Part shown: one piece after another, positions 1 to 32,490 of the stretch
Layout of the letters: each line of letters begins with the position of its first letter
Numbering within the stretch: the first letter of the stretch is position 1
NCBI GenBank assembly: GCA_012744415.1
Contig: JAAYCF010000178.1
Span: 1 to 32,490 of the forward strand
Source: Thermotogaceae bacterium
Lineage (GTDB): Bacteria; Thermotogota; Thermotogae; MWEM01
Direction of reading: 5' to 3'
DNA: 32,490 bases
Program-made: the position numbers and the translations under genes
The notes under the pieces: generated by a model
What the model was told of the DNA's origin: nothing
Database searches by the model: none
Seen by the model: the letters and a program-made list of their open reading frames with translations, nothing else

Positions 1-2
1 TA

Positions 3-956
3 TTCCGCAAAAACACGCCGCCTTACACGACGAAAGACGCGATCCGAATGGGGACCTATATGCGGATTTGTTTGGGCACAGAGAAAAACCCGCATACCCT
101 GATCGACGCGATGATGAGGGAAGTTACGCGGGTCGAAAACAAGTATTCTTTCCATAATGAAGAAAATATACTCGCAGAAATCAACCGGAACGGCGAAAAC
201 TGGACTTATGTGGATGAAGAAACGAGGTTTATCCTGGAAAGATCATATGAGTTGGCGCTGATCACGAAAGGCGCTTTTGATCCCGCTCTCGGACGTTTGA
301 CGAAGTTATGGGGCTTCGACCAGATCGATAAGGATGATTTTGTGTTTCGCGTACCGACCCCCGAAGAGATCGAAACCGCCCTCAAGGCATCGGGATACCG
401 TAACCTTGAGATTCAAGAGGATACGGTACGCCTAATAAACGGCGCGCTTCTGGACCTCGGCGGGATCGTTAAGGGGTACGCGATTGACCGTTGTGTTCAA
501 GTCGCGCGAGAATTGGACCCGGACGCCACCGGCTACGTCGATATCGGCGGCGATATCGGCATTATCGGCCCAAAGTTTGGGGGAGCCGACTGGATTATCG
601 GTGTTCAATCTCCCCGAGAAATCGAGGGTGTATCGCTGATGGCCTCGGTTTTTATGAAAACCGGCGGGATCGCTACCTCGGGCGATTATCAGCGGTACTA
701 TGAAATCGAGGGTCAACGGTATCACCACATCTTAAACGCGGAGACGGGAAAACCTTCCACCGGAACGGTATCGGCGACCGTGATCGCGCAGAATTCGATG
801 GATGCGGATGCCTTCGCGACGGCGGGTATGATTCTGGATGAGGACTATGTTCTACAAATATTGCCGCGTCTGGGCGGCCAGGCATTGCTTATCGATCCGA
901 AATTGAGCAAACGTTCCACGGACGGATGGGCTTCTTTCGAGAAAAACGACCCGTGA
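3..956 (+). CDS. apbE: FAD:protein FMN transferase, ApbE family (5' partial)
   Basis: ApbE transfers FMN from FAD onto a Thr/Ser of target flavoproteins, usually outside the cytoplasmic membrane. Family landmarks are visible. An MGTYMRI start-of-domain motif is encoded from position 48. The DLGGIVKGYAID segment lies at about residues 136-148 counted from that Met, followed by the YVDIGGDIGIIG strand. HHILNAETGKPSTG and the late Asp/Thr segment DADAFATAGM complete the FAD and metal site. The frame is open upstream to the window edge, and the family normally has a signal peptide or lipobox before MGT. I therefore treat the true start as lying before base 1 and the gene as truncated by the window; ATG 48 is only an internal Met. 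It begins the gene chain that continues with the NusG-II, HepA and Maf genes, and no terminator follows it. Confidence 0.9.
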   Translation, partial: FRKNTPPYTTKDAIRMGTYMRICLGTEKNPHTLIDAMMREVTRVENKYSFHNEENILAEINRNGENWTYVDEETRFILERSYELALITKGAFDPALGRLTKLWGFDQIDKDDFVFRVPTPEEIETALKASGYRNLEIQEDTVRLINGALLDLGGIVKGYAIDRCVQVARELDPDATGYVDIGGDIGIIGPKFGGADWIIGVQSPREIEGVSLMASVFMKTGGIATSGDYQRYYEIEGQRYHHILNAETGKPSTGTVSATVIAQNSMDADAFATAGMILDEDYVLQILPRLGGQALLIDPKLSKRSTDGWASFEKNDP

Positions 957-1004
957 AACGAGAACGGACACCCTGAAACGGTGGGACGATTAAGGCAAAT
1001 GGCG

Positions 1005-1445
1005 ATGGATAACCGAAGAAACTTATTCAAAAAAATATCGGCGCGTCCGTTAATGCGTAAAAACGATTTACTTGTAATCGGAGGTGTTTTTGTCCTCTCG
1101 TTCGCGCTTTCGTTTCTGATCCCCCAGCATCAAACTGCATCTATTGTAATCGTAGAAGTAGATGGCCGAGAAGCTTACCGGTTTTCTATTCAAAAAGATA
1201 GCGAGTACCCCATTCGAGGCTGCCATCCCGTGGGGGGAACGAACCCGGTTTCCCACACGTTGCATATCCGCGATGGTCAGGTTTACGTCGAAGACGCGCA
1301 GTGCCGGGACAAGCTATGCGAGAAGATGGGAAAAATAGATCATCCAGGACAAATCATCGTCTGTGTTCCTTACAAAGTTCTGATTCGCATTGAAGGTTAC
1401 CAAGTCAATGAAAATGGCGCGTCTCCGGATGCCGTGACTCGATAA
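1005..1445 (+). CDS. NusG domain II-containing membrane-anchored protein
   Basis: A protein of about 146 residues with one N-terminal membrane segment (roughly residues 20-40, DLLVIGGVFVLSFALSFLIP) and a small extracytoplasmic beta domain. The domain contains VEVDGREAYRFSI, a Cys-containing RGCHPVGG stretch and CRDKLCEKMGKI. This is the pattern of the NusG domain II family (PF07009) that is commonly encoded next to HepA/Gx proteins and ApbE. Its function is unknown and it should not be equated with the transcription factor NusG. Start choice: ATG 1005 has AAGG nine bases upstream. ATG 999 and GTG 981 are in frame but poorly spaced, and ATG 1053 would sit directly before the membrane segment. 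The gene is 48 bases after apbE and 13 before the next gene, so it is likely co-transcribed. Confidence 0.8.
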   Translation: MDNRRNLFKKISARPLMRKNDLLVIGGVFVLSFALSFLIPQHQTASIVIVEVDGREAYRFSIQKDSEYPIRGCHPVGGTNPVSHTLHIRDGQVYVEDAQCRDKLCEKMGKIDHPGQIIVCVPYKVLIRIEGYQVNENGASPDAVTR

Positions 1446-1458
1446 AGGGCGGTGCGGC

Positions 1459-1968
1459 GTGGAGAACAATCAGAAGGTCGTTCGGATCGCTTTATACGTT
1501 TCGCTTGCTTTAGCGGTCTATCTCATTGAGGCCTTTATCCCTGTTCCAGTACCCATACCGGGCTTTAAATGGGGGTTTTCTAATTTTGTCGTGTTAATGT
1601 CCCTGATGGCGTTAGATACGCGCGGTGTCCTATGGGTCGTCGTTTTAAAGGTGTTGTTAGGCAGTTTCCTAACCGGGAAATTTCTTTCCCCGGTTTTCTT
1701 TATCAGCTTCTTCGGGAATGTCAGCGGCGCGTTGGCCATGATCGCGGTTTCGAAAACAAGCTGCTTCGGCTATATCGGTATCAGTGTCATAGGCGCCTTT
1801 GCGAGCAACCTGGCGCAGATTGGGATCTGCGGCGTATGGTTGTTGCGCTCCGCTTATATTTGGTATTTTTTTCCATATATCGCCGTCATGGGGACGGTTT
1901 CAAGCGTTCTGAACGCACTAGTAGCTAAGGGAGGGGAACAATGGTTCCAAACCTATCAACGGACGTGA
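1459..1968 (+). CDS. Gx / heptaprenyl diphosphate synthase component I-like membrane protein (HepA family)
   Basis: A hydrophobic protein of 169 residues with about five membrane helices. VVRIALYVSLALAVYLIEAF opens it, and the loop PVPIPGFKWGFSNFVVLMSL is typical of the Gx transporter/HepA-component family (PF07456). The name component I of heptaprenyl diphosphate synthase is historical. The fold resembles small S-component-like transport proteins, so the substrate is uncertain. Start is GTG 1459, preceded by AAAGGGCGG. The 3' end overlaps the Maf gene by 28 bases, pointing to translational coupling. The pairing with the NusG-II gene just upstream is a recurring arrangement in Firmicutes and Thermotogota (family knowledge, not searched). 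Confidence 0.82.
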   Translation: MENNQKVVRIALYVSLALAVYLIEAFIPVPVPIPGFKWGFSNFVVLMSLMALDTRGVLWVVVLKVLLGSFLTGKFLSPVFFISFFGNVSGALAMIAVSKTSCFGYIGISVIGAFASNLAQIGICGVWLLRSAYIWYFFPYIAVMGTVSSVLNALVAKGGEQWFQTYQRT

Positions 1969-2597
1969 ATCATCCGGAGAATTTTATAATAGTCCTGGGT
2001 TCAAGCAGCCCAAGACGCAAAGAGCTATGCGCGCGCTTCGGGTTGCCGATTGTCACGGTTGACCCGGATGTCGTCGAAGAAGCGCTGACACAAAGGTTTA
2101 GAATCCCTCAAGAAATCACGACCGAAATCGCGCTGGCAAAACTCCGGGCGACCGAAAGGGCAATGGCGGAGGAATTGGCGGAGAAGATCAGAGGAAAAAA
2201 CCGTGTGCTTATCGCTGCGGATACGATGGTTTTTTTGGGAGAAGAACGCATGGGGAAACCTCAACATCCCGAACAGGCCGAAGAGATGCTGCACAAGCTA
2301 TCAGGCAAATGGCACGACGTGTATACCGGGGTGGGGATGAAGCTTGTTTGGAACGGCTCGCGAGAGCAGCAGATGTATTTTTGCGAACGAACGCGCGTCT
2401 TGTTTCGAAAATTGCCTGATGAAGCGATACAGAAGTATGTGCGTTCGGGAGTTCCTTTGGATAAGGCCGGAGCTTACGGCATACAGGACGAGGGTGGATT
2501 CTTTGTGGACCAGATCAGAGGAGATTTTTACAATGTGATGGGCTTTCCTTTAGGAAGAATATGGGAATTGTTATATAATAACGGTGCGATTCGATGA
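1941..2597 (+). CDS. maf: Maf family nucleoside triphosphate pyrophosphatase
   Basis: Maf proteins hydrolyse non-canonical or modified NTPs (dTTP/UTP or 7-methyl-GTP, depending on subfamily) to the monophosphate and pyrophosphate in the cytoplasm. The 218-residue product has the signature GSSSPRRKEL at residues 20-29, the catalytic-base region IAADTMV at 91-97 and the late motif DKAGAYGIQDEGG. Length is normal for the family (about 190-210) plus a short N-terminal extension. Start ATG 1941 follows GGAGGGG with good spacing and lies inside the end of the previous gene. The stop overlaps the RadC start by four bases. The SSPRR and DKAGAYGIQ motifs favour the dTTPase/YhdE-like group, but exact substrate preference cannot be settled from motifs alone. 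Confidence 0.93.
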   Translation: MVPNLSTDVNHPENFIIVLGSSSPRRKELCARFGLPIVTVDPDVVEEALTQRFRIPQEITTEIALAKLRATERAMAEELAEKIRGKNRVLIAADTMVFLGEERMGKPQHPEQAEEMLHKLSGKWHDVYTGVGMKLVWNGSREQQMYFCERTRVLFRKLPDEAIQKYVRSGVPLDKAGAYGIQDEGGFFVDQIRGDFYNVMGFPLGRIWELLYNNGAIR

Positions 2598-3310
2598 TGC
2601 CTCGAGAGAAGCTGAAGAGATTTGGTTCCGGTAGCCTGACAAATGAAGAGCTATTGGCGATATTGCTGAGGACGGGAACGCCGGAAAGAAACGTTCTGCT
2701 TCTCGCTGAAGAGTGTTTGGGATACTACGAGGGGTCTCTTTATGCGCTCCAACGGGAAACGCTCGAAGGGTTGAGCCGTTTGAAGGGCATTGGGTCGGTA
2801 AAGGCGATTACGATTCAGTCCGCATTGGAATTAGGGGTTCGCTATTACAAAGAGCGCATGGCGCTAAAAACGAAGATAGCCGATCCGGAAGATGTCTTTG
2901 TTTTTTGTTTGGAAATGTCTTTGCTGGACCAGGAGCACGTCCGCGTCCTATCGTTGGATTCGAAAAATCACGTGATCGGTTTTGATGATGTGACGAAAGG
3001 AACGGTGAACGCTTCGCTGATCCATCCGAGAGAGGTATTCCGGAAGGCTATCTTGCATTCGGCGGTAGCGATCATTCTGGTGCATAACCACCCGTCGGGA
3101 GATCCGCTTCCGAGTATAGAGGATCGGAAGATAACGGAAAAAATAACACAAAGCGGTGAACTCCTCTCTATCCCGTGCCGGGACCACGTGATCATCGGGA
3201 AAGGCTGTTTTTACAGTTTTACCGCCGGAAAGACATTTTGGAAGGGAGACATCGAGAATGGAACAGAACCCCGAACTGCAGAAATTGCTGAAGTTGAAAG
3301 AAGCCCTTAA
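2594..3310 (+). CDS. radC: RadC/MPN+ (JAMM) domain protein
   Basis: The 238-residue product shows the usual RadC layout. An N-terminal UPF0758 helical segment (KLKRFGSGSLTNEELLAILL) is followed by a helix-hairpin-helix around LSRLKGIGSVKA (residues 60-71). A C-terminal MPN+ domain carries the metal-binding HNHPSGD at 164-170, followed by the helix with IEDRKIT. The historical role in DNA repair is doubtful; the biochemical role is unknown although a metalloprotease-like site is present. The start overlaps the maf stop by four bases (ATGA-type coupling). The last 18 or so residues, after the normal family end near CFYSFTAGK, are encoded in DNA shared with the next gene, which starts inside this one at 3258. 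Confidence 0.92.
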   Translation: MMPREKLKRFGSGSLTNEELLAILLRTGTPERNVLLLAEECLGYYEGSLYALQRETLEGLSRLKGIGSVKAITIQSALELGVRYYKERMALKTKIADPEDVFVFCLEMSLLDQEHVRVLSLDSKNHVIGFDDVTKGTVNASLIHPREVFRKAILHSAVAIILVHNHPSGDPLPSIEDRKITEKITQSGELLSIPCRDHVIIGKGCFYSFTAGKTFWKGDIENGTEPRTAEIAEVERSP

Positions 3311-4538
3311 ATCCGATTACGAGAAAAAAACCGGAAAAAAAATAGAACCGAAAGAAGAGAAAAAAAACAGAATTCAACTCTCCGAAGAGCTCAAAAAGCG
3401 TATTGTCAGCGATGTAAATCTGCCCTTGCACCTGGACGAGATCCGAACTCCCCTGGATATCGAAAAGAGCTGTATGGAGGTTCAAGACCAGAGATTATTT
3501 GATTTCGTCGAAAAGAATACGGATCAAGTCCGCGACCAAGTGCTTTCCGAAAACCTCGAAAATATCATGCTCATGCTGAAGGGACGTTCCCAAGAGGCCG
3601 TGAAGAACCTGGAGAGCCTTTACATGAAAGGCAAGAACGACTTCGTCTATTTCAACCTCTTGTTGGCGGGGTTGCTTTCGGGAGAAGAGATCGAGAAAGG
3701 GATCGCCGGTTTTTTGGCCGAGCAATCCCGGTCGGCTTACCCCTTTTTGTTGATGCTGTTTTATTCGCTGTTCCGGTACAAAAGCTTTCAAATCGTGAAA
3801 AAGACGGTCCCGTTGTTGCTAAAAACCGATCCGAATGAGCTTCATGCCTTATTTTTCCAGATGCTTCAAATAGATGATAAAGAAATCGCCAAATTCAGCT
3901 CGATCCTCTACCGAAAGAATGAGTACAAAGAATTCCAGAACATCGTCAAGCTACTCCCTTTTTTCGTGAATAAAGACGGAACGAACTACCAATACACGCT
4001 CGACGCGCTCGTCAAGAAAGATACCCATCGCTGTTCCCGGGTTTATTACGAGTATGTGAGCCAAGAAAAGGGGTTGGAACCGGAAGAAACCGCGAAATGC
4101 CCTTTAGGCCTCTATATTTTAGGGAGAAAGGCGCTTCAAAACAATGACATTGAGAGAGCGCAGAACTGTGCCTCGCGGCTGGTGGCTTATAACGATCCTT
4201 ATGGGCAGCTATTGACAGCGGCGTTAAAATTTGGTTCAGGGAAAAATTCCGAGTCGATGCGGCTTTTGCATGAATTGCTACTTCCATTCGAGAGAGTCAT
4301 CGTGACTTGGCTTAGTGGGCAACATGTTGCCTACAAAGGGGTGGGAGTCCTCCTTAAACCATTGAAAAAGAACACCATCGTCTTTCCGGTTCCTGCCGAT
4401 TTCGAGCAATTTCAGGGAATTATGGAAGAGAGTCTGACAGTATGGGACGACTTTGAAGTGTTTTTCTATCCTTATGAAGAGTTCCGGTGTTTCTTCGGTT
4501 CCCGGTTGTGTACCTTAGCCTACAAGGGGAAGAAATAA
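3258..4538 (+). CDS. Uncharacterised helical protein in the maf-radC-tsaB operon
   Basis: A soluble product of 426 residues with no signal peptide or clear membrane helix. The first 50 residues are Lys/Glu rich and probably coiled or disordered. From about residue 95 on, repeated amphipathic helices suggest an alpha-solenoid/TPR-like fold, for example LKGRSQEAVKNLESLYMKGK and YILGRKALQNNDIERAQNCA. The last 90 residues (from LPFERVIVTWLSGQ) look like a separate alpha/beta cap. I recognise no catalytic motif. ATG 3258 is preceded by GAAGGGAGA and lies 53 bases inside radC. The stop overlaps the next ATG by one base (TAATG), so expression is coupled on both sides. A housekeeping role beside the NadC-like protein and TsaB is possible, but no function is claimed. 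Confidence 0.85.
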   Translation: MEQNPELQKLLKLKEALKSDYEKKTGKKIEPKEEKKNRIQLSEELKKRIVSDVNLPLHLDEIRTPLDIEKSCMEVQDQRLFDFVEKNTDQVRDQVLSENLENIMLMLKGRSQEAVKNLESLYMKGKNDFVYFNLLLAGLLSGEEIEKGIAGFLAEQSRSAYPFLLMLFYSLFRYKSFQIVKKTVPLLLKTDPNELHALFFQMLQIDDKEIAKFSSILYRKNEYKEFQNIVKLLPFFVNKDGTNYQYTLDALVKKDTHRCSRVYYEYVSQEKGLEPEETAKCPLGLYILGRKALQNNDIERAQNCASRLVAYNDPYGQLLTAALKFGSGKNSESMRLLHELLLPFERVIVTWLSGQHVAYKGVGVLLKPLKKNTIVFPVPADFEQFQGIMEESLTVWDDFEVFFYPYEEFRCFFGSRLCTLAYKGKK

Positions 4539-5380
4539 TGTCGTTATTCGCGGGAAAGAAAATATTCCAGCCAATGGAAGAATGGCCCGCTTACGAACGG
4601 GAATGGATGGCCAAGGTATCGAATAAAGGCCCTATCCTCTTTACAGGAGAAGGGTTTTTGTCTCAGATCTCGAAGGACTATTCGCTGGAAGTGAACACCT
4701 CTTTCCGGCGAGGAGACTTTGTCGCCAATGAAACGGGTTTGATGACCTTGAGGGGGAAGCTCGGCGCGCTGATTCGCTTCAGGGATGAATTTTTGTACGT
4801 GTATACCCAGACACTCCATCTTTCGACGATGTTGTATCGGCTCAAAGAAACGGTAAAACGCGTCAATCCCCTGGCCTCCGTCATCATCCGGTCGCTTCCT
4901 CCTGTAAAGCCGCTGGATGATTGGTATTTCGAGGCGATCGAGGATGCCAGTTGCATCTGTTGGCCTTCCAGCGTGACCGACGGGGTCGTACATCAGGAGA
5001 TTTGGAAAGAGTATGGGGGGATCGAAAAAACGATCGAGTTCTACCGTCGGGCCTGGAACCCCAGCTTTAAGTTGTTGTTCGAATGTGACCGGCTATCGGA
5101 CGGAATCACGGCGATAAAAAGCGGCGCCGACGGAATCGTTTTAAAAGATTTGAAAAGCGAGATGGTGGGTGAGATCGTCAAAGCTTTACGGGAACGATTT
5201 AAAAAAATATATCTGGAGTACTGCGGGGATATCACGCTTCAAAACGTGGACCAATACGCTTCGCTGGGGTTGGACGCGCTTTCTACCTATCGGATTGACC
5301 TCCCGAAAGCTTCCACTTTATCCGAGATGGTCTACACGTTAATCCCTGCCCCCGATACGGATGAACCGGAACAATCTTGA
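4538..5380 (+). CDS. NadC-like (quinolinate phosphoribosyltransferase fold) protein, probably non-catalytic
   Basis: The 280-residue product follows the layout of nicotinate-nucleotide pyrophosphorylase/ModD. An N-terminal swivel-like part includes RRGDFVANETGLM and GALIRFRDEFLYV (compare the NadC segment with LVAKEDGVVAG). A C-terminal half-barrel includes FECDRLSDGITAIKSGADGI, then YLEYCGDITLQNVDQYASLG. This matches the NadC phosphate-binding EASGGI and GVDxIS region, with SGGI replaced by CGDI. The family's catalytic TRKTTPG and HR motifs are not visible; the corresponding stretch reads IIRSLPPVKPLDDW. It is therefore either a divergent enzyme or a pseudo-enzyme. Start ATG 4538 overlaps the previous stop (TAATG) with AAGGGGAAG upstream, and the upstream in-frame ATG at 4487 lies inside the neighbour. 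It overlaps tsaB by 20 bases. Confidence 0.72.
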   Translation: MSLFAGKKIFQPMEEWPAYEREWMAKVSNKGPILFTGEGFLSQISKDYSLEVNTSFRRGDFVANETGLMTLRGKLGALIRFRDEFLYVYTQTLHLSTMLYRLKETVKRVNPLASVIIRSLPPVKPLDDWYFEAIEDASCICWPSSVTDGVVHQEIWKEYGGIEKTIEFYRRAWNPSFKLLFECDRLSDGITAIKSGADGIVLKDLKSEMVGEIVKALRERFKKIYLEYCGDITLQNVDQYASLGLDALSTYRIDLPKASTLSEMVYTLIPAPDTDEPEQS

Positions 5381-6077
5381 AGGGAAAGGTCGGGCGGGCT
5401 CGGCTTTTCTCCTGATCGATGCCAGCTGTTCAACGAATCTCATTGCCTTAGTCGTACCGGACCGTCAGGTGCGACTAACGCGGACTTTTCCGGGCCGGGA
5501 GTATCCGGGGGAAAACTTGTTGTCCGCGTGCGAAGCGTGGCTGGATGGGTGCGCGATAAAGGGAGAGGATCTGGATTATTTCGCTACATCACACGGACCG
5601 GGGTCTCTGACAGGGTTGCGTGTCGCCGGCTCTTTCATACGCACTTTAGCCCAAGTATTCCGTAAACCGGTTATCACGCTTAACAGTCTCTGGGTGCTTG
5701 AGCGGTCGCTGGGTCAAGAGGAGCGCGAAGTCGTGACCATTATTCAAGCAAGGCAAGACCGGTATTTTGTTCGGTTCCGAAGCGCCCAGGATTCGGATGA
5801 TTACGCCTTGCTGACCGGAGAGGAGCTCTTCGAGCGCCGTCCTCCCGAGGCTTTTTATTGTTTGGAGGAAAGGTGCGATCTCATTCGCCGATTTCCGGAC
5901 CGATTCGCCGGGAGCGATTACGTCTTACAAAGATTGGATCCGGATTGCTATATCGAGGGTGTGGCGCAAGCGATTCAAAATAGAGCCGGAAAAGAATACC
6001 ATGAAATCGCTCTGCATTACGGTGGTCAATCCGTTGCCGAAGAAGTGTTTTATCGGAAAAAAGGAAGTATGATATAA
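5361..6077 (+). CDS. tsaB: tRNA N6-threonylcarbamoyladenosine biosynthesis protein TsaB
   Basis: TsaB is the scaffold partner of TsaD and TsaE for t6A37 formation in ANN-decoding tRNAs. The 238-residue product has the ASKHA N-terminal phosphate loop region FLLIDASCSTNLIAL at 16-30 and the diagnostic SHGPGSLTGLRVAGSF at 77-92. The remaining C-terminal half is shorter and divergent, as in most TsaB proteins. The ATG is 20 bases inside the preceding gene. Its last codons overlap a strong extended -10 promoter for the Asp23 gene (6070-6078). This is the last gene of the overlapping chain that begins with apbE. I see no TsaD or TsaE in the window. Confidence 0.9.
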   Translation: MNRNNLEGKGRAGSAFLLIDASCSTNLIALVVPDRQVRLTRTFPGREYPGENLLSACEAWLDGCAIKGEDLDYFATSHGPGSLTGLRVAGSFIRTLAQVFRKPVITLNSLWVLERSLGQEEREVVTIIQARQDRYFVRFRSAQDSDDYALLTGEELFERRPPEAFYCLEERCDLIRRFPDRFAGSDYVLQRLDPDCYIEGVAQAIQNRAGKEYHEIALHYGGQSVAEEVFYRKKGSMI

Positions 6078-6078
6078 T
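6070..6078 (+). promoter_or_regulatory. Extended -10 promoter for the Asp23-fakA pair
   Basis: TGATATAAT (TG-n-TATAAT) sits at the very end of tsaB, with only a weak -35 (TTATCG at 6050-6055, 17-base spacer). It would give a transcript starting near 6085, about 33 bases before the Asp23 ATG. AAGGAGG lies at 6104-6110. Confidence 0.6.
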
Positions 6079-6117
6079 GCGAAACCTTTTTCTCGGTCAT
6101 ATCAAGGAGGTTGAAAA

Positions 6118-6450
6118 ATGAAAATCCAGAACGCTTTGGGTGATATTGTCATTGGCGTCGGCGTGTTTAAAAAGATCGTATTCCAATCGCTCCTGGAGAG
6201 TTACGGACTCGTAAAAATGGATGATGTCAATATTCTTAATAAATATCTTGGCGGCGATGACAAAGGCATTCATATTCGTGAAGATGACACCGGAATTACC
6301 GTGGATGTTTTTCCGGTCATTTCGTATGGGATGAAGATCGATCAAGTTTCCCTGAATGCCCAAGAAAATATCCAATACAATTTTCAGCAGATGCTCGGGG
6401 TCGTTCCCAGGGCCATCAATATTCATGTGTTGGGCATTCATATCGAGTAG
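6118..6450 (+). CDS. Asp23/Gls24 family protein (YloU-like)
   Basis: A small acidic cytoplasmic protein of 110 residues whose opening NALGDIVIGVGVFKKIVFQS and GITVDVFPVISYGMKIDQVS are characteristic of the Asp23/Gls24 family (PF03780). In Firmicutes the short member YloU is encoded directly upstream of the FakA homologue YloV. The same order is seen here with 11 bases between genes, which strengthens both assignments. Function is unclear: Asp23 proteins are envelope-stress or membrane-associated scaffolds. The start has a strong AAGGAGG eight bases upstream and an extended -10 promoter 40 bases upstream. Confidence 0.88.
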   Translation: MKIQNALGDIVIGVGVFKKIVFQSLLESYGLVKMDDVNILNKYLGGDDKGIHIREDDTGITVDVFPVISYGMKIDQVSLNAQENIQYNFQQMLGVVPRAINIHVLGIHIE

Positions 6451-6461
6451 GAGCGTTTCTC

Positions 6462-8252
6462 ATGGACAAACAAACCGATCTGTTGACCTCGCAAGCTTTG
6501 AAAGGAGCCTTTAAAAAGGGTGTAGAGGTTTTATTGCAGCACAAGGACGAAATCAACGCTTTGAACGTCTTTCCCGTTCCTGACGGCGATACGGGGTCGA
6601 ATATGAGCGCGTGCGTGTTGGAAGCTTTGAAAGAATTCGACAAAATCACCTTCGAATCCATGAAAAACGTGGCTCAAGCGATACGGACGGGAACACTGAT
6701 GGGCGCCCGGGGAAATTCCGGCGTGATCTTATCGCAAATTTTCAGTGGATTTTGCGGGACGATCACCAATGCCAACGTTTCCGAGATCAGTATCAAACTC
6801 TTTACCGAAGCCATTCACAAAGGTAATGAAGTGGCAAAAAGCGCCGTTATGAAACCGGTAAGAGGCACAATTCTGACATTGATCGAAGACTTAGCCAATT
6901 ACTCGGCTAAGATTGCGGATTCGACCCCGGACTTTCCCACGTTTTTTCAGCGACTGACGAAGCGGTCTTTTCAATTAGTGGAGAAGACAAGAGAGATGAT
7001 GCCGAAGTTGAAGCAGGCCGGGGTAGTGGATGCCGGAGCTAAAGGATTGGCGTATATCATAGAAGGCTTTTACCGATACTCCATCGGAGAACCGGTTAAC
7101 TTACAGGTAGGCGGAGAGATGAGTGGAACGGCGACGCAAGCGGTTTTCGAACGAGAGACTTTGACCTATCAGTATTGCACAGAATTTATGGCGCATATGT
7201 ATCAAGGCGTGGAAAACGGTAACGTGCGGCAGTTGAAAAAAATCCTTTTAGAGCGCGGGGACTCCCTCGTTCTCGTTCAGGACAGCGCGCTCCTAAAAGG
7301 GCACATCCACACCGATCATCCGGGAGAGATATTCGAAGCGGTTTTGCAATTTGGGGAATTGATGAAAGTAAAAGTAGACAATATGAAGCAACAGCACGAG
7401 TCATTACTGGGAGACACGCAACCGCAAGAAACGGCCGGAGTCATTCTGAACAACGGGCACCAAGGTTCTTCGAGCTCTTTAGGCATGGTGATTTCTTATG
7501 AGGATGAAGAACAGTCGGAGATTCCGGATGTTCCCTTCGTCGATCTCGAAACCGGGGAAGTGGAATTAATGAACGAGGAAGAGACGAAGGAAAACGGTTT
7601 CGTCGCTGTTTCCCCTGGGGAAGGGATCAGCCGGTTGTTCAAAGATTTGAATGTGGACCAGGTGATTTCGGGCGGCCAAACGATGAACCCCTCCACCGCC
7701 GATATTGCCGGGGCGATCGATCGCGTGAAAGCTCGGCACGTCTTCGTGCTGCCGAACAACCCGAATATTACTCTGGCGGCTCAGAGCGCGGCCAGGATGA
7801 TGAGTGGGGACAAGAAGTCCGTCTACATCGTCGACAGCAAGTCAATTCAAGAGGGAATCGCGGCGGTCTTGGCTTTCAATGAGATCGTGACGCCCGAATC
7901 CAACTTCGAGAATATGAATAGCGCGCTCAAAGAAATCGTCTCTATATCTGTCACACACGCGATTCGAGATTCCGAGATAGAAAACAACGAGATTTCCGAA
8001 GGCGAATACCTGTTCTTCGCCAATAAAGAGCTGATCTCTCATGGTATGCTTCGTCAGGATGTCGTTATGGAGGGGTTGGAGAAGGTTGGCTCGGATCGAT
8101 ACCTCACGATCAATATCTATTACGGGATCGATGTTCAAGAGCCGGAAGCGCAGAGACTAAGGGAAACCATAGCGGAGCGTTATCCCGCCGCAGAGATAGA
8201 GGTGTTTGAAGGAAGCCAGCCTCATTATTCCTACTTTATTTCTTTAGAGTGA
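6462..8252 (+). CDS. fakA: Fatty acid kinase catalytic subunit FakA (DAK2/DhaL domain)
   Basis: FakA phosphorylates fatty acids bound to FakB proteins, feeding exogenous acyl chains to phospholipid synthesis. The N-terminal DhaL ATP-binding domain (about 1-200) shows NALNVFPVPDGDTGSNM at 32-48, whose Asp residues bind Mg-ATP. It also has LMGARGNSGVILSQIFSGF at about 84-102 and the lid GVVDAGAKGLAYIIEGFY. The middle and C-terminal regions (from about residue 230) include VISGGQTMNPSTADIAGAI and PNNPNITLAAQSAA, typical of the YloV C-terminal domain. The product has 596 residues, somewhat longer than the usual 540-560. The SD is TAGGAG, and the gene follows the Asp23 gene as yloU-yloV does in Bacillus. 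No FakB (DegV) gene is in the window. Confidence 0.9.
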   Translation: MDKQTDLLTSQALKGAFKKGVEVLLQHKDEINALNVFPVPDGDTGSNMSACVLEALKEFDKITFESMKNVAQAIRTGTLMGARGNSGVILSQIFSGFCGTITNANVSEISIKLFTEAIHKGNEVAKSAVMKPVRGTILTLIEDLANYSAKIADSTPDFPTFFQRLTKRSFQLVEKTREMMPKLKQAGVVDAGAKGLAYIIEGFYRYSIGEPVNLQVGGEMSGTATQAVFERETLTYQYCTEFMAHMYQGVENGNVRQLKKILLERGDSLVLVQDSALLKGHIHTDHPGEIFEAVLQFGELMKVKVDNMKQQHESLLGDTQPQETAGVILNNGHQGSSSSLGMVISYEDEEQSEIPDVPFVDLETGEVELMNEEETKENGFVAVSPGEGISRLFKDLNVDQVISGGQTMNPSTADIAGAIDRVKARHVFVLPNNPNITLAAQSAARMMSGDKKSVYIVDSKSIQEGIAAVLAFNEIVTPESNFENMNSALKEIVSISVTHAIRDSEIENNEISEGEYLFFANKELISHGMLRQDVVMEGLEKVGSDRYLTINIYYGIDVQEPEAQRLRETIAERYPAAEIEVFEGSQPHYSYFISLE

Positions 8253-8277
8253 GCGTTCTCCGGGGTGGGTTGGCGCG

Positions 8278-8865
8278 ATGTCCAAATTCGAAAAGATCGT
8301 ATTGTTCACGATCGTCGCTCTCTTCGGAGCAGGAATAGCCATCGGGCTCACGCCGCGTGACAGCGCGGTAGCCGAGGACTTGAGCGCGCGGCAGCAAGCG
8401 GTTAAAGCGGCGGTCCAATTTCCGATCGATCTGAATAGCGCGGGCCTCCAGGAGTTGAAGGCGATAAAAGGCATCGGAGAGGCGAAAGCGAATTGGATTA
8501 TCGCCTTTCGGGACGAAAAGGGTCCTTATCGTTCCGTAGATGACTTGCTTCAGGTGAAAGGCATCGGCCCCAAGACACTGGAGTCCATCAGGGAATTTCT
8601 CTACGTCGATGGATCCTTCTTATCTGAGTATCTTGCTGCCGATCAAACGGAAAAGTCCTCAAAATCGGGGGGGAAAATCGATATCAATCGCGCTGGTTTG
8701 GAGGAATTGATCGCTTTGCCTGGCATCGGAGAAGTAAAAGGGAAGCAGATCATCACCTATCGGGAAACCCACGGTAAATTCAACAAAACTGAAGAATTGA
8801 TCAACGTGTCCGGTATCGGCGAAAAAACCTTGCAAGCGATTTTGCCTTTTATCTGTTGCGAGTGA
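8278..8865 (+). CDS. ComEA-like protein with two tandem helix-hairpin-helix units
   Basis: The 195-residue product has an N-terminal membrane anchor or signal segment (residues 7-23, VLFTIVALFGAGIAIGL) and two ComEA-type HhH modules. The first (about 52-112) carries IDLNSAGLQELKAIKGIGEA and VKGIGPKTLESI. The second (about 132-192) carries IDINRAGLEELIALPGIGEV and VSGIGEKTLQAI. In ComEA the module binds double-stranded DNA at the cell surface during uptake; here DNA binding is inferred from fold. Most ComEA proteins have one such module plus a SLBB domain, whereas here the module is duplicated and no SLBB is seen. The SD before ATG 8278 is weak (GGGGTGGG). The gene is 25 bases after fakA. Confidence 0.82.
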   Translation: MSKFEKIVLFTIVALFGAGIAIGLTPRDSAVAEDLSARQQAVKAAVQFPIDLNSAGLQELKAIKGIGEAKANWIIAFRDEKGPYRSVDDLLQVKGIGPKTLESIREFLYVDGSFLSEYLAADQTEKSSKSGGKIDINRAGLEELIALPGIGEVKGKQIITYRETHGKFNKTEELINVSGIGEKTLQAILPFICCE

Positions 8866-8922
8866 ACGCGGCCTTCTCACTCGGAAGTTTCGAAGAAAGG
8901 TGGAACGAATCGACGGCTAATT

Positions 8923-8951
8923 TTGAAGTTTGATCGCCATAACGGTAGAAT
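8923..8951 (+). promoter_or_regulatory. Promoter for ompH-lptB
   Basis: TTGAAG (8923-8928), a 17-base spacer, then TAGAAT (8946-8951). This predicts a start near 8958 and an 80-base leader before the OmpH ATG, which has ACAGGAGGA as SD. The intergenic stretch 8866-9037 holds nothing else I can identify. Confidence 0.55.
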
Positions 8952-9037
8952 AGGCATAGAGAAGAAACACGGGTTGAACCATAAAGCTGCCAAGACCTAA
9001 GAGGTGATTTTGTATTTTTATACAGGAGGATGGAAAC

Positions 9038-9544
9038 ATGAAGGGAAAGCCAGTTGCGTTGCTTATCTTTTTTGTGACGATGGGGTTGTTGATTGGGACT
9101 GTTTTTGCGGGAACGCCTGCGACTGCGAAGTTGAAGACGCCGGTTATCGCCTTTATCGATTTCGATAAAGCCGGCCAGGAGTTCACTGAATTGAAGACGC
9201 TTTTACAGGAGTATCAAGCCGACGCCGAATACTACAATAGTCTGCTAAAGCCTTTGGAAGATGAAATCAATCGTTTGCGCGTGCTCGGAGATTCGAGCAC
9301 AACCTACCAGTTGAAAGTCAACGAGTACCAGTTGCAGCAGCAAAAGTACGTCAATCAGCTGAAGACGAAATATGATCCGTTGGCGGAAGCGAAGCAACAG
9401 CGTTTACTGGAACTGGCCAAAGAATACGCCCGGATTAACGGGATCGATGTGTTGCTCACAAAAGTGGTCGCGATACATGTGGCAGACGCCTACGATGTCA
9501 CAGATGATTTTATAAAATATGCCAACTCAAAAGCTTCTAACTGA
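9038..9544 (+). CDS. OmpH/Skp family periplasmic chaperone-like protein
   Basis: The 168-residue product begins with a Sec signal peptide (ALLIFFVTMGLLIGTVFAG, cleavage near residue 26). The mature part opens with a strand VIAFIDFDKAGQEF and continues as a long charged coiled coil rich in Gln, Lys and Glu (about 45-140). This is the OmpH/Skp architecture (PF03938), a holding chaperone for outer membrane proteins. In Skp the opening strand usually reads like IAYVDxxxV, and the match here is good. It overlaps the LptB gene by 26 bases. The pairing suggests an outer-envelope assembly function, which fits a diderm bacterium. Confidence 0.8.
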   Translation: MKGKPVALLIFFVTMGLLIGTVFAGTPATAKLKTPVIAFIDFDKAGQEFTELKTLLQEYQADAEYYNSLLKPLEDEINRLRVLGDSSTTYQLKVNEYQLQQQKYVNQLKTKYDPLAEAKQQRLLELAKEYARINGIDVLLTKVVAIHVADAYDVTDDFIKYANSKASN

Positions 9545-10253
9545 GACAGTCATTCGTTGTGAAAATCTAAAGAAACGATACGGTAGAAGAGAAGTTGTAA
9601 AAGGAGCTAATTTAGTCATCCATTCGGGAGAGATCGTTGGGCTTCTGGGACCGAATGGAGCGGGAAAAACGACGATTTTCCGCATGATCCTCGGTATCAT
9701 CGTCCCTTCAAAAGGGAGGATCATGTTGGATGGTTCGGAGATCACGCATTTGCCGATACATAATCGGGCGATGAAAGGAATCACCTATTTGCCTCAGGAA
9801 GTGTCGGTATTTACGGGTTTGACGGTTAAGAACAATTTGCGGTTGGTTCTTGAAAACTTAAGATACGATCGGAAAAAAATCGAACCGAGGATTTCGGAAC
9901 TGCTCAACGACTTTGGAATTTTCCATCTATCGGATCAACGAGCCGATAGTCTATCCGGAGGAGAAAAACGGCGTTTGGAATTAGCGAGGATGATGACGCT
10001 CAACCCCAAATTTATTCTTTTAGACGAGCCGTTCAGCGGGATAGATCCGATGACGGTCAAGGAGATACAACGGCTCACCCTTAAACTGAAAGAGAAAGGG
10101 CTGGGAGTTATTGTGACAGACCATAACGTCGAAGATATCCGGAGAATTGTGGATCGGTTGTATATCATACATAAAGGTTCTATATTAGCGGAGGGATTCC
10201 CGGACGCTGTTCTTTCTGATCCGGCCGTGATAGCCAACTATCTCGGAGAGTGA
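9519..10253 (+). CDS. lptB: ABC transporter ATP-binding protein, LptB-like
   Basis: A stand-alone ATPase of 244 residues with Walker A GPNGAGKTT (44-52), Q-loop in TYLPQEVSVF (89-98), signature LSGGE (145-149), Walker B ILLDEP (166-171) and a switch His in VTDHNVED. The segment YLPQEVSVFTGLTVKNN and the ending IHKGSILAEG are typical of LptB, the cytoplasmic motor of lipopolysaccharide export. LivF/LivG-type ATPases are related, but the overlap with an OmpH gene supports the envelope role. LptFG and LptC are not in the window. The start overlaps the ompH end by 26 bases and lacks a strong SD, so coupling is likely. Confidence 0.82.
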   Translation: MPTQKLLTETVIRCENLKKRYGRREVVKGANLVIHSGEIVGLLGPNGAGKTTIFRMILGIIVPSKGRIMLDGSEITHLPIHNRAMKGITYLPQEVSVFTGLTVKNNLRLVLENLRYDRKKIEPRISELLNDFGIFHLSDQRADSLSGGEKRRLELARMMTLNPKFILLDEPFSGIDPMTVKEIQRLTLKLKEKGLGVIVTDHNVEDIRRIVDRLYIIHKGSILAEGFPDAVLSDPAVIANYLGE

Positions 10254-10264
10254 TCTTCTTGGTT

Positions 10265-10302
10265 CGTGAGGTGGTTTTCCTCTTTAGGCCGTGAGGTGGT
10301 TT
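10265..10302 (+). repeat. Two 13-base direct repeats, period 25
   Basis: CGTGAGGTGGTTT occurs at 10265-10277 and again at 10290-10302 in the 67-base gap between lptB and the lipoprotein gene. It could be an operator pair or chance. No promoter consensus is obvious beside it. Confidence 0.5.
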
Positions 10303-10320
10303 CACTCAGGAGGGATGTCT

Positions 10321-12342
10321 ATGAACGATCGTAGTTCGGGAATACGAAAATGCGCAAGGATCCGTTTGAGTTCTATACTAGGAGTGCTATGTGTTACGCT
10401 TGCGGTATTTTTTGCCGCTTGCGCGGGGGGGATCGAAGGGATCGGCAAAATCAATCTCTCTCCCTCCAAACCGCTGAACAAGTCGCCGGTTAACGGCGCT
10501 GTCAGCATCGGCGAACAACCCATATTGGAATGGGATCCGAGCGAAGACCCCGAAAATGACACGTTAACCTATATTATCCTCTATTCGACGGACACGATCA
10601 ACAACAGCAAGGTGCAAACCATCATGGCGACAGAGACGCGCGCCGAGCTTGCGCAACTTTCGGCGGGCACCTGGTGGTGGCGCGTTCTCGTTGTGGATGC
10701 CGGGAACAACATCGTGCGAGGAGATCGCTGGAGCTTCACAGTTGGGAGCGGCAATATCCCAAAAACAGATACGCCGGATTTCGATTCCGACCTTATCGTT
10801 GTCGACATAGCCGATGATGGAGTGATGCTATCTTGGCCCGCTTTTTACGATGAAGAAAACCCCGCCTTGGAAGTTGTCTATGACTTGCGGGTGGACGATC
10901 CGTCGAATTTAAGCTCGGAAAGGGCAAGCGGATGGGTGGACATCCTTTCTCAAGATTCCCGATACCTGGAGGTCGCTTCCACGACGGCCGAAACTTCCAT
11001 ACGATTGGAGGGATTGTCGCCATTGACCCGTTTTGACGGGTCGTTGGTCGCTCGAAGCGCGAGCAATACGCAAACGGCGGTCGGATTTTTCTCTTTCCGA
11101 ACTGGAAATCTCTTGCCTTCCACTCCCACTTATATCTACCCGGAAAATCAGGCTGTGCACATACCCGCGACACCGACCTTCCGATGGGATTTGTGCGAAG
11201 ATGAGGACGGCGATGCGTTGACTTACGATATCTACATCGGTGAAGACCGATTGACGGCGCAGCGATTCACCCGCGCGGCTACGGAAGGGATATATATTCC
11301 TGAAGAACCTTTCGAAAACGGCAAGAGTTATACGTGGCGGATCGTGGCAAAGGACACGAAAGGCGGAAACCGGATAGGGGAATGGTGGACCTTCTCCGTC
11401 GGCAACGCCACTCCCTCATCGCTGGAACCGGTCCGGCCCCTGAATCACGCAACGAATGTGTCGACCCGGACAAGCTTGGAATGGGCGTGTGAAGACAAGG
11501 AAGAGAACGCGCTGACCTACACCCTTCGCTTCGGCGTCACTCCGGGCCAGTTGGCGGTGGTCGCTGAGGACCTTGAAACATCGGCCTACCAATTCCAAAA
11601 TCCGCTCGCTTACAATCAAAAATACTATTGGCAAGTGCAGGCGGACGATGGGCAAGCAGGCGCGAATCGCGCCGTACATACCGGCGATGTGTGGGAATTC
11701 ACAACCGAAGCCACACCCAACTACGCCCCGGACAAGCCGGTCTTAAAGACCCCCGCGAACAAGGCGACCAACATACCGATCGATACTCAGCTGACATGGA
11801 CCTGTCAAGACGAAAATCCGGAGGATGTTCTCGTCTATTCTGTCTATACCGGAAAGACCATAGGCGGGTTGACGGTTGTCGGAACGACCACAGAGACAAA
11901 GTTCGACCTTTCGGGATTAGAATACCAAAGAAAGTATTATTGGAAGGTGGCAGCCGATGATGGACGTCCTTCTTCGGAGCGAAAGGAAGCGGTCTCTTCC
12001 ACCTGGTCCTTCACGACGCAGGCCACCCCGAATTTCGCGCCCGAAACGCCACATGATCCGAAACCCGCGGACGGCGCAACTGGCGTCGCGTTGACCCCCA
12101 ACTTGGAGTGGCAGTGCGACGATCCAAACGGAGACGCTTTGGAATTCACGATATCCTGGGGATCGACGAATACCGCGCTAACGCACACGGCGACAACGAT
12201 CTCGCTAAACTATCCGCTGACCGGGCTCGCGACAGGAACGTCTTATTATTGGCGCGTGAGAGCCGACGATCAGAAGGAAAGCTCCGAAAGGCTAAGCGCC
12301 GAAAGCCCGATATGGACTTTTAAAACGATTGAAACACCATAG
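10321..12342 (+). CDS. Lipoprotein with about six fibronectin type III-like modules
   Basis: The 673-residue product has an N-terminal signal with lipobox FFAACAGG, so Cys at about residue 34 would be lipidated. The rest is a string of about six beta-sandwich modules of roughly 95 to 115 residues. Each runs from a Pro-rich opening (LNHATNVSTRTSLEWACED, KPADGATGVALTPNLEWQCD) to a WxV/WRV strand and ends in a W-x-F-T pattern (GDRWSFTVG, GEWWTFSVG, GDVWEFTTE, SSTWSFTTQ, IWTFKT). DPxxDxLTY stretches near module starts may bind calcium. A cell-surface spacer, adhesin or glycan-binding role is possible but unproven. ATG 10321 is chosen because AGGAGGG lies seven bases upstream; GTG 10291 and ATG 10315 are poorly placed. 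It ends 18 bases before the sugar transferase gene. Confidence 0.82.
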   Translation: MNDRSSGIRKCARIRLSSILGVLCVTLAVFFAACAGGIEGIGKINLSPSKPLNKSPVNGAVSIGEQPILEWDPSEDPENDTLTYIILYSTDTINNSKVQTIMATETRAELAQLSAGTWWWRVLVVDAGNNIVRGDRWSFTVGSGNIPKTDTPDFDSDLIVVDIADDGVMLSWPAFYDEENPALEVVYDLRVDDPSNLSSERASGWVDILSQDSRYLEVASTTAETSIRLEGLSPLTRFDGSLVARSASNTQTAVGFFSFRTGNLLPSTPTYIYPENQAVHIPATPTFRWDLCEDEDGDALTYDIYIGEDRLTAQRFTRAATEGIYIPEEPFENGKSYTWRIVAKDTKGGNRIGEWWTFSVGNATPSSLEPVRPLNHATNVSTRTSLEWACEDKEENALTYTLRFGVTPGQLAVVAEDLETSAYQFQNPLAYNQKYYWQVQADDGQAGANRAVHTGDVWEFTTEATPNYAPDKPVLKTPANKATNIPIDTQLTWTCQDENPEDVLVYSVYTGKTIGGLTVVGTTTETKFDLSGLEYQRKYYWKVAADDGRPSSERKEAVSSTWSFTTQATPNFAPETPHDPKPADGATGVALTPNLEWQCDDPNGDALEFTISWGSTNTALTHTATTISLNYPLTGLATGTSYYWRVRADDQKESSERLSAESPIWTFKTIETP

Positions 12343-12360
12343 GGAGTGACGGTTTTTCCG

Positions 12361-12963
12361 ATGGTCAGAGGGATGCAAAAATTCTTGAAAGTGCTGATAG
12401 ACCGGTTGTTTGCCGGTCTATTTTTAGTGGTTTTCTCGCCCGTATTGTTAGGAATAGCGATCGGGATAAAAAAAGAGGATGGCGGTCCGGTTTTCTTCCG
12501 ACAAGAACGCTTGGGGAAAAACGGTCGTGTCTTCAAGATCGTAAAGTTCAGGTCCATGGTTCCGGATGCGATGTCGAAAGGGTCGGGCTTACACATCCAA
12601 CCGAACGACGACCGTATCACCCGAATCGGCCGATTCCTGAGAAAGTCCAGTTTGGATGAATTGCCGCAACTGGTGAACATACTGAAAGGCGAGATGAGCT
12701 TCATCGGCCCCCGCCCCCCGGTCCCTACCTATCCCAAACGTTACGAAGACTACGAGGCGTGGGTTTTAGTCCGCTTTCAAATGTTGCCCGGCATGACAGG
12801 TTTGGCTCAGGTGAGCGGGCGGAACGATATCGATTGGTACGAGCGCTTTCGATACGATGTCGATTACGTTCAGGATTGGTCGCTGATGAAGGACATCCGC
12901 ATCTTTCTGCTAACCTTCAAAACGGTCTTGAAAGGGAAAGGCATTTATAAGGATCCTACCTGA
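12361..12963 (+). CDS. Small monotopic phosphoglycosyl transferase (PglC/WcaJ-type sugar transferase)
   Basis: This enzyme class moves a sugar-1-phosphate from a UDP-sugar to undecaprenyl phosphate, starting assembly of a cell-surface or secreted glycan on the cytoplasmic face. The 200-residue product is the minimal catalytic form. It has a re-entrant hydrophobic helix (LIDRLFAGLFLVVFSPVLLG, about 12-31), then the family motif KFRSM (62-66), the catalytic Asp-Glu pair in SSLDELPQL (99-100), SFIGPRPP (113-120) and the ending PGMTGLAQVSGRN. Start is uncertain: GTG 12346, ATG 12361 and ATG 12373 are all in frame, and none has a well-spaced SD (AGGGAG at 12341-12346 is nearest to ATG 12361). No other glycan genes are nearby. 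Confidence 0.85.
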   Translation: MVRGMQKFLKVLIDRLFAGLFLVVFSPVLLGIAIGIKKEDGGPVFFRQERLGKNGRVFKIVKFRSMVPDAMSKGSGLHIQPNDDRITRIGRFLRKSSLDELPQLVNILKGEMSFIGPRPPVPTYPKRYEDYEAWVLVRFQMLPGMTGLAQVSGRNDIDWYERFRYDVDYVQDWSLMKDIRIFLLTFKTVLKGKGIYKDPT

Positions 12964-12973
12964 ATGGGCTCCT

Positions 12974-13021
12974 TCGCGCCGAGCGCTTGCGGGCGCGAGA
13001 AACCGAAACTTGCCTCGGTTT
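12974..13021 (+). terminator. Two hairpins after the sugar transferase gene
   Basis: TCGCGCC/GGGCGCGA (12974-12980 with 12991-12998), then AAACCGA/TCGGTTT (13000-13006 with 13015-13021). Neither has a long T tract, so they may be weak or factor-assisted terminators. They separate the upstream operon from the attenuator promoter at 13050. Confidence 0.4.
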
Positions 13022-13049
13022 ATCTGATAGAACTCTCGCGACGTAATAG

Positions 13050-13079
13050 TTGACAATCGGGATTTAAATATGGTATAAC
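13050..13079 (+). promoter_or_regulatory. Promoter of the first leader/trpX unit
   Basis: A consensus TTGACA (13050-13055), an 18-base spacer and TATAAC (13074-13079). The stretch ATGGTATAACACCCTTAAG is identical to that of the second unit (end of 15986-16023), showing the two promoters share an origin. Confidence 0.8.
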
Positions 13080-13110
13080 ACCCTTAAGTTTTATCGAAGG
13101 ATGGGAATCT

Positions 13111-13203
13111 ATGCTTAACCGTTATTACGCTTTAACCATCGCCAATAAAAGTCATTCATTCGCTTTTGCTTTTCGAACAAAGCCCTCGTGTGGTTTTGTT
13201 TGA
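13111..13203 (+). CDS. Leader peptide 1 (Phe-rich), attenuator of the first TrpX-type gene
   Basis: A 30-codon ORF begins at ATG 13111, with AAGGA at 13097-13101 (nine-base gap), and ends at TGA 13201-13203. Its control region reads F-A-F-A-F at 13159-13173 and is followed by RTKPSCGFV and stop. The other two leaders have the same ending pattern at the same place relative to a conserved hairpin. Two Tyr codons also occur early (R-Y-Y-A). I infer that ribosomes stall at the Phe codons when charged tRNA-Phe is scarce. The peptide itself is probably non-functional. Evidence is comparative between three copies in this window; translation is not proven. Confidence 0.72.
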   Translation: MLNRYYALTIANKSHSFAFAFRTKPSCGFV

Positions 13204-13272
13204 CTTTTCGTATAAAAAAGCGCAAAACGACAAAAAGAGGGCACTGAAAGAAAGTGCCCTCTTTTTATTTTT
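13174..13272 (+). promoter_or_regulatory. Attenuator 1: 5' hairpin, antiterminator and terminator
   Basis: Three competing structures are visible. (1) A 9-bp hairpin pairs 13176-13184 (AACAAAGCC) with 13192-13200 (GGTTTTGTT), with loop CTCGTGT. (2) An antiterminator pairs GCCCTC (13182-13187) with GAGGGC (13237-13242), and inside it GTTTTG (13193-13198) with CAAAAC (13223-13228). (3) A 14-bp terminator has arms 13232-13245 and 13253-13266, followed by T-rich sequence up to the SD of the binding protein gene. Structures 1 and 2 use the same bases, and so do 2 and 3, which is the classical attenuation logic. Confidence 0.75.
13232..13272 (+). terminator. Intrinsic terminator in leader 1
   Basis: A 14-bp stem (AAAAAGAGGGCACT with its complement), a 7-base loop and T-rich tail ATTTTTT. 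It ends immediately before AAAAGGAGG, the SD of the binding protein gene, so readthrough is required for expression. Confidence 0.88.
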
Positions 13273-13289
13273 TAAAAGGAGGCGTCAAA

Positions 13290-14312
13290 ATGAGAAAAGG
13301 TTTGTTTGTGTTGTTGGTGTGTGTGATTGCGGTAAGCGGGGGGATGGCCATGTTTCGGATCGGGATGACCGCAATTGTCGATCATCCGGCTCTGGAGGCG
13401 ACACGGGAGGGGATCATAGACGAATTGATTCTTAGGGGATTCGCGCTCGGTACCGATTTCGTCGTGGAATTTCAATCGGCTCAAGGGAATATGAGCACGG
13501 CGGTTGCTATCGCCAATTATTTTCGTTCGAATCCGTTCGATCTGGTTGTCGCGATCTCTACGCCGTCGGCTCAAACCTGCGCCAATGCTATCCAAGGCGT
13601 TCCCGTTGTCTTTACGGCGGTAACGGATCCAGTGGATGCCGGGTTGGTTCCTTCCTTGGGTAAGAACCCGGGAAATGTGGTTGGCGTTAGCGATATGACG
13701 CCGGTCAAGACGCAATTCCAATTGATCCGCCTGGTGGTCCCGGAGGCGCGAACGGTCGGTATCGTCGCGAACCCGGGGGAGACGAATTCCCTGATAACGG
13801 TTGCGCACGCGCGCGCCGCCTGCGAGGAGCTGGGGTTTAAACTCGTAGAGATTCCCGGCAGTAATACCTCTGAGATGATAGCGGCCCTCACGGCGACCGT
13901 TGGGCAGATCGATGCGCTCTACGTCGGCACCGACAACACGGCCGCTTCCTGCATCGAATCGCTGCACCGCATCGCGCAGACCAACAAAGTCCCGATGATC
14001 AGCGGCTTCTTCACCCTGGCGCGATCTAACGGCGTGATCTCCTACGGTTTCGAATACTATAACCTGGGTTTGGATACCGGAGCAATCGTGTGGGATCTCT
14101 TGCACGGGAAACCGGTGTCCGAAATCGAATCGCGATTGATGAACGCCAATGCGCTTCTGCTGCTGATCGATTTGGACACGGCGAAAGAGATCGGGCTGTC
14201 GATACCGGAAACGCTACTGGCTCGCGCGGATTACCTCGTCGTCAATGGCGTTCAATGTCGAACGCGCGAATCGGCGCTTTCGGCAGGCATTAACAGCGAT
14301 AGCTGCCCCTAA
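13290..14312 (+). CDS. TrpX-type ABC transporter substrate-binding protein, paralogue 1 (predicted phenylalanine/aromatic)
   Basis: A periplasmic binding protein of the PF04392/TrpX family, 340 residues, with a Sec signal peptide (LFVLLVCVIAVSGGMA) and no lipobox. Family landmarks are FRIGMTAIVDHPALEATREG, EFQSAQGNMSTAVAIAN, TDPVDAGLV, GVSDMTPVKTQ, GIVANPGETNS and YVGTDNTAASCIESLHRI. Known TrpX relatives bind tryptophan or tyrosine. The Phe-rich leader upstream suggests phenylalanine as ligand here, which is inference. ATG 13290 has AAGGAGG five bases upstream, and the upstream in-frame GTG (13254) lies inside the terminator. No permease or ATPase follows directly, so it probably feeds the TrpYZ proteins encoded at 17208-18990. 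Compared with paralogue 3 it has a longer Cys-containing tail. It converges on the serine dehydratase genes with a 6-base gap. Confidence 0.88.
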   Translation: MRKGLFVLLVCVIAVSGGMAMFRIGMTAIVDHPALEATREGIIDELILRGFALGTDFVVEFQSAQGNMSTAVAIANYFRSNPFDLVVAISTPSAQTCANAIQGVPVVFTAVTDPVDAGLVPSLGKNPGNVVGVSDMTPVKTQFQLIRLVVPEARTVGIVANPGETNSLITVAHARAACEELGFKLVEIPGSNTSEMIAALTATVGQIDALYVGTDNTAASCIESLHRIAQTNKVPMISGFFTLARSNGVISYGFEYYNLGLDTGAIVWDLLHGKPVSEIESRLMNANALLLLIDLDTAKEIGLSIPETLLARADYLVVNGVQCRTRESALSAGINSDSCP

Positions 14313-14318
14313 GCTATT

Positions 14319-15188
14319 CTACGATTTTTGAAAGCGGGTTAAGATACGGTCGACCGCTTTTTTTGCGGTCGGCGTCGTCGCAAGACCCCCCAATCCGGTT
14401 TCACGCAATTCCATCGGTAACGTCCGCCCGATCCGGCGCATCGCGTCGACGGTTTCATCGAACGGAATCACGGAGGAAACTCCCGACAAGGCCAATTCCG
14501 CAGCAGAGATCGCTGCGGTCACCGCGATCGCGTTCCGCTTGACGCAGGGGACCTCGACGAACCCGCCAACGGGATCACACACAAGACCTAACAGAGATTT
14601 TAGTACCAGAGCCGCCGCCGAATCGACCATTTCAGCGTCACCGCCGCTTAAGTAAGCCAATGCGCCCGCCGCCATAGCGGCCGCGCTGCCAATCTCCGCC
14701 TGGCAGCCACCTGCTGCTCCAGCCAAGGTCGCTTTCGTCGCGATGACGTTTCCGATGGCGCTCGCGAGAATATACCCCGGTAGAAGATGATCGAAAGGGA
14801 TTTCGTTTTCTTTCGCAAGCGCATAAAAAACACCGGGAATGACCCCGCTGGCGCCCGCGGTGGGGCACGCTACGACCCTTCCCATTGAAGCGTTGCTCTC
14901 GCAGATCGAGAGGCTGGCGACGATGGCGACATGGGTAAACGGGCTGTGATAAAGAACGCCGCGATCATATACTTTTTTGGCGTTTGTTCCGGTTAAACCG
15001 GTGAGGGTTTCCTGCACTTTCCCGTATTGTTTTTCAGATTCTTCCAAAATCACGCGCAGGAACTCCCCCAGTTGCGCGCGCGTCTCTTCCGGGTTGTTTC
15101 CCGTTTCAGACAGTTCGGCTACCAGAGCCGCTTCATGCAATGGGAGCTTGGTTTCTGATGCCATCTGTTTGATGCCGTTGAATGTCAC
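14319..15188 (-). CDS. sdaAA: L-serine dehydratase, iron-sulfur-dependent, alpha subunit
   Basis: The catalytic subunit of the two-component, oxygen-sensitive [4Fe-4S] L-serine dehydratase, which converts serine to pyruvate and ammonia. The 289-residue product contains the family cysteines in VVACPTAGASG, LVCDPVGGFVEVPCVKRNA and the segment GAAGGCQAEIGSAAAMAA. The start overlaps the beta subunit stop by four bases (ATGA), as expected for a coupled pair. It points against the flanking binding protein genes and shares its 3' end with paralogue 1. Inside its last codons a 7-bp inverted repeat (CGACCGC, T7, GCGGTCG) occurs at about 14350-14370, which is coding and has no tail. Its place between transporter genes suggests amino acid catabolism in the same locus. 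Confidence 0.93.
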   Translation of the reverse strand: MTFNGIKQMASETKLPLHEAALVAELSETGNNPEETRAQLGEFLRVILEESEKQYGKVQETLTGLTGTNAKKVYDRGVLYHSPFTHVAIVASLSICESNASMGRVVACPTAGASGVIPGVFYALAKENEIPFDHLLPGYILASAIGNVIATKATLAGAAGGCQAEIGSAAAMAAGALAYLSGGDAEMVDSAAALVLKSLLGLVCDPVGGFVEVPCVKRNAIAVTAAISAAELALSGVSSVIPFDETVDAMRRIGRTLPMELRETGLGGLATTPTAKKAVDRILTRFQKS

Positions 15189-15880
15189 CGACCCTCGCCT
15201 CCCTTGCCTTGAATTGGCGCAGAGAGGCTTTTTACGTAGTAAGCCTCCTGAATTACCGATAAAGACTTGATTTCCAAGAGACTCCTCAACGTGAGGTCGC
15301 TGTCTAGTTCGACGATGGTGAGAGCTTTTGCCAGGAGTTTATTGATTCTTCGAAGGTAAAGATTCGCCACATTCGCGTCGATTTTCTCTAAAATCATGCC
15401 TAAAGCGCGTGGGGTGTCTTTATTCACGAGAATGAGGGTCGGGTATGCTCCCGAAAGATCGCAATCGACACCATTGATTTTGATGATTCGGATCATTCCG
15501 GCTCCCACAGAAGAAGCCCAGATTTCCTGCGGCATGGCGCCATCGTAAAGAAGCATCTTGACCGTATTGGGGTGAACCTCTCCCAGATCCTCCTGTTGGA
15601 AGGAGAAGTCCAAACCTCGAGAGAGGGCTAACGCGAACGCGTTTTTTACCGCCCGATCAGCATCTCCGAAACCCATCACGCCCCCCAGCAGCGCCCGATC
15701 GGTTCCGTGTCCCATATAGGTTTGGCCGAAAGACTGATGAAGGAAAAACTCGGCTTTATCAGGTGTTTTGCCTAAAAAATAGTTGCCGAAACGTCCGATC
15801 CGAAGCGCCCCTAAAGTATGAGAACTCGAAGGGCCTATCATGACAGGGCCTCCTACATCGAGTAGCGACACATCCGACAC
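15185..15880 (-). CDS. sdaAB: L-serine dehydratase, iron-sulfur-dependent, beta subunit
   Basis: The 231-residue partner of the alpha subunit. The N-terminal domain shows SLLDVGGPVMIGPSSSHTLG, the serine dehydratase beta signature, and GHGTDRALLGGVMGF. The C-terminal 75 residues are an ACT domain (YPTLILVNKDTPRALGMILE), a likely ligand-sensing or dimerisation module. The SD GGAGGTG precedes ATG 15880. An extended -10 TGATAGAAT on the minus strand (15902-15910) gives a leader of about 20 bases. It is transcribed away from the promoter of the second leader unit at 15986. Confidence 0.93.
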   Translation of the reverse strand: MSDVSLLDVGGPVMIGPSSSHTLGALRIGRFGNYFLGKTPDKAEFFLHQSFGQTYMGHGTDRALLGGVMGFGDADRAVKNAFALALSRGLDFSFQQEDLGEVHPNTVKMLLYDGAMPQEIWASSVGAGMIRIIKINGVDCDLSGAYPTLILVNKDTPRALGMILEKIDANVANLYLRRINKLLAKALTIVELDSDLTLRSLLEIKSLSVIQEAYYVKSLSAPIQGKGGEGR

Positions 15881-15901
15881 CTCCTGGTATTTTGCTCTTC
15901 G

Positions 15902-15910
15902 ATTCTATCA
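15902..15910 (-). promoter_or_regulatory. Extended -10 promoter of sdaAB-sdaAA
   Basis: Read on the minus strand, TGATAGAAT lies 22 bases before the sdaAB ATG; no good -35 is visible. The divergent leader 2 promoter starts 75 bases away. Confidence 0.5.
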
Positions 15911-15985
15911 TGGACGGCTCGGTTTCTTTTTTCGTTTTTTAATGGCAACCGTAAACGAGCCTTCTTTCTCGATTTCAAGACGGAT

Positions 15986-16015
15986 TTGACAAACGGGGCC
16001 TAATTATGGTATAAC
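15986..16015 (+). promoter_or_regulatory. Promoter of the second leader/trpXYZ unit
   Basis: TTGACA (15986-15991), an 18-base spacer and TATAAC (16010-16015), with the same -10 and initial transcribed region as the first unit (TATAACACCCTTAAG). Confidence 0.82.
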
Positions 16016-16045
16016 ACCCTTAAGATTTCGAAAGGATCGATGGGT

Positions 16046-16141
16046 ATGATGGAGATGTCAATCAGGACAGTATCCGTTTCCGTGAATGTATATGGCTTTT
16101 GGTATCGAACGAGGCCCTCTGGCGGTTTCGTTTGTCTTTGA
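16046..16141 (+). CDS. Leader peptide 2 (Trp/mixed aromatic), attenuator of trpXYZ
   Basis: A 31-codon ORF from ATG 16046, with AAGGA and a nine-base gap exactly as in leader 1, to TGA 16139-16141. The control region is Y-G-F-W-Y at 16091-16105, followed by RTRPSGGFVCL and stop. The Trp codon at 16100 is the only one in this leader. Other in-frame ATGs (16040, 16049, 16055) are possible starts. An overlapping ORF in a different frame (16086-16268) is longer but shares no motif with the other two leaders, so I prefer this frame. Confidence 0.74.
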   Translation: MMEMSIRTVSVSVNVYGFWYRTRPSGGFVCL

Positions 16142-16195
16142 GTATATAAACGAAATGGAAGAGGGCACCGAAAAGAAGGTGCCCTCTTTTTTTTT
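16106..16195 (+). promoter_or_regulatory. Attenuator 2: 5' hairpin, antiterminator and terminator
   Basis: The clearest of the three copies. (1) The hairpin pairs 16108-16116 (AACGAGGCC) perfectly with 16124-16132 (GGTTTCGTT, two G-U pairs), around loop CTCTGGC. (2) The antiterminator pairs TTTCGTTT (16126-16133) with AAACGAAA (16148-16155), and GCCCTC (16114-16119) with GAGGGC (16161-16166). (3) The terminator pairs 16161-16169 with 16178-16186. A ribosome held at the Trp or Tyr codon (16100-16105) would cover arm 1 and free arm 2. Confidence 0.8.
16158..16195 (+). terminator. Intrinsic terminator in leader 2
   Basis: GAGGGCACC and GGTGCCCTC form a 9-bp GC-rich stem (extended by A-T pairs) with loop GAAAAGAA, followed by nine T residues. 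AGGAGG for trpX starts on the next base. Confidence 0.92.
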
Positions 16196-16206
16196 AGGAG
16201 GTCAGG

Positions 16207-17190
16207 ATGAGGTTCAAAGGTCAGCTGTTTTTCTGTTTGTTTCTGTTTCTCGCGTTATCTGTTTTTAGTCTAACGAGGATAGGCATTACCGCTATTACCG
16301 ACCATCCGGCTTTGGACGCGATACGTTTTGGGATTATCGACGGGTTGATCCAGGAAGGGTTGGTTCTCGGTCAGGATTTCGAATTTGAGTTTCAATCGGC
16401 GCAAGGCAACATGAGCACCGCTTTGGCGATTGCCAACCACTTCAATTCCAACGCTTTCGATCTTGTCGTGCCAATCACCACCCCCTCTGCGCAAGCGTGC
16501 GCGAACGTGATCAAAAACAAACCTGTCATTTTCAGCGCCGCGACCGATCCAGTGGCCGCTTCCCTGATTCCGGCTTTAGGAAAAAACCCGGGGAATGTGG
16601 TGGGAGTAAGCGATATGACGCCGGTTAAAACCCAAATACAACTGATGAAATTGGTTGTCCCCGGGTTAAGGCGGATCGGGATTATGACCAACCCGGGCGA
16701 AGCGAATTCGACGGTGCTGAAAGACCATGCGCAGATCGCCTGCTCGGAATTGGACATCGAATTGGTCGAAGTCGTTGGGACAAACACCTCAGAGATGATC
16801 GCCGCCCTCAGCGCGATCGTCTCCGCCATCGATGCGATTTATATCGGAACGGACAATACGGCCGCTTCATGCATCGAATCTCTACACCGGATTGCCCTCG
16901 CTCAAAAAACACCGATCATTTGCGCCGATATTTCAATGTCTCGATCCGGAGGCATGATTGGCTACGGATTCGATTATTACGCGTTCGGAATCGATACGAG
17001 CCGCATGGTATTGGAAATCATCCGGGGTAAAACGCCTTCAGAGATCGAATCTCGTCTCATCGGGCCGGAGTCTTTGCAACTACTCATCAATTTGGACTAC
17101 GCGAAACAAATCGGGTTAATGATACCGGAAGCGTTGATCGCGAGAGCTTCTTTTATTATCGAAAACGGAGTTGAAAGAGAGATTAAATAA
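16207..17190 (+). CDS. TrpX-type ABC transporter substrate-binding protein, paralogue 2 (predicted tryptophan/aromatic)
   Basis: The 327-residue product has a Sec signal peptide (FFCLFLFLALSVFS) and the same family blocks as its two paralogues: TRIGITAITDHPALDAIRFG, FQSAQGNMSTALAIANH, GKNPGNVVGVSDMTPVKTQ, TNPGEANST and YIGTDNTAASCIESLHRI. It is the copy directly linked to the permease and ATPase genes (17-base gap), so it is the core binding protein of the operon. The leader upstream has Trp, Phe and Tyr codons, suggesting tryptophan or mixed aromatic ligands; the ligand is inferred. ATG 16207 follows AGGAGG by five bases. It is the most divergent of the three paralogues in the segments around IICADISMSRSGGMIGYGFD. 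Confidence 0.9.
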   Translation: MRFKGQLFFCLFLFLALSVFSLTRIGITAITDHPALDAIRFGIIDGLIQEGLVLGQDFEFEFQSAQGNMSTALAIANHFNSNAFDLVVPITTPSAQACANVIKNKPVIFSAATDPVAASLIPALGKNPGNVVGVSDMTPVKTQIQLMKLVVPGLRRIGIMTNPGEANSTVLKDHAQIACSELDIELVEVVGTNTSEMIAALSAIVSAIDAIYIGTDNTAASCIESLHRIALAQKTPIICADISMSRSGGMIGYGFDYYAFGIDTSRMVLEIIRGKTPSEIESRLIGPESLQLLINLDYAKQIGLMIPEALIARASFIIENGVEREIK

Positions 17191-17207
17191 CGGATCGGGG
17201 TGTTTTC

Positions 17208-18230
17208 ATGCTGGGGATCGTGGAACAAGGCTTGATTTTAGGATTGATGTCCATCGGGGTGTTTATTTCTTTTCGTATTGTCAATATGGCGGACCTGACC
17301 GTTGACGGAACCTTTGCGCTCGGGGGCGCGTTATGCGTCAGACTCTTCTCACTAGGACTGAATGCGCCGGTCTCTCTTCTCTTGAGTCTTTTAGCGGGCG
17401 CGGGTGCCGGCATTCTAACCGGATTTCTGCACCGCAAGTTGAAAATCAACGTTTTGCTTGCCGGTATCTTGGTCATGACGATGCTCTATTCCATCAATCT
17501 TCGGATTATGAATGGGCCCAACCTTCCGATTCCAAAAACGTCCGTGAGCGCTTCTTTGGGCACTTTTGAACAGGTAGCCGGAAAAGATCCGCTTGCGGAT
17601 TTATTTGAGCCTTCCGCCCCCGCCGCCGCGCCTCAGAAAGAAATCGCGAAACATAGAACCTTCGAGAACATCTTCCTCGGGACGGCGGACGGTCAAGATC
17701 TTCTGCTCCTGTCCGCGATCGTCCTGATTTGCGTCGCCTTGACCGGTCTCTTTCTTCGGACCGAACTGGGTACCGCTCTGCGCGGATTTGGAACGAATCC
17801 GTCCGGACTGGAATCCTTCGGATTGCCCAAGACGTTGATGACCTTGTTGGGTTTGGGTTTGGCCAATGCCTTTGTGAGCCTTTCGGGTGGGATATTCGCG
17901 CTATACAGCGGATTTGCGGATGTTACGATGGGGCAGGGTATGATCGTAACCGGCCTGGCGGTCGTGATGCTTGGGGAGATCTTGTTCGTCAGGAGAAAGC
18001 TCGTCTACGGTATCTTCGCCCCGATCTTGGGTGGCATCGTCTATCAGGGGATTTTAGCCGTTGTGATGCGGTACGGCTACCGGATCGGATTCCGAGCGAG
18101 CGACATGAAGCTGCTCACCGCGCTTTTCATCGTGGCAGTCATCGGGTTTGGGTTGATTCAGACGAAAAAACGCATGAAAGGGAAATTTCGTTTATCTACC
18201 ATTTTTGGTGGGGGTGTGGGCCGTGATTAA
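17208..18230 (+). CDS. ABC transporter permease, TrpY-like
   Basis: The membrane subunit of 340 residues with about eight helices, of the branched-chain-type permease family (BPD_transp_2) used by TrpXYZ systems. The opening LGIVEQGLILGLMSIGVFIS and ADLTVDGTFALGGALCVRL are typical of TrpY-like permeases. A loop of about 65 residues (112-176), rich in Pro and Ala (FEPSAPAAAPQKE), separates the two halves and is unusually long. The later half contains TELGTALRGFGTNPSGLESFGL, whose ALRGFG region is the usual coupling helix. The stop overlaps the ATPase start by eight bases. It is likely shared by all three binding proteins of the locus, since no other permease is present. Confidence 0.9.
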   Translation: MLGIVEQGLILGLMSIGVFISFRIVNMADLTVDGTFALGGALCVRLFSLGLNAPVSLLLSLLAGAGAGILTGFLHRKLKINVLLAGILVMTMLYSINLRIMNGPNLPIPKTSVSASLGTFEQVAGKDPLADLFEPSAPAAAPQKEIAKHRTFENIFLGTADGQDLLLLSAIVLICVALTGLFLRTELGTALRGFGTNPSGLESFGLPKTLMTLLGLGLANAFVSLSGGIFALYSGFADVTMGQGMIVTGLAVVMLGEILFVRRKLVYGIFAPILGGIVYQGILAVVMRYGYRIGFRASDMKLLTALFIVAVIGFGLIQTKKRMKGKFRLSTIFGGGVGRD

Positions 18231-18990
18231 ACTGTCTGATGTCAGTGTGGTCTATCGAAAGGGTGAAGAGAACGAAAAATGCGCGTTGAAAAACGCAACG
18301 CTGCAGATCTCTCAAGGAGATTTTGTGATCATCGTCGGGCCGAACGGGGCAGGAAAGTCGACCCTCATGAAGGTATTGCTGTGCGAATTGGCGCCGACGG
18401 TAGGAACTTACTACTTAAATGGAAAATCAATGCGGGGGTTTTCTGTGACACAAGTGGCGCGTTGGGTCGGGCGTGTTTTTCAGGATCCAAACTCCGGCAT
18501 CTTTCCCGACCTCTCCATATTGGAGAATCTGTCGATAGCCTCTAAAAAAGGAGTTCGATGGCTGCGATTTCGAAGCTGTCCGCAAAAGGCGGTGTCCTTA
18601 CTCTCTCTTCTGGGATTGGGCTTGGAGAAAAACCTGAACACTCGGGCGGGTGACCTTTCAGGGGGACAGAAACAAGCCCTGGCGATGATCATGGCGATCA
18701 TTTCGGATCCCAAAGTCCTGCTTCTGGATGAGCATACCGCCTCTCTGGATCCGAAAAGCTCGGTCAAGGTCATGGAACTGACGCGTCAAATCAACGAACA
18801 GTTTGGGATCACGGTTGTGATGATTACCCATAATATGCCCTTTGCGGAACAATACGGAAACCGGAAATGGAAGATCGAAGAGGGTGAGGTTTACGAGTAC
18901 GAGTACCGACCGCCCGTCTGCTTGACCCGTTCGGAAAACCCGTTTCCGCTCGTGGGGGATCAGCGGCGCTGCGCGCCGAAATGCGTTTGA
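18223..18990 (+). CDS. ABC transporter ATP-binding protein, TrpZ-like
   Basis: A cytoplasmic ATPase of 255 residues with Walker A GPNGAGKST (39-47), Q-loop VFQDPN, signature LSGGQ (145-149), Walker B VLLLDE (165-170) followed by His instead of the usual Pro (DEHTASLDP), and switch His in MITHNMPFAEQYG. DEHTASLDP and HNM are usual in this subfamily of amino acid transporters. GTG 18223 gives MIKLSDVSVVY, the standard N-terminus; the longer GTG 18205 reading adds residues within the permease gene. The tail after VYEYEY (about 30 residues, PPVCLTRSENP onward) is long and Cys containing. It ends about 100 bases before the third leader ORF, so that unit may also be read from this operon. Confidence 0.9.
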   Translation: MIKLSDVSVVYRKGEENEKCALKNATLQISQGDFVIIVGPNGAGKSTLMKVLLCELAPTVGTYYLNGKSMRGFSVTQVARWVGRVFQDPNSGIFPDLSILENLSIASKKGVRWLRFRSCPQKAVSLLSLLGLGLEKNLNTRAGDLSGGQKQALAMIMAIISDPKVLLLDEHTASLDPKSSVKVMELTRQINEQFGITVVMITHNMPFAEQYGNRKWKIEEGEVYEYEYRPPVCLTRSENPFPLVGDQRRCAPKCV

Positions 18991-19103
18991 CCTTTGAAAA
19001 CGTCCGATATCTTTACATGAAGCCGCCAAGCTTGGCGACAGGTATTTTTAACACTGCGGCGAATGAATTATCGAAGCGTCGCGACGAAAGGATGTACAAA
19101 AAA

Positions 19104-19214
19104 ATGCGCAAAGAGAAAACGTGGATGCTTAAAATTAATGAAAGTGAGAACCAAATATCCCTTTACGCTTATTATCGGGCAAAGCCCTCCTGCGGCTTTG
19201 CTTTTCTTCCGTGA
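19104..19214 (+). CDS. Leader peptide 3 (Tyr-rich), attenuator of the third TrpX-type gene
   Basis: A 36-codon ORF from ATG 19104, with AAAGGA at 19087-19092 and an 11-base gap, to TGA 19212-19214. The control region is L-Y-A-Y-Y at 19161-19175, followed by RAKPSCGFAFLP and stop. Starts at 19092 or 19125 are also in frame. The frame is open back to 18981, but no SD supports the longer reading. The motif match to leaders 1 and 2 is strong, while the sequence before the control region is not conserved, as expected for a leader under selection only for codons and structure. I see no consensus promoter just upstream, so the unit may depend partly on readthrough from trpXYZ. Confidence 0.68.
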   Translation: MRKEKTWMLKINESENQISLYAYYRAKPSCGFAFLP

Positions 19215-19270
19215 TTCGGGACGAAGGCGAAAAAACAAGAGGGCATCGGAAACATGATGCCCTCTTTTAT
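19176..19270 (+). promoter_or_regulatory. Attenuator 3: 5' hairpin, antiterminator and terminator
   Basis: The hairpin pairs 19179-19186 (GCAAAGCC) with 19194-19201 (GGCTTTGC) around the 7-base loop CTCCTGC. The antiterminator can pair GCCCTC (19184-19189) with GAGGGC (19239-19244), with inner CTTC/GAAG pairing. The terminator uses GAGGGCATC and GATGCCCTC. Stem bases differ from copies 1 and 2 but pairing is kept, which is covariation support. Confidence 0.72.
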
Positions 19271-19273
19271 TTT
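19239..19273 (+). terminator. Intrinsic terminator in leader 3
   Basis: GAGGGCATC (19239-19247) pairs with GATGCCCTC (19256-19264), followed by TTTTATTTT. AAAGGAGG of the binding protein gene follows directly. Confidence 0.88.
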
Positions 19274-19288
19274 AAAGGAGGAGTCAAA

Positions 19289-20269
19289 ATGAAAAAAATG
19301 TTGTGGGTGCTTCTGTGTGCAGTAGTAATGAGCGTTTTCGGGTTTTCGACCGTAAGGATTGGGATCACCGCGATTGTCGATCACCCGGCGTTGGATTCCG
19401 CGCGGCTGGGGATCATCGAAGCGTTGGTTCAGCGGGGATTCGTTCTCGGAACGGATTTCGTCGTAGAGTTTCAATCGGCGCAAGGGAATATGAATACGGC
19501 GGTATCGATCGCCAATCATTTCCGATCCAGCGACTTTAGTCTGGTTGTCGGCATCTCAACTCCTTCGGCGCAAACGCTCGCGAACGCGATTAAGGATATT
19601 CCGGTGGTCTTTACCGCGGTCACGGATCCGGTAGCTTCCTCCCTGGTTCCATCCCTTGGGAAGAATCCGGGCAATGTCGTGGGGGTAAGCGATATGACCC
19701 CGGTGAAAACCCAGTTTCAACTGTTGAAATTAGTCGTTCCGACGGCTCAAAAGGTTGGGATTGTCACCAATCCGGGGGAAGCGAATTCGGTGATCGTGAC
19801 CGAACACGCGCGGCAGGCTTGCGAAGAGCTTGGATTAAGGCTGATCGAGGTCGTCGGCAGCAATTCTTCCGAGATGATCACGGCGCTGACGGCCGCGGTC
19901 GGGGAGTTGGACGCGCTTTATGTTGGAACAGACAACACCGCCGCTTCCTGCATCGAATCCTTGCATCGGATAACGGTGTCTAACAAGGTTCCCATGATGT
20001 GCGGAGACTTCACGCTCGCGCGCTCGGGTGGCGTGATGGCCTATGGTTTCGACTACTTCAACCTGGGTTTGGATACCGGCAAGATCGTCTGGGAGATCCT
20101 CAACGGGAAACCCGTCTCGGATATAGAATCGCGGTTGATGAACGCGGACTCCCTCCTGCTGCTGATCAATATGGATGTCGCGGAGGAGATATCCCTGGCC
20201 ATTCCGGATCTATTGATCGCTCGCGCAGATTTTCTCATCGTGAACGGTTCAGAACAACAAAAGCGTTAA
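19289..20269 (+). CDS. TrpX-type ABC transporter substrate-binding protein, paralogue 3 (predicted tyrosine/aromatic)
   Basis: The 326-residue product has a Sec signal peptide (WVLLCAVVMSVFGFS) and the shared blocks VRIGITAIVDHPALDSARLG, EFQSAQGNMNTAVSIANH, TDPVASSLVPSLGKNPGN, TNPGEANSV and YVGTDNTAASCIESLHRI. By eye it is closer to paralogue 1 than to paralogue 2 (for example DFTLARSGGVMAYGFDYFNL against FFTLARSNGVISYGFEYYNL). The Tyr-rich leader suggests tyrosine as ligand, which is inference. ATG 19289 has GGAGG four bases upstream; the upstream GTG 19211 reads through the terminator and is rejected. It is the last gene of the locus and converges on the GGDEF-RHH gene. Confidence 0.9.
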   Translation: MKKMLWVLLCAVVMSVFGFSTVRIGITAIVDHPALDSARLGIIEALVQRGFVLGTDFVVEFQSAQGNMNTAVSIANHFRSSDFSLVVGISTPSAQTLANAIKDIPVVFTAVTDPVASSLVPSLGKNPGNVVGVSDMTPVKTQFQLLKLVVPTAQKVGIVTNPGEANSVIVTEHARQACEELGLRLIEVVGSNSSEMITALTAAVGELDALYVGTDNTAASCIESLHRITVSNKVPMMCGDFTLARSGGVMAYGFDYFNLGLDTGKIVWEILNGKPVSDIESRLMNADSLLLLINMDVAEEISLAIPDLLIARADFLIVNGSEQQKR

Positions 20270-20281
20270 GCGGGACGCAAG

Positions 20282-20319
20282 GGCCGCGTTCTCGGGAAAG
20301 GTGGAATGAGAGCGCGGCC
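20282..20319. terminator. GC-rich 12-bp hairpin between convergent genes
   Basis: GGCCGCGTTCTC (20282-20293) pairs with GAGAGCGCGGCC (20308-20319), with one G-U pair. No T tract is present on either side, so termination is plausible but weakly supported. It sits 12 bases after the third binding protein gene and 9 before the end of the GGDEF gene. Confidence 0.45.
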
Positions 20320-20328
20320 ATTTGAAGG

Positions 20329-20934
20329 TTACAACCCGTACTTGCGCAGCAGATCGTCGACCGCTTCTCGGAGCAACGCGGATTCGGTCTTTTGGGTTTT
20401 TGTGGATAACTTGGAAAGCCCTTCCAGTTGAGAGGACAAAAAATAACTCGATTTGAGGACCATCTTTTGTTCTCTCGATCCGGGGGCGAAGACCAGCCGG
20501 TTTTTCCCTTGTTTCTTGGCGAGCATTAACCCCTCTGAGCAAAGATTCAACAATTTGACGACATTGTCCGCGGTTCTTCCGAACTCTCCCACGGAACCGC
20601 TCACTTGGACATCGATCTCTTTCTCGTCGAACGCGACCTTCTGCGCGGCGATCTTTTTACGGACCTCTTCCAGTTCCATGAACATCGCTTCAAGAGAGCA
20701 ATTAGACGAATACACGTAGAACTCGTCTCCGAAACGACGGACGAAAAAGCCTTCTGGTAAACAGATCTTGAGCGTTTCCTCGACGTGCGCGAGAACGTGG
20801 TCCCCTCCGGCTCGTCCGTAACGGGCATTGATCGACTCGAAACAGTCGACGTCCAAATCCCCCAAAGTCAACCCTTCGTTTTGAGCAACGGTTATCAATT
20901 CTTTTGAAAACTCATCGAATTCATTTTTCGACAT
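20329..20934 (-). CDS. GGDEF domain fused to a C-terminal ribbon-helix-helix DNA-binding domain
   Basis: The 201-residue product has a compact GGDEF domain (about 22-152). LDVDCFESINARYG (27-40) keeps the metal Asp28 and guanine-contact Asn36, and GGDHVL (43-48) keeps Asp45. The signature reads RFGDEF (67-72), with Phe in place of the first Gly, and KKQGKNRLVF (140-149) matches the usual domain end. The usual N-terminal sensor and the first turn of the domain are missing. Residues 158-201 read as a ribbon-helix-helix, with strand KSSYFLSSQLEGLSKLS, turn, then TESALLREAVDDLLRKYG. This suggests a transcription factor controlled by GTP or a cyclic dinucleotide, perhaps acting on its own promoter. 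Whether it makes c-di-GMP is doubtful given FGDEF. SD AAGGAAGGGG precedes ATG 20934. Confidence 0.78.
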   Translation of the reverse strand: MSKNEFDEFSKELITVAQNEGLTLGDLDVDCFESINARYGRAGGDHVLAHVEETLKICLPEGFFVRRFGDEFYVYSSNCSLEAMFMELEEVRKKIAAQKVAFDEKEIDVQVSGSVGEFGRTADNVVKLLNLCSEGLMLAKKQGKNRLVFAPGSREQKMVLKSSYFLSSQLEGLSKLSTKTQKTESALLREAVDDLLRKYGL

Positions 20935-20971
20935 GGTTTTCCCCTTCCTTATTGTATTTTGATATGTATAT

Positions 20972-21000
20972 ATATTATCATATATATATAATTAAGTCAA
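20972..21000 (-). promoter_or_regulatory. Promoter of the GGDEF-RHH gene with palindromic AT-rich spacer
   Basis: On the minus strand TTGACT (complement of 20995-21000), a 17-base spacer and TAATAT (complement of 20972-20977). The spacer and -10 lie in an inverted repeat of TATATATA separated by TTATCA (about 20967-20990), a candidate autoregulatory operator for the RHH domain. Confidence 0.6.
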
Positions 21001-21009
21001 TATGTTCTA

Positions 21010-21138
21010 CCCCGTGATTTCGGGGAACCGGCACTACGCGACAAGGGGGGGCGTCCCGCACGACGGGAACCGTATCGGGCGGATCGCCAGTAAGGGGCTA
21101 TGGATCATCCGCAGCGACGCGCGGGTGCCATTTCGGTT
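21010..21138. other. GC-rich structured intergenic island, possible non-coding RNA
   Basis: The 296 bases between the GGDEF gene and the tRNA cluster contain no convincing ORF. A GC-rich part of about 130 bases can fold locally. CCCCG/CGGGG pairs 21010-21014 with 21021-21025. TCCCG/CGGGA pairs 21054-21058 with 21064-21068. GCGGAT/ATCCGC pairs 21079-21084 with 21107-21112. All but the first are enclosed by AACC-GGCAC (21026-21034) with GTGCC (21125-21129) and GGTT (21135-21138). I do not recognise 5S, SRP, 6S or RNase P motifs. No terminator follows. Confidence 0.3.
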
Positions 21139-21186
21139 AAATTAAAGAAAATGTTCTGAAAAACAATCAAAAAACCATAGGGTTAC

Positions 21187-21215
21187 TTGACAAACGAAAG
21201 GAGATATAGTAAGAT
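21187..21215 (+). promoter_or_regulatory. Promoter of the tRNA cluster
   Basis: TTGACA (21187-21192), a 17-base spacer and TAAGAT (21210-21215), 15 bases before tRNA-Glu. Confidence 0.8.
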
Positions 21216-21230
21216 ATAGCGCAGATTTAT

Positions 21231-21306
21231 GCTCCCGTCGTCCAGTGGTCTAGGACATCGCCCTTTCAAGGCGGAAACCGGGGTTCAAACCCCCGCGGGA
21301 GCGCCA
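21231..21306 (+). tRNA. tRNA-Glu (anticodon TTC)
   Basis: A cloverleaf with acceptor GCTCCCG/CGGGAGC, anticodon loop CTTTCAA, T-loop GGTTCAAAC and encoded CCA at 21304-21306. Confidence 0.95.
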
Positions 21307-21315
21307 TCTTCGTTT

Positions 21316-21390
21316 GGGCGCGTAGCTCAGCGGGAGAGCGCCTGCCTTACAAGCAGGAGGTCGCAGGTTCAAAACCTGCCGCTCCCACCA
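21316..21390 (+). tRNA. tRNA-Val (anticodon TAC)
   Basis: Anticodon arm CCTGC-CTTACAA-GCAGG, T arm GCAGG-TTCAAAA-CCTGC, encoded CCA at 21388-21390. Acceptor GGGCGCG against CGCTCCC leaves a C-T mismatch at pair 4-69, which is unusual. Confidence 0.92.
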
Positions 21391-21397
21391 AGTTAAC

Positions 21398-21473
<76 letters not shown>

Positions 21474-21513
21474 AACGATTCCGCTTTTCGCATACGACCG
21501 GATTATATGACAT

Positions 21514-21541
21514 AAGGAGACCGTGATGGCTCCTTTTTTTT
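21514..21541 (+). terminator. Terminator of the tRNA cluster
   Basis: AAGGAG pairs with CTCCTT, with inner CC/GG pairs, followed by eight T residues. Confidence 0.75.
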
Positions 21542-21567
21542 ATTGATCCACTCCAGGAACTTGAACC

Positions 21568-21867
21568 GTGGCGCGGACGGGAAGAAAGAAACGCGGCGAT
21601 ATTTCACGTCTAAAAATGTATGACTTGATAAAGATCGCCGGCGCGCGAACGCGGATAGTCAGACTAGCCCCTAAAGCGCGTTGGTGGCGTGCTTTGCGGG
21701 GGATCGGTGTGCATAAAGCGCAACCGTTTTTTTCTCTATTGTTTTTTCTGATCAGCGCGATTTCCGCGTTCTTATTATTCGCGGCTATGCGGTTTTTGGA
21801 TGATTTCCTATCCGAACGCTTTGAACGTGGTTTTGGTTCCAGCGTGGGAAAGAAAAATCGGGCCTAA
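21568..21867 (+). CDS. Possible small basic single-span membrane protein (doubtful ORF)
   Basis: A 99-codon ORF with a GTG start 21568 preceded by AGGA at 21552-21555. The first 50 residues are strongly basic (RTGRKKRGDISRLK, RIVRLAPKARWWRALRG) and are followed by one hydrophobic helix (FFSLLFFLISAISAFLLFAA, about 54-73). Its stop lies in the loop of the hairpin at 21855-21876, as often seen for real genes. I recognise no family. The GTG start, weak SD and lack of a promoter between the tRNA terminator and the ORF keep confidence low. Confidence 0.35.
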   Translation: MARTGRKKRGDISRLKMYDLIKIAGARTRIVRLAPKARWWRALRGIGVHKAQPFFSLLFFLISAISAFLLFAAMRFLDDFLSERFERGFGSSVGKKNRA

Positions 21868-21876
21868 GCCCGATTT
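21849..21876 (-). terminator. Terminator of the chemoreceptor gene (possibly bidirectional)
   Basis: On the minus strand AAATCGGGC, loop TTAG, GCCCGATTT, then TTCTTT. It follows the chemoreceptor stop by 24 bases. On the plus strand the same hairpin lacks a T tract. Confidence 0.7.
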
Positions 21877-21900
21877 GCAGCGCCGGATATTTACGCATGT

Positions 21901-24207
21901 TCATACTTTGAAGTCTTTCATTCGATTATCGAGTTTGACCGCGATCTCCGAAAGCGTTTGAGCGGATTGGGCCAATTCGCCGATGGAGTCGGCAGTGGAT
22001 TTCACCGATCGGTTTAGCCCTTTGACCGTTTGGGAGGCGTCTTCGAAGCGTTTGGCGATCTTCTCTGACTGTTTGGAAACGGCTGCTATCTCTTGGTTCT
22101 GATCCTCCAGCAAGGTTGAGAAATCCCTGATAAAACGTTGGCTGGTCCGGAGCGTTTCGGTAAGCGCGTTCGTTTCCTGAGATACGACCTTGATCCCGAC
22201 AAGGACCTCTTCCATCCCGCTCACGTGTGTCTGGGACTTCTCTACGACCTGATCAACCCGTTTCGTGATGACTGTGATGCGTTGGCGGATGTCGTCCACC
22301 ATCTTGTTGGATTCGACCGCCAGTTTGCGCACTTCGTCAGCCACAACGGCGAAGCCTCTTCCGGCATCGCCAGCGCGTGCCGCCTCGATGGCGGCATTGA
22401 GCGCTAACAGATTCGTTTGTTCTGCGATTCCGGAGATTCCTTCCACAAACGTTTCAATCTCCTGGGTGATACTTTTCAGCACGAGAATGTCCTTCATCGT
22501 TCCTGAAATCTCAGTGCCCACTTCTTCGACCCGACAGACGATAGCATCGATCTTCTTTTTGTTCTGATCGGAGTTTTGAAGGTTTTTTTCTGTCTCGACC
22601 ACATTTTTCTGCACTTTTTTGGCGGTTTCGCCGCTGTTCGAGACTAAAGATAGCGTTTGTTCGGTGACATTCCCCAATTCTTTCACCGATTGATCGATGC
22701 TTTTATTCATCTCATCCATATTGGAAGAGATCTCTTCTGCCGTAGCGGAGTTTTCTTCGACGGAAGACACCACCGTTTCGGATTCGATTTGTATCTTTTG
22801 CGCCGCTCCGGAAACCTCTCCAACGGTGGTTTTCATGGTATTGACCACGTCTTTGAAACTGCTCAAGATCTGGCCGAGTTCATCTTTTGAAGGCTTGAAG
22901 TCTAAAGCGCCTGAAAAATCAAGGTTTTTCATTTTTTCGGCGACGGGAAGGAGTTGCTTCATCAATTTGCGGAAGAGACCGTAGATGTAGAGGAAAGATA
23001 GCGCGGTGATCACAATCGCCAATACGAGAAGCCATAGAATCTTTTGTCCCGAGTTGTCCGTTGTGGCAACCGTATTCTTTCCTTCTGCCTTCATGTTGAC
23101 GATCGCACTTTCCACCTTCTCTTGCTCTTCTGTGAACAAAGCGTTTAGCGAACGGCTGATCGCTTCGATTTCGGCGTTGATCTTTTGATTCACGAGCTCC
23201 AATGACCGGGAGCGAATCGCTTCGATGCTTTCCTGGAGTTTGTAGATTGATTCGTTGTTGAGAGCGATCTCCGCTCCGATAAAACTGGTGGAGATGAGTA
23301 AATCGATATAGCTGGATAAGGTCGAGTCGTAGTTTTGCATGCTTCTTTCGATCAATACCTTTTGCATTTTTTCTGTATCGGTTAGCGTGCCTTCCGCTTC
23401 CAAGACGGTAAGTTCTTCCCGTATGCGTTTTAAGAGATCATCGGGGCTTTCTTCCAGAGAGTAGATATCCCCTTCTCGCAATCCGACTTCTCGACGCATA
23501 ATCATGAGTTTGTAGAAGGAAAGGCCGCGAATCCGTTCGTCGAGCAGATCCGATTCCCAAAGGGTTTCGTGCTCGATCAAACTCAAATCTTCGACCACTG
23601 CCTCAGATTTTAAAGCGCTTTTGAAGGTTTGCGCGCGTTCGTTTTCGGGGGCGGAAAGGGATTGCTCTATGAGCGCCCTGATTTTCCCGACCGCTTCGTC
23701 GTATCGTTCGCCGTCCATTGTTAAAAATTCATCGACATTTGCTTCGTTCTGCGCAAAAGAAGTCTGCAACTCGTTCACGATATAGACGCGGTATTGGTCC
23801 AACAGAGCCAAACTTCGCAGCTCTTCCTTTTTATACTTCGTCAGCTCATCCGTATACCCTCCGATTTTTTGAATCGATTGAAGAACGGCCGGAGAGTTCA
23901 ATGCGTTCGCCTTTTCGATAACGCGCGTCAACTGGCTGTCGAACTGCGTTTTTCGGGAATTCACATCGTCGTCTTTCTGCAGGTAACCGATCTGGAAGGC
24001 TTCTCGCGTGAGCAGGCTGACCGCCTCATCGAATTCGCGCACTTGTGTATACAGCAGGAAATCGGTGTTGACGGTATCGGCGCTTTCGACAACCCGGTTG
24101 GCTCCCCTCCGGATATCATCGTTTGACGCTTTGATGATGAGAAGTACAACAGCGAATACGGCTAAAACGGCAACGATCAACAGTAAAATCCTCATCGCTA
24201 TCTTCAT
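21901..24207 (-). CDS. Methyl-accepting chemotaxis protein
   Basis: A 768-residue chemoreceptor with one N-terminal membrane helix (about 5-24, [20 protein letters not shown]). An extracytoplasmic sensor of about 360 mostly coiled-coil residues follows, without a recognisable Cache or 4HB signature. A second helix ([19 protein letters not shown]) comes next, then a linker with HAMP-like features and a long signalling coiled coil. The hairpin tip [20 protein letters not shown] and [15 protein letters not shown] is the strictly conserved CheA/CheW contact region. There is no C-terminal CheR pentapeptide (it ends [11 protein letters not shown]). I chose ATG 24207, with SD GGGGAGG, over TTG 24228, which would start before the SD. 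A near-consensus promoter lies upstream. No other chemotaxis gene is nearby, so the ligand is unknown. Confidence 0.93.
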
Positions 24208-24242
24208 ATGTCCGCCTCCCCTTGGCAATCTTGGATAACTGT

Positions 24243-24271
24243 ATTATACGCGGACAAATATGAAATGCCAA
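24243..24271 (-). promoter_or_regulatory. Promoter of the chemoreceptor gene
   Basis: Minus strand TTGGCA (complement of 24266-24271), a 17-base spacer and TATAAT (complement of 24243-24248). Confidence 0.8.
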
Positions 24272-24360
24272 GAAAAAATTTACATTCCGACGAAGACGCC
24301 TCAAGAGGATAGAGATTTACGAAGATCTATTATCGCGCGCGTTAACGAACGGGAGCCGGG

Positions 24361-25596
24361 TTAACCCCAGAAGTCCGCGGTTTGCGCTTGGGTTTCTTTC
24401 TCGGAACGAGCGGAAGGTTCGATGATCTGCAGCGCCTTTTCCGCGGAAGCACCATCTTTAAGAAGGTCGAAGAACTCTATCAAGCTTTTGACGACTTGTC
24501 GCATCTCCACGAATTGGCTCTGATGGAAGGGAGAACTCAAACGGGTTTTGACCGCTTCTTTCAAAGCGGCGGTGACCGTATTCTTCGGGTCGTAACCGTA
24601 TGCGGCCGCGTAAATCGCGGACAAATCCGCGAAGAGGGGGTCGAAGACGTCGGGAGAGACGAGCGCCAGTGTCTGAACCGTGGATTCGGTGGTGACCGAT
24701 ACCTCGGTTTTCAAACGGTCGTATAACGCCAAATAGCTTTTTACACCGCGATCGGGGTTTTCGAACCAGTTGGGAGTTCCCAGCATGATGCAGTAGAGAT
24801 GAGGCAAGTCCTTGGATGAGATCATGTCCAGTATCTCGCGGAGGGCTTCATATCCTTTGAAAGTGGTTCGCGAGGGCAGGTTTTGCATCAATTCGAGCTC
24901 GTCGAAGACCATGATGACCCCATTGTAGGCGATAGCCTGCGATAACTTTAAAATGTCCTGGATAAACAGGTAACTTTCTTCTTTGGTCTCGACCCGGCGG
25001 CTGATCTTGATCGCTTTCAGATCCCAGTAGTTCACCTTCCTGCCGGACATCCAGTCGACGATCTTCTTTTTTTGATCTTCCATGCCTGAAAGATGCGCTT
25101 CTATAAAGGCAGAGATCGCCATATTGAAATCATTCGTGAACTCAAAATCGAGGATCTTTTGAGTGATTTGTTCCTTGAATAAAACGTCCTGGCCTCTCGT
25201 TAGGCCCGTCTGTTCTATCTCCCGGACCACTTTTTCCGCCCATTGCGAAAGCAGGTAAAATAAGGAATCGCCGGCGAACTCCGGCGTAATCATACCGTTG
25301 ATGATGGCTTGGTACAGCTCGACCGGTTTGGAGAGGGGGGGCTCGGAAACATAAATCGGGAGCAGACCGGCCTCAAGCCCCAATTCTAAGGCGGTTCTTC
25401 CTAGAAGGGACTTCCCGGTGCCGTAATCGCCGATAAGCACACGGATGGCGCTCCCCCCGGAAGCCACGAATTCGATATCTTTCCGGAGTATGCTCATTTC
25501 ACGCTCCCGGCCCTTCAGGATACGGCAAGCGGCGCCGAAGGGAAGGTCGGATCCGTTTCGGAGCGAACGGATGATCTCTTCTTCAAACGTGGACAT
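24361..25596 (-). CDS. BrxD/DUF2791-like P-loop ATPase
   Basis: The 411-residue product opens with IIRSLRNGSDLPFGAACRI and LKGREREMSILRKDI, the layout of DUF2791 (BREX BrxD-like) ATPases. Walker A is GDYGTGKSLL (56-65), Walker B is IMVFDELELMQNL (228-240), and a possible sensor lies in YCIMLGTPNWFENP. The C-terminal third is helical (VEMRQVVKSLIEFFDLL). In BREX loci BrxD sits with PglZ, BrxC and a methylase, none of which are here, so a BREX role is not supported. The start overlaps the previous stop by one base (TAATG), so it is coupled to a membrane-anchored coiled-coil gene upstream. They may form a two-component ATPase of unknown function. No terminator is visible between it and the chemoreceptor promoter. 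Confidence 0.75.
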   Translation of the reverse strand: MSTFEEEIIRSLRNGSDLPFGAACRILKGREREMSILRKDIEFVASGGSAIRVLIGDYGTGKSLLGRTALELGLEAGLLPIYVSEPPLSKPVELYQAIINGMITPEFAGDSLFYLLSQWAEKVVREIEQTGLTRGQDVLFKEQITQKILDFEFTNDFNMAISAFIEAHLSGMEDQKKKIVDWMSGRKVNYWDLKAIKISRRVETKEESYLFIQDILKLSQAIAYNGVIMVFDELELMQNLPSRTTFKGYEALREILDMISSKDLPHLYCIMLGTPNWFENPDRGVKSYLALYDRLKTEVSVTTESTVQTLALVSPDVFDPLFADLSAIYAAAYGYDPKNTVTAALKEAVKTRLSSPFHQSQFVEMRQVVKSLIEFFDLLKDGASAEKALQIIEPSARSEKETQAQTADFWG

Positions 25597-26324
25597 TAAA
25601 CACGAACCTCATTCAAAAAAACATCGGCTATATCCGAAATGTCTTCTTCCCTCAATCCCTCTCCCCATAAGACTTTCATAGTTCCGTTCACATCTTTGAT
25701 TTTGATCAAGGGCACACCCGCAAAGACCAGCTTCCGACTAATCATCGGTAATAAAAATTTGGCTGTGGCGCCGTCTAAACCCAGATCTTCCGTTTTATGC
25801 CATTCGCAGTCTTCTTTTCGAAAGAGGCTATTGAGAAAAAGCTTCTCATCGGTTGATAACATCAGGTATTTTTGCTTTATTTTTTCTACTAAAGAAGTCT
25901 CGGGAACGGTTTGGCCAAAAGCGCCGTTTAGCATTCGCTTTTCCTGAGGCAAAGGCTGAACCAAACGGGGACCGATGGTTTCTTCCAACGATTTGATCGT
26001 TTGTTCTATCAATTCCAAACGTCTGTCGAGTTGGGAGAGTCCGTTTTCGAAATCGATCCGTTCCGAGGCAACAGAAGCGGTCGCTCTTCCTCCCGCGCGA
26101 TCCTCTATCTCGCCCTTTGCCACGGAGAGTTCCGAACGAAGCTCTTTCGTTTTTGCGTTCCATTCGCTTCGAAGGTTTTGCAGTTCCTGAAGAATTTTTC
26201 CGGTAGCGCGTTCGTTTTCCTGAAGCCGTTTTTCTTGCTCTTCTCCCAACCGGGAGATCTTAAAGTTGCCCATCAGAATAAAAAAACAAGTCAAAGAAGA
26301 AAGGACGAGTGCTAAGACATCCAT
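25596..26324 (-). CDS. Membrane-anchored coiled-coil protein, partner of the DUF2791-like ATPase
   Basis: The 242-residue product has an N-terminal membrane helix (VLALVLSSLTCFFILMGNF, 3-21) and a long charged coiled coil (about 25-120, rich in EEQEKRLQENERATGKILQE-like heptads). A C-terminal globular part (about 140-242) includes YLMLSTDEKLFLNSLFRKED and ATAKFLLPMISRKLVFAGVP, which reads like a winged-helix. I recognise no named family. Gene order and the one-base overlap imply the protein positions or regulates the ATPase at the membrane. Start ATG 26324 has GGGGGG eight bases upstream. The upstream region carries a possible promoter and a 9-bp inverted repeat. Confidence 0.7.
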   Translation of the reverse strand: MDVLALVLSSLTCFFILMGNFKISRLGEEQEKRLQENERATGKILQELQNLRSEWNAKTKELRSELSVAKGEIEDRAGGRATASVASERIDFENGLSQLDRRLELIEQTIKSLEETIGPRLVQPLPQEKRMLNGAFGQTVPETSLVEKIKQKYLMLSTDEKLFLNSLFRKEDCEWHKTEDLGLDGATAKFLLPMISRKLVFAGVPLIKIKDVNGTMKVLWGEGLREEDISDIADVFLNEVRV

Positions 26325-26336
26325 CTTCTAACCCCC

Positions 26337-26395
26337 CTTTGTGATTCTCACATACAATACCAATAAGATAAGAACACCCCTATCATATCACAAAG
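26337..26395. repeat. 9-bp inverted repeat flanking a putative promoter
   Basis: CTTTGTGAT (26337-26345) and its exact complement ATCACAAAG (26387-26395) enclose 41 bases. On the minus strand TTGTGA, a 17-base spacer and TATCTT form a possible promoter starting within the outer arm. Confidence 0.5.
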
Positions 26396-26485
26396 CGGCC
26401 CGAAGTTAGAAGATTGACCGAAAATCGTAACGGGTGAGGGAATCGGTTGTAGCGCCCCGATTTGGCCCGTATTCTCGAGAGAATA

Positions 26486-26527
26486 AAAAAACCGCTCCAA
26501 AAGGAGTAGCGATTAGAGCGGTTTTTT
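26486..26527 (-). terminator. Terminator of the alpha-2-macroglobulin operon
   Basis: AAAAAACCGCTC and its complement GAGCGGTTTTTT form a 12-bp stem with an internal CTCC/GGAG option. A/T runs on both sides make it potentially bidirectional. It lies 11 bases after the stop of the macroglobulin gene. Confidence 0.85.
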
Positions 26528-26537
26528 CAGTGTTTCG

Positions 26538-29500
26538 CTATTCGTGGACTTGAATCTGGTATCCGTTTGTCACAAAGACGCGGCTCGGATCGTACATTTC
26601 ATACAGTACGGCTGGGGGCACCTGGAAAGTGCCCGCCGTGGTGATCGTGTAGTAATATTTTTCGTTGGCATTCCCCTCGCTCATGGCGCTGTAGAAAGCT
26701 GCCGTACGGTCGTAACGGTCCTCTTTGTGCGTGTACCAGAGCCAGTTGGATCCGTAACCAAAATACTTGCCTTCATAATAACCGTACTCGCCTTCGGCCT
26801 GTATGAAGGCAGCCGGTATCGAATCCTCCAGTACAGAATACGCCAGCGATTCGGTTGTGTTGATCGGAAACCGATGGCGCACCTTGTCTCCCACCTTCAA
26901 TACCGTTTTGTTCGGGACGAAGTAGAGGGAATAATGGCCGTCGTATCCTAACCACGGGTTTTTGTTCAGGACGAGATGATCCGGGTAGAAACCCAACACC
27001 CGGCAATTTTCTCCGAAAGAAAGTCCGGTATCGTGCCCGTTGACGAAAAGTTCGTACACATCGTCTTGATAGCGATCGGTGTAGGCATAAACCAATTCAT
27101 AGTTTGTTAAAAGAATCGGGTCGATGTCCACGGGAATCCCCTTCTGTACGATGAGGCCCGGCAAGATGGGCACATCCCACGGAAGATAGATATCGAAACG
27201 GTAGGTATCGATCTGGTCTTTGTCTTGATAGGTATAGCTTGTCACTTCGTACAACTTCTCCAGTTTTCTTGAAAAACGGGTTTCAGGGGTCTTTGTCTTG
27301 TAATCCTCCAGTTTCCACGTTTCCGTACCGGTTAATTTCCAGAGAAGCCCTTGCGTGCCGCTGATATCGATTTCAAGAGAATCGCCCGCGCGCAAACAAA
27401 TGGGAATCGTGAGGCGTTCTCCTTTCAGAAGGGTTCTTGCGTATTGGGTGAACTCCGGAATATAGTCGGAGAGATTGCCTTCCGCTTGCCAGACGTACTG
27501 GTCTGAGAGAAGCTCGTCTCCCGCGAGGGCCATGACGGCGAAGGAGGTGTCTTTGGTGGACGTCCAATACTCACCCGACCGGTTCTTGAACAGATAAAGG
27601 ATTAATCCGCGCTTTTCGGCGCCTTCGTAGGCAAGGGCATGCATCAAAGACAACAACAGGGCATTTTTCTGGAAGGAACTCATGAAGTAGGCGTTCTTTT
27701 CAAACCGCACATAGAATAACGGCGCCGCTCGCGTCCCTTGCCCGATAATCTCATTCAGCAGAGCGTCAGCCGCGGATTTCTCTCCCATCCTAACGAAAGA
27801 CAACGCCAAAAAAAGCTTCGTTTCAAGGTTATCGGTGGCCGTCAGGAGCAAGGGATACTCCGAGTCGAACAGTTTGATCACGTAATAGCAGAAGGCCTCA
27901 TACTCTTTTGCTTGCTTGATGACGTTTTTAAGAGCCTGTACTCCCATGGCCACGACGTCCTCGTTCACTTCGTAGCCGGACTGTTTCAATTGATCGAAAG
28001 CGTACAGGACATAGGCTGTCATAAAGGGATCCGAAGACCCTCCGGCCCACCATCCCCAGCCTCCCTGATAGTTCTGCAGCCCATACAACCTCTGAACGCC
28101 ATTTCGGATGATATCCTCTATCGCGTTGAACGGTTCTTGATCACCTATTTCCGGACGTTCCTGGATCAGATACCGGGCCACGATCGCCGGCAGGAACGAG
28201 CTGACAGTTTGTTCCACGCATCCATACGGATAGCGGATCAAATACCGTAAGGCTTCGAGCAAATCTCCCGAGATATCGGCGCTGATCGTCAGTGACAATC
28301 GGGTTTCCGTTTCCGCTTGGTAGGCGATCCTTTGGTTTTCAAGGCTTAGCAGGCCGCTGAGACCCGTCGGAATTTCCATCGTGTTCGGCTTCACGGGTAT
28401 CACATGCACCATCGCGTCGGAAGCCGTAACGCCTTCGGCTTTGAGGGAAAAGGCGAGCGATGTCTCCTGTTCCACCTCCGGAAGCGCGATCGTAAACCAG
28501 AAGACCCGACTGCTTCTCGCCGGTATGACTGCGGTTTGCACCAAAACTTCGCTTTGCGCTTCTTGCGGCAATCCTAAAGATACGGTAAAAGTTTCTTCTT
28601 GATCCAGACTGTTTCCGACCAGTAGGCCGACGCGCGTTTGATCTCCCGAGCGAAGGAACTTCGGGAACACCGGGTTGACCGTTACCGGAAGCGTCGACAG
28701 AATCTGGGTCTTGGCATATCCCGTTAACCCCGTTTTCGTAAAGGCCATCGCGCGCACACTCCAGGTCGTTAGGTCTTCGGGCAAGGTTATTTCTGTTTTG
28801 TCGCTGCCGGAAACCACCCATAAAGGCGTCCAAAAGGCCGTGTCCGAAAACTTCGTGCGAACCTTCACCGAACGGTTTGTTGCAGCTTGTTTCGTTTGCG
28901 CGAGCGTCTCCGCTGTTTCATAGACATAGTCGGACGATTGCGTATTCCTCAGACGGTAATAATAGTAAGAATCATTGAAATAATAAAAACCATATCGGAG
29001 GGGAGGATTGGTCAGAATGTTCAGCAAGCCTTCCCAATCATCGTCTCCGTAGAGATCGAGAACGGCCTGGTCCAGGATGCCCAGCGTCACGGCTCCTTCC
29101 ACCGGTTTTTCTTCTTTGTTCATCAGCTGCACTTCGAGAGGAATGGTTTCGCCGGGTCGGGTCTCTTCGGGCGCCCGTATAAGGATCGTCGCTTGGCGAT
29201 GACTCAAATCCACAGGAACGGATAGATACTTCGTCAACCATTTCGACCCGTAAAAGGACACGAATCGGCATCTCAAGGAAGAGGCATTGACTTTGTCGGA
29301 TACGTAGAAAGCAATCTGCCCGTTGCCGTTTTTGAGCTTTATTTCCCGAATACTGGCCTGGTTGCCGTCATCGATCAAAGCTAAAACGCTCAGCGACGGA
29401 AAGGAGGAAACCACATTGAAGATAATCTGATCGCCCGGGCCGGCGGTTTCCAGATTGGTGAAGACATCCAGCTCTTTGCCGGTTCGATAGGTATAGGTGG

Positions 29501-31037
29501 AAGCATAAGAGAACAAATACCGTTCCACGGCGTAAGCCGGATATTTCGCGTCAGTCAGGCGGAATCGGTAAGATCCCGGTTTTTTCGGTTCGTAGGCTAA
29601 CTGAAACGCCCCGTTTGGATCGGCATAGACGGTGGACGAAGCCTCGAGCGTGTCGTCGTAAAAGATTTCCAGGATCATCGCGCGGGCGATGTCAGCCTGC
29701 GAAAGGAGGCTTTTAACCTGTACGGTTCCGTTTGCCGTTTGTCCGAAGGGTAACCACGACTTCGAGAGCTTAAAATCGATCTCGACGTCGGAAGGAATAT
29801 ACCGGAAGAAGAGGGTGTCTTCGATCTCTCGGCCGGTCTGGTCGACTACCGTACAGGTGACCTGCACGTTCTGTTTTTTGTTTCGCGGGATTTGTAGCGA
29901 AGCGTTGGCGACGCCGTCTTTAACCGGAAAGACGCGGCTGTCCAGTATCTTTTCGGATTCGTCGTAGTAGTCTTCCGAAAGCTCGATGACGTGCAGGTGA
30001 AGATTGGCGTCCGAAACGCTTTGCCCGTAGTAGTAAGTGGCTTCCACACGCAGGTCTATCGGCTCGTCAAGCGCGAAAACCGGTTTTTGAAGCGCGGCCT
30101 TTACCGTAAACGAGGGCTTGGCGTAGTCCGCCAATTCAAAGTAACGAACGCTCTCTTTCTTTTCGAAACGAATCTTGACGGTATAGTGTCCCCGCGTATC
30201 ATCCGGGAAGGTTTCATAAATAAAGCTGATCCCTCCCCAAGAATCGGACTGAAAGACGCTTCTCATCTTTTCTCTTCCCAGCGGATCCTCGATAACGACT
30301 TCAACGGAACGCTGAGCCAACAATTCACCGGTTTGGGAATCCAATAAGACCGCCCGAGCCTGGACCAAATCCCCCGGACGATATAAAGGACGGTCCGTCA
30401 GGAAGATCAAAGGGTCGCGCTCCGCGTATTCCTGACGGAGGGAGTCCGAAAGGAACAGAATCCCATAAGGGGTTTCGATAAACAGCGTTTCTTCCACAAT
30501 CCTTGATTTCTCTATCTCGACGATACCCGTAGAAGGAGCTATTGATAGGGGTATCGGGGAAGTGTACCCCGTAACGATCTGCGTGAATCGGACATCCTTT
30601 CCTTCGGTGTTGTCCCAAAGCTTTAGGAAGACAGATTCACCCATGCTCACCAAAGCGCCGTTCACGTTCGTCTTCAGCAGGAGGGTGTAGTCTTTTTCGC
30701 TTTTCGAGACAAATTCAAGGAGGTAAGTTCCGGTTCTTTCAAAATAACCCGATGGGATCTCCAGACGTTTCCACATCTTCACTTCTTCAAAAAACAAAGT
30801 TTGATCAGACTGTTTGAGCGGCTTTTTTAAAGAATCGCTCTTGAATTCGCCCAAAAAATCTTGAAGCGCGGGACCCATATAGTATAGGTTGACGGTTACT
30901 CCGTCAGGTTCGTCATAGACCCAAAACGAGTAGGATTGATAAGGATAAAGAATGGCGTTTCTGTCCGTAGAGACGTAACCGAATGCGATACCCGATATCG
31001 CAATAAGAAAAAGAAAGAGCCATAAAGCGTTTTTCAT
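26538..31037 (-). CDS. Bacterial alpha-2-macroglobulin with intact thioester motif
   Basis: A 1499-residue secreted protease trap. It has a signal peptide (ALWLFLFLIAISGIAFG) with no lipobox Cys, unlike the lipidated E. coli form. Macroglobulin beta domains follow, including the MG2-type DRPLYRPGDLVQARAVLLDS at about 217-236. A bait-region-like stretch near residues 680-720 is Tyr rich (YYYFNDSYYYYRLRN after PPLRYG). The sequence WVVSGSDKTEITLPEDLTTW is typical of the A2M domain. The thioester YPYGCVEQT has Cys940 and Gln943 and is followed by alpha-alpha-barrel repeats (LQNYQGGWGWWAGGSSDPF). ATG 31037 follows GGGGGG. It is encoded 11 bases after the DUF1175 gene. The usual bacterial partner PBP1C is absent from the window. 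It probably protects the envelope or periplasm from foreign proteases. Confidence 0.92.
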   Translation of the reverse strand: MKNALWLFLFLIAISGIAFGYVSTDRNAILYPYQSYSFWVYDEPDGVTVNLYYMGPALQDFLGEFKSDSLKKPLKQSDQTLFFEEVKMWKRLEIPSGYFERTGTYLLEFVSKSEKDYTLLLKTNVNGALVSMGESVFLKLWDNTEGKDVRFTQIVTGYTSPIPLSIAPSTGIVEIEKSRIVEETLFIETPYGILFLSDSLRQEYAERDPLIFLTDRPLYRPGDLVQARAVLLDSQTGELLAQRSVEVVIEDPLGREKMRSVFQSDSWGGISFIYETFPDDTRGHYTVKIRFEKKESVRYFELADYAKPSFTVKAALQKPVFALDEPIDLRVEATYYYGQSVSDANLHLHVIELSEDYYDESEKILDSRVFPVKDGVANASLQIPRNKKQNVQVTCTVVDQTGREIEDTLFFRYIPSDVEIDFKLSKSWLPFGQTANGTVQVKSLLSQADIARAMILEIFYDDTLEASSTVYADPNGAFQLAYEPKKPGSYRFRLTDAKYPAYAVERYLFSYASTYTYRTGKELDVFTNLETAGPGDQIIFNVVSSFPSLSVLALIDDGNQASIREIKLKNGNGQIAFYVSDKVNASSLRCRFVSFYGSKWLTKYLSVPVDLSHRQATILIRAPEETRPGETIPLEVQLMNKEEKPVEGAVTLGILDQAVLDLYGDDDWEGLLNILTNPPLRYGFYYFNDSYYYYRLRNTQSSDYVYETAETLAQTKQAATNRSVKVRTKFSDTAFWTPLWVVSGSDKTEITLPEDLTTWSVRAMAFTKTGLTGYAKTQILSTLPVTVNPVFPKFLRSGDQTRVGLLVGNSLDQEETFTVSLGLPQEAQSEVLVQTAVIPARSSRVFWFTIALPEVEQETSLAFSLKAEGVTASDAMVHVIPVKPNTMEIPTGLSGLLSLENQRIAYQAETETRLSLTISADISGDLLEALRYLIRYPYGCVEQTVSSFLPAIVARYLIQERPEIGDQEPFNAIEDIIRNGVQRLYGLQNYQGGWGWWAGGSSDPFMTAYVLYAFDQLKQSGYEVNEDVVAMGVQALKNVIKQAKEYEAFCYYVIKLFDSEYPLLLTATDNLETKLFLALSFVRMGEKSAADALLNEIIGQGTRAAPLFYVRFEKNAYFMSSFQKNALLLSLMHALAYEGAEKRGLILYLFKNRSGEYWTSTKDTSFAVMALAGDELLSDQYVWQAEGNLSDYIPEFTQYARTLLKGERLTIPICLRAGDSLEIDISGTQGLLWKLTGTETWKLEDYKTKTPETRFSRKLEKLYEVTSYTYQDKDQIDTYRFDIYLPWDVPILPGLIVQKGIPVDIDPILLTNYELVYAYTDRYQDDVYELFVNGHDTGLSFGENCRVLGFYPDHLVLNKNPWLGYDGHYSLYFVPNKTVLKVGDKVRHRFPINTTESLAYSVLEDSIPAAFIQAEGEYGYYEGKYFGYGSNWLWYTHKEDRYDRTAAFYSAMSEGNANEKYYYTITTAGTFQVPPAVLYEMYDPSRVFVTNGYQIQVHE

Positions 31038-31048
31038 AATGTCCCCCC

Positions 31049-31969
31049 TTAAGAAAGATTGTCGTTCAATATTTTAAGACGGAAAAACCCCAAAAAGTTC
31101 GGATTTTCCTTGACCGGGAGCCACGTCAACGGAGCCGCTTTCAAGTATTCCTCCGTTTTCCACAGCCGGACATCCCCTTCCGAAACATCCGATCCCCCGG
31201 TATGATAAACGAAGCCGTCTCCGGTGTACATCATCACGTGGTACGGGAAGGCCACGTCCTGAGGATGGTAAAGAAAGAGAAGATCGCCGGGCTTTACTTC
31301 GGGCCCCAGGGAGTGACTGACTTTGACCACGTTATACAGAAACAGGTTTCGTGCATTGGCGAAGCCGTAAAACCCTTCCTTTAACTGGTAAATTTGCGTG
31401 CCGAGCGTCGGGATGGCCGGATAATGAAAAGCCTGTATATCCGGAAAGGAAGCTGGGGCGATCCGAACACGCACGTACCATCGGGCATCATGCTTTCGCA
31501 GCGATTCCTGGAGGGCGAATCGTATTAAACCCGAGCAGTCCCGATCCTTCCACGCGGGAGACAGTTCAATTCTTTGCTGCATGGCGATATAAACGAACCA
31601 GCTACGAAATCGTTCTGCATCCTCCCCCCACAACTCGGCTTCATCCGGAAACCCGTCGCCGTCAGAATCCGCCATCGGCGCTTGTCCTTTCATTTCGTTG
31701 AGTTTACCTAAGAATCCGTTGCGATAAAGGACAAGCGACCACTTTGGGAGAGCGAGACGGGCAATCACCTTGTCTTCCAGCTCTTTCACGTCCGCCAGTC
31801 CTTCGTAGGATAACACCCGGGATAAAAGGGGTTTTTCCACGATCAACAGATCTCCGATAAAAACCGGTTCCTTCTGTATTCTGGGAGGAAATAGAAGCGG
31901 GAGGCTGACGATATTCAAAGACCAAGCGAATAGTCCACAGGCGATGAAAATACCGAGAGTTTTTTTCAA
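31049..31969 (-). CDS. DUF1175 family protein (YfaT-like, NlpC/P60-type hydrolase fold)
   Basis: The 306-residue product has an N-terminal signal or anchor (IFIACGLFAWSLNIVSLPLL). It carries DRDCSGLIRFALQ (142-154), the Cys145-containing helix seen in NlpC/P60-type hydrolases, and the later His segment FPYHVMMYTGDGFVYHTG; together they form a plausible Cys-His site. Residues 101-113 read DSDGDGFPDEAEL, an EF-hand/dockerin-like calcium loop. DUF1175 genes accompany bacterial alpha-2-macroglobulin genes (for example the E. coli yfaS-yfaT locus), as here with an 11-base gap. Substrate is unknown. The start is TTG 31969, with GGAGGGG four to five bases upstream; I see no ATG with a better SD. Confidence 0.82.
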   Translation of the reverse strand: MKKTLGIFIACGLFAWSLNIVSLPLLFPPRIQKEPVFIGDLLIVEKPLLSRVLSYEGLADVKELEDKVIARLALPKWSLVLYRNGFLGKLNEMKGQAPMADSDGDGFPDEAELWGEDAERFRSWFVYIAMQQRIELSPAWKDRDCSGLIRFALQESLRKHDARWYVRVRIAPASFPDIQAFHYPAIPTLGTQIYQLKEGFYGFANARNLFLYNVVKVSHSLGPEVKPGDLLFLYHPQDVAFPYHVMMYTGDGFVYHTGGSDVSEGDVRLWKTEEYLKAAPLTWLPVKENPNFLGFFRLKILNDNLS

Positions 31970-31998
31970 AACCCCTCCGATTGAGGTAAAGATGAACC

Positions 31999-32007
31999 AT
32001 TATATCA
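31999..32007 (-). promoter_or_regulatory. Extended -10 promoter of the DUF1175-macroglobulin operon
   Basis: On the minus strand TGATATAAT lies 30 bases before the TTG start; no convincing -35. The remaining intergenic part (to 32249) has only the plus-strand promoter below. Confidence 0.6.
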
Positions 32008-32146
32008 CACCACAGTCGGATGCTTTTGAGGAATCCCGGCACCGCGCAATGTATAGGCGGGTGGTTTAACTTGCTGATTACCCGTTATCAATATTCTTGA
32101 GCGAGGCTGTTAGCTATAATTTAATTATGTGTTTATTAAGAATTTA

Positions 32147-32155
32147 TGCTATAAT
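32147..32155 (+). promoter_or_regulatory. Extended -10 promoter of the terminal lipoprotein gene
   Basis: TGCTATAAT lies about 95 bases before the ATG at 32250. A second TATAAT at 32115-32120 lacks the TG. AT-rich surroundings. An untranslated leader of nearly 90 bases would follow, in which I see no clear riboswitch. Confidence 0.55.
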
Positions 32156-32249
32156 CTCAACAAGGCTGATTATCAGGTCTTATTCCACTTTATTTTTTAA
32201 GTTTAGAAGAATCAGGGGTTTCTATCTAAAAAATTAAGGAGGAATATCC

Positions 32250-32490
32250 ATGAAAAAGCGCATTTTCTTGCTACTTCTTTCCGTTGCTCTTATCCTTAGC
32301 CTCATCAGTTGCACGGGTTCTTTGGTTTACAACGAAAGCATGGCGATTGATCGCTTTATAGGGTGGCTGTCCGAAAACGGTTATCCGAATCCACCGGCGA
32401 CCCCTATGCTCGGTTTGCTTTTAGGTCAGGTTAGCAGCGGCGCGATTATCGGATCTTATTCGCCGATTTTAGGAGCCAGCGAGAGGGCGA
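32250..32490 (+). CDS. Lipoprotein, 3' end beyond the window
   Basis: ATG 32250 is preceded by AAGGAGGAA (seven-base gap) and begins MKKRIFLLLLSVALILSLIS followed by Cys-Thr-Gly, a clear signal peptide with lipobox and lipidated Cys at residue 21. The 60 visible mature residues (LVYNESMAIDRFIGWLSENG, then PNPPATPMLGLLLGQ) show no family I recognise. The frame is open to the last base, so the gene is truncated by the window edge. Confidence 0.8.
   Translation, partial: MKKRIFLLLLSVALILSLISCTGSLVYNESMAIDRFIGWLSENGYPNPPATPMLGLLLGQVSSGAIIGSYSPILGASERA

Follow-up and report, generated by a model that had tools for sequence, protein, structure and literature searches.

A gene in the 32,490-nucleotide stretch of DNA that we analysed (hereafter the window, a 32-kb contig from a 2.6-Mb Thermotogota genome) encodes a GGDEF domain fused to a C-terminal ribbon-helix-helix (RHH) domain. 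The protein is not a singleton, as GGDEF-RHH proteins form a family present in two phyla, and they probably represent a type of gene switch not yet described, with a guanine nucleotide as the signal sensed. The reading that we prefer, with moderate confidence, is that of an autoregulated one-component regulator, in which the RHH tail would act on TAYRTA sites and the degenerate GGDEF domain would serve as a guanine-nucleotide sensor or an oligomerisation switch.

The open reading frame (P0001) is intact and fills positions 20329-20934 exactly on the minus strand, with an ATG at 20934, a stop at 20331-20329 and 201 codons specifying 201 aa. Comparison with its 88%-identical orthologue from Thermotogae bacterium ADurb.Bin062 (L009) gives a dN/dS of ~0.07 at a dS of ~1.1, and P0001 is therefore a conserved protein under selection, not a chance ORF. 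The GGDEF domain (residues 13-149; 20488-20898, minus strand) was delimited by a Pfam PF00990 match to residues 13-146 (E 5.4e-16, 59.2 bits vs a cut-off of 23.8) together with conserved-residue counts, and profile comparison finds the same fold in 47 PDB sequences, the best being 6zxb (1.8e-19). The RHH tail (residues 155-201; 20332-20472, minus strand), in which a strand is expected at about residues 157-165 followed by two helices, matches RHH_3 (PF12651) over residues 166-199 with 26.0 bits vs a cut-off of 21.6 when the full protein is scanned, and with 30.1 bits (E 4.6e-7) when the tail is scanned alone. It is the sole RHH_3 match in its genome, where there are 15 other GGDEF matches. Both Pfam matches are present in all 13 Thermotogota family members scanned. 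The fusion is real, as the earlier note on this DNA had claimed from the letters alone; its description of a soluble protein with an N-terminal GGDEF domain, no sensor and a C-terminal RHH domain was correct, and its coordinates hold, to which we add the strand (minus) that it left unnamed. A weak PADLOC match of P0001 to PtuB (E 2e-4) straddles the domain junction and was set aside.

A profile search recovered the full-length protein from 14 of 103 Thermotogota genomes, belonging to the genus of the window and to one family, and a tail search of this phylum found no comparable-scoring tail elsewhere in it. One GGDEF-RHH gene (L040 8119-8573, genome G054, Thermotogota) has an in-frame TGA and is either a pseudogene or a sequencing error; the sister genome G055 has an intact copy. 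When the tail profile was run against 390 genomes, mostly of other phyla, it retrieved a single further fusion, that of G378 (E 1.5e-15), a protein 217 aa long that matches both GGDEF (6.8e-25) and RHH_3 (6.2e-6). Within the phylum of G378, referred to below as the second phylum, GGDEF-RHH proteins are encoded by 26 of 68 genomes and 20 of 44 genera. A search for this domain architecture had been suggested at the outset, and by way of profile searches it returned a family in Thermotogota and the second phylum. The tails of the two phyla are clearly homologous: when six Thermotogota tails are aligned with the one from G378, 16 of 53 columns are invariant. In a tree of the GGDEF domains the GGDEF-RHH proteins of each phylum form one clade; the tree does not settle whether the two share a fusion event. 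Tail relatives were found neither in plasmids or phages nor in viral contigs, where a canonical GGDEF-EAL protein is the single match. Among unfused proteins, the closest to the tail that we found are standalone 61-aa RHH_3-type proteins from two other bacterial genomes (L081 1480-1665 and L082 1486-1671).

The tail is the best-conserved portion of the GGDEF-RHH protein and contains the invariant pattern ES-LLREA--DLLRKY. Structure prediction of the C-terminal residues, which the earlier note had proposed, recovered part of the anticipated fold: AlphaFold2 models the monomeric tail as two helices (154-176 and 179-198, pLDDT 83), and the strand is absent from this model. Since the strand of RHH proteins pairs only between subunits, a monomer model that lacks it neither proves nor refutes the ribbon. 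The full-length AlphaFold2 model, built on a two-sequence alignment, is of low confidence (mean pLDDT 52). A Foldseek comparison of the tail model with the PDB gave no match, which is expected because the model is a two-helix fragment. In a PDB profile search with the tail all matches were sub-threshold, and the top two are RHH proteins (7by2, E 0.16; 2k5j, E 0.63). The standalone RHH_3 proteins align over the whole tail without internal gaps, the strand region included.

The catalytic hairpin of the GGDEF domain is damaged in two different ways in the two lineages, judging from a joint alignment of 37 proteins (13 from Thermotogota and 24 from the second phylum). All 13 Thermotogota proteins have R-x-G-D-E-F (one of them in the form R-x-S-D-E-Y), one Gly short of RxGGDEF, and P0001 carries this degenerate signature as R67-F-G-D-E-F72 (20719-20736, minus strand); in the second phylum the hairpin is RxGGDA in 24 of 24. 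The canonical signature RxGG(D/E)EF is found in neither branch, and the 11 control GGDEF proteins, seven of them from the same genome as P0001, all have RxGG[DE]EF. The earlier note took FGDEF for a substitution; because the alignment reads R-F-(gap)-G-D-E-F and the controls are canonical, it is instead a deletion of one Gly, with Phe68 as the ordinary aromatic residue before GG and no change of Gly to Phe.

The residues of the nucleotide pocket are conserved across the same alignment: D28, D45, D70 and K140 are invariant in the 37 proteins and N36 is found in 36. Asp28, Asn36 and Asp45, singled out as landmarks in the earlier note, are present and invariant in 13 of 13 Thermotogota members, and so is the DE core. 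In PleD numbering, the equivalents of D327, D344, E370 and K442 are invariant in all 37, that of N335 in 36, and that of R446 is kept in 33. Thermotogota members keep E71 and mostly R144, and some lose R144 or N145. The RxxD I-site is absent in both branches, its Arg position being Leu in 13 of 13 Thermotogota proteins and never Arg in the second phylum. In VCA0965, changing AGDEF to AGDAF abolishes activity, and the first position of the motif tolerates Gly, His and Met besides Ala (PMC3974145). Given that inactivation, the GGDA proteins of the second phylum are very probably catalytically inactive. The Thermotogota proteins are probably inactive as well; they keep D-E-F and the metal residues, so that weak cyclase activity might persist in this branch. 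The lost hairpin and the kept pocket fit the proposal of ligand binding rather than synthesis, short of proof.

A 29-bp block conserved with the orthologue lies upstream of the gene and forms the candidate operator TATATATATATGATAATATATATACATAT (TATATA-N8-TATATA plus TATACATAT; 20962-20990, minus strand). It overlaps a sigma-70-like promoter, TTGACT-17-TAATAT (20972-21000, minus strand), which is identified by consensus match alone, at 9 of 12 positions. Between two species of the genus the 29 bp have one mismatch and the flanks have diverged, in surroundings of ~50% GC. Exact TATATATACATAT occurs once in each of the two genomes compared, both times at this promoter; the second match in these genomes (G000/G001), TACATATACATAT, lies inside an apparent amidohydrolase-type coding sequence. 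Upstream of the Thermotogota GGDEF-RHH genes there is an AT-rich block carrying repeats of the TATACATA type, and ATATACATATAT occurs 15 times in 10 Thermotogota genomes, 7 of these in the GGDEF-RHH promoter. Elsewhere, exact ATATACATATAT occurs at dispersed sites that have no target gene in common. At one of them (L069 ~1501, genome G048) the site lies just before a short Gly/Arg-rich ORF adjoining a ParA/MinD-like ATPase gene, which may be an extra target. With so few strong sites elsewhere in the genomes, Thermotogota offer no obvious target except the GGDEF-RHH gene, which is often monocistronic.

The repeat is more regular in the second phylum, where 21 of 24 promoters contain TACATA-N8-TATGTA, exactly or with a single mismatch, vs 0 of 2000 random 200-mers, and where a spacer of 8 is the commonest, accounting for 22 of 36 exact pairs of half-sites. 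Several of these promoters have three half-sites at a 14-bp period. The sites are nearly exclusive to the gene: 14 of the 21 exact ones in 68 genomes are at the GGDEF-RHH promoter, and a count of one-mismatch sites in nine genomes gave the own-promoter site plus control-level numbers elsewhere. The best promoter-like match and the repeat overlap in 18 of 22 cases, and in 8 of these the spacer contains the -35 hexamer in the same register. The candidate operator of the window is a TA-rich block less regular than the consensus of the second phylum, which several promoters of the Mesotoga group also match poorly. The idea that the repeat is mere AT-rich promoter DNA was rejected for the second phylum, given a spacer fixed at 8 bp and the result for the control stretches; the fixed spacer applies to that phylum, the Thermotogota promoters being TA runs. 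As a computational footprint, the repeat looks like the operator of an autorepressor. The earlier note had imagined a direct nucleotide-responsive repressor, and sequence inference supports the DNA-binding autoregulator part of this idea, for which the own-promoter repeat in two phyla and the differing hairpin lesions appear to be the strongest arguments.

The gene neighborhood of GGDEF-RHH genes differs between the phyla. In the second phylum the contig continues beyond the GGDEF-RHH gene in 25 genomes, and in all 25 of them leuC (LeuC assigned by an equivalog match of 786 bits) is found downstream in the same orientation, at a gap of ~20-120 nt in 11 of the 25 and usually with leuD next. The GGDEF-RHH gene is thus the leader of a leucine operon in many genomes of this phylum. 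No linkage to leuC was found in Thermotogota, where an MFS transporter gene is next on the same strand in seven genomes (a Mesotoga-like group and G041). In the window the downstream neighbor is convergent and encodes an ABC substrate-binding protein. In an ABC transporter locus of the window (16207-20269, plus strand) substrate-binding proteins of one family (327 and 352 aa) flank a permease and an ATPase, and a third related copy upstream at ~13254 possibly reflects duplication of the binding protein. Three consecutive tRNA genes (Glu, Val, Phe; 21231-21473, plus strand) are divergent from the GGDEF-RHH gene. The window also encodes a 411-aa BrxC/BrxD-type ATPase (24361-25596, minus strand; Pfam BrxC_BrxD 1e-54, PADLOC BrxD 9e-36, SngB 1e-29) adjoining a 242-aa protein without a Pfam match, with no further defence gene among those scanned, and a 1499-aa bacterial alpha-2-macroglobulin (26538-31037, minus strand; MG2, A2M, TED, bMG10) adjoined by a 306-aa protein (31049-31969).

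We infer DNA binding, repression, ligand and coupling in the following model. The C-terminal RHH tail would dimerise and bind TAYRTA half-sites that recur every 14 bp (8-bp spacer) across the promoter of its own gene. Since this would cover the -35/-10 region, the most likely outcome is repression. Since the guanine and metal pocket is kept, the N-terminal GGDEF domain, its cyclase geometry lost, probably has a guanine nucleotide as its ligand, be it GTP, c-di-GMP or another, and pairing between GGDEF domains could join RHH dimers on the operator or set them free, and so alter cooperativity. GTP would be a natural candidate, because its pocket is kept and because, in Firmicutes, branched-chain amino-acid genes are coupled to GTP through CodY; further candidates are c-di-GMP and (p)ppGpp. 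The predicted target in the second phylum is leuCD, so that a switch at the head of the operon would control leucine synthesis, and in Thermotogota it would be the GGDEF-RHH gene itself, with the transporter in some genomes.

Two alternatives concern the GGDEF domain. It is unlikely, in our view, that the protein is a trigger enzyme whose GGDEF domain retains slow or DNA-dependent c-di-GMP synthesis, with the RHH domain coupling this activity to DNA binding much as PdeL couples its EAL domain to DNA. Thermotogota members do keep D28, D70, E71 and K140, and mostly R144, and change at the first GGDEF position is tolerated in VCA0965 (PMC3974145), but the outright deletion of a hairpin residue in 13 of 13 of them goes beyond simple change, R144 or N145 is lost in some, and the second phylum has, in all 24 proteins, the change that inactivates VCA0965. 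Nor is it probable that the domain is a structural dimerisation or oligomerisation module without a ligand and the protein a plain RHH autorepressor. The catalytic lesions in both branches and the I-site in neither would agree with such a scaffold, which, however, would need none of the guanine and metal residues; yet the 37 proteins show next to no variation at D28, N36, D45, D70 and K140, in contrast to the drift seen at other GGDEF positions.

The tail, for its part, might be an RHH-like protein-protein module (e.g. antitoxin-like) that does not bind DNA, the repeat then being bound by something else. Matches to Antitox_RHH in 11 of 13 members (below the cut-off in P0001) and the strand missing from the tail model would be compatible with this, but the repeat tracks the gene in two phyla and occurs almost nowhere else, its fixed 14-bp period suits arrays of small dimers, and gapless alignment of the standalone RHH_3 proteins extends over the strand, all of which makes such a module very improbable. 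The autoregulated one-component regulator is the reading that we retain. We offer more tentatively, as a possibility that is less likely than not, that GGDEF-RHH proteins constitute, in two phyla or more, a separate family of repressors responsive to guanine nucleotides, and that the second phylum couples its guanine-nucleotide state to leucine biosynthesis, a CodY-like role played by an unrelated protein.

No description of a GGDEF-RHH protein was found in the open-access literature searched, in keeping with the earlier statement that no characterised example was known, and a review of c-di-GMP effectors from 2025, in the sections consulted, gives CdbA as the RHH member without mention of any GGDEF-RHH protein (PMC12564702). 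Almost all study of GGDEF domains has treated them as c-di-GMP synthases, or as I-site receptors, placed behind a sensor. In GGDEF-RHH proteins the domain is likely itself the input of a DNA-binding protein, its hairpin broken in two ways and its nucleotide pocket kept; if this is true, what was a cyclase fold now serves a one-component regulator as its sensor. The predicted operator, the predicted target operon leuCD and the small soluble proteins make the model directly testable, and it points to a link between guanine-nucleotide signalling and amino-acid synthesis in poorly studied phyla.

Among known systems, NikR likewise has an RHH domain fused to a ligand-binding domain, which connects RHH dimers with one another and governs binding to a palindromic operator. 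In NikR, unlike GGDEF-RHH proteins, the RHH domain is N-terminal, the sensor is an ACT-like nickel domain and the operator half-sites are further apart. CodY of Firmicutes, which combines a GAF domain with a winged HTH and links GTP to branched-chain amino-acid genes, is unrelated as a protein and is likened here by role, one suggested for the second phylum by the leuCD linkage. Degenerate GGDEF receptors, a class reviewed in PMC12564702, have lost synthesis and act as receptors. The known ones usually retain an I-site or some other motif for binding and have no RHH fusion partner, whereas GGDEF-RHH proteins lack the I-site. PdeL, a trigger phosphodiesterase and transcription factor, also unites a c-di-GMP-turnover domain and a DNA-binding domain in one chain (PMC5052742). 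These are an EAL domain and a LuxR-type HTH, and PdeL is catalytically active whereas the GGDEF-RHH proteins are degenerate. CdbA of Myxococcus xanthus is an RHH DNA-binding protein controlled by c-di-GMP that binds its own promoter in vitro; it is a genome-wide nucleoid protein of 67 aa in which the RHH itself binds c-di-GMP (PMC7156744). CdbA/CdbB resemble GGDEF-RHH proteins in the RHH domain, and also in nucleotide control and own-promoter binding, both of which are known for CdbA and predicted for GGDEF-RHH; CdbA has no GGDEF domain.
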